Made by a program: the position numbers and the translations under genes. DNA of 36,367 nt from the NCBI GenBank assembly GCA_023251255.1, contig JAHEZD010000062.1, positions 1 to 36,367 of the forward strand. The letters are read 5' to 3'. Under the pieces are notes generated by a model, which made no database searches, was not told the DNA's origin, and was given only the letters and a program-made list of their open reading frames with translations. The stretch comes from Chitinophagaceae bacterium (lineage in GTDB: Bacteria; Bacteroidota; Bacteroidia; Chitinophagales; Chitinophagaceae). Of this stretch, positions 1 through 36,367 are shown piece by piece. Position 1 is the first letter of the stretch. Every line of letters begins with the position of its first letter.

Positions 1-36
1 GCCTACAGAAGTTCCACCGAATTTTAAAACCTTCAT
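1..36 (-). CDS. thrA: Aspartokinase N-terminus (partial, probably bifunctional ThrA)
   Basis: Only the first 12 codons lie in the window, reading MKVLKFGGTSVG from an ATG at 36-34. This is the signature N-terminus of aspartate kinases: the KFGGTSV strand and loop bind the phosphates of ATP. The enzyme phosphorylates aspartate as the first step to Thr, Met, Lys and Ile. Seen: the motif and the start. Inferred: that it is the bifunctional aspartokinase/homoserine dehydrogenase ThrA rather than LysC, because the upstream leader peptide is rich in Thr and Ile codons, as in thr operons. The remainder lies beyond the left edge. Confidence 0.85.
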   Translation of the reverse strand, partial: MKVLKFGGTSVG

Positions 37-251
37 AAAATAATTTGAAATAATAGATTAATTGCTTGCTTGTTGTAAACGGCCTTTGCCCAATGGGATG
101 ATATAATGATGTATAACCCTTAACGGGTTGTAATAGTAATAATAGTAGTGGTGGAGGCAGGCGTTCCACTGTGAAGGATGGTTGTTACTATATTACTTGA
201 TGGCTTCATCGGGGATAAAACTAGGGGTGTTTATTTTTATGGCCAAATATT
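37..251 (-). promoter_or_regulatory. thr attenuator leader region with candidate promoter
   Basis: On the minus strand, AATATTTG at 251-244 resembles the Bacteroidota -7 box TAnnTTTG (one mismatch) and lies 35 bp before the leader peptide start. At the leader stop codon the RNA reads AACCC-GTTAA-GGGTT, a 5-bp hairpin. Further down, GGGCAAAGGC (around 85-76) can pair with GCCTGCCT inside the leader coding region with an AA bulge. This would make an alternative structure that a stalled ribosome could mask. I see no hairpin followed by a clear U-tract, so the exact terminator is unresolved. Confidence 0.5.
120..209 (-). CDS. thrL: thr operon leader peptide (29 residues, Thr/Ile-rich)
   Basis: A short frame runs from ATG at 209-207 to TAA at 122-120, ending 83 bp before the aspartokinase start on the same strand. 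It encodes 29 residues, starts MKPSSNIVTT and ends STTTIITITTR. Nine residues are Thr and five are Ile, concentrated in the last third. Thr- and Ile-rich leader peptides are the hallmark of ribosome-mediated attenuation of threonine biosynthesis operons, as in the enterobacterial thrL. A ribosome stalling at scarce Thr-tRNA or Ile-tRNA would stop in the ACC-ACT-ACT-ATT-ATT run. The stop codon lies inside a small hairpin. The assignment rests on codon content, position and strand. Confidence 0.8.
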   Translation of the reverse strand: MKPSSNIVTTILHSGTPASTTTIITITTR

Positions 252-270
252 TTAAGCTAACGGTTGTTAT

Positions 271-435
271 TAGAATAGGCGGCGGGGAGGCAGTAGGGAG
301 CAGTAGGAAGGCAGTAGTGGACGAGTGGGGAGGAAGTAGGGAGGAGTGAGAAGGCAGTAGTGGGTGGGGAGGAAGTTGTTGGGGGGTGTTGGACGTTAGT
401 TGTTGATGGTGTTGGTGTGTGTGGGATGGAAGGGA
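271..435. repeat. Purine-rich low-complexity tract (CTACTGCC-type repeat)
   Basis: The plus strand is a G-rich run built from variants of GGCAGTAGGGAG and GGAAGGCAGTAG. On the minus strand these are CTACTGCCTTCC and CCCTACTGC. The same degenerate motif appears at 18720-18812, where it supplies the last codons of the heptose kinase gene, and a trace is at 27011-27033. An open frame on the minus strand through this tract encodes only Pro/Thr/Ser low-complexity sequence, so I do not call it a gene. Confidence 0.6.
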
Positions 436-441
436 TTGTTA

Positions 442-471
442 TTGGGAGTATTTCAAAAATCAATAAATTTG
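442..471 (+). promoter_or_regulatory. Promoter of the first toxin-antitoxin pair
   Basis: TAAATTTG at 464-471 is an exact match to the Bacteroidota -7 consensus TAnnTTTG. TTG at 442-444 lies 19 bp upstream, where the -33 element is expected. Transcription would start about 10 bp before the antitoxin ATG at 488, giving a very short leader. Confidence 0.6.
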
Positions 472-487
472 TTTCAAACAAAATAGT

Positions 488-718
488 ATGTCAGCAGCAA
501 CTTTAGAAAAAGAAATGGCCGGCTATTTCATCCAATTGAATGATGCCGAGAAAAAGTCGGTGGTGCAAATGCTGAAAACATTTTTACAGGGCAAAAAAGA
601 GCATGCAGGCATATCCATTGAACAATACAATAAGGAACTGGAAGATGCCATGAAACGCATAGATGCTGGCGATTTCACTGCTCATGAGGCGCTGGAAAAA
701 GAAATAGCTTCATGGTAA
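488..718 (+). CDS. Antitoxin-like protein of a type II toxin-antitoxin pair
   Basis: A 76-residue, strongly charged helical protein. It resembles the small antitoxin-type partners that precede RelE/ParE toxins in Bacteroidota (N-terminus of the MSxATLEKEM kind; C-terminal half rich in Glu, Lys and Asp for wrapping the toxin). Its last codons overlap the toxin start: the ATG at 712 lies inside the final Trp and stop codons, an ATGGTAA junction typical of translationally coupled TA pairs. It has a near-consensus promoter just upstream. The role is inferred from size, overlap and the partner. It may still be needed for autoregulation if the shortened toxin is inactive. Confidence 0.65.
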   Translation: MSAATLEKEMAGYFIQLNDAEKKSVVQMLKTFLQGKKEHAGISIEQYNKELEDAMKRIDAGDFTAHEALEKEIASW

Positions 719-945
719 AGGATTCCTTTCAGAATGCTGAAAAAGTGAAACTCGCTATTATTCATGCTGTAAAGAAAATTACAACCAATCCTGCAATACA
801 TTCACCCGATAAATTCAAAATTGACAATGATGGCAATTGCAGGGCTTTTGAATTGTATCATTATCGGGTTTCCTATTTTGTTGGAAAAACGGAGATAAGG
901 ATACTACGGGTTAAGCATACAAGTATGCAACCACTGGTTTACTAA
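712..945 (+). CDS. RelE/ParE-family toxin, N-terminally shortened
   Basis: A 77-residue protein whose C-terminal half fits the RelE/ParE fold: the segment FKIDNDGNCRAFELYHYRV followed by IRILRVKHTSMQPLVY is the usual last three beta strands of Bacteroidota ParE-like toxins. Members I know are about 95-100 residues and begin with a beta strand (IxWS type) and a helix. Here the sequence goes from MVK straight into KDSFQNAEKV, which corresponds to the end of that first helix. About 20-25 residues therefore seem to be missing by an in-frame internal deletion near the start codon. The product may be inactive. It overlaps the antitoxin by 7 bp. Confidence 0.65.
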   Translation: MVKDSFQNAEKVKLAIIHAVKKITTNPAIHSPDKFKIDNDGNCRAFELYHYRVSYFVGKTEIRILRVKHTSMQPLVY

Positions 946-996
946 AGGCCAATCAACCATCTCACCTACCCTACTTGGAATTTACGGCAGGGATTG

Positions 997-1027
997 TTGG
1001 AATTGCAGCTAATAGCGTCAATCTTTG
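997..1027 (+). promoter_or_regulatory. Candidate promoter of the lipocalin-like gene
   Basis: AATCTTTG at 1020-1027 matches TAnnTTTG at seven of eight positions, with TTG at 997-999 upstream. The same CAATCTTTG string precedes the hydrolase at 4780 and the macro-domain gene at 7569, which supports it being a recurrent -7 element in this genome. A second possible box, ATATTTGAC, lies just before the ATG at 1078. Confidence 0.4.
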
Positions 1028-1077
1028 TGTTATAGGCAATGCGAACGCAGTATTTTCATAAATGTAATATTTGACAA

Positions 1078-1590
1078 ATGATAAGATTCCAACTTTCACT
1101 ACTATTTGCATTGACAATCATTTCTAATTCATTTGGACAAAGCAAAATAACATCGAGCAAGAGCAAGAAAGCAGGAATGCAAGAAAACAAGTTAGTAGGT
1201 ACTTGGAGATTGGTTGAATTTGCAGACCTGGATTCAGCAACTTCAACATGGGCAAATGCATATGGTAAAAACCCGAAAGGATATTTTACATATACCAAGA
1301 ACGGTATCGTTAATCTAAATATCTGTTCGGAGACACCGTTGAAAATTTCCCAAGATTCAGCCAAGAACTACAACATTAACTTGCTGAAGTGGGTAGACAA
1401 TAATTCAGTGGGTTACTTTGGGACATATTCAGTTGATTTCACTAAATCCATCGTGACGCATCACGTTAAAGGGGGCTCTATGCCCTGGTATATTGACACT
1501 GACCAACCACGGCAATTTATTTTAAGAGGTGACACTTTAATTATTGGAGATAGCAAAACCTGGAAACGGGTTCTTGTAAAAACAGACTAG
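1078..1590 (+). CDS. Secreted lipocalin-like domain protein
   Basis: 170 residues. Residues 1-20 form a signal peptide (MIRF, a hydrophobic stretch, then SFG-Q), so the protein is probably exported. From about residue 38 it has the lipocalin-like family layout: LVGTWRLVEF at the first strand, NPKGYFTYTKNG, then GTYSVDF, and THHVKGGSMPWYIDTDQPRQF near the C-terminus. This family forms a small beta barrel; ligand and role are mostly unknown. The gene stands alone with its own candidate promoter, inside the accessory strip, and has no apparent operon partner. Confidence 0.7.
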   Translation: MIRFQLSLLFALTIISNSFGQSKITSSKSKKAGMQENKLVGTWRLVEFADLDSATSTWANAYGKNPKGYFTYTKNGIVNLNICSETPLKISQDSAKNYNINLLKWVDNNSVGYFGTYSVDFTKSIVTHHVKGGSMPWYIDTDQPRQFILRGDTLIIGDSKTWKRVLVKTD

Positions 1591-1697
1591 TGGCTTACAA
1601 TACCCTGTTCGGAGTCTGACGATTAAAGCCCAGCTTTAGTTCTTACTATTTAACTTTACCAAAAGCCTTGCAACGGTGTTGACCACCACTTTCAATC

Positions 1698-2177
1698 ATG
1701 CAATACACGTCAGTGAAATGGAATGAGATAAGGCATCTTCGATTCACCCATCTTTTATCGGATGCTACATTAGCATTGTTGAAAGAGCAGGTGTACCGGA
1801 CTTTGCGTGACCAAGAAAAGGACATTCTATTTGAACAGTTCATGAAATGGCAGCGTAAGGACAATGAGATCATGCTCCATGCCGATTATTCATCAATTGG
1901 CTTTGACTTACCTGTCAATTTTGATTCGATTACACAAGTTGCCTTATCCAACAATAGAACAGATGTTAAAGTGGTTATTCCTTATTCTATACTAAATGGT
2001 TGGGCTACCATCAATAAAATTGCAATGGGACATAAGCATGTCTGCTTATTGCAATTCGATGATGAAGTACCCCCAATAATTAAAGACTTGCCTGAAGTCA
2101 ACAGTAAAAACAGAAGGGCCGGATATGAAATTGTATTATACAATATGGCAGACATTACATTCCAAAACGGTGGTTAA
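1698..2177 (+). CDS. Hypothetical protein, 159 residues
   Basis: I do not recognise a family. The protein is soluble, with no signal peptide or membrane segment. Residues 1-60 are Arg/Lys- and Leu-rich and likely helical; the rest has several short hydrophobic strands (VKVVIPYSI, HVCLLQFDDE, GYEIVLYN). It is a single-gene unit between the lipocalin-like gene and the orphan antitoxin. The codon usage looks ordinary for the region and no frame on the other strand is better, so it is probably a real gene. Confidence 0.5.
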   Translation: MQYTSVKWNEIRHLRFTHLLSDATLALLKEQVYRTLRDQEKDILFEQFMKWQRKDNEIMLHADYSSIGFDLPVNFDSITQVALSNNRTDVKVVIPYSILNGWATINKIAMGHKHVCLLQFDDEVPPIIKDLPEVNSKNRRAGYEIVLYNMADITFQNGG

Positions 2178-2236
2178 CATGAGATGTTTTGCACTATTGA
2201 AAGGACTGAAGCCGTGTGTCTTGTCTTGAAATAGGG

Positions 2237-2266
2237 TATGACAAAATAAATGCTAAAACAATTTAG
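2237..2266 (+). pseudogene. higB: HigB toxin C-terminal remnant (about 10 codons)
   Basis: Immediately before the HigA start, in another frame, the DNA reads YDKINAKTI followed by TAG at 2264-2266. This is the typical C-terminus of HigB mRNA interferases (EYDKINxxTI). The one-base gap before the HigA ATG at 2268 is the usual higB-higA junction. Upstream of 2237 the same frame no longer resembles HigB, so all but the last nine residues and stop are gone. The match is short, but sequence, frame and junction all agree. Confidence 0.65.
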
Positions 2267-2267
2267 A

Positions 2268-2624
2268 ATGAATATCAAGCCAATTAGAACAAAGAAGGAT
2301 TACGAGCAAGCACTTGCTAGGCTTGAAGTAATTTTTGATTCAAAAAAGGGAACAGCTAATGGAGACGAGTTAGAAATATTGGGAATGTTAATTGAACACT
2401 ATGAAAATGAAAAGTTCCCAATTGGTTTTCCGGATCCAATAGAAGCCATTAAATTTAGAATGGAACAACTTGGCTATAATCAAACCGATTTGGCAAATGT
2501 TGTTGGACTAAAAAGTAGGGCCAGTGAAATCCTGAACCGCAAAAGGAAACTCTCCCTTGAAATGATTAGGCAAATACATGACAGATTAAACATTCCCACA
2601 GAGGTTTTAATCCAAGCTTACTAA
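2268..2624 (+). CDS. higA: HigA-type antitoxin, orphan
   Basis: 118 residues from the ATG at 2268. An earlier in-frame ATG at 2250 lies inside the HigB remnant, and HigA proteins normally start MNIKPIRT, so 2268 is preferred. Residues 1-55 are the HigA N-terminal helical part that binds HigB (IRTKKDYEQALARLE). Residues 58-112 are an Xre-type helix-turn-helix (MEQLGYNQTDLANVVGL, then SRASEILNRKRKLS). HigA neutralises HigB and represses its own operon. Here the toxin is deleted, so the protein may act as a plain DNA-binding regulator or an anti-toxin for HigB elsewhere. Confidence 0.8.
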   Translation: MNIKPIRTKKDYEQALARLEVIFDSKKGTANGDELEILGMLIEHYENEKFPIGFPDPIEAIKFRMEQLGYNQTDLANVVGLKSRASEILNRKRKLSLEMIRQIHDRLNIPTEVLIQAY

Positions 2625-2625
2625 A

Positions 2626-2717
2626 GAGTGCTTAGCGTTAGAAAAATTGCACCCAATTCTGAACAATGGTTAAGTGAATTTCAGGACTATGAAGAATTTC
2701 AGGACGAGTAAGCACTC
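2626..2717. repeat. 9-bp inverted repeat bounding a 92-bp segment after higA
   Basis: GAGTGCTTA at 2626-2634 is perfectly inverted as TAAGCACTC at 2709-2717. Between them lies a second hairpin (GTTAG, three-base bulge, AATTG, CACC, CAATT, CTGA). The segment also reads open in the HigA frame past the HigA stop: 28 codons ending NSEQWLSEFQDYEEFQDE then TAA. That could be a leftover C-terminus of another gene. Size and bulged hairpin recall recombination sites of gene cassettes, but the canonical attC end boxes are not there. Confidence 0.4.
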
Positions 2718-2773
2718 CGTCATCGATTAGCAGGTCTGACCAGCCACCTTACAATAACCTAAAACCACAAACC

Positions 2774-3154
2774 ATGAAAGAATTTATGCTGTACATACGC
2801 AATGCCGGGGATGCCAAAGCTGCATTGACGCCAGACGAACATTTGGCATTCATAAAAAAATGCGAAGTGTATATTGGGCAGCTTAAGGCAGAAGGCAAAT
2901 TAATAGCAGCCCAACCAATCGTCCGCGAAGGTTTTGTTGTTTCAAGAAATGGAGACGGTTGGACAAGTGTCGCAATTGACCCAAGCAAGGAAGTGCAGGT
3001 GGGCTATTACCATATCAGGGCAAACGATATCCAAGAAGCAATGGCAATGGCAAAAGACAATCCGGAATTTGAGTTTGTGCCCTCTGCAAGTATTGAAGTG
3101 AGGCCCATAAAAATGAAGGAAGAACAAACCAATTTTGTTTATCCCAATAGTTGA
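2774..3154 (+). CDS. YCII-related domain protein
   Basis: 126 residues matching the YCII/DGPF-type small alpha-beta barrel: MKEFMLYIRNAG at the first strand, then LTPDEHLAFIKKCEVYIGQLKAEGKLIAAQPI, and VGYYHIRANDIQEAMAMAKDNPEF with the usual strand-helix pairing, ending in EVRPI. Related proteins occur alone or near ECF sigma factors; enzymatic activity is rarely established. Here it is a single-gene unit in the accessory strip. No sigma factor is adjacent. Confidence 0.7.
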   Translation: MKEFMLYIRNAGDAKAALTPDEHLAFIKKCEVYIGQLKAEGKLIAAQPIVREGFVVSRNGDGWTSVAIDPSKEVQVGYYHIRANDIQEAMAMAKDNPEFEFVPSASIEVRPIKMKEEQTNFVYPNS

Positions 3155-3201
3155 CAACCGTTCTGAACAACTGCTAAATAGGTGGCTCCGCAGCCTGCAA
3201 T

Positions 3202-3942
3202 ATGAAAATCATTACCTGGAACTGCAATATGGCCTTTAGGAACAAAGCTGACCTTATATTAACCTATCAGCCAGACATCCTTATTGTTCCGGAATGTGAG
3301 CATCCGGATAAACTGCTTTTCAAAAACGGAACGCCAACACCGACTGATACTGTATGGTTCGGGCAGAACCAGCATAAGGGACTTGCTGTTTTTTCATACT
3401 GCGATTTCAGGTTCAACGTGCTGGACGTTCATAATGACGGTTTCAAAATGATTGTTCCCATGGCAGTGTCGGGTGGGCAATTTGACTTCAACCTCTTTGC
3501 TGTTTGGGCCAACAATCCAAATGACCCAGACGGGCAGTACGTAACACAGGTTTGGAAAGCCATCCACCATTATGACGCTATCATTAACAATAAGCGGACA
3601 ATATTGATCGGGGACTTCAATAGCAATACCATCTGGGACAGGCCCAGAAGGGAGGGCAACCATTCTGCGGTTGTGAAGCGGCTGGAGGAAAAAGGGATTT
3701 TCAGTGTTTACCATGAGCACTTCCATCAAACGCAAGGCGAAGAACAACATCCAACGTTTTACCTGTACAGGCACAAGGACAAGCCCTACCACCTTGATTA
3801 TTGCTTTGCATCCATGGATATACTTGAACACCTGGTATCGGTGGAAGTGGGTGACTATGATTTTTGGAACAGGTACAGTGACCATGTTCCCGTTATTGCA
3901 ACATTTGACACAACTTTGTACAACAAAAAGGTTAACGCATAA
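3202..3942 (+). CDS. Endonuclease/exonuclease/phosphatase (EEP) family protein
   Basis: 246 residues. The order of motifs is that of the EEP fold: MKIITWNCN (strand 1 with metal-binding Asn), DILIVPECE (catalytic Glu), LIGDFNSN (Asp and Asn of the active site), HLDYCFAS, and YSDHVPVIATF with the closing Asp-His pair. These Mg2+-dependent enzymes cut phosphodiester or phosphomonoester bonds in DNA, RNA or lipid headgroups. There is no signal peptide, so it acts in the cytoplasm, which favours a nucleic acid or nucleotide substrate. All key residues are present. The substrate cannot be told from sequence. Confidence 0.8.
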   Translation: MKIITWNCNMAFRNKADLILTYQPDILIVPECEHPDKLLFKNGTPTPTDTVWFGQNQHKGLAVFSYCDFRFNVLDVHNDGFKMIVPMAVSGGQFDFNLFAVWANNPNDPDGQYVTQVWKAIHHYDAIINNKRTILIGDFNSNTIWDRPRREGNHSAVVKRLEEKGIFSVYHEHFHQTQGEEQHPTFYLYRHKDKPYHLDYCFASMDILEHLVSVEVGDYDFWNRYSDHVPVIATFDTTLYNKKVNA

Positions 3943-3985
3943 CCTGTAACTAGCAGTTTACCCAACAAATCAAATACTCATTACA

Positions 3986-4435
3986 ATGGGCTATGAACTC
4001 CATATCATCCGGAAGAACGATTATGAAAATGACGAAGAAGAAAGCTCCATTACCCTTGAAGAATGGCTGCAATACGTGGCCGATGATGCGGAACTGCAGT
4101 TAACAAATGGCTACCAAATGAACATACCCAATATTGACATCTCCTGGAAGGATGTTCCTGGGTTTACCTTGTGGGGTGCCCATCCAGAAAACAAACCTAT
4201 GGGATCTTTGTGGTTCAACTTCTGGAGGGGAGCAATCAGTACAAAGAATCCCGATGAAGAAACAATCAGGAAAATGCTTTCGATTGCTGAAGCACTAAAC
4301 GCAAAGGTTCAAGGTGACGATAACGAATACTATGACCATAGTTATTTTGACAATAAAAGCAGTTTGGAAACAGGAGGCAGTTCAACCGGTTTCCAAACAT
4401 ATTCAAGCAAAAAACCTTGGTGGAAGTTCTGGTAA
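3986..4435 (+). CDS. Hypothetical protein, 149 residues
   Basis: Not assigned to a family with confidence. The start MGYELHIIRKNDY and the acidic stretch up to residue 40 are seen in small Bacteroidota proteins of unknown function. The C-terminus is basic and aromatic (KKPWWKFW), a form that often contacts membranes or a partner. It is followed by a Rho-independent terminator, so this is the last transcribed gene of the accessory strip. Confidence 0.5.
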   Translation: MGYELHIIRKNDYENDEEESSITLEEWLQYVADDAELQLTNGYQMNIPNIDISWKDVPGFTLWGAHPENKPMGSLWFNFWRGAISTKNPDEETIRKMLSIAEALNAKVQGDDNEYYDHSYFDNKSSLETGGSSTGFQTYSSKKPWWKFW

Positions 4436-4518
4436 GCCAAGCTGGAAATAGGTCCCTGTTGGAAACTAGATTGCCTTCGAGGGCCTGCTAATGACAGCTT
4501 TTATAAGGTATTGGAAAC

Positions 4519-4541
4519 CATTTGTAAACAAATGATTTTTT
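4519..4541 (+). terminator. Rho-independent terminator after the accessory strip
   Basis: CATTTG (4519-4524), loop TAAA, CAAATG (4529-4534), then six T at 4536-4541. The stem is short and AT-rich but the T-run is good. It lies 84 bp after the stop at 4435. Confidence 0.55.
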
Positions 4542-4545
4542 ATGC

Positions 4546-4711
4546 TTACCACAAACCTGCCCGTCCGTTCAGGCGGAGGTACCAAGACACAAAAGAAAAA
4601 GCGGAGCTTTTAAACCCTGCCTGCTGGCAGGCAACTTAGTGCCTTTGTGCCTTAGTGGTTAAACCCGATCGCTATCGGGTGTCATCCCATGTGCTCGTTT
4701 GCGAAGCAAAC
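4546..4711. repeat. Cluster of hairpins in a dispersed-repeat-like element
   Basis: ACCAAGACACAAAAG (4581-4595) is imperfectly inverted as CTTTGTGCCTTAGT (4643-4656), flanked by ACCAC (4548-4552) and GTGGT (4655-4659), so the whole block has dyad symmetry. Inside and after it are palindromes: CCTGCC-TGCT-GGCAGG (4616-4631), ACCCGAT-CGCT-ATCGGGT (4663-4680) and GTTTGC-GAA-GCAAAC (4697-4711), plus a weaker one near 4560-4576. Repeats of this wording are scattered between genes of Bacteroidota; no protein is encoded. Confidence 0.6.
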
Positions 4712-4712
4712 A

Positions 4713-4750
4713 TTGATTTACGCAGGCTGATATTATTCCCACAATCTTTG
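4713..4750 (+). promoter_or_regulatory. Candidate promoter of the isochorismatase-like gene
   Basis: AATCTTTG at 4743-4750 fits TAnnTTTG at seven of eight positions, 29 bp before the ATG at 4780. The TTG at 4713 is further upstream than usual, so only the -7 box is trusted. Confidence 0.4.
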
Positions 4751-4779
4751 CCGTAACATCAGTCAATAATAAACATATC

Positions 4780-5328
4780 ATGAAAACAGCCTTATTGATC
4801 ATCGACATCCAAAACGATTATTTCGAAGGTGGCCTCATGCCCCTTGTGAACGCAGATGGGGCTGCTGCAAATGCGAAACTGTTGCTGGACAAATTCAGGG
4901 CGGAGCATTTGCCCGTGGTCCATGTGCAGCACGTGGCCACAATGCCCAATGCCCCTTTTTTTGTGGCCTATACCGCAGGGGTGGCCATCCATGAACCATT
5001 GACCCCTCGAGTGAACGAAAAACTGGTGATCAAGCATTACCCCAATGCTTTCAGGGAAACGGACCTGCTGTACCACTTGCAAATGGAGGGCATCACCAAC
5101 CTGGTCATCTGTGGCATGATGACACAGCACTGCATTGACACCTCTACAAGGGCTGCCAGGGACCTTGGGTTTGACATTGTGCTCATTGGCGATGCCTGTG
5201 CCACCAAGGACCTTGAACTAAATGGGCAAACGGTTGCAGCAGAACAGGTGCAACTGGCATTTCTGGCTGCTTTGAACTTTGGTTTTGCCACGGTGAAAAC
5301 AACGGAGCAGTATTTGAGCGGGAACTAG
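4780..5328 (+). CDS. Cysteine hydrolase, isochorismatase/nicotinamidase-like
   Basis: 182 residues covering a whole isochorismatase-fold domain. The Asp-Lys-Cys triad is present: Asp9 in LLIIDIQNDYF, Lys85 in VIKHYPNAF, and Cys118 in GMMTQHCIDTSTR, preceded by the non-proline cis-peptide region. GDACATKD follows as in this family. Members hydrolyse isochorismate, nicotinamide, or small amides. The metal-binding pattern of true nicotinamidases is not obvious, so the substrate is open; amide or C-N hydrolysis is the safe call. It has its own candidate promoter and faces a convergent gene 48 bp away. Confidence 0.85.
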   Translation: MKTALLIIDIQNDYFEGGLMPLVNADGAAANAKLLLDKFRAEHLPVVHVQHVATMPNAPFFVAYTAGVAIHEPLTPRVNEKLVIKHYPNAFRETDLLYHLQMEGITNLVICGMMTQHCIDTSTRAARDLGFDIVLIGDACATKDLELNGQTVAAEQVQLAFLAALNFGFATVKTTEQYLSGN

Positions 5329-5376
5329 CGTACGGGTAGGGTGGCATGTTTCGTGGGACACGAACCATGGCAGCAG

Positions 5377-7395
5377 TCATGGCTCATTAAAACTCACCAT
5401 CCAACTTTTATTGGCCATCCGTAACTCAACGCCACCATTCCCTTTATCCACTTTAACTGCCTCCAAAGGCATGAGTTCCTTATCTGTCCATTTTTCACCG
5501 GAACGCTTCCAGAGCATCAATGTGATCAACAGCTTGGGCATGTTTGATTGTACCAAGCCGGCTGTATTGATAACGGCACTTTCTTCGGCTTCGGGGTGCA
5601 GTCCCTTGCAGTTCATCAGTTCCAGCTTGTCCCATCCTTTTACAGTAACCATGGCCAACTGATAGGTACCATTGTCCATCATCAGCACTTCATATCCATT
5701 CACTTTCCTTTTTTGCTGTTTAATGGATCCCTTTTTATTGGGCAAGGCATAATGGCCCAACCTCAGTTCAAAAGAGGTATCCCCCACTACCCGATCAACT
5801 CTCATGATACCATTGGGCAATGGGATATCAACCAGGTTGAATTGGATAGCGGGATTGGTTTCCAACATGGCATCCCTGTAATAGGCGCCTTTCACAAATT
5901 GCTTAAAATCGTACAACCTTAATGGCTCCCATTGCTGTTTACTGTTCTTGACAAGGTAGTTCATGGCAACGGTTCCGTTACTGCTATCTGCCTGCCAGGG
6001 AAATGCACTGTTGTAGCACAAGCGGTTATAGTTCTCACTGCTCCTGAAGGGCTCGTTGGCGCCAATGGCTTTCACCTTGCACCAGGCCCTTATTTCCGAG
6101 GCACCAATATTGGGGTAATCCGTAATGAGTATGTTTGAACTGTCTTGCAGTTTATTGTACACCGCCCCTTTTCCAAGTTCCTTCTCCCATGCCCCTTCAT
6201 TTTCTGTGGCGGTCCAAAAGGGGCTATCATCCGGTACCAGTAAGGCAAAGAATGCTTTGCCCATCCAGTACACACTTCCCCTGCAACTGTAAGGCTGCAC
6301 TGCAGGTTCAAAAGGGCCATAGAACCCCAGGGTTGGCACACCATCCTTTAGGAAATGGGGGTTCTGCAGGAATTGCAGCATAACGCCAGAGGCAATCCTC
6401 CGCATCCAACCATAATTGATGCTCCGATCCTTTTCAAATGCCGTTAGCGCAAATGGAACAATGGAAGCAATCCTATAGCTGATGCTCCTGCCCCACATGA
6501 CCATATCCCCATGCCTACCAAACAGGTAGGGATAGTTATTTTTCACTTCACTGAAATTGCCCATGAACCTTGCAGCATACGCTGGGTAATAGCGCTTGCC
6601 AAAGAACTCCGCCCATAATGGCCCATACATTTGAAAGGCCCACATACTATAATAATCATAAGCAGGGGCATCATTGTACCAGCCACCGCCACGGTAATGC
6701 TGCAAGGTTTTCTCCAGGTACTCCACCAGCAACTGCTCATTCACTTTGTACCCCTTATCCTTAAAGAAGCTCAATACAAAAATGTTGAAGAACTTCCAAT
6801 TGTTGCCAATCGTTGGGCCATCGGCATAGCTTAGCATCAATGAAGCCAGTGCATCTTTCTGCTGTTGCGGTAAGGGCTCCCACAATATTTCGGGGGCTGC
6901 AAAAAGTGAAAGGGACAATGCCCCAAACTCCACCAGGTTCTGGCTTGGGCCAGCATTTTTTGCCCTTGGTTTTATATAGGCTGGGCTGCTGCTATCCGTA
7001 AGCTTTACCATATTGTAACGGTAATAATCTGCTACTTTAATATGGTTGACCTCAAGCTGGGGGTGCTGCTTCAGTAGCGGTGCCGCTAGGAACAAGGTCC
7101 TGCACAGGCCCTCCAGTTTTTCCGTGGGAATTTGTGCATCATTTCTTGGATAGCTCCTACCGGGCTGTTTGGGAAATTTCATGGGGTCGTCCATGTTGTG
7201 GATATAACTAAAAGCACCCTGCAATAAATAAAGGGCCGCCTCTTCCCAGTGCTTCTTGGTCATGCCCGTATAAGGGCTTGTTTTCCTGTCCGGATTGACC
7301 ACGTGAAAAATGTTCCCGCCGCCCACAGTGGTTTGTGCATTGGCATTCAACACCCAGAGAAGCAATAACAAGCAGCCGCATTTATGTATAGCCAT
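5377..7395 (-). CDS. DUF2264 family secreted protein (putative glycan-active enzyme)
   Basis: 672 residues from the ATG at 7395. An in-frame ATG nine codons earlier (7422) exists, but only the 7395 start gives a normal signal peptide (MAIHKCG, a Leu-rich core, then NANAQ). The mature protein shows the DUF2264 pattern: YTGMTKKHWEEAALYLL, NLVEFGALSLSL, NNWKFFNIFV, GWYNDAP, YLFGRHGDMVMWGRSISYR and GFYGPFEP, an alpha/alpha barrel followed by a C-terminal beta region. The family is associated with uronic-acid-containing polysaccharide breakdown (to my knowledge related to CAZy GH154). It is periplasmic or surface-exposed. No SusC/SusD pair is nearby, so it is not part of a classical polysaccharide locus here. 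Confidence 0.8.
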   Translation of the reverse strand: MAIHKCGCLLLLLWVLNANAQTTVGGGNIFHVVNPDRKTSPYTGMTKKHWEEAALYLLQGAFSYIHNMDDPMKFPKQPGRSYPRNDAQIPTEKLEGLCRTLFLAAPLLKQHPQLEVNHIKVADYYRYNMVKLTDSSSPAYIKPRAKNAGPSQNLVEFGALSLSLFAAPEILWEPLPQQQKDALASLMLSYADGPTIGNNWKFFNIFVLSFFKDKGYKVNEQLLVEYLEKTLQHYRGGGWYNDAPAYDYYSMWAFQMYGPLWAEFFGKRYYPAYAARFMGNFSEVKNNYPYLFGRHGDMVMWGRSISYRIASIVPFALTAFEKDRSINYGWMRRIASGVMLQFLQNPHFLKDGVPTLGFYGPFEPAVQPYSCRGSVYWMGKAFFALLVPDDSPFWTATENEGAWEKELGKGAVYNKLQDSSNILITDYPNIGASEIRAWCKVKAIGANEPFRSSENYNRLCYNSAFPWQADSSNGTVAMNYLVKNSKQQWEPLRLYDFKQFVKGAYYRDAMLETNPAIQFNLVDIPLPNGIMRVDRVVGDTSFELRLGHYALPNKKGSIKQQKRKVNGYEVLMMDNGTYQLAMVTVKGWDKLELMNCKGLHPEAEESAVINTAGLVQSNMPKLLITLMLWKRSGEKWTDKELMPLEAVKVDKGNGGVELRMANKSWMVSFNEP

Positions 7396-7454
7396 TTTAT
7401 GTTGCAGTTTTAGAAGGAACAATATACACTTAGCGCCTGCTAAACTACATACTA

Positions 7455-7468
7455 AGCCGTATACGGCT
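7455..7468. promoter_or_regulatory. 14-bp perfect palindrome between divergent genes
   Basis: AGCCGTATACGGCT is a perfect palindrome lying 60 bp before the DUF2264 start and 101 bp before the macro-domain start. Position between two divergent promoters suggests an operator, but no regulator is adjacent. Confidence 0.35.
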
Positions 7469-7501
7469 GGTTATTGGTTGGTTTTGTGATAAGCCTTTTA
7501 T

Positions 7502-7532
7502 TTGGTATTGCTGCCAATAGCCGCAATCTTTG
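7502..7532 (+). promoter_or_regulatory. Promoter of the macro-domain gene
   Basis: AATCTTTG at 7525-7532 (seven of eight to TAnnTTTG) with TTG at 7502-7504, a 20-bp gap. This is a good Bacteroidota promoter layout, 37 bp before the ATG. Confidence 0.5.
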
Positions 7533-7568
7533 CGTAGGGCACCACCACTTTAGTTGCTCCATTGAAAC

Positions 7569-8168
7569 ATGAAAATTATTTTAGCTGCACTTTCACCGAA
7601 ACTATTGGATGCTTGGACAACTTTCTTCAGCAAGGAAGAACAGGTGGTCATTGTGGAGGGTGATATCACAAAGATGGCCTGCGATGCGATAGTAAGCCCT
7701 GCCAATTCCTTTGGTTTCATGGATGGCGGGCTTGACCATGCCCTATCTGAAAGGTTTGGATGGGACCTCGAGAAGAAACTGCAACAACAAATTAAGGAAC
7801 TGCCAGAAGGTGAACTACTGGTGGGCCAGGCCATTGTGATGGAAACAGGCGACAGAGATGTTCCCTACCTGATTTCTGCACCCACCATGCGTGTACCCAC
7901 CAACTTCAATATTGATACATCGGTCAATGCCTATTTGGCAATGAAAGCAGTGCTCATCAAAGCAAAAAGCATGAACAGTATTTCATCTGTTGCTGTGCCT
8001 GGGCTTTGTACAGGTGTTGGAAGGATGCAGCCCATCATAGCTGCAAGGCAAATGTTCCAAGCATATACAGAAATTGTTCTTGGACAGGGGATGGACTTTG
8101 CCACATTTGGAGAAGCCCAAAAATACCATTGGAATATCAACCCGCAGGGAACAATCTATACGAACTAA
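7569..8168 (+). CDS. Macro domain protein (ADP-ribose binding)
   Basis: 199 residues, one macro domain. Seen: VVIVEGDITKMACDAIVSPANSFGFMDGG, with the Asp that binds adenine and the SPANSFGFMDGG phosphate loop; later VAVPGLCTGVGRM, the second phosphate-binding loop. The form SPANSFGFMDGGLD is the subgroup often found in phages and bacteria near ADP-ribosylation or NAD metabolism genes. Macro domains bind or hydrolyse ADP-ribose, or remove it from proteins or DNA. No ADP-ribosyltransferase partner is visible; the neighbour is a small-molecule kinase. Activity cannot be decided from sequence alone. Confidence 0.85.
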   Translation: MKIILAALSPKLLDAWTTFFSKEEQVVIVEGDITKMACDAIVSPANSFGFMDGGLDHALSERFGWDLEKKLQQQIKELPEGELLVGQAIVMETGDRDVPYLISAPTMRVPTNFNIDTSVNAYLAMKAVLIKAKSMNSISSVAVPGLCTGVGRMQPIIAARQMFQAYTEIVLGQGMDFATFGEAQKYHWNINPQGTIYTN

Positions 8169-8244
8169 AATCTGTCCCTCTTCCTGCAACAATATTTGAG
8201 ACCAATGCAGTAGCCTAATTTCCACAATAATTATTAACTACCCC

Positions 8245-9240
8245 ATGTCCCATTTCCCCGTAACCAATTCCAACCTTTCAGCCGCACATTTGGCACCCTT
8301 CCTGCAGCAACGATATGCGCTGGGCAATGATGCCAGTTGCCAGTTGATCAAAGCTGGCATCAATGATACCTACTTGGTAAGCGGCCCACAGTACAAAATG
8401 GTGTTCCGTGTATACAGCTACAACTGGCGTACCAGGACCGAGATCAACGAGGAAATAAAACTGCTGCTGGAACTGAAGGAAAATGGCCTATCCATCTCCT
8501 ACCCCATTGCCGATGCGGAAGGCCATTTTATACAGGTGCTGCCTGCACCGGAGGGCGACCGTTTTGCGGTGCTTTTCTCCTATGCGCCCGGGCAGAAACT
8601 GCACAGTTTCTCCACGGAAGCGCATTACCGTATTGGTGAGCTCATGGCCAGGCTGCACCGGGCAACACAGCACCAGCAATTGCAGCGGGTAACCTATACA
8701 CCAGCGGTATTGCTGGTGGATTCCTTGCAGCAGGTAGCCAGGTTCCTATCAGCGGGTTCGGAAGAAATGGACTTTATGGTAGCCGCCCAGCAACAGTTGC
8801 TGCGCTTGTTCCAACAGGCCGATACCGCACATATACGGCAGGGCATTGTACACATGGATGTCTGGTTTGACAACCTGAACATTACGGAGCAAAATGAGGT
8901 GACGCTTTTTGACTTTGACTTCTGCGGCAATGGCTGGCTATGCCTGGACATAGCTTATTATATACTGCAACTGCACAATGTGGAGAAATACGTAGCAGCA
9001 GATTACCAGCCAAAGATGGACAGTTTTGTACAAGGCTATGCATCCATTACCCCTATTTCCGATGAGGAGAGGCGGTTGCTGCCCATGCTGGGCGTAAGTA
9101 TGTACTTCTTCTACCTCGGCATCCAATGCCAGCGTTTTGATAACTGGTCCAATTCCTTCCTCAGCGAAAACTATTTGAAACGGTTCGTTAATGGCCTAGT
9201 GAAAAGGTATTATGATATGTATGAACTGGGAAACCTATAA
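8245..9240 (+). CDS. APH-family phosphotransferase (homoserine kinase II-like)
   Basis: 331 residues with the protein-kinase-like fold of small-molecule kinases. Catalytic loop HMDVWFDN at 203-210 (catalytic Asp205, Asn210) and metal-binding DFDF at 223-226 are both intact; the nucleotide-binding lobe contains IKAGINDTYLV and KMVFRVY. Substrates in this superfamily range from homoserine and choline to aminoglycosides; nothing here points to resistance. The last codons (GNL and TAA) lie inside the first palindrome of the repeat array that follows, so the array provides the stop codon. Confidence 0.75.
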   Translation: MSHFPVTNSNLSAAHLAPFLQQRYALGNDASCQLIKAGINDTYLVSGPQYKMVFRVYSYNWRTRTEINEEIKLLLELKENGLSISYPIADAEGHFIQVLPAPEGDRFAVLFSYAPGQKLHSFSTEAHYRIGELMARLHRATQHQQLQRVTYTPAVLLVDSLQQVARFLSAGSEEMDFMVAAQQQLLRLFQQADTAHIRQGIVHMDVWFDNLNITEQNEVTLFDFDFCGNGWLCLDIAYYILQLHNVEKYVAADYQPKMDSFVQGYASITPISDEERRLLPMLGVSMYFFYLGIQCQRFDNWSNSFLSENYLKRFVNGLVKRYYDMYELGNL

Positions 9241-9913
9241 GGTTTATAACCTCCTCCATTAATCAAACCTTATAGGCTTATGCACGGCCCTAAAAAACCT
9301 ATAAGGTTTATAAACTCCTCCATCAATCAACCTTATAGGTTTACATCCGCAACGCAAAAAACCTATAAGGTTTATAAACTCCTCCATCAATCAACCTTAT
9401 AGGTTTATACACGGCCCCAAAAAAACCTATAAGGTTTATAAACTCCTCCATCAATCAACCTTATAGGTTCACATCCGCAACGCAAAAAACCTATAAGGTT
9501 TATAAACTCCTCCATCAATCAACCTTATAGGTTCACATCCGCAACGCAAAAAACCTATAAGGTTTATAAACTCCTCCATCAATCAACCTTATAGGTTTAC
9601 ATCCACAACGAAAAAACCTATAAGGTTTATGCACTCCTCCACCAATCAACCTTATAGGTTTACATCCACAACGCAAAAAAACTATAAGGTTTATGCACTC
9701 CTCCATCAATCAACCTTATAGGTTTACATCCGCAACGAAAAAACCTATAAGGTTTATACACTCCTCCACCAATCAACCTTATAGGTTTACATCCGCAACG
9801 CAAAAAACCTATAAGGTTTATAAACTCCTCCATCAATCAACCTTATAGGTTTACATCCACAACGAAAAAACCTATAAGGTTATCGGTGCATACACCCTGA
9901 AACCTTATAGGTT
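9232..9913. repeat. Array of 11 units (about 64 bp) built from 13-bp palindromes
   Basis: Units start at 9232, 9296, 9360, 9424, 9488, 9552, 9615, 9680, 9742, 9806 and 9869. Each has AACCTATAAGGTT, a 20-bp spacer (typically tataaactcctccatcaatc), then its exact reverse complement AACCTTATAGGTT, then about 18 bp (tacatccgcaacgcaaaa). Every 13-mer is itself near-palindromic, so each unit can form a 13-bp stem or two small cruciforms. Spacers are conserved, not unique. Unit 8 has lost one C; units 1 and 11 are the most diverged, as expected for edges of an array that expands and homogenises. It encodes nothing. Confidence 0.9.
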
Positions 9914-10018
9914 GATAATACCGTTGGCGAACTGGGTTGCTGTAGTGGATGAGTAGATTTATGTCATACCCCTTATCTTTAAGGCAATCGTTACAACCAA
10001 GTACCGCTACAATCAACC

Positions 10019-10852
10019 ATGACCAACTACTTATCCTATACCTTCCATGACAATGAAGCATTCATCAACACCTACGATGAACTGCCCCTCTGGAGTGCGC
10101 CCTTTGGACTATTGCTATTGGAGCACTTGGAACTGAAACCCAACCTTACTGTAATCGATATCGGCTCGGGCGCAGGCTTCCCCTTGATGGAACTGGCCAG
10201 CCGGTTGGGTGCATCCTGCAAGCTCTATGGTATGGACCCATGGGTCAATGCCAACAAACGGGCAAGGGAGAAAATAAGCAACTATGCACTAAGCAATGTG
10301 GAGATCATTGAAAGCCCTGCCGAAAAGATCCCTTTTGATGATGGCAGCGTTGACCTGATTGTTTCCAATTTGGGCATCAATAATTTCAGTGACCCATCAG
10401 CCGTATTTTCGGAATGCCACCGTGTGCTGAAACCCCATGGCAAACTTGCACTGACCACCAACCTGCGGGGGCATTGGAAACTGTTCTATGAAATATTCCA
10501 CCGTACCCTGCAAGCCATGGGCAAGGAAGATGGTGCGGCTGCGCTAAAGCAGGAGGAGGAACACCGTGGCACCATGGAAACAGTGGGCAACCTGTTTACG
10601 GAAAATGGTTTTGAACTGAGCAGGCAGGTGGAAGATAGCTTTGACATGCGGTTCCTGGATGGCAGCGCCTTCCTGAACCACCACTTTATTAAACTGGGCT
10701 GGTTAGGCAGTTGGATGGACCTTTTTGAAAAAGCTGAACTGCCCGCCATCTTTACGGCCCTTGAACAGAACCTGAACATCTATGCCCAAGCGCACAATGG
10801 ACTGACCCTATCGGTGCCAATGGCTTATATGGAAGGGATAAAAAAGAGATAG
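10019..10852 (+). CDS. Class I SAM-dependent methyltransferase
   Basis: 277 residues. Motif I VIDIGSGAGFPLMELA at 45-60 binds S-adenosylmethionine; an acidic residue follows strand 2 (YGMDPW), and SVDLIVSNLGINNF with HRVLKPHGKLALTTN are motifs of the methyltransferase 11/25 type. The acceptor is unknown. It lies 31 bp upstream of a GNAT acetyltransferase on the same strand, probably co-transcribed, and about 105 bp after the palindrome array. Confidence 0.8.
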   Translation: MTNYLSYTFHDNEAFINTYDELPLWSAPFGLLLLEHLELKPNLTVIDIGSGAGFPLMELASRLGASCKLYGMDPWVNANKRAREKISNYALSNVEIIESPAEKIPFDDGSVDLIVSNLGINNFSDPSAVFSECHRVLKPHGKLALTTNLRGHWKLFYEIFHRTLQAMGKEDGAAALKQEEEHRGTMETVGNLFTENGFELSRQVEDSFDMRFLDGSAFLNHHFIKLGWLGSWMDLFEKAELPAIFTALEQNLNIYAQAHNGLTLSVPMAYMEGIKKR

Positions 10853-10882
10853 TGACCTAAGAAACTGTCTAACTGATTACAA

Positions 10883-11428
10883 ATGGAACACATAGAAACC
10901 GAACGGTTGATCTTAAGGGAACTGCAGCCCACAGATGATGCAGCCATGTTTGCGCTGGATGCTGACCCTGCCGTACACCGCTACCTGGGCAATAGCCCCA
11001 TTGTATCCATTGAACAGGCCCGTGCCACCATTGCAGCAATCCGCCAGCAGTATGCAGCCTATGGTATAGGACGTTGGGCAACCATTGAAAAATCATCCAA
11101 TTGTTTCATTGGCTGGAGCGGTTTGAAGTTGGTGACCAGCTATGAAAACAACCGTACCCATTTCCATGATATTGGCTACCGTTTGATGCCAAAGTACTGG
11201 GGAAAGGGCTATGCAACAGAATCTGCCAAAGCAGCCATTGACCATGGCTTCCAAACAATGGGGCTGGCTGAAATCATCGGCATGGCACACGAAGAAAACA
11301 GGGCATCACGAAAGGCCCTGGAGAAATGCGGGCTGGTGTTTGTGGAACAGTTCAAATGGAAGGACATCACTTGCGACTGGCTGGCAATTACAAGGGCAGA
11401 CTGGATGGCCCGCACCCCAAATAAGTAA
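10883..11428 (+). CDS. GNAT family N-acetyltransferase (RimJ/RimL-like)
   Basis: 181 residues. The start METERLILREL-type sequence (HIETERLILRELQPTDDAAMF), the strand IGYRLMPKYWGKGYATESAKA with the acetyl-CoA pyrophosphate loop (GKGYATE), and EENRASRKALEKCGL near the end are the standard RimJ/RimL pattern. It transfers acetyl from acetyl-CoA to an amine on a protein or small molecule. It is probably co-transcribed with the methyltransferase before it. Confidence 0.85.
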   Translation: MEHIETERLILRELQPTDDAAMFALDADPAVHRYLGNSPIVSIEQARATIAAIRQQYAAYGIGRWATIEKSSNCFIGWSGLKLVTSYENNRTHFHDIGYRLMPKYWGKGYATESAKAAIDHGFQTMGLAEIIGMAHEENRASRKALEKCGLVFVEQFKWKDITCDWLAITRADWMARTPNK

Positions 11429-11473
11429 TGGCCCCGAACCAACTTTGCTGGACATTCCCATACTGGCCTGCCA

Positions 11474-11481
11474 TACATTTG
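11474..11481 (+). promoter_or_regulatory. -7 box of the first Crp/Fnr gene
   Basis: TACATTTG, an exact TAnnTTTG match, 17 bp before the ATG at 11498. No dyad operator lies 33 bp upstream of it, unlike the promoters of the presumed target genes, so autoregulation by the same mechanism is not indicated. Confidence 0.5.
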
Positions 11482-11497
11482 CATTTTATCATTGACC

Positions 11498-12127
11498 ATG
11501 CTTGAACAACTACAGAAACAGTTCCCCCAATTCGAACCCCCTTTGCAGGAAAGGATCAGTGAAGCTTCCTTTATTAAAAATTTCAAGGCAGGAGAAATGC
11601 TCATGCGTACAGGGCAGAACATACGCTCGACCGCATTGATACTTACTGGACTGTTGAAGGTATACCGTGAAGATGATGAAGGCAATGAGTTTTTCATGTA
11701 CTACCTGCAACCGGGACAGGCCTGCGCATTAAGTATGGTATGCGCCACCAGCCAGCAAACAAGTCAGTTAATGGTAAAAGCCGTGGCTGATGCGGAAGTG
11801 ATCATGGTGCCCTTGGAATACATGGAAAAATGGATGGGCGAGTTCAAGACCTGGTACCAGTTTGTGGTGGAAACCTACCGTGCAAGGTTTGAGGAACTGC
11901 TCATCACCATTGACCATGTGGCCTTCAGGAACATGGACGAACGTTTGGAATTCTACTTGAAAAAGCACCAGCAGGTTTTAAGGAGCAACAGTATTCCCAT
12001 AACACACCAGGAAATTGCCAATGAACTCAACTCTTCAAGGGAAGTTATTTCAAGGCTCATGAAAAAGATGGAGGAACGTGGAAAGATAAAACTGCACCGG
12101 AACCATGTGGAGATTATCAAACTATAA
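11498..12127 (+). CDS. Crp/Fnr family regulator of the sulfur cluster
   Basis: 209 residues from ATG 11498; a TTG two codons earlier is less likely. Residues about 25-115 form the cyclic-nucleotide-type sensor barrel (FKAGEMLMRTGQ, YREDDEGNEFFMYYLQPGQACALS). The C-terminal winged helix has ITHQEIANELNSSREVISRLMKK as its recognition unit. The cAMP-binding RxS phosphate cassette is not evident, so the ligand is unknown. A conserved Cys near ACALSMVC could sense sulfur or redox; that is inference. It lies directly upstream of tauE, whose promoter and that of the CstB-like gene carry TGTGA-N6-TCACA operators. Confidence 0.8.
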   Translation: MLEQLQKQFPQFEPPLQERISEASFIKNFKAGEMLMRTGQNIRSTALILTGLLKVYREDDEGNEFFMYYLQPGQACALSMVCATSQQTSQLMVKAVADAEVIMVPLEYMEKWMGEFKTWYQFVVETYRARFEELLITIDHVAFRNMDERLEFYLKKHQQVLRSNSIPITHQEIANELNSSREVISRLMKKMEERGKIKLHRNHVEIIKL

Positions 12128-12135
12128 TTTCCCAT

Positions 12136-12180
12136 TGTGATATTTATCACCAACCAAGCTTCCTGTTGCCAGCATTTTTG
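12136..12180 (+). promoter_or_regulatory. Crp-type operator and -7 box of the tauE promoter
   Basis: TGTGA-TATTTA-TCACC at 12136-12151 matches nine of ten bases of the Crp consensus TGTGA-N6-TCACA and includes a perfect 14-bp palindrome (12137-12150). CATTTTTG at 12173-12180 is a -7 box with one mismatch. Centre-to-centre distance is 33 bp, placing the operator near -40, the class II activator position. The start codon follows at 12198. Confidence 0.75.
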
Positions 12181-12197
12181 CTTCAAATAGAATACAG

Positions 12198-12980
12198 ATG
12201 CTGGCAGGTTACTTGGCTTCCATATTGATTGGTTTTTCATTGGGCCTCATTGGTGGTGGTGGTTCCATACTCACCCTTCCCGTACTCGTTTACCTGTTCC
12301 ATTTGCCCCCAGCGCTGGCCACTTCCTATTCGTTGTTCATTGTGGGCACCACCAGTTTGGCAGGTACCATTTCCAATTACCAACAGGGCCATGTACACAC
12401 CAAAACAGCACTGCTGTTTGGTGCCACATCGGTATCAACGGTGTTTGTGGTAAGGCGTTTCTTATTGCCCAACATTCCGGATACACTCCTGGCCATTGGC
12501 GACTGGCAGTTAACACATTCATTGGCCACCATGGTCCTTTTTGCCATGCTCATGCTGCTTGCATCCATATCCATGATAAGGAACAGGCCCGTACAGAAAA
12601 ACACCGCACAAAAACAGCTTCCACATTACCTGCTTTTTATGTATGGCATTGCCATTGGCATAGTAACAGGTTTCCTGGGCGCAGGTGGTGGCTTCCTTAT
12701 TATACCCGCATTGGTGCTGCTGTGCAAACTTGATATGAAACAGGCCATCGGCACATCATTGCTCATCATCACACTCAATTCATTGATAGGGTTTACTGGA
12801 GATTTGGGCCAGCACCAGATTGATTGGACATTCCTCTTTTCCGTTACAGCCATTGCCATTGTAGGTTTGCTGGTTGGCGGCATCATCAGCCACAAAACAG
12901 ATGCAGCCAAACTTAAAAGAGGGTTTGGCTGGTTTGTATTGGTAATGGGTATCTACATTCTTTTGAAGGAAATACTCTAA
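12198..12980 (+). CDS. TauE/SafE family anion exporter
   Basis: 260 residues, seven to eight membrane helices in two related halves. Each half opens with a glycine-rich signature: GFSLGLIGGGGSILTLPVLV at 12-31 and GIVTGFLGAGGGFLIIPALV in the second half. This is the hallmark of the TauE/SafE/YfcA family, which exports sulfite, sulfoacetate or related sulfur anions. It sits between a Crp/Fnr gene and the CstB-like gene; in Staphylococcus aureus a tauE gene is likewise part of the cst sulfide-detoxification locus. Export of sulfite or thiosulfate made by the cluster is the likely role. Confidence 0.85.
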   Translation: MLAGYLASILIGFSLGLIGGGGSILTLPVLVYLFHLPPALATSYSLFIVGTTSLAGTISNYQQGHVHTKTALLFGATSVSTVFVVRRFLLPNIPDTLLAIGDWQLTHSLATMVLFAMLMLLASISMIRNRPVQKNTAQKQLPHYLLFMYGIAIGIVTGFLGAGGGFLIIPALVLLCKLDMKQAIGTSLLIITLNSLIGFTGDLGQHQIDWTFLFSVTAIAIVGLLVGGIISHKTDAAKLKRGFGWFVLVMGIYILLKEIL

Positions 12981-13110
12981 AGCTTTGCAGCACTATCGCC
13001 AAGGTTTAGGGCCGCCGGCACGGTTATTCTCAGGAACGAAAGGAAAACTACCCATGGCTTTACGGCCCATAAATGGTTCTACCAAAAAAGGGTCAACAAA
13101 AATGCAGCTA

Positions 13111-13155
13111 AGTGATTTCTGTCACAAAAAAACCTGCAACCTTTTTCCACATTTG
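13111..13155 (+). promoter_or_regulatory. Crp-type operator and -7 box of the CstB-like gene
   Basis: AGTGA-TTTCTG-TCACA at 13111-13126 matches nine of ten bases of TGTGA-N6-TCACA. CACATTTG at 13148-13155 is a -7 box with one mismatch. Their centres are 33 bp apart, identical to the tauE promoter, so both genes are probably activated by the Crp/Fnr protein encoded at 11498. Confidence 0.75.
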
Positions 13156-13175
13156 CAACACAAAACAAACACAAT

Positions 13176-14594
13176 ATGATCATCGAACAAATTTATACCG
13201 GCTGCTTGGCACAGGGTGCCTACTACATAGAAAGCAATGGCGAAGCCGCTATCATAGACCCACTCCGCGAAGTGCAGCCCTACATTGAAAAAGCAGCAAG
13301 GAACAATGCCAAAATAAAGTATGTGTTTGAAACGCATTTCCATGCAGACTTTGTGTCGGGCCATTTGGACCTTAAATATAAAACAGGTGCAGCCATCGTA
13401 TATGGCCCCAATGCTGCCTGCCAGTTTGATTGTGTATCTGCCAAGGATGGCCAGGAATTCCCTTTGGGCAACCTTACCATTAAAGTGCTGCACACACCCG
13501 GGCATACCATGGAAAGCAGTTGTTTTTTGCTGATGGATGCAAACAAGAAGCCCAAGGCCCTTTTCTCCGGCGATACCTTGTTCATTGGCGATGTGGGCAG
13601 GCCCGACCTGGCACAGAAAGTAAACAGTACTTTAACACCAGAGAAATTGGCAGGCTATTTATTTGATTCGTTGCGGAACAAGATCGTGCCCCTGGCAGAT
13701 GATATCATTGTTTATCCTGCCCATGGTGCCGGCAGTGCCTGTGGCAAGAACATGAGCAAGGAAACAACTGACACCCTGGGGCACCAAAAGCTTACCAATT
13801 ATGCTTTGAGGGAGGGCCTGACCAAGGAAGTATTTGTGAAGGAAGTGCTTACGGGTCTTGTGGCTCCCCCATCTTATTTCCCCCTGAACGTGATGATGAA
13901 CATACAAGGTTATGAAAGCATTGACAAAGTGTTGGAACGTGGCCAACATGCTTTGAGCCCACAGGCTTTTGAAGCAGCAGCCAACGAAACTGGTGCATTG
14001 ATATTGGACACCAGGGATGCACAAACCTTTGCCAAAGGCTTCATACCCAACTCCATCTTCATTGGCATTGATGGCAATTTTGCACCTTGGGTGGGCACTT
14101 TGATCCCAGACATCAAGCAGCAGATACTATTGGTAGCAGATGAAGGAAGGGAGCAGGAAGTGGTTACCCGATTGGCAAGGGTTGGTTATGATTACTGCAT
14201 TGGTTACTTGGCTGGGGGATTGGATGCCTGGAAAAATGCGGGCTTCGAAGTGGACAGTATTAAAAGCATTACTGCAGATGAATTGGTCAAGGAAATGGCA
14301 TATGGAACCGTGCATATTTTGGACGTAAGGAAGAAAAGTGAATACGATAGCGAACATATCATTCATGCAGAGAATGCCCCCTTGGACTTCATCAATGACA
14401 GCATGTTGCTGATTGACAAAAATAAACGCTACCATCTGCATTGTGCAGGTGGTTACCGTTCCATGATCTTCATTTCCATTTTGAAGGCAAGGGGCTACAA
14501 CAATTTAATTGACGTGCAAGGTGGTTTCAAAGCTTTGAAGGAAACGGGGCAGTTCAATATTTCAAATTATGTATGCCCGTCAACATTATTGTAA
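13176..14594 (+). CDS. CstB-like persulfide dioxygenase-rhodanese fusion
   Basis: 472 residues. Residues 1-240 are a metallo-beta-lactamase fold: THFHADF (His54, His56, Asp58), HTPGHT (His110) and FSGDTLF (Asp133) give the mononuclear iron site of persulfide dioxygenases. Residues 263-358 are a first rhodanese domain with no Cys in its active loop (ADEGR at 321-325), so it is a pseudo-rhodanese. Residues 365-460 are a second rhodanese with catalytic Cys423 in HCAGGYRS. The order MBL, pseudo-rhodanese, rhodanese is that of S. aureus CstB, which turns persulfides into thiosulfate via sulfite. Cytoplasmic; oxygen-dependent. Confidence 0.85.
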   Translation: MIIEQIYTGCLAQGAYYIESNGEAAIIDPLREVQPYIEKAARNNAKIKYVFETHFHADFVSGHLDLKYKTGAAIVYGPNAACQFDCVSAKDGQEFPLGNLTIKVLHTPGHTMESSCFLLMDANKKPKALFSGDTLFIGDVGRPDLAQKVNSTLTPEKLAGYLFDSLRNKIVPLADDIIVYPAHGAGSACGKNMSKETTDTLGHQKLTNYALREGLTKEVFVKEVLTGLVAPPSYFPLNVMMNIQGYESIDKVLERGQHALSPQAFEAAANETGALILDTRDAQTFAKGFIPNSIFIGIDGNFAPWVGTLIPDIKQQILLVADEGREQEVVTRLARVGYDYCIGYLAGGLDAWKNAGFEVDSIKSITADELVKEMAYGTVHILDVRKKSEYDSEHIIHAENAPLDFINDSMLLIDKNKRYHLHCAGGYRSMIFISILKARGYNNLIDVQGGFKALKETGQFNISNYVCPSTLL

Positions 14595-14613
14595 ACACCC
14601 CCAATGAAGACCG

Positions 14614-14639
14614 AACTGGGAGATGCAATGCTTCCAGTT
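14614..14639 (+). terminator. Hairpin between the CstB-like and rhodanese genes
   Basis: AACTGGGAG (14614-14622) pairs with CTTCCAGTT (14631-14639), nine pairs with one G-T wobble and an eight-base loop, followed only by CACTTTTAAA. This is a weak terminator or a processing/stability hairpin, which would lower but not abolish read-through into the rhodanese. Confidence 0.4.
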
Positions 14640-14658
14640 CACTTTTAAACCAAAGGAT

Positions 14659-14970
14659 ATGTTCAAGGCAATTAAAAAAATATTTGGAAATGCTACCAAT
14701 TACAAGCAATTGGTGCAGGATGGCGCAATCATTGTGGATGTTAGAACAGGACCGGAATTTCTAAGTGGCCATATCAACGGAGCAATCAATATACCATTGG
14801 ATTTCATTACCACAAGAATAGCCGAATTGAAGAAAAGCAACAGGCCCATTATTACCTGCTGCAGAAGTGGGGCAAGAAGTGGCATGGCCAGGGCAGCTTT
14901 ATCGGCAGCGGGGCTGCAAGCATACAATGGTGGCGCTTGGGACAGTTTGGACAAAAAAATAAATTGGTAG
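14659..14970 (+). CDS. Single-domain rhodanese
   Basis: 103 residues from ATG 14659 (MFKAIKKIFG); a longer frame from 14623 would put its N-terminus in the hairpin. The domain shows IIVDVRTGPEFLSGHINGAINIPL and the active-site loop TCCRSGARS, with the catalytic Cys as the second of two Cys. It moves sulfane sulfur between thiosulfate, persulfides and thiols. Placed right after the CstB-like gene and before thioredoxin, it probably hands sulfur to or from these partners in the cytoplasm. Confidence 0.85.
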   Translation: MFKAIKKIFGNATNYKQLVQDGAIIVDVRTGPEFLSGHINGAINIPLDFITTRIAELKKSNRPIITCCRSGARSGMARAALSAAGLQAYNGGAWDSLDKKINW

Positions 14971-14990
14971 TGGTTCATTTTGAATATCGC

Positions 14991-15012
14991 CTTCGACAAG
15001 CTCAGGCTGACA
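14991..15012 (+). repeat. Copy of the TTCGACAAGCTCAGGCTG dispersed repeat
   Basis: A 22-bp string beginning CTTCGACAAGCTC and ending GGCTGACA. Repeats of this kind are scattered widely between genes in Bacteroidota. Related TTCGACAGGCTCCTGT strings occur at 15521 and, reversed, near 34710. Confidence 0.6.
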
Positions 15013-15110
15013 CTCAACCATCCGAAAATGAGTCACGGTCCATAAATTAATCGTGAACGCAAAGCATTTTTTCCATTAACTTTCATTAGGGATATCCAAA
15101 AAAGAAAAAC

Positions 15111-15425
15111 ATGTCAACAGCTAATCCTTCTTTTACTGAACTCATCAATGGGAACAAACCTGTACTGGTAGATTTTTTTGCCGAATGGTGCGGTCCCTGC
15201 AAAATGATGCCCCCTATTTTGAAGAAGGTTAAAGACGACCTGAAAGATACCGTGACCATTATTAAAATAGATGTGGACAAGAACCCCGCCATAGCACAGC
15301 GCTACCAGGTCCAGGGCGTGCCCACATTGATTGTCTTCCAAAATGGGCAGTCCAAATGGAGGCAGAGCGGCGTGGTGCAGGCCAAGCAACTGGAACAGGT
15401 ACTGCAGCAGTTCGTTCCTAAGTAG
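15111..15425 (+). CDS. trxA: Thioredoxin
   Basis: 104 residues, normal thioredoxin length. Active site WCGPCK with Cys27 and Cys30; VDFFAEWCGPCKMMPPIL, the buried Asp (Asp21), and the cis-proline loop GVPTLIVF are all present. It reduces disulfides and can release sulfane sulfur from persulfidated proteins such as rhodanese. Its place in the sulfur cluster suggests a dedicated reductant for CstB or rhodanese, while the family also serves general redox needs. A possible -7 box, TAACTTTC, lies at 15077-15084; no Crp-type site stands 33 bp upstream of it. Confidence 0.9.
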   Translation: MSTANPSFTELINGNKPVLVDFFAEWCGPCKMMPPILKKVKDDLKDTVTIIKIDVDKNPAIAQRYQVQGVPTLIVFQNGQSKWRQSGVVQAKQLEQVLQQFVPK

Positions 15426-15442
15426 CCCTACATTTGTTAGAA

Positions 15443-15568
15443 CGTATCTCAAAAGTCTTACAAGATGTCACATTGGGCTTGTCGAAATGTGTTTCTAACG
15501 GAATCTCCATCTAAAATTGCTTCGACAGGCTCCTGTGTGACATTCACTTTTGACTTTTGAGATATACG
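15443..15568. repeat. Long imperfect inverted repeat (MITE-like or REP-like hairpin)
   Basis: The left arm from 15443 (CGTATCTCAAAAGTC, then GATGTCACA and CTTGTCGAA) is inverted in the right arm ending at 15568 (TTCGACAGGCTC, TGTGACATTC, then GACTTTTGAGATATACG). The whole 126-bp block folds back on itself with interruptions. The right-arm wording recurs reversed at 34682-34722. It fills the gap between thioredoxin and the first YeeE/YedE gene and encodes nothing. No flanking target duplication was identified. Confidence 0.65.
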
Positions 15569-15593
15569 CTAGTTACCAAATCATACAACAAAC

Positions 15594-16157
15594 ATGACCG
15601 GATACTTACACAACCCTTGGCCATGGTATATAGGCGGGGCCATTATTGGACTGACCGTACCAGCCCTGTTATTATTGGGCAATAAACATTTTGGCATCTC
15701 GTCCAACCTGCGCCATATATGCGCAGCCTGCTTACCTGCCAAAATCCCCTTCTTCCAATACGAATGGAAAAAAGAAACCTGGAACCTCTTCTTTGCAGGG
15801 GGAATCATGGTCGGGGCATTTATTGCATCCCATTATTTGGGCAATCATGAACCCATCAAAATAAGCCCACAACTGGTAGGCGAACTGCAAACCTATGGCG
15901 TGAAAGACTATAGCCAATTGATGCCCAATGACCTGTTCAATATGCAGACCCTGCTATCAATAAAAGGTTTCTTCCTATTTGTGGTAGGCGGTTTCCTGGT
16001 GGGTTTCGGAACAAGGTATGCGGGCGGCTGCACCAGTGGCCATGCCATAACGGGGCTGAGCAATTTGCAATGGCCATCATTGATAGCCACTATCAGTTTT
16101 ATGGTTGGGGGCTTTATCATGGCCAACCTGATCCTTCCATTTATCCTTAAACTTTAA
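15594..16157 (+). CDS. YeeE/YedE family transporter, first half
   Basis: 187 residues, about four to five membrane helices. It carries the family signature [13 protein letters not shown] at 144-156 with Cys146, and HICAACLP near residue 41-48. YeeE/YedE (TsuA-type) proteins move thiosulfate across the inner membrane through a path of cysteines. Here the function is split over two adjacent genes: the next one, 5 bp downstream, supplies the second half. Together they match the size of the single-chain transporter. Confidence 0.8.
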
Positions 16158-16162
16158 ACTGC

Positions 16163-16690
16163 ATGGACCATACAAAAAGCATAGCCCCCTTGGCCGAGGA
16201 AATAGCTGCCAATACCGATTTCGAAGTGAGGTCACTGGATACGGTCTGCATAAACGAATCACACCTCACCCATAAATGGTACAGCAATTTCAAGTACATG
16301 CTGGTAGGCATCCTGTTCGGGATAGCCTTTGTAAAAACTGAAATCATTTCATGGTTCAGGATACAGGAAATGTTCAGGCTGCAAAGCTTCCACATGTATG
16401 GGGTAATAGGCACGGCAGTGTTGGTGGGCATGGTTTCGGTGCAGCTCATTAAACGCTTCAATATCAAAACCATATATGGGGAGCCAGTGCTGTTCCACAA
16501 AAAGAAATTCAACAAGGGGCAAATTATCGGTGGGCTCATGTTCGGTCTTGGCTGGGCATTAACGGGTGCCTGCCCCGGGCCATTGTTTGCACAAATTGGT
16601 GCTGGCTTCCTCGTGGTAACAGTAACCCTGTTAAGCGCCATAGCCGGCACTTGGGTATATGGCTATTACAGGGATAAATTGCCGCATTGA
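16163..16690 (+). CDS. YeeE/YedE family transporter, second half (DUF6691-type)
   Basis: 175 residues. A 40-residue cytoplasmic N-terminus is followed by about four membrane helices. The signature GWALTGACPGPLFAQIGAG at 130-148 with Cys137 is the C-terminal-half motif of this family. It begins 5 bp after the first half, so the two are co-transcribed and probably form one transport unit for a reduced sulfur compound. The N-terminal extension is longer than usual for the family. Confidence 0.8.
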   Translation: MDHTKSIAPLAEEIAANTDFEVRSLDTVCINESHLTHKWYSNFKYMLVGILFGIAFVKTEIISWFRIQEMFRLQSFHMYGVIGTAVLVGMVSVQLIKRFNIKTIYGEPVLFHKKKFNKGQIIGGLMFGLGWALTGACPGPLFAQIGAGFLVVTVTLLSAIAGTWVYGYYRDKLPH

Positions 16691-16777
16691 ACTAGTTGAT
16701 TGTACCACTGTACCGTTAGTGTTAACTATCGGCAGCCACAGAATCCCTTACTTAATAATAAAAACACCCAACAAAAA

Positions 16778-16795
16778 TCCCGGCTTTCGCCGGGA
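16778..16795 (-). terminator. Rho-independent terminator of the isoaspartyl peptidase gene
   Basis: TCCCGGC-TTTC-GCCGGGA, a seven-pair GC-rich stem. On the minus strand it is followed by TTTTTG, so it ends transcription of the gene at 16828-17775. It may also slow plus-strand transcripts from the convergent sulfur cluster. Confidence 0.75.
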
Positions 16796-16827
16796 CATTT
16801 CTCATGTGCATATACAAGAAATAGCAC

Positions 16828-17775
16828 CTATCCGTAGATAGCTACCTCATTGATGCCCTGTTCGTTTTTCACCCCACGGTACATACCCGCGCTATTGAAG
16901 ATCATGGCATGGTTGCCTTGTGCATCCACGCCAATCATGCCACCTTCGCCATCCAGCTTGATCAGTTTATCATGTACCACCACATTCATTGCCTCTGCTA
17001 AAGATAGGTTTTTGTATTCCATCAAACAACTTACATCATGGGCAGCCACTGCACATATAAAAGGTTCGCCATGGCCTGTGCAACTGATGGCGCAGGTTTG
17101 GTTATTGGCATAGGTGCCTGCACCGATCATGGGGCTGTCGCCAATGCGTCCATATTTTTTGTTCGTCATGCCGCCCGTACTGGTAGCGGCCGCAATATTA
17201 CCCTGTGCATCACAGGCAGTAGCACCAACAGTTCCAAATTTCTTGTCCTTCATCAATTCTTCCAATTGCTGATGTGTGTGGTCAAGTGAGTAATTGTCAC
17301 TGTCGCGGATGGCCTTCCACTGGTCATAACGGAACTGCGAAAAGAAATATTCATCTGGCTCCAACTTCACGCCCTGCTTCAATGCAAAATCATTGGCCCC
17401 TTTGCCACTAAGGAACACATGGTTACTGTTACGCATCACTTCCATGGCCAGCTCTATGGGGTTGCGTACATTACGCAGACCGGCCACGGCACCAGCATTC
17501 AGGTTGCTGCCATCCATAATGGCCGCATCCATTTCCTGTACCCCTTTCTTGGTGAACACGGACCCACGGCCCGCATTGAACAGCATATTGTCTTCCAGCA
17601 CCACAATGGAAGCCTTCACCGCATTCACGGCTGTGCCGCCCTGCTCCAGCACGGCATAGCCCACATTCAATGCTTCCTGCAATGCTTCCTGGTAGGCTAT
17701 CTCCAGATCAGGTGTCATATCTGTCTTTAAAATTGTTCCAGCACCGCCATGTATGGCAATCGTAAATTGGCTCAT
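16828..17775 (-). CDS. Isoaspartyl peptidase / L-asparaginase (Ntn hydrolase)
   Basis: 315 residues from ATG 17775 (MSQFTIAIHGGAG). A start 17 codons upstream is possible but adds a charged tail absent from the family. Seen: IAIHGGAGT, VNAVKASIVVLEDNMLFNAGRGS, and the autocleavage site FGTVGATACD with nucleophile Thr182, followed by STGGMTNKKYGRIGDSPMIGAG. The precursor cleaves itself before Thr182 into alpha and beta subunits and removes isoaspartyl residues from peptides; many also hydrolyse asparagine. There is no signal peptide. It is a single gene with its own terminator. Confidence 0.9.
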   Translation of the reverse strand: MSQFTIAIHGGAGTILKTDMTPDLEIAYQEALQEALNVGYAVLEQGGTAVNAVKASIVVLEDNMLFNAGRGSVFTKKGVQEMDAAIMDGSNLNAGAVAGLRNVRNPIELAMEVMRNSNHVFLSGKGANDFALKQGVKLEPDEYFFSQFRYDQWKAIRDSDNYSLDHTHQQLEELMKDKKFGTVGATACDAQGNIAAATSTGGMTNKKYGRIGDSPMIGAGTYANNQTCAISCTGHGEPFICAVAAHDVSCLMEYKNLSLAEAMNVVVHDKLIKLDGEGGMIGVDAQGNHAMIFNSAGMYRGVKNEQGINEVAIYG

Positions 17776-17897
17776 GTAGTATTTATTTGGGTAATCATCT
17801 TTGCCTTCCCGCTCCCGTTCAGGCAACTATTTCAATTGAACACCTTGGTATCGCAAACTTGTACTGTAGTATTTGCATGGAGCAGTCAATAAGGGAC

Positions 17898-17948
17898 TTC
17901 ACAGGCCTACAAAAAATAAGTGCAAACGGGTATTCCGTACCCTGTGAA
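17898..17948. repeat. Inverted repeat upstream of the membrane protein gene
   Basis: TTCACAGG at 17898-17905 is inverted as CCTGTGAA at 17941-17948, 35 bp apart and about 35 bp before the start at 17983. It could be a pair of half-sites for a regulator or a leader hairpin; there is no further support. Confidence 0.3.
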
Positions 17949-17982
17949 AGTATATAATTTGGCAACTTAAAAGTTTGAATAA

Positions 17983-18669
17983 TTGAAAGCAATACTTAAA
18001 CGTCCTCTAACATTCAGCAACATTCTTTTGATAGCTGCTAACCTCGTACCTATATGGGGTGTTTGGTTAAGGGGGTGGGATGCCAAGCAGGTCTTTTTGG
18101 TGTACTGTTTGGAGACCATCATCATAGGCCTCTACAACATCTTGCAGATGTGGCTGATAACATGGGTAAAAGGAAAGGATGAATGGACCAATGGCACCAC
18201 CACCAGTATGGTATCAGGCTATTTCTTTATGTTCTTCTTCCTCATACATTATGGCTTCTTCGTATTCATACAAATGGGCATCTTCACCAGCACGAGCGGC
18301 ACACCGGGCTTGCAAATGGGGCCATTGGGCACATTTGAACTGGTAACGCATTTCCGGAAATACCTTACAGGTTATGCGCAGTGGCTGCTACTTTTCTTTG
18401 CCATAGCTTATGGCATAGGTATACTCAAGGACTTTGTGCTATCAGGTGCCTATAAAACGGTTTCATTGAACCAGCAGATGTTCACCCCCTACGCCAGGAT
18501 CTTCATTCAGCAGTTTGTAGTGATACTGGGTTCCTTCTTCCTGCTATTTGGTGGGGGCAAAATATTCATCCTCATTTTTGCAGTAGTGAAGATCTATGTG
18601 GAACTATGGGTTGACATGAAGAAACTGCTCGAAAAAGCCGGCAAAAAGAAAGACGGCGTGCCACAATAA
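17983..18669 (+). CDS. Multi-pass membrane protein (DUF6498-like)
   Basis: 228 residues with about five or six membrane helices. The N-terminal layout (NILLIAANLVPIWGVWLRGW, then VFLVYCLETIIIGLYNILQM) resembles DUF6498 proteins, whose function is unknown. The only plausible start is the TTG at 17983: an upstream in-frame stop is close and the first ATG would remove the first two helices. The C-terminus is basic. It is a single gene, flanked by divergent and convergent neighbours. Confidence 0.65.
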   Translation: MKAILKRPLTFSNILLIAANLVPIWGVWLRGWDAKQVFLVYCLETIIIGLYNILQMWLITWVKGKDEWTNGTTTSMVSGYFFMFFFLIHYGFFVFIQMGIFTSTSGTPGLQMGPLGTFELVTHFRKYLTGYAQWLLLFFAIAYGIGILKDFVLSGAYKTVSLNQQMFTPYARIFIQQFVVILGSFFLLFGGGKIFILIFAVVKIYVELWVDMKKLLEKAGKKKDGVPQ

Positions 18670-18675
18670 AGGACC

Positions 18676-18815
18676 GCAGACCACCATAGACTGTGGACCA
18701 TTGCTTCCTGCCTAATAACCATTCACCCTCCCTACTGCCCTTTGCCCTACGCCTTCTGCCTCCTCACTACTGCCTTCAAATTCCTGCCTATTCCCTACTG
18801 CCTAACAACAACACA
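18676..18815. repeat. Dyad and CTACTGCC low-complexity tract
   Basis: The tract starts with GCAGACCACCATAGACTGTGGACC, a short dyad-like string known from intergenic DNA of this group, and continues with repeated CCTACTGCC, CTTTGCCC and CTACTGCCTTC variants. It forms the spacer between convergent genes and runs into the end of the heptose kinase gene, supplying its last residues GSRE and stop. It is the same degenerate motif as at 271-435. Confidence 0.55.
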
Positions 18816-19783
18816 CACTCCTCCAACAACTTATCCCTATCAATAGCTGCCGTGCCCACTTCCTCACAAACAATACCACCAGCAATATTGGCCATCTCCG
18901 CAGCAAGGTCTATATCCTTGGTAGCAGCATACACCAATGAAGCCACGGCAATCACCGTATCACCGGCACCACTTACATCCGCAATGCTCCGCACATGCGT
19001 GGGAATGATTTTATGCGCTTGGGGCGATTGGAAGAATATCCCTTTCTCTGATAGGGTAATCAAGGATATGGTATGCTGGAGTTCTTTGTTCAAAGCGGTA
19101 TGTATGGCCTGCAAGGATGTTTCGCTTACCTCGTCGCTCAATAGGTTCAGGCCCTCCTTCACTTCCTTCAAATTGGGCTTGAAAATATCCACCCCTTTGA
19201 AGGAGAAGAAATTTTTGCGTTTGGGGTCAACCGCAGTAACAACACCATGCTGCTTGCACAGTGCAATCAATGCTGTAATCACCCTTTCAGTCAGCACCCC
19301 CTTATTGTAGTCCTCCAGGATCAATACATCGGGTTTGTTACTATTGAAATAATCAGTAATCTTTTCAATAAGCACATCCTCCTGTAGCCTGTCCAGGTCA
19401 TTGGTATGTTCCGCATCCAAACGCATCATTTGTTGGTTACGGGCAATCACACGGATCTTGTTGGTCGTGATCCTATCCGTTGATGCAATCAAATAACTGC
19501 AATCAATACGGTTCCGCTCAAACAATGCACTAAGTTGCTTGCCATCCTCATCATCACCTATAACCGAAATAATGGTGGTAGCTGCACCCAGTGAAACCGC
19601 ATTCAGGGCCACATTGCCCGCACCACCAATCCTGTATTCTTTCTTTTGAAGGGCCACGATAGGCACAGGCGCTTCGGGTGAAATCCGGTCCACATTCCCC
19701 CACATATAAGTATCCAGCATCACATCACCCACCACAGCTACCTTGATATCGGTAAAGCTTGAAAACAATTGATCAAAATTCAT
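18788..19783 (-). CDS. rfaE1: D-glycero-D-manno-heptose-7-phosphate kinase (RfaE1/HldE domain I)
   Basis: 331 residues, PfkB/ribokinase fold. Seen: VAVVGDVMLDTYMWGNVDRISPEAP-type N-terminus, YRIGGAGNVALNAVSLGA, LEDYNKGVLT, VDPKRKN, and the anion hole with catalytic Asp275 in DVSGAGDT. This is the kinase half of HldE; no cytidylyltransferase domain is attached, which is usual in Bacteroidota where RfaE2 is separate. It makes heptose 1,7-bisphosphate for the LPS core. Its ATG overlaps the stop of the upstream permease (TAATG), so the two are translationally coupled. The last four residues come from a low-complexity repeat. Confidence 0.88.
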   Translation of the reverse strand: MNFDQLFSSFTDIKVAVVGDVMLDTYMWGNVDRISPEAPVPIVALQKKEYRIGGAGNVALNAVSLGAATTIISVIGDDEDGKQLSALFERNRIDCSYLIASTDRITTNKIRVIARNQQMMRLDAEHTNDLDRLQEDVLIEKITDYFNSNKPDVLILEDYNKGVLTERVITALIALCKQHGVVTAVDPKRKNFFSFKGVDIFKPNLKEVKEGLNLLSDEVSETSLQAIHTALNKELQHTISLITLSEKGIFFQSPQAHKIIPTHVRSIADVSGAGDTVIAVASLVYAATKDIDLAAEMANIAGGIVCEEVGTAAIDRDKLLEECVLLLGSRE

Positions 19784-21216
19784 TACGCAACCTTTTTATT
19801 ATTTGCGACCGCAATATAATAAAGTGGAATGCCAATTAGTACAATAATCAGTCCCGGCCATGTATATTGGGGCTTGTAAATAGCCAGCAGCACACAGAAC
19901 ACCGATCCCATCAATATATATACTATGGGCAATACAGGGTACCCGAAGGCTTTGTACGGACGTTCGGCATTGGGCATTTTCTTCCGCAGGATAAAGATGC
20001 CGATAATGGTGAGGATATAGAATATCACTACCACAAAGGAAATCATATCGAGCAGGTCCCCATACTTACCGCTCAGGCAGAGTATGGATGCTACCACGCA
20101 TTGCGCCCATAAGGCCCATTGCGGCACACTGTTCTTGTTCAATGTCCCGGCCTTCTTGAAGAACAGCCCATCCAGTGCCATGGTATAGTACACCCTGGCC
20201 CCTGCCAATATCAGCCCGTTATTGCAACCAAAAGTGGATACCATGATAAGCACGGCAATCAGGGTGGTACCGAATGCGGGAAAAATTTTATTGGCCGCAG
20301 CTACTGCTACCCGATCGTCCTTGGCAAAAGCTATATCGTTCAGTGATAGCACGTTCAGGTACATCAAATTGGCAGCCACATAAATAGCGGTCACAATCAA
20401 TGTCCCAAAGAAAAGGCTCAAGCCAATATTCCGTTTGGGGTTCTTCATCTCACCAGCAATAAACGTAACATTGTTCCATGCATCGCTGCTGAAGATGGAG
20501 CCCACCATGGCTGCTGCAATGGCGCCCATCAGTGCACTGCCTGCAATACCCATCCAAGCTGTTGGTTGCAAGGCCCCTGCTGCGTCCTTCTTACCAAAAT
20601 CCTGCACTGCCGTAAACCCTGTTTTCCAGTTCTCGGCCCAATGGCTATCCTTCACCAGCACAAACCCGAACACGATAAGCCCAATCAGTGCCAACAGTTT
20701 TGCCGTGGTAAAAATGGTCTGTATAACCTTGCCCTCCTTTACCCCCCTGGAGTTCACATAGGTCAGTAGTACGATGATAAAAATGGCTACCAATTGCCCC
20801 GAGTAAATCTTGATAATACCAAAGTCGTGCAGTAGGTAGTTATTGCCCAGCTCCGGTACCAAGTAGGCCAGGAATTTGGAGAATGCCACACCCACAGCAG
20901 CGATTGTCCCAGTTTGTATCACGGCAAAAAAGCTCCACCCGTACAGGAATCCCACCAAGGGGTTATAAGCCTCTTTCAAATAAACATATTGCCCACCAGC
21001 TTTCGGGAACATGGCACTCAACTCCCCATAGCTCAAAGCAGCAATCAACGTCATGATACCCGTAATCACCCACACAGCAATCAGCCAACCGGCACTGCCC
21101 ACGTTCCTCGTAATATCCGCACTAACAATAAAAATGCCCGAGCCGATCATACTGCCCGCAACAATCATCGTTGCATCGGCAAGGCCAAGGGTAGGCTTAA
21201 AAGAAGCGTTACTCAT
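19783..21216 (-). CDS. APC superfamily amino acid permease
   Basis: 477 residues with 12 predicted membrane helices. The first helix carries the APC substrate-binding motif GSMIGSGIFIVSADITRNVG, and GELSAMFPKAGGQYVYLKEAYNPLVGFLYGW follows, the LAT/serine-threonine exchanger type. It is an inner-membrane transporter for amino acids; substrate unknown. It lies downstream of the OmpH gene after a strong terminator and is coupled to the heptose kinase through a one-base overlap. Confidence 0.88.
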   Translation of the reverse strand: MSNASFKPTLGLADATMIVAGSMIGSGIFIVSADITRNVGSAGWLIAVWVITGIMTLIAALSYGELSAMFPKAGGQYVYLKEAYNPLVGFLYGWSFFAVIQTGTIAAVGVAFSKFLAYLVPELGNNYLLHDFGIIKIYSGQLVAIFIIVLLTYVNSRGVKEGKVIQTIFTTAKLLALIGLIVFGFVLVKDSHWAENWKTGFTAVQDFGKKDAAGALQPTAWMGIAGSALMGAIAAAMVGSIFSSDAWNNVTFIAGEMKNPKRNIGLSLFFGTLIVTAIYVAANLMYLNVLSLNDIAFAKDDRVAVAAANKIFPAFGTTLIAVLIMVSTFGCNNGLILAGARVYYTMALDGLFFKKAGTLNKNSVPQWALWAQCVVASILCLSGKYGDLLDMISFVVVIFYILTIIGIFILRKKMPNAERPYKAFGYPVLPIVYILMGSVFCVLLAIYKPQYTWPGLIIVLIGIPLYYIAVANNKKVA

Positions 21217-21244
21217 AAGAAGGTTTTGGTTGTTGGTAAATAAA

Positions 21245-21272
21245 AATCCCGATGGAAATGTCCATCGGGATT
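21245..21272 (-). terminator. Rho-independent terminator of the OmpH gene
   Basis: AATCCCGATGG (21245-21255), loop AAATGT, CCATCGGGATT (21262-21272): 11 pairs. On the minus strand it is followed by TTTTATTTA. It lies 24 bp after the OmpH stop and before the permease start at 21216. Confidence 0.85.
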
Positions 21273-21295
21273 GAAGATAGTAAAATCAATGTAAC

Positions 21296-21886
21296 CTATT
21301 GGCCCTTCTTCTTGTATTCTTCATTCAGGCCCCTCAGTATATCGGAAGTAACACTGTACACAGAGTCCTTGTAGTACATGATATCACCCGAACTGGCAAA
21401 GATGTAAGCGTAGTTCCTGTCCTTGTTGAACTCCTTCAAATACTCCTCAATTTTCTTTTTCACTTTCTGGATCTGCTGGATGCTTTCGTCCTGTAGTTCC
21501 TGTGTTTTGACCTGCTCCTGGTTCTTCAGTTTCATGTCCAATTGCTGCAGGTCCTCATTGGCCTTCACCATTTGTTCCTGTGTCATGGATTTCCCCTGGC
21601 TCTGGTAACCCTGCAATTTGGCCTTGTACTCGTTACGCAGGGCATTCAATTCGTTGCTCTTCTGCTGCTCCAGTTCCCTCAATGCCTTCCGCACATCTTT
21701 TAGGTACTCGTAATGGTTCTCAATGGAGTCCATTTCAAAGTAAGCTATCTTGAAAGCACTGTTGCTGGTCTGTGGCTGTTTGTCCACCACCACAGCAGGC
21801 TTTTTGGGGGAGGAGAAATGCAGGTAAAAAAGTACCGCAACAGCAATTGCAAGCACAATATTCAGGCCCAGTGTAAAATTCTTCAT
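21296..21886 (-). CDS. OmpH/Skp family periplasmic chaperone
   Basis: 196 residues. The N-terminus has a hydrophobic segment (TLGLNIVLAIAVAVLFYLHF) that is a signal or membrane anchor. Residues about 70-160 are a long charged coiled coil (RKALRELEQQKSNELNALRNEY, LQQLDMKLKNQEQVKTQELQ) as in Skp tentacles, and the ending YAYIFASSGDIMYYKDSVYSVT is the OmpH core strand. Such proteins hold unfolded outer membrane proteins in the periplasm. The lack of a clear cleavage site suggests it stays anchored. Single gene with its own terminator. Confidence 0.8.
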   Translation of the reverse strand: MKNFTLGLNIVLAIAVAVLFYLHFSSPKKPAVVVDKQPQTSNSAFKIAYFEMDSIENHYEYLKDVRKALRELEQQKSNELNALRNEYKAKLQGYQSQGKSMTQEQMVKANEDLQQLDMKLKNQEQVKTQELQDESIQQIQKVKKKIEEYLKEFNKDRNYAYIFASSGDIMYYKDSVYSVTSDILRGLNEEYKKKGQ

Positions 21887-22049
21887 GAAAAAAATTTATG
21901 CCGTAAAATTAAATCTATGCCATTAAGAAAATTGTTAAACCTATGGTCACCCGGCCTGTGACCATCACTGGAATTCAATGGCAAGCTTACATTTAACAAA
22001 CTCGAAATACTTATGCTAGCAAAACACCAATATCCCGTAATCTTTAATA

Positions 22050-22081
22050 AAAAAGTAGGAAGTTTTCACTTCCTACTTTTT
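22050..22081 (-). terminator. Rho-independent terminator of rpoC
   Basis: AAAAAGTAGGAAG (22050-22062), loop TTTTCA, CTTCCTACTTTTT (22069-22081): 13 perfect pairs with the T-run inside the stem end. It lies 40 bp after the rpoC stop. A smaller hairpin, ACAGTT/AACTGT, lies between (22091-22108). Confidence 0.88.
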
Positions 22082-22120
22082 CTATTGTCAACAGTTTATT
22101 ATCAACTGTCCTTCTTCATC

Positions 22121-25100
22121 TTACTCATCATCATCAAAACTCATCGCCTCACGTGTAGCTGTCAGCACTTCGTATTCTTCCTTGCTTCCTACGATCATGT
22201 TTTCAAAATCACGCTGACCGGAACCCGCAGGGATCAAATGACCTGTGATAACGTTCTCTTTCAGGCCAAGCATGGCATCCATCTTACCATTGATGGCAGC
22301 GGTGCTCAACACCTTGGTGGTTTCCTGGAACGATGCAGCGGATATCCAGCTCTGTACACCCAATGATGCTTTGGTAATACCCAACAGAACCGGAGTAGCA
22401 GTAGCAGGCTTTGCATCACGCACTTCAACGGTCTTCTTGTCCGCACGGCGCAGGATGGAATTTTCCTCCCTCAGTTCACGCAGGGTAATGATCTGACCGG
22501 CCCTGAACTTGCTGCTTTCGCCAGCTTCGGTAACCACTTTCTTGTCAAATATCCTGTCGTTCTCATCAATAAAGTCGAACCTGTCTTCCAGGTCCTCTTC
22601 AAGGAACTTGGTATCTCCAGCGTCAACAATCTCCACCTTCTTCATCATCTGGCGAACGATTACTTCCACGTGCTTGTCATTGATACGCACACCTTGCAAG
22701 CGGTAAACTTCCTGGATTTCGTTCACCACATACTCCTGCACCGCAAATGGTCCCCTGATGTTCAGGATATCGTAAGGTGCAATCTGCCCATCGGACAATG
22801 GCGCACCTGCTTTCACGAAATCACCATCCTGTACAAGGATCTGGCGGCTCAATGGAACCAGGTATTTCTTCACGATACCATCCTTGCTTTCCACCACAAT
22901 TTCACGGTTACCACGCTTAACATTACCAAAAGTAACCACACCATCAATTTCGCAAACCACCGCTGGGTTACCAGGGTTCCTTGCCTCGAACAGTTCAGTT
23001 ACACGAGGCAGACCTCCCGTGATATCCCTTAGCTTACCAAGTATACGGGGGATTTTTACCAGCACCTGACCAGCCTTCACTTCATCACCTTCCTCTACGG
23101 AAATGTGCGATCCAACTGGTAAGTTGTACTGCTTAATATCCTTGCCTTCCACAATAATAGTAGCCAACTTGGTTTTATCTTTTGTATCGATAACCACTTT
23201 TTCACGGTGACCTGTTTGGTCATCCGCTTCATCGCGGTAGGTAATACCTTCCAGTACGCCTTCAAACTTGATGGAACCATTTTGTTCTGCAACGATAACG
23301 TTGTTGAACGGATCCCAAGAACAGATCATTTCACCCTTCTTCACCTGTTGACCATCTTTCACGGTCAAGGTAGATCCATAAGGCACGTTATTGGTAATCA
23401 GTAAGCGGTCGTTCTTCACATCCATGATCCTCACCTCACCTGTACGGCCAATTACAATGTTCACCTTATTGCCTTCATTGTTGGTGGTAGCCACTGTACG
23501 CAGACCATCAAACTGAACGGTACCATCAAACCTGGCAAACAGGCCAGTTTCAATGTTGGCACTTCCCGCAACACCACCCACGTGGAAGGTACGTAATGTA
23601 AGCTGTGTACCAGGTTCACCGATGGACTGTGCAGCAATGATGCCCACAGCATCACCACGTTGAGCAATATAACCTGTAGCCAGGTTCTTACCATAGCATT
23701 TTACGCAAACACCACGTTTGGCCTCGCAGGTCAATACGGAGCGTATCTCCACTGTTTCAATACCGCTATCCTCAATTTGTTTGGCCACATCGGAAGAAAT
23801 TTCCTCACCAGCCTTGATGATCAATGCTTCGGTTACAGGGTCCAGTACATCATGCAATGAAGTACGGCCTTCAATCCTATCAGCCAGATCTTCAATTACA
23901 TCTTCATTATCTTTCAATGCAGAAGTAGCAATACCACGCAGTGTACCGCAATCATCTTCCGCAATTACCACATCCTGTGAAACGTCCACCAACCTACGTG
24001 TCAGGTAACCGGCATCCGCTGTTTTCAGGGCCGTATCCGCCAGACCCTTACGGGCACCGTGGGTAGAGATAAAGTAATCCAATACGTTTAGTCCGCCCTT
24101 AAAGTTGGACAGGATCGGGTTTTCAATTACCTCGCTTCCAGACGAGCCACTCTTACGTGGTTTGGCCATCAATCCACGAATACCCACCAATTGCTTCACC
24201 TGTGTCTTGCTACCACGGGCACCGGAATCCAACATCATGAATACGGAGTTGAATCCTTGCTTGTCCGTAGCCATTTCATGGATCAGGGCTTCGGTAATCT
24301 TCATATCCACACGGCCCCATACGTCAATAACCTGGTTGTAACGCTCGTTATTCGTAATAAGGCCCATATTGTAACTTTCCCAAGCTTCTTCCACTTCTGC
24401 TTTTGCACCATCCAGCAATGCTTGTTTGCTATCAGGAACAATCAGGTCATTTACACTGAAGCTCAAACCACCACGGAAAGCCATACGGAAACCAAGTGTT
24501 TTGATATCATCCAGGAACTTTGCTGTTTTAGGGACGTTGGTAATCTTGATGATGTCACCAATAATTTCCCTCAGGTTCTTCTTGGTCAACAAAGCATTTA
24601 CAAAACCCACTTCAGCAGGTACATGTTCATTGAACAGTACACGGCCAACCGTGGTTTCAATCAATTTCTTGCTCAACTGTCCGTTTGCACGCACATTCGT
24701 CATCACCTTGATACCAGCATGTAAATCAACCGCACCCTCATTGTAGGCAATGATTACTTCACCAATGCTGTAGAAAGCCTTGCCCTGTCCCTTTACGGTT
24801 TCGGTTTCGGTAGATTTCTTGATCTTGGTCATGTAGTACAGGCCAAGAACCATGTCCTGGGAAGGAAGGGTGATTGGCGTACCATTTTGGGGATTCAGGA
24901 TATTGTGCGAAGACAGCATCAACAATTGGGCTTCCAGGATAGCAGCACTGCTCAAAGGAACGTGTACCGCCATTTGGTCACCATCGAAATCCGCATTGAA
25001 TGATGCAGTAACCAATGGGTGCAACTGGATGGCCTTACCCTCTACCAACTTAGGTTGGAAAGACTGGATGGACAACCTGTGCAAAGTGGGGGCACGGTTC

Positions 25101-26407
25101 AGCATTACCGGATGGCCCTTCAATATATTTTCGAGAATGTCCCAGATCACGTTTTCCTTACGGTCCACCAATTTCTTGGCGCTCTTAACGGTCTTAACGA
25201 TACCTCTTTCAATCAATTTCCTGATAATAAATGGCTTGAACAGTTCCGCAGCCATATCCTTGGGCAAACCGCACTCATGCATTTTCAGTTCAGGTCCTAC
25301 CACGATAACGGAACGACCGGAGTAGTCCACACGTTTACCTAGCAAGTTCTGGCGGAAACGGCCTTGTTTACCTTTCAGCACATCGCTCAAGGATTTCAGG
25401 GCACGTCCACCTTCTGCCTTAACAGCATTTGATTTACGGCTATTATCAAACAAGGAGTCAATGGCTTCCTGCAGCATCCTCTTTTCGTTACGCAGGATCA
25501 CTTCAGGGGCCTTGATTTCCAACAACCTTTTCAAACGGTTATTACGGATAATAACACGGCGGTAAAGGTCATTCAAATCGGAAGAGGCAAAACGGCCACC
25601 ATCCAATGGAACCAATGGACGCAATTCTGGAGGAATCACCGGAATGTACTGCATCACCATCCACTCTGGGCGGTTGGTGATACGCTCCTGGGAGTCACGG
25701 AAAGCTTCCACCACGCTCAAACGCTTCAAGGCATCCGCCTTACGTTGCTGCGAGGTTTCGGTAGCAGCCGCATTGCGCAACTGGTAGCTCAATTCATCCA
25801 GATCCAATCTTTCCAATAAGGCATGAACCGCTTCGGCACCCATTTTGGCAATGAATTTCTGCGGGTCCTCATCGGGCAGGTATTGGTTATCTTTTGGAAG
25901 ATTGTCCAATATGTCCAAATATTCTTCTTCAGTCAACAGGTCACCAGCGCCCAAACTGTCCTTCACACCGCCCTGGATCACCACATAACGCTCGTAGTAA
26001 ACAATGCTCTCCAATTTCTTGGAGCTAACACCCAATAGGTAACCAATTTTATTGGGCAATGATTTAAAGTACCAGATATGCACCACGGGCACCACCAATT
26101 TAATATGGCCCATGCGTTCACGGCGTACTTTCTTTTCTGTAACCTCCACACCGCAACGGTCGCAAACAATACCCTTGTAACGGATACGCTTGTACTTGCC
26201 GCAGGCACATTCATAATCCTTTACCGGTCCGAAGATCCTTTCGCAGAACAAACCGTCACGTTCAGGTTTGTAAGTACGGTAGTTAATGGTCTCCGGCTTC
26301 AGGACCTCACCAAAACTCCTTTCCAGGATGGAATCCGGGGAAGCGAGGCTGATGGTAATCTGGGAAAAAGTTGACTTAGGTTTGTTGAATTCTCTTTTAA
26401 TTGCCAT
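22121..26407 (-). CDS. rpoC: DNA-directed RNA polymerase subunit beta-prime
   Basis: 1428 residues, full length for Bacteroidota. N-terminal zinc site Cys67, Cys69, Cys82, Cys85; catalytic magnesium motif NADFDGDQM at 471-479 with Asp473, Asp475 and Asp477; bridge/trigger regions around [17 protein letters not shown]; a second zinc cluster in [13 protein letters not shown]; acidic tail SFDDDE. It forms the active centre of RNA polymerase with the beta subunit. Unusually, rpoB is not immediately upstream: 678 bp of spacer precede it and the next genes to the right are on the other strand. A strong terminator follows. Confidence 0.98.
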
Positions 26408-26532
26408 ATCCCTAAAAAGATTTTAGATTCTGGGCACCCCTTCCGGCATTTACCTACCAATTTAGCTTCCATTGCATTACTAACCTGTACGTTCTTATCA
26501 CCTAAAGCAATAAGACAGGCTGCAGTCTAACT

Positions 26533-26590
26533 CAAACGGTAAAATAAATGGGATACAATACACCAAAATTGTTAAGGCGGCGAAGGTAGG
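26533..26590 (-). promoter_or_regulatory. Candidate rpoC promoter(s)
   Basis: On the minus strand TACCGTTTG (26541-26533) resembles TAnnTTTG with one extra base, with TTG at 26558-26556 upstream. A second candidate, TACCTTCG (26589-26582), matches at seven of eight positions. Either would give rpoC its own transcript with a 110-170 nt leader, as needed when rpoB is not upstream. Confidence 0.45.
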
Positions 26591-26761
26591 GATACAATTT
26601 CAAATGGAAAAATGGAAAAATGGAGGGTTTTTGGAGCAAAAAATGGGGGAAACAGGGATTTTCTAGATAGAACTGAAGTCGATGGCCAATGCAAGCAGGC
26701 ATAAGTCTTTATAGAAACAGGCATAAAAACAGCCCTCCGGTCAAGGAATTAATACAATAAT

Positions 26762-26908
26762 TCAACAGTTTTCTTGAGTAAAACAAATAATAGCTTCTTT
26801 ACCATCTCTTTTGTTGAAAACAGGGAGCCCTTTCAACTCATTTTCAACTGATTGGAAAAAGTCTGTTTTAAAGAAAATATGATACTGATTTTCGGCCAAA
26901 CAGATAGC
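26762..26908 (-). pseudogene. Possible gene remnant, 48 codons without a good start
   Basis: An open minus-strand frame from just after TAG (26911-26909) to TGA (26764-26762). It reads protein-like: AENQYHIFFKTDFFQSVEN, then ELKGLPVFNKRDGKEAIICF. There is no ATG; a TTG at 26899 could start 45 residues. The family is not recognised. It may be the 3' end of a gene disrupted near the rpoC breakpoint, or chance. Confidence 0.3.
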
Positions 26909-27056
26909 CTATTTTTCTGTTATCAAATTAGTTGGCTTGCAGGCCGCCAATATCACTGTAGTTTGGTGTTTTTTCTTGACGAAACCCATAAAAAAAAAGC
27001 TACTGTCTTCTTTCTATTGCCTACTTCCTGCCCTGTCCACTAAATTGTTTTTTCAC

Positions 27057-27064
27057 TAAATTTG
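27057..27064 (+). promoter_or_regulatory. -7 box of the second toxin-antitoxin pair
   Basis: TAAATTTG is an exact TAnnTTTG match 21 bp before the antitoxin ATG at 27086, the same wording as the promoter of the first pair at 464. No clear -33 TTG at normal spacing. Confidence 0.5.
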
Positions 27065-27085
27065 TAGGAGTCAAAAAACAAAGCC

Positions 27086-27343
27086 ATGTCTTTACAATAC
27101 ATAACAGATTATACAGGAGCGCACACAGCGGTGGTGATACCCATTAATGAATGGGAAGAAATAACCCATAAACATGAAGATCTGAAAAAAATGGAAGAAG
27201 CATTTGTACCACCCACTTCCAAACCGGCCATCAAACTTTCCGATTATGCAGGCGAGCTTTCCAATGAAACAGCCGATGTGATGCTTAGCTACGTAGCAGA
27301 AAGCAGGGAAGAATGGGAAGAAAGAACAAACAAACAATTGTAG
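27086..27343 (+). CDS. Antitoxin partner of a PIN-domain toxin
   Basis: 85 residues. The N-terminus MSLQYITDYTGAHTAVVIPINEWEEI resembles small antitoxins of the Phd/RelB kind that begin with a DNA-binding strand and continue as an acidic helix. Residues 50-85 are acidic and likely wrap the toxin. It ends 4 bp before the PIN-domain gene, the normal VapBC-type order. The toxin frame is broken, so the antitoxin may now be without a working partner. Confidence 0.65.
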   Translation: MSLQYITDYTGAHTAVVIPINEWEEITHKHEDLKKMEEAFVPPTSKPAIKLSDYAGELSNETADVMLSYVAESREEWEERTNKQL

Positions 27344-27347
27344 CCCA

Positions 27348-27739
27348 ATGTATTTATTGGATAGCAACGTAGTCATTGATTACCTAAAAGCTGCATTGCC
27401 CTTAAAAGCAATGCAGTTTTTGCATACCGTAGTGGACGAACGGCCAACACTTTCCGTAATCACCAAAAAGAAGTGCTGGGCTTTAACGCCCCTACCAAGT
27501 ATGAACAAAATATCTTGAACACTTTTATTCAAGCATCTGATATCCTTAGTTTAACTGATGACATTGTAGCATTTACCATTACGCTACGCAAAAAACATAT
27601 CATAAAGTTGCCCGATGCCATTATAGCCGCCACTGCCATTGTACACAACCTTTCATTGCTCACTCGGAATACCTCAGATTTTTCCAAAATACCCGATCTT
27701 ACCCTAATTAACCCGCATTTGGATATAAATGGGAAATAG
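27348..27739 (+). pseudogene. PIN-domain (VapC-like) toxin with a frameshift
   Basis: The frame starts at ATG 27348 with MYLLDSNVVIDYLKAALPL, a classic PIN start with the first metal-binding Asp, and runs to SVITKK. There the expected continuation EVLGFNAPTKYEQNIL is found in the -1 frame from about 27470. That frame carries the other acidic residues (KLPDAIIAATAIVHNLSLLT, RNTSDF). One missing A in the A5 run at 27465-27469 explains the break. Without a shift the protein stops soon after. The intact protein would be about 130 residues, a normal VapC ribonuclease. Confidence 0.8.
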
Positions 27740-27821
27740 CCAACTGTGGACAACCATTTGACACTATCACCTTTGCAGAACAACCCACTAGAGAACAATA
27801 ACACAAACCAATAACCGAAAG

Positions 27822-28304
27822 ATGCACCAATTCAAAGCTGAAATACAAATGATTGGCATCAACCCCTATGTTCTTGTACCCGACAGTATCCTAAAAGCCA
27901 TTTTTAAACAGGCAGGGAAGGACAAAGGGAATATACCCATAGAGGGTACCATCAACGGGAAGGATTACAAGCAAACTTTGGTGAAGTACAATGGGGCATG
28001 GCGACTGTACATCAACACTACCATGCTTAAAAATTCGCCAAGAAGAACGGGTGAAGTGGTGGAGCTTACCGTAGCATTTGACCCCGTAAAGAGGGTTATT
28101 GCGCCCCACCCGAAATTCTTGAAGGCCCTCAAAGAAAACAAAGCAGCAGCAGCTATTTTTAATAACTTACGGCCATCACTTCAACTTGAAGTGCTGCGTT
28201 ACCTTTCCTTCCTCAAAACCGAAGAAAGCCTTGACAGGAATATAGCAAAAGCCATTGATTTCCTATTGGGCAAAGGCAGGTTTATAGGCAGGGACAAGCC
28301 TTAA
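27822..28304 (+). CDS. DUF1905 / YdeI (OmpD-associated) family protein
   Basis: 160 residues. Residues 1-80 are a DUF1905 beta barrel (FKAEIQMIGINPYVLVPDSI, GTINGKDYKQTLVKYNGAWRLYINTTM). Residues 100-158 are the helical YdeI/OmpD-associated C-terminal domain (FLKALKENKAAAAIFNNLRPS, then LRYLSFLKTEESLDRNIAKAI). These fusions are common in Bacteroidota; the biochemical role is unknown, with links to antimicrobial-peptide resistance for the YdeI part. Stand-alone gene. Confidence 0.8.
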   Translation: MHQFKAEIQMIGINPYVLVPDSILKAIFKQAGKDKGNIPIEGTINGKDYKQTLVKYNGAWRLYINTTMLKNSPRRTGEVVELTVAFDPVKRVIAPHPKFLKALKENKAAAAIFNNLRPSLQLEVLRYLSFLKTEESLDRNIAKAIDFLLGKGRFIGRDKP

Positions 28305-28453
28305 AAAAATAACTGATGTTACCCAAAATATCAATACTCCTGTAAAAACCTGTTTACCAAAGGGAAGATTTTAAACACATCAAAACAGGCAGAACAAATA
28401 GTAACGAAGAAGCAACGGGCCGTTAATATGGAATCTTATGAATACATTCAATC

Positions 28454-29044
28454 ATGTTTGAACAATTTAGAAGCAGGTTCCCCATCGACAACGAAAAGTG
28501 GAATGATTATATCAGCCACTTTGAACGGATTGCGGTCCCTGCAAAAACCATACTCCTAAAAGAAGAGGCTATTTCAAAGAAGCTCTTCCTGATTGAAAAG
28601 GGATGCCTCCGTGCATGGTTCAATAATGAGGGCAAGGACATTACCTTCCAGTTCTTCTTTGAGAACAGCACGGTAGCTTCTGTTGAAAGTTTCAGGAAAG
28701 GCATTCCAAGCCCTGTCACCATTGAAACACTTGAACCCAGCACCCTATGGTGGATACATAAAAAAGATATGGACAGGATCATGGAGGAGATAAAGAACAT
28801 CCCCGAACTAAGGGACATGTTTATCAACGCCATATTTGAGCGCAGTTTCGATTACATGAAGCATTTCTTTTCATCCATAAAAGATACCCCTGCCCAACGT
28901 TACCTGAACCTTTTAAAAGAAAAACCGCAGGTAGTGAAACGGGTACCACAGCATTACATTGCTTCCTATCTGGGCATTACCACTGTTCACCTTAGCCGCA
29001 TAAAAAACAGGCTGGCAAAAGAAAACAGCCTATCCCGGATTTGA
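28454..29044 (+). CDS. Crp/Fnr family regulator (second)
   Basis: 196 residues. The sensor barrel spans about 20-115 (VPAKTILLKEEAISKKLFLIEKG, then FQFFFENSTVASVESF), with no cAMP phosphate cassette, as is usual for the many Bacteroidota Crp/Fnr paralogues. The C-terminal winged helix holds VPQHYIASYLGITTVHLSRIKNRL. It is followed 60 bp later by an oxidoreductase whose promoter carries a dyad operator at the activator position; the operator even overlaps this gene's stop codon. It probably controls that gene in response to an unknown signal. Confidence 0.82.
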   Translation: MFEQFRSRFPIDNEKWNDYISHFERIAVPAKTILLKEEAISKKLFLIEKGCLRAWFNNEGKDITFQFFFENSTVASVESFRKGIPSPVTIETLEPSTLWWIHKKDMDRIMEEIKNIPELRDMFINAIFERSFDYMKHFFSSIKDTPAQRYLNLLKEKPQVVKRVPQHYIASYLGITTVHLSRIKNRLAKENSLSRI

Positions 29045-29087
29045 TAACAAATGTTATCGCCTACCGCATAGCAGCAGCATAGTTTTG
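29043..29087 (+). promoter_or_regulatory. Operator and -7 box of the oxidoreductase promoter
   Basis: GATAAC-AAAT-GTTATC at 29043-29058 is a perfect dyad. TAGTTTTG at 29080-29087 is an exact -7 box. Their centres are 33 bp apart, the same as at the two sulfur-cluster promoters. The box position also decides the oxidoreductase start: an in-frame ATG at 29085 lies inside the box and cannot be used, so translation starts at 29106. Confidence 0.75.
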
Positions 29088-29105
29088 CCCCACAAACTTG
29101 ACAAC

Positions 29106-30074
29106 ATGAAAGCAGCCGTTATGTATACAAAGGGGAATTTGCCCCAATACACGGATATGGATGAACCCCTTGTTCAGCAGGATGACCAATTGCTCATTTC
29201 CGTGAAGGCAGCAGCCATCAAACATCTTGATAGAGCTGTGGCCAGTGGCAAGCACTATTCTTCAGAAGACAAGCAAAATGCAAGGGTAATAGGTGGCGAT
29301 GGTGTGGGAGTACTGGAAGACGGCACAAGGGTATTTGCCCTTGGTGTTAGTGGCATGGTGGCAGAAAAAGCCATCATTGAAAAAAGCAGGATGGTAAAAC
29401 TACCGCATGGCATTGATGATGCCACAGCAGCAGCATTGCCCAATGCAATTGCCGGTTCTGCCATGGCACTTCGCTACAGGGCAGCAATGAAACAGGGTGA
29501 GACTGTATTGATAAACGGGGCCACAGGCTTTACAGGAAAAATGGCTGTCCAGATAGCCAAACACTATGGTGCCGGGAGGGTCATTGTCACTGGCAGGAAT
29601 GAGGCATCATTGCAGTCCCTGTTATCGCTGGGGGCAGATGAAATAGTATCTGTTAAGCAAAGCGATGCGGATTTTATGGCACAGCTAAAAGCCATTCATA
29701 ACAGTACACCCATTGATGTAATTATCGACTATTTGTGGGGGCATACCGCAGAATGCATACTGGCTTCCTTAAAAGGGAAAGGTTTATTTACACATAGAAC
29801 ACGTTTCGTTTCCATTGGCGCCGTAACGGGCGATAGCATCCAATTATCAGCAGAAACCCTAAGAAGCGTTGACCTTCAATTATCAGGCTCCGGTCTGGGC
29901 AGTTGGACAAAGGAGCAAATGCAGGCATTGCTTACTGACATACTTCCCGATATGTTCCAACTGGCCGCAGATGGCAAACTGAAAGCTGACACCATAAGCG
30001 TAAACCTGGAAGATATTGGCAGATTGTGGAATATGGAAGTACCAGATGGGAAAAGATTGGTAGTAATAATCTGA
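29106..30074 (+). CDS. Zinc-independent quinone oxidoreductase-like MDR protein
   Basis: 322 residues from ATG 29106 (MKAAVMYTKGNLPQY). Medium-chain dehydrogenase/reductase: GroES-like N-terminal part (VKAAAIKHLDRAVASGKHY), then a Rossmann domain with TVLINGATGFTGKMAVQIAKHYGA for NADPH binding. The zinc-ligand Cys/His set of alcohol dehydrogenases is missing, which points to quinone or enone reduction. It probably detoxifies electrophiles or quinones and is likely activated by the adjacent Crp/Fnr protein through the dyad at 29043-29058. Confidence 0.82.
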   Translation: MKAAVMYTKGNLPQYTDMDEPLVQQDDQLLISVKAAAIKHLDRAVASGKHYSSEDKQNARVIGGDGVGVLEDGTRVFALGVSGMVAEKAIIEKSRMVKLPHGIDDATAAALPNAIAGSAMALRYRAAMKQGETVLINGATGFTGKMAVQIAKHYGAGRVIVTGRNEASLQSLLSLGADEIVSVKQSDADFMAQLKAIHNSTPIDVIIDYLWGHTAECILASLKGKGLFTHRTRFVSIGAVTGDSIQLSAETLRSVDLQLSGSGLGSWTKEQMQALLTDILPDMFQLAADGKLKADTISVNLEDIGRLWNMEVPDGKRLVVII

Positions 30075-30286
30075 CGAGCCAGCTACTAAAATAGGTATGC
30101 CAAGTTGGTGTTCCGGGTTTCTGGCACCTGCATTTCACCAATTAGCTGCATGAGTAAAATTGCCTTAAATTGCTGCCATTCAAAGTTGGTAAAACCCGTC
30201 TTTACTACTAACGGCAAACAACCTCGGCAAGAATTTAGTGAAGATTGGATGAGGAAGGACACCACTAAAACATTAAACCCGGTACA

Positions 30287-30859
30287 ATGAAATTGCTGGC
30301 AGCTTCCCTCCTACTTTTCCTCACCTGTTCCTTCTTTGTGCAGCAGGAACATGAACAAATTCTATGGAGCAAGAAAAAGCTCAAATGGAAAAACTTCAAG
30401 GGAACAGTGGATTCCACAGGGCCCCATGCAAAAGCCGCTGCCGTTACCAGCTCCAGATTGGAACAGCGTTACTATATGGCCGACAGCAACGAAATACATT
30501 TCATCATTGCTGCCTGGTTCAACCCTGCAAGGTCATGGGTAAAGAAAGCAACCTTGGAAAGCAGGAACAGCAACAGGGTACTTGACCATGAACAGCACCA
30601 TTTTGATATGTGCGAACTCTATGCCCGCAAGATCAGGCAGTACCTCAGCAACACTACCTTTACTGCCGCTACTTATAAAATGCAGATAAAGGACCTGTTC
30701 AGGAAATTCCATGAGGATTACAGGGCCGAACAGGGCAAGTACGACAATGAACTTGCTAATAGGAAATATACCCTTGAAGATTGGACAAGCTCTATCGATG
30801 ACGAAATGAAGGCCCTTTCCAAATATGCCGATACCCTGCTGGTGGTTAAGCTGCAATAG
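30287..30859 (+). CDS. DUF922 family protein (putative metalloprotease), exported
   Basis: 190 residues with an N-terminal signal peptide (MKLLAASLLLFLTCSFFVQQ; a Cys at residue 14 is not in a clean lipobox). DUF922 features: LKWKNFKGTVD near the start, where a Trp-x-x-F strand begins the domain, and VLDHEQHHFDMCELYAR, matching the family's HEQxHF motif, a probable zinc site. The C-terminal part is a charged helix with FRKFHEDYRAEQGKYDNE. Periplasmic peptidase activity is a family-level inference and has not been settled. Single gene. Confidence 0.72.
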   Translation: MKLLAASLLLFLTCSFFVQQEHEQILWSKKKLKWKNFKGTVDSTGPHAKAAAVTSSRLEQRYYMADSNEIHFIIAAWFNPARSWVKKATLESRNSNRVLDHEQHHFDMCELYARKIRQYLSNTTFTAATYKMQIKDLFRKFHEDYRAEQGKYDNELANRKYTLEDWTSSIDDEMKALSKYADTLLVVKLQ

Positions 30860-30875
30860 AGCAGTTACCCGTCAT

Positions 30876-30883
30876 TAGTTTTG
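30876..30883 (+). promoter_or_regulatory. -7 box of the FAD-oxidase operon
   Basis: TAGTTTTG, exact TAnnTTTG and identical to the oxidoreductase box at 29080, 47 bp before the ATG at 30930. No dyad lies 33 bp upstream, so Crp-type activation is not indicated for this operon. Confidence 0.5.
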
Positions 30884-30929
30884 CCCAACCGTACAATCCT
30901 CTATATTCACAGAAAGGAATCAATCTTAA

Positions 30930-32669
30930 ATGGCATTAAAAGACAAGCTACCTGTAAGCTATTTACTTTTCACAACGCATGGACGTATCAACCGTCTAAC
31001 TTATTGGACAGCTTCCATTTTTATCTGGACTACTTTCTACGTGCTGTTCAATTTATTGGAACTGGTATTCCCCTATTCAGTCACTTGGATAATTTATCCC
31101 TTACTGTTTTGGGCTTTACTGGCAACATCAACGAAGCGGTTGCACGATAGCAACAAAACGGGGTTCCGGCTTTGGCTGGTACTTGTTCCCGTATTGGGGC
31201 CTTTGTATTTGATATTCCTGTTAGGGTTCAAAAAAGGCAACCCCCATTCAAACCGTTTCGGACCCGTCCCCGGTTCAGCACCAGACTACTTTCAGAATCC
31301 CGAAGCAGCAAGTGTGCCTCATTTGAAGACCGATGAAAGGATAGTGAATGATATCACCCAACTCAATCCCATCCTTGTGTTAAAAGTTGAAACACCAACA
31401 ACCATAGCAGAACTTCAACAGATTATTAAAACAGCAAATAGTCCCATTAGCATTGGAGGCGGCAGGTTCAGCATGGGTGGGCAAACTGCAAGCCCCCATA
31501 GCATCCATATAGACATGAGGAAGCTAAACAAGGTGCTTGACTTCTCCGCCGGAAACAAAACCATAAAAGTTGAAGCAGGCACCCGCTGGTGCGATATCCA
31601 GCATTACATTGACCAACATGACTTAAGTGTAAAGACCATGCAGACCTATGCCAATTTTACGGTAGGTGGTGCCTTGAGCGTAAACTGCCACGGCAGGTAC
31701 ATTGGGCTTGGCCCCGTTATACTCTCCGTAAAATCCCTGGATGTTATATTGGCAAATGGTGAACTGGCCCATACTTCGCCAACTGAAAGGAACGAGTTAT
31801 TCTTTGCCTGCATAGGATGTTACAATGCTATTGCTGTGGTGGCCCATGTTGAACTGGAGCTGGAAACCAATGTAGCCGTAAAACGCAGTCATAAGAAAAT
31901 GGATAGGGGCAGCTACAAGCATTTCTTTGTTGAAAACATTCGAACAAATCAAGAAGTCATCTTTCACAATGGGGACATCTATCCTCCGCTATTCAAAAAC
32001 GTTAGGGCAGTAAGTTGGACTAGGACCAATGAAAAGCCCACTGTAAAAACAAGATTGATGCCCCTTGCAGCCGCCTATCCCATAGAGCGGTATTTCATTG
32101 GAGCGTTCAGTAAAAGCAGTTTTGGGAAATGGAGACGGGAATTCATCATTGACCCCATCATCTTTGCTTCAAAGAAAATCCATTGGCGGAATTATGAAGC
32201 TGGCTATGATGTGCTGGAACTGGAACCCCAAACAAGAAAGGAAAGCACCTATGTGCTGCAGGAATACTTTGTACCCGTAGAACAGTTTGACAGGTTTGCC
32301 TCCCTAATGGCAGAAATTTTCACCCGTTATAAAGTCAATGTAATCAATGTGTCCATCCGCCATGCAAAAGCAGATAATGGTTCCCTATTAGCGTGGGCAA
32401 AGGAAGAAGTCTTCGCTTTCGTTGTCTGGTATAAACAAGGAACCAATGAAGTGGAAAAGAACAAAGTAGCTGTCTGGACAAGGGAATTGATCAATGCCGC
32501 ATTGTCTGTTAGCGGCTCCTATTACTTGCCCTATCAAGCACATGCTACCGCAGCGCAGTTCCATGAGACCTATCCAAACGCAAAGAAACTATTTGATATA
32601 AAAAAGCAACTTGATCCCGGCTACAAGTTCAGGAATGTGATTTGGGACACTTACTATAAAAACAACTAA
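30930..32669 (+). CDS. DUF805 membrane domain fused to FAD-linked oxidase
   Basis: 579 residues. Residues 18-113 are a complete DUF805 domain: GRINRLTYWTASIFIW, three to four membrane helices, the signature KRLHDSNKTGF at 69-79 and the closing GNPHSNRFGP. From about 143 a VAO-type FAD-binding domain follows (PTTIAELQQIIKTA, SIGGGRFSMGGQTA, NFTVGGALSVNCHGRY). No His is at the usual covalent flavin position, so FAD is probably bound non-covalently. The C-terminal part resembles aldonolactone oxidases (QEYFVPVEQFDRF, final DPGYKFRN). The fusion anchors the flavoenzyme to the inner membrane. First gene of a three-gene operon; one base separates it from the next. Confidence 0.82.
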   Translation: MALKDKLPVSYLLFTTHGRINRLTYWTASIFIWTTFYVLFNLLELVFPYSVTWIIYPLLFWALLATSTKRLHDSNKTGFRLWLVLVPVLGPLYLIFLLGFKKGNPHSNRFGPVPGSAPDYFQNPEAASVPHLKTDERIVNDITQLNPILVLKVETPTTIAELQQIIKTANSPISIGGGRFSMGGQTASPHSIHIDMRKLNKVLDFSAGNKTIKVEAGTRWCDIQHYIDQHDLSVKTMQTYANFTVGGALSVNCHGRYIGLGPVILSVKSLDVILANGELAHTSPTERNELFFACIGCYNAIAVVAHVELELETNVAVKRSHKKMDRGSYKHFFVENIRTNQEVIFHNGDIYPPLFKNVRAVSWTRTNEKPTVKTRLMPLAAAYPIERYFIGAFSKSSFGKWRREFIIDPIIFASKKIHWRNYEAGYDVLELEPQTRKESTYVLQEYFVPVEQFDRFASLMAEIFTRYKVNVINVSIRHAKADNGSLLAWAKEEVFAFVVWYKQGTNEVEKNKVAVWTRELINAALSVSGSYYLPYQAHATAAQFHETYPNAKKLFDIKKQLDPGYKFRNVIWDTYYKNN

Positions 32670-32670
32670 A

Positions 32671-33519
32671 ATGGCATCAGAGTTCAAAGCAGTTTTTTCA
32701 GACACCAAATGGAGCGATGATTTCTACCGTTTCCTGCAAGTCATTTTTCATTTGTATCCAGAAGACAAATTCCATTACCTGATTGCTTCCACTGCAAAGG
32801 AGAAAGGTACAGATGAAGAAATCTACAAAACCATTCAGCAGGACCTGCCGAAAATCAAGCCCTTCCTTTCAGAACTTACATTGGCCTTACCTGCACTGAG
32901 AAAACAGAAAAAGGAAATGGCAAAACAGGTGTTGCAACTCTTGGGCAATAGGAAGCATATCAATGGTTATTTGGAAATAGGCTCAACAGGCAGGTATATC
33001 AGCGAATTGCGGAAACATATTTCCTTATCGGGAAATACTTATCTCACCAATGATATAGCTCCCAATAACTCCATCGCAGACATTTTTGAAAGGGGGCAAC
33101 TAAGCAAAATTGGGCAGTTCATCCCACTCACCTACCAGCCAATCAGCAAAGACGACATTGCAGATGAAAGCCTTGATTTGATTACCTGCCATATAGGCCT
33201 GCACCATTGCAGACCAGCGCAACTAGATGGTTATATAACATCCATTCACCGAACCTTGCGGAAGGGCGGAATGTTCATCATGCGTGATCATGATGTTCAG
33301 TCAAACGGAATGGCAACCTTCGTTTCTCTTGTCCACACTGTTTTCAACCTTGGCCTCAATGTGTCTTGGGAAACTGACAGTTCCGAATTCAAGGCATTTA
33401 AGTCAATTGATGAATGGAGCAGGATAATAACTGCCCATGGTTTTGAGGACAAGGGCCAAAGGATCTTGCAGGACAAGGACCCTTCAGCCAATACACTCAT
33501 CTGCTTTACAAAACTGTAA
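32671..33519 (+). CDS. SAM-dependent methyltransferase of the FAD-oxidase operon
   Basis: 282 residues. A helical N-terminal region of about 95 residues precedes the methyltransferase core: INGYLEIGSTGRYISEL at 98-113 (motif I, with GSTG instead of the usual GxGxG), SLDLITCHIGLHHCRPAQLD (motif IV), HRTLRKGGMFIMRDHD (post-motif). The LHHC string resembles methyltransferases that act on lipids or quinones. The acceptor is unknown. It starts one base after the oxidase stop and ends two bases before the next gene, so the three products very likely work together. Confidence 0.78.
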   Translation: MASEFKAVFSDTKWSDDFYRFLQVIFHLYPEDKFHYLIASTAKEKGTDEEIYKTIQQDLPKIKPFLSELTLALPALRKQKKEMAKQVLQLLGNRKHINGYLEIGSTGRYISELRKHISLSGNTYLTNDIAPNNSIADIFERGQLSKIGQFIPLTYQPISKDDIADESLDLITCHIGLHHCRPAQLDGYITSIHRTLRKGGMFIMRDHDVQSNGMATFVSLVHTVFNLGLNVSWETDSSEFKAFKSIDEWSRIITAHGFEDKGQRILQDKDPSANTLICFTKL

Positions 33520-33521
33520 AA

Positions 33522-34556
33522 ATGAAACGCCTCTACCTACTCACCTTTTGCTCAATGGCCTTAACCACCTGTATTTTCTTCCTCAAAGAAAGGAACCCTA
33601 CTACCATTGCAGCAGGCAAAGGACTGGTCCTTCCCAAGGAATGGTTGGTGGCGAACAACATTACCATCACACCAAAAAAAGATAGGAGGCCGGCCGACCA
33701 AACATTGCTCACTTACCCAGAATGGTTTCTAGTGTTCAGCCCACAGGAACAGGCCACCTATTATACACAGCATACCTCAACAACATTCCCTTTCAATAGC
33801 CATACGGCCCAGATATGGCAGAGCTATAAAATAGTGGATGACCAGATAAAAGGCAATTTCCCAAAAAACACAGGCTACCATTTCATGATCTGGGTAATTG
33901 GCACAAGTGCATCCGTGGAGTACTCCATTAAAGCATGGTACGAAACAATCATTGGAAGGATTACCGATACCAATACACCAGTTACAGCCGAAGACCAGTT
34001 CAATGCAAGGTTCACACAGGATTATGTTGATTTTATTAAGGATAGGCCCTGGTACGAATTTGATTTCAAAAGCAGGTTGAAAACCCTTTGGACATCCACT
34101 CCTTTTATGGGCAGTCACTTTCTCAGGAAAGTCGAACGTAGATATATCCTCACTTCCGAATTGCTGGTCAAGCATATTTACAGCAAACTGATTGGGCTTG
34201 GAACCAAACAAATCTATGAGGAAGCATTACCAACAACTGCTGTTATTCTTGACAATGATAGCTTGCATTACCTTCCCCGTTATGATAAGTTTGCTGTTGC
34301 CGCAACTGACCTTGCAAAACAGGGACATAGTTTCAAGGAAATAGCAGGGAACAATACGGCCATCCTATTGACAATCTTGGTACCTACCCGCTGCTACACC
34401 ACCTTCGAAAATGCCCAAACGGTTTTTACACAACCTATTGCAGCGGACTATACCATGAAAAGGATTGCATTAGCTGTCCCCGTTCCATCCCTGAACAAGT
34501 TGCTGTTACAATTGGACAAGGAGAAAATAACAATTGAGCACGTATTTGATTTCTGA
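33522..34556 (+). CDS. Membrane-anchored protein of unknown function
   Basis: 344 residues. One N-terminal membrane segment or uncleaved signal (LYLLTFCSMALTTCIFFL), then an extracytoplasmic or cytoplasmic domain with YPEWFLVFSPQEQATYY near residue 67, many Trp and Tyr residues, and a C-terminal half with VPTRCYTTFENAQ. I recognise no enzymatic family. It is the last gene of the operon. The conserved-looking YPEWFLVFSP string and tight linkage suggest a role with the flavoenzyme and methyltransferase. Confidence 0.65.
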   Translation: MKRLYLLTFCSMALTTCIFFLKERNPTTIAAGKGLVLPKEWLVANNITITPKKDRRPADQTLLTYPEWFLVFSPQEQATYYTQHTSTTFPFNSHTAQIWQSYKIVDDQIKGNFPKNTGYHFMIWVIGTSASVEYSIKAWYETIIGRITDTNTPVTAEDQFNARFTQDYVDFIKDRPWYEFDFKSRLKTLWTSTPFMGSHFLRKVERRYILTSELLVKHIYSKLIGLGTKQIYEEALPTTAVILDNDSLHYLPRYDKFAVAATDLAKQGHSFKEIAGNNTAILLTILVPTRCYTTFENAQTVFTQPIAADYTMKRIALAVPVPSLNKLLLQLDKEKITIEHVFDF

Positions 34557-34681
34557 TTACGAAGAAAAGGCACATCGTAAAATCTAAAGCATAAAGCAGA
34601 ACAGTAAACCCGTCTTTGTTAATAGACGTAAAATTCCTCTTAAGAACATCCACAATAGAAAAAGTCCATGTTAAAGAGAGC

Positions 34682-34722
34682 ATCTCGTAAAGTCAAAAGT
34701 AAATGTCATACAGGAGCCTGTC
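34682..34722. repeat. Dispersed repeat copy matching 15523-15566 on the other strand
   Basis: AAAGTCAAAAGTAAATGTCA followed by TACAGGAGCCTGTC differs at only a few positions from the reverse complement of the right arm of the inverted element at 15443-15568. Only one arm is present here. Confidence 0.6.
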
Positions 34723-34893
34723 TGCCTACAAAAGCAAGCTGCAACCTAACATGTTGAGCACAAACTATGTATTACCACAGCGTCCAGCAGTACTCAGCAT
34801 GAACATTTAGGTATAAAAATACTGTGTCCCGTCGGAAGACGCTGAAGAAGAAAAAGCAAGGTAATAAGATGCTTACATTAGTTAGATAAAAGA

Positions 34894-34919
34894 GCAGAGC
34901 CTCCGTTGGGAGGCCCTGC
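34894..34919 (-). terminator. Rho-independent terminator of the collagen-like gene
   Basis: GCAG-A-GCCTCC, loop GTTG, GGAGGC-C-CTGC: ten pairs with one mismatch. On the minus strand it is followed by TCTTTTATC. It lies 46 bp after the stop at 34966. Confidence 0.75.
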
Positions 34920-34965
34920 GAAAAAGGAAAATCATTCAATAACGCTAGTTACATTATAGCTGATT

Positions 34966-36367
34966 TTAGAAAAGATACCAATGGTGATTCCCATCGCTTA
35001 CTAATCGCTGAAGGAATTGACCTGACAGAGACGTTAAGCCTCCAGTGCCGGTATTTATGTCATCAACTATTGTGTCGGTGCCTGTACGGGTAATTGAAAA
35101 ACCTGAACCGGTAAAACCTGAACCGGGACTTGTATTTATAAGAATGAGTACCTGTCCAATTGTTGTAGCCGCTGGTAAAGTGAGTGCGGTACCGTCGGGA
35201 ATAAAATATGTACTGGTTGTAGCGGTGAATGTAGTGCTAATTGCTGCTGGGAAAATATTGCTTCCCGGCAATGTTATGTCGGCACTACCATTAAACGACA
35301 CTCCATTAATGGTACGTGCAGTTGCCAATATGGTTGCTTTACCCGCTGTTAAGCTTGCTGCTGTACCAGAGATGTTTGTACCCACCAATGCACTTGGTGT
35401 ACCCAAGGAAGGTGTAACCAAAGTAGGCGAGCTAGAAAAGACTACGTTACCAGTGCCCGTAATATTTGTTGCCGAAGTCAAAGCTGAAACAATATGGTTC
35501 CCCGATGTGGCATTATTGGCAATGCTCAATACCAATGAACCTGCTGATGAAGTAACGTCACCACCTGTATATGCTGGCATTGCACTACTTGGAACGGTAG
35601 TTACTGGACTAGTAGGTGCAAATGGTGTTGCCCCTGTTATATAAATCTGGTTAGCTGCAGTACCATTGGCATAACCTGCACCCGTAGCACCAGTTGCACC
35701 CGCTGCACCTGCAGCTCCCGTTGCTCCAGTTGCTCCTGTAGAACCTGTTGGACCAGTGCTTCCAGTAACACCTGTTACGCCTGTTGCACCAGCAGTTCCC
35801 GCTGAACCTGTAGCACCTGTGGCACCAGTTGAACCTGTTGGTCCAGCAGCGCCGGTTGCACCTGTAGCGCCAGTGCTACCTGTTATTCCTGTTGCGCCCG
35901 TGGCTCCAGTGGAACCGGTTGGTCCAGCGGTACCCGTTGCGCCTGTGGCCCCTGTACTTCCTGTTGGTCCGGCGGCTCCAGTTGCACCATTAGCTCCCGC
36001 AGTTCCTGTTGCTCCGTTTGCTCCAGTAGCTCCTGTTGCGCCTGTACTACCTGTTATTCCTGTTGCGCCCGTGGCTCCAGTGGAACCTGTTGGTCCAGCG
36101 GAACCCGTTGCTCCTGTGGCTCCGGTACTGCCTGTTGGTCCGGCTGCTCCTGTGGCGCCATTAGCACCCGCAGTTCCTGTTGCTCCAGCAGCGCCGGTTG
36201 CACCTGTAGCGCCAGTGCTACCTGTTATTCCTGTTGCGCCCGTTGCACCAGTGGAACCTGTTGGTCCAGCAGCGCCCGTTGCACCTGTGGCTCCGGTACT
36301 GCCTGTTGGTCCGGCTGCTCCTGTGGCGCCATTAGCACCCGCAGTTCCTGTTGCTCCAGCAGCGCCG
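34966..36367 (-). CDS. Collagen-like, tail-fibre-like protein (C-terminal part)
   Basis: The frame is open from the right edge to TAA at 34966, at least 467 residues; the N-terminus lies outside. The first 220 or so residues seen are about 75 Gly-X-Y triplets, mostly [12 protein letters not shown] and GIT, with Thr or Gly-adjacent Ala in place of proline at most positions. Then comes a non-repetitive region with strings found in phage tail fibres and adhesins ([36 protein letters not shown]), and a C-terminal beta-rich domain ending in GNHHWYLF. Such proteins form extended trimeric fibres. Phage origin is possible, but no other phage gene is nearby. Confidence 0.75.
35710..36367 (-). repeat. 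171-bp higher-order repeat inside the collagen-like region
   Basis: The marker TGTTATTCCTGTTGCGCCCG starts at 35881, 36052 and 36223, exactly 171 bp apart each time, which is 57 codons or 19 Gly-X-Y triplets. Flanking sequence is likewise conserved between copies with scattered third-position changes. The last copy runs off the window edge. Confidence 0.85.

What the first reader, a model, noticed from the sequence alone, without database searches (positions are those of the whole stretch)
12136..13155. Two Crp-type operators at identical 33-bp spacing define a sulfur regulon
Upstream of tauE and of the CstB-like gene, dyads matching TGTGA-N6-TCACA at nine of ten bases (12136-12151 and 13111-13126) stand exactly 33 bp, centre to centre, from -7 boxes CATTTTTG and CACATTTG. 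Both boxes share the same C-for-T mismatch, as expected for activator-dependent promoters. The Crp/Fnr gene is next door. The spacing puts the activator near -40, the class II position known for Crp in Proteobacteria; the operator positions in Bacteroidota, whose sigma factor recognises different boxes, are little described.
Basis: partly seen in the sequence, partly recalled or inferred. Interest (0 to 1): 0.75.

Follow-up and report, generated by a model that had tools for sequence, protein, structure and literature searches.

The report
Crp-type activator of sulfur-detoxification genes
Two DNA switches beside a Crp-like regulator gene sit at exactly the distance where such a protein would turn on neighbouring sulfur-handling genes, and the same arrangement recurs in many related bacteria, which points to a little-described sulfur-stress control system in the phylum Bacteroidota.

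Summary
Dyads 12136-12151 and 13111-13126 match TGTGA-N6-TCACA at 9 of 10 bases, each exactly 33 bp from a CAnnTTTG box. In promoters collected by protein homology, the dyad precedes tauE in 60 of 63 and the MBL-rhodanese gene (mbl) in 88 of 97, against 1 of 20 promoters of a paralogous group. Box distance peaks at 33 bp alone: 42 of 54 dyads, and 77 of 176 TTTG hits around 80 named loci, with at most 9 at any other distance. A published Flavobacterium map puts this box at -12 to -5, so the dyads centre on -41.5, the class II activator position. Of 75 genes below fetched spaced sites, 27 are thiol or sulfur genes. Operator and recognition helix covary, with exceptions (Arg-Val with GTAAC 10 of 10; Arg-Glu with GTGA 5 of 9), tying the linked Crp/Fnr protein to the sites. 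The regulator lacks E. coli CRP's Glu72 and Arg82 and has two Cys (76, 82) invariant in 80 of 80 sequences, a candidate persulfide sensor. DNA binding, activation and the signal remain untested.

The parts
11498..12127 (+). Crp/Fnr-family regulator gene (209 aa), proposed activator; Cys76 and Cys82; recognition helix SREVISR
   Evidence: PF00027, PF13545 and PF00325 over their cut-offs; orthologues of at least 50% identity in 58 of 147 family genomes, own included; alignments
12136..12151 (+). operator of the tauE promoter, TGTGATATTTATCACC
   Evidence: dyad present in 60 of 63 tauE promoters
12173..12180 (+). -7 box CATTTTTG of the tauE promoter, 33 bp from the operator
   Evidence: box numbering -12 to -5 from PMC9723704
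12185..12185 (+). predicted transcription start of tauE (inference from box numbering)
   Evidence: not measured
12198..12980 (+). tauE (TauE/SafE sulfite-exporter family, 260 aa)
   Evidence: PF01925, E 2.8e-44
13111..13126 (+). operator of the mbl promoter, AGTGATTTCTGTCACA
   Evidence: dyad present in 88 of 97 mbl promoters
13148..13155 (+). -7 box CACATTTG of the mbl promoter, 33 bp from the operator
13160..13160 (+). predicted transcription start of mbl (inference from box numbering)
   Evidence: not measured
13176..14594 (+). mbl: metallo-beta-lactamase plus two rhodanese stretches (472 aa), CstB-like persulfide dioxygenase-sulfurtransferase (function inferred)
   Evidence: Pfam; matches 3tp9 (residues 3-457, E 5.1e-70) and 3r2u (1-454, E 3.5e-62)
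14662..14970 (+). single-domain rhodanese
   Evidence: PF00581
15111..15425 (+). thioredoxin
   Evidence: TIGR01068 over its cut-off
15594..16157 (+). YeeE/YedE-type sulfur transporter half 1
   Evidence: PF04143
16163..16690 (+). YeeE/YedE-type sulfur transporter half 2
   Evidence: PF04143 and PF20398

Best explanation
A Crp/Fnr-family regulator (11498-12124) binds GTGAY-N4-RTCAY operators centred at -41.5 and activates sigma-A promoters in class II fashion: the downstream half-site overlaps the place of the -33 element and the dimer touches RNA polymerase there. At mbl, tauE and linked rhodanese genes the -7 box is also weakened at its first base (CAnnTTTG), which fits activator dependence. 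The targets are a sulfide, persulfide and sulfite handling set: tauE and the CstB-like mbl gene in the window, probably osmC elsewhere in this genome, and rhodanese, thioredoxin, SQR-like, CoA-disulfide reductase-like, YgaP-like, YeeE and a TolC-type porin in relatives. The likely signal is reactive sulfane sulfur (persulfide/polysulfide) bridging Cys76 and Cys82, which align with the cAMP-binding cassette of E. coli CRP. Shown by computation: operators, spacing, conservation, target genes, operator-helix covariation, invariant Cys pair. Inferred: direct binding, activation rather than repression, the ligand.
For: Conservation: dyad in 44 of 50 group-A mbl promoters against 1 of 20 promoters of the paralogous group B (Fisher p 5e-11), 60 of 63 tauE and 88 of 97 mbl promoters in a larger, overlapping set. 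Spacing: 42 of 54 dyads have TTTG at 33 and no other distance occurs more than once; 77 hits at 33 against at most 9 elsewhere in 80 named loci. GTGAYN4RTCAY-N26-TTTG: 236 sites in 147 family genomes against 45 for the reversed pattern; 165 sites (control 19) in 58 genomes with the Crp orthologue, 71 (control 26) in 89 without; 5 bp longer spacing hits 46 genomes instead of 93. Box: position 1 is T in 2 of 42 mbl boxes ending TTTG against 16 of 19 paralogue promoters. Box at -12 to -5 in F. psychrophilum (passages of PMC9723704) gives -41.5. Synteny: tauE and/or mbl within 6 kb in 70 of 80 named loci. Targets. Helix-operator covariation. Cys76 and Cys82 in 80 of 80; the pair is absent from the four clear Crp paralogues of the genome.
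Against: No binding, expression or start-site data. rho, trx and yee1 in the window have no dyad of their own, and in relatives only 12 of 57, 3 of 36 and 14 of 43 do. 48 of 75 ORFs below fetched spaced sites are not thiol or sulfur genes by name (8 of them TolC), and about 45 of 236 sites are expected by chance. 71 sites occur in genomes without a 50%-identical Crp, so other Crp/Fnr proteins may use the geometry too. 10 of 20 promoters of the next mbl group lack the dyad. 14 of 88 mbl promoters have a perfect TAnnTTTG box and most non-mbl, non-tauE targets have T at position 1, so weakening is not universal. Three of nine Arg-Glu regulators sit beside GTAAC sites. Cys82 is lost in 10 of 20 distant relatives. 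The own-genome OsmC site lies about 190 bp before the ORF. The model is poorly defined exactly at residues 79-87.
Confidence: 0.82

Rival explanations
1. Same operator and class II activation, but the signal is something other than persulfide (redox state, NO, oxygen, sulfite, or a bound small molecule), with the two cysteines structural or ligating a cofactor.
For: Other Crp/Fnr proteins of Bacteroidota sense NO through heme (HcpR; listing and abstract start) or act in redox stress with heme (PgRsp passages); a few spaced sites precede genes such as Dps and an oxygen-independent HemN-like protein (the HemN name is read by eye).
Against: The recurrent targets other than TolC are mostly thiol and sulfane-sulfur genes; exactly two Cys columns are invariant; the clear paralogues in the same genome lack the pair.
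Confidence: 0.35
2. A different Crp/Fnr paralogue binds these dyads and the neighbouring gene is incidental.
For: The genome has four other proteins over the HTH_Crp_2 cut-off; 40 of 89 genomes without a close orthologue still have at least one spaced site.
Against: Linkage with tauE and/or mbl in 70 of 80 named loci; site number tracks presence of the orthologue (p 5e-12); the operator tends to change with residue 182 of the linked regulator; the paralogues have other recognition helices.
Confidence: 0.08
3. The dyads are repressor sites, relieved by sulfide.
For: Known sulfide regulators CstR, SqrR and BigR are repressors (PMC9774590 passages).
Against: A fixed 33-bp distance centred at -41.5 and, at mbl and tauE, a weakened box are what an activator needs; a repressor site would not need one exact spacing.
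Confidence: 0.07
4. Chance dyads.
For: Dyads alone are not enriched in window or genome.
Against: Conservation, spacing and paralogue control.
Confidence: 0.01

Closest known systems
E. coli CRP/FNR class II activation (geometry recalled)
   Same: Crp fold, Arg-Glu-x-x-x-Arg recognition helix, TGTGA half-sites, operator centred at -41.5
   Different: Bacteroidota -7 box instead of -10/-35; Glu72 and Arg82 of CRP aligned to Leu78 and Thr88 (their role in cAMP binding is recalled); scores far below the CRP and Fnr cut-offs of NCBIfam
CstR, SqrR, BigR, FisR (persulfide-responsive regulators; PMC9774590 passages)
   Same: Control sulfide and persulfide detoxification genes; sense through Cys cross-links
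   Different: CsoR, ArsR and Fis/sigma-54 families, three of the four repressors; none is Crp/Fnr. MarR-type sulfane-sulfur sensors also appear in listings
BT4338 of Bacteroides thetaiotaomicron (PMC6989115 passages)
   Same: Activator in Bacteroidota with a palindromic site upstream of a putative -7 sequence (that it is Crp-family is recalled)
   Different: Operator TATGTT-N4-AACATA, carbohydrate and fusA2 targets; 0 of 69 matches in 295 class genomes at 33 bp
HcpR2 (PMC1274295, passages, section 8)
   Same: Crp/Fnr; GTAAC-N4-GTTAC when Glu181 is lost, as in the distant subgroup here
   Different: hcp regulon, NO; relation to this clade not tested by tree here
CrpPg of Porphyromonas gingivalis (PMC12040651, listing and abstract start)
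   Same: cAMP-independent Crp homologue in Bacteroidota by its title
   Different: Described for virulence factors; not compared here
3dv8, Crp/Fnr protein of Eubacterium rectale
   Same: Closest solved sequence (E 2.4e-21) and first Foldseek hit (rmsd 13.3, so domains are set differently); the Cys-x5-Cys pair and an R-E-V-I-T-R helix align
   Different: Firmicutes; regulon and ligand not examined here

Membership tests
Crp/Fnr superfamily | cNMP-binding-type domain plus Crp-type winged helix | tested here: met
   PF00027, PF13545, PF00325 over their cut-offs; Crp fold in the model
cAMP-CRP | cAMP-contact residues (Glu72, Arg82 of E. coli CRP, recalled) and CRP equivalog score | tested here: not met
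   aligned to Leu78 and Thr88; 49.4 bits against 266
FNR proper | FNR family score | tested here: not met
   23.6 bits against 228; only two invariant Cys columns, two more in 12 and 13 of 80
class II Crp-type promoter | operator at one fixed distance from the core promoter, centred at -41.5 | tested here: met
   33 bp to a box numbered -12 to -5 in F. psychrophilum; position relative to a measured start not tested
class II Crp-type promoter | activator-dependent transcription | not testable with these tools
   weakened box at mbl and tauE is indirect support only
persulfide-sensing regulators | conserved dithiol | tested here: met
   Cys76 and Cys82 in 80 of 80; in distant relatives 20 of 20 and 10 of 20
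persulfide-sensing regulators | polysulfide bridge alters DNA binding | not testable with these tools
   needs protein
CstB-like MBL-rhodanese (target gene) | MBL followed by rhodanese domains over about 470 aa | tested here: met
   (that 3r2u is S. aureus CstB is recalled)

The most novel reading that the evidence does not exclude
A widespread Bacteroidota clade of Crp/Fnr activators senses persulfide through a Cys-x5-Cys pair that replaces the cyclic-nucleotide cassette, and switches on sulfide detoxification by strict class II contact at -41.5 with the TAnnTTTG-type sigma factor; a sister subgroup has shifted operator specificity (GTGAC to GTAAC) with a Glu-to-Val change while keeping the spacing.
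Probability: 0.5. Interest if true: 0.78.

Novelty: new variant of a known kind. Interest (0 to 1): 0.68.

Why it matters
It gives a concrete, testable geometry for Crp/Fnr activation in Bacteroidota, names a candidate regulator of sulfide and persulfide stress there, where the sensors in the review passages read are of other families, and supplies a natural series of recognition-helix and operator changes. My paper searches (in an open-licence library, listings capped) listed no paper describing it.

Tried and rejected
Dyads alone as evidence: not enriched in window or genome. Viral contigs for mbl relatives: none. Generality of the 33-bp rule for the BT4338-type operator: TATGTT-N4-AACATA with TTTG at variable distance gave 69 matches in 44 of 295 class genomes, 0 at 33 bp and 5 at 34; the sample may hold few Bacteroides, so uninformative. 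The GTAAY-N4-RTTAC pattern at 33 bp is not enriched over the whole family (96 sites against 132 reversed); its signal is confined to some genomes such as G022 and to sites beside crp and mbl. 'Exactly one mismatch, compensated between T1 and G8': p 0.0005 in the first set but p 0.23 in the larger one; not claimed. Autoregulation of crp: dyads upstream of crp in 18 of 104 promoters, none with a box matching within one base at 33, seven with TTTG one base early, as if 32 bp; left open; in the window no dyad precedes crp closely and it has a TACATTTG box (seen). Fourth own-genome site C22:17309 stands directly before a 379-aa ORF that looks ketoacyl-synthase-like by eye: may be real, role unknown. 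C78:15740 spaced hit lies opposite a 430-aa ORF: taken as chance.

Selections and drops. Promoters are 90 of the listed mbl hits: the 23 hits between the A2 and B groups (about 57-61% identity) and most of group B were not fetched. A hit in G095 (52% over part of the protein) was not counted as an orthologue. For targets I fetched 80 of 236 sites, chosen by hand from the listed part and leaving out most sites at known mbl/crp loci; 5 of the 80 gave no ORF. Genes below control-spacing hits were not annotated. Some named loci are the same genomes as G handles (L276 has the contig length of G071:C22), so the two sets are not fully independent. L314 was dropped from the Cys count because its frame holds a stop; L071's dyad in the group-A count is probably spurious (219 bp upstream, no box). 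In one search a second frame of L335 (E 0.0055, not its Crp frame) aligned Cys at both places and was taken as spurious, and the paralogue in L339 has a Cys one residue earlier. In one search, 15 of the 40 regulators (3, 12) had already been seen; eight others were chosen because a site beside crp was already listed while the helix was unknown, and all eight fit (2 GTGA with Arg-Glu, 6 GTAA with Arg-Val).

Full report
What is in the window. The two dyads, the two boxes and both 33-bp distances are exactly as described. The adjacent gene 11498-12124 is a Crp/Fnr-family protein. Downstream lie tauE, an MBL-rhodanese gene (mbl; matches 3tp9 and 3r2u over nearly its full length), a rhodanese, a thioredoxin and two YeeE-type transporter halves. 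Dyads by themselves are not enriched; the composite of dyad and box at one distance is what matters. In the own genome the composite with free spacing gives 9 hits (9 in the reversed control), 3 at the 33-bp spacing: tauE, mbl and a site about 190 bp upstream of an OsmC gene.

Conservation and spacing. Promoters were collected by protein homology, not by the motif. The dyad (at least 7 of 8 core bases) is present in 44 of 50 promoters of the closest MBL-rhodanese group, 10 of 20 of the next group and 1 of 20 of a paralogous group (these 90 are part of the hits). Of the six failures in the first group, four are in genomes (G022, G043, G099, G123) whose related regulators carry Arg-Val helices, and in G022, G099 and G123 a GTAAY-N4-RTTAC site lies at the same spacing upstream of that mbl gene; G036 had no regulator match at E 1e-20; G021 is unexplained. 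Among 54 dyads, TTTG lies at exactly 33 bp in 42, and at no other distance more than once. In 80 loci from named genomes (Flavihumibacter, Niastella, Sediminibacterium, Chitinophaga, Pedobacter, Flavobacterium and MAGs; partly the same genomes as the G handles), 245 dyads have 77 TTTG hits at 33 bp out of 176 within range, the next commonest distance having 9. No position between operator and box exceeds about 54% of one base, so the constancy is constraint rather than recent ancestry. The larger, overlapping set gives 60 of 63 tauE and 88 of 97 mbl promoters with the dyad.

Position. In Flavobacterium psychrophilum the TAnnTTTG box lies at -12 to -5 (passages of PMC9723704). Its centre is then -8.5 and the operator centre -41.5, the class II position. 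Predicted starts are 12185 and 13160, giving leaders of 13 and 16 nt. The downstream half-site TCAC falls at -38 to -35, overlapping the place of the -33 element. These are inferences from geometry.

Weakened box. Position 1 is C in 26, G in 14 and T in 2 of 42 mbl boxes ending TTTG, against T in 16 of 19 paralogue promoters (p 6e-10). For tauE 42 of 60 boxes have only that mismatch (C, G or A) and one is perfect; for mbl 46 of 88 have only that mismatch and 14 are perfect; for the 12 rhodanese promoters with a dyad, 8. It does not hold for all targets found by the pattern: TolC 8 of 8, thioredoxin 5 of 5, YgaP-like 3 of 3, SQR-like 2 of 3 and the own-genome osmC site have T.

Regulon. GTGAYN4RTCAY-N26-TTTG gives 236 sites in 147 family genomes against 45 for the reversed pattern; with 5 bp more spacing 46 instead of 93 genomes have a hit. 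Of 80 sites fetched (picked by hand from the listed ones), 75 had an ORF downstream: TolC-type 8, rhodanese 6, thioredoxin 5, TauE 4, YgaP-like membrane 3, SQR-like 3, OsmC 3, CoA-disulfide reductase-like 2, tryptophanase-like 2, DUF983-like 2 (name by eye, no Pfam hit), an unnamed small membrane protein 2, YeeE 1, the regulator itself 1, and other singletons, among them Dps, an ArsR-type regulator and many with no evident sulfur role. Thiol or sulfur genes by name are 27 of 75. Representatives were checked: one SQR-like protein passes the type III SQR model (E 6e-193), another stays below its cut-off, and the CoA-disulfide reductase-like one is at E 2e-144 but just below its cut-offs. No control set of genes was annotated.

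Which protein binds. tauE and/or mbl lie within reach in 70 of 80 named loci. Site number tracks the orthologue: 165 sites in 58 genomes with it (control 19), 71 in 89 without (control 26; p 5e-12). Of 40 loci with more distant, often mbl-linked regulators, 19 had a full dyad with a near-matching box at 33 bp: all 10 with Arg-Val helices have GTAAC on both sides; of 9 with Arg-Glu helices 5 have GTGA on both sides, 1 is mixed and 3 (G047 and G135, one genus) have GTAAC (p 0.01). For eight of these the site was listed before the helix was seen, and all eight fit. This agrees with the published link of residue 181 to the operator (section 8 of PMC1274295). G043 (Arg-Val) has a mixed site with the box off by one. 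Over the whole family the GTAA pattern is not enriched (96 against 132).

Sensor. Cys76 and Cys82 are invariant in 80 of 80 sequences and in 27 of 27 family sequences (the sets overlap in the window protein and perhaps more). In 20 distant relatives Cys76 is kept in all, Cys82 in 10. The four clear Crp/Fnr paralogues of the genome lack the pair, one having a Cys one residue earlier. Aligned to E. coli CRP the two Cys sit at Ile70 and Phe76, while Glu72 and Arg82 are replaced by Leu78 and Thr88 (numbering and residue roles recalled). AlphaFold2 gives a Crp fold (mean pLDDT 82.7, pTM 0.57) with residues 79-87 below 50. The closest solved protein, 3dv8, shares the Cys-x5-Cys pair. A persulfide signal is therefore likely but unproven.

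Known systems. Persulfide sensors in the review passages read (PMC9774590) are CsoR, ArsR and Fis/sigma-54 types; MarR types appear in listings. Persulfidation of a Crp-like protein in Acinetobacter is reported, its effect unknown (PMC7315123 passages). Crp/Fnr proteins of Bacteroidota met here are BT4338 (passages), HcpR and CrpPg (listing) and PgRsp (passages). A survey of the family's DNA-binding domain was seen in passages only (PMC12531629). No paper describing this regulon appeared in the listings; one search listed nothing relevant; subscription papers are not held.

Verdict. Observation confirmed, interpretation supported and extended. New variant of a known kind.

Noticed in passing
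window 9231-9881: Tandem array of about 10 copies of a 64-bp unit, each holding AACCTATAAGGTT-like inverted pieces, between two ORFs.
   Followed up: no
window 35676-36367: Long stretch of 9-bp-based repeats (consensus such as TGCACCTGT), collagen-like coding pattern by eye.
   Followed up: no
window 28454-29044: A second, weakly Crp-like ORF (HTH_Crp_2 below cut-off).
   Followed up: no
G000:C65:1906-3276: A paralogous MBL-rhodanese gene (54% identical) in the same genome has no dyad upstream.
   Followed up: partly
L274, L275, L278, L281, L289, L301, L321, upstream of crp: In 7 of 18 crp promoters with a dyad, TTTG stands one base early, as if the regulator's own promoter used 32 bp.
   Followed up: partly
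L180, L186, L222, L223, L225, L240, L242, L248: A TolC-type efflux gene is the commonest single target found by the pattern, with a TAnnTTTG box in 8 of 8; substrate unknown.
   Followed up: partly
G022:C1:2653669-2679504: Eight GTAAC-N4-GTTAC hits at the 33-bp spacing (six distinct palindromes, two read on both strands) cluster around the mbl and crp genes of one genome.
   Followed up: partly
G000:C22:17309-17352: A fourth own-genome spaced site stands directly before a ketoacyl-synthase-like ORF, name by eye.
   Followed up: partly
3dv8 (PDB): A Firmicutes Crp/Fnr structure shares the Cys-x5-Cys pair, so the sensor type may reach beyond Bacteroidota.
   Followed up: no
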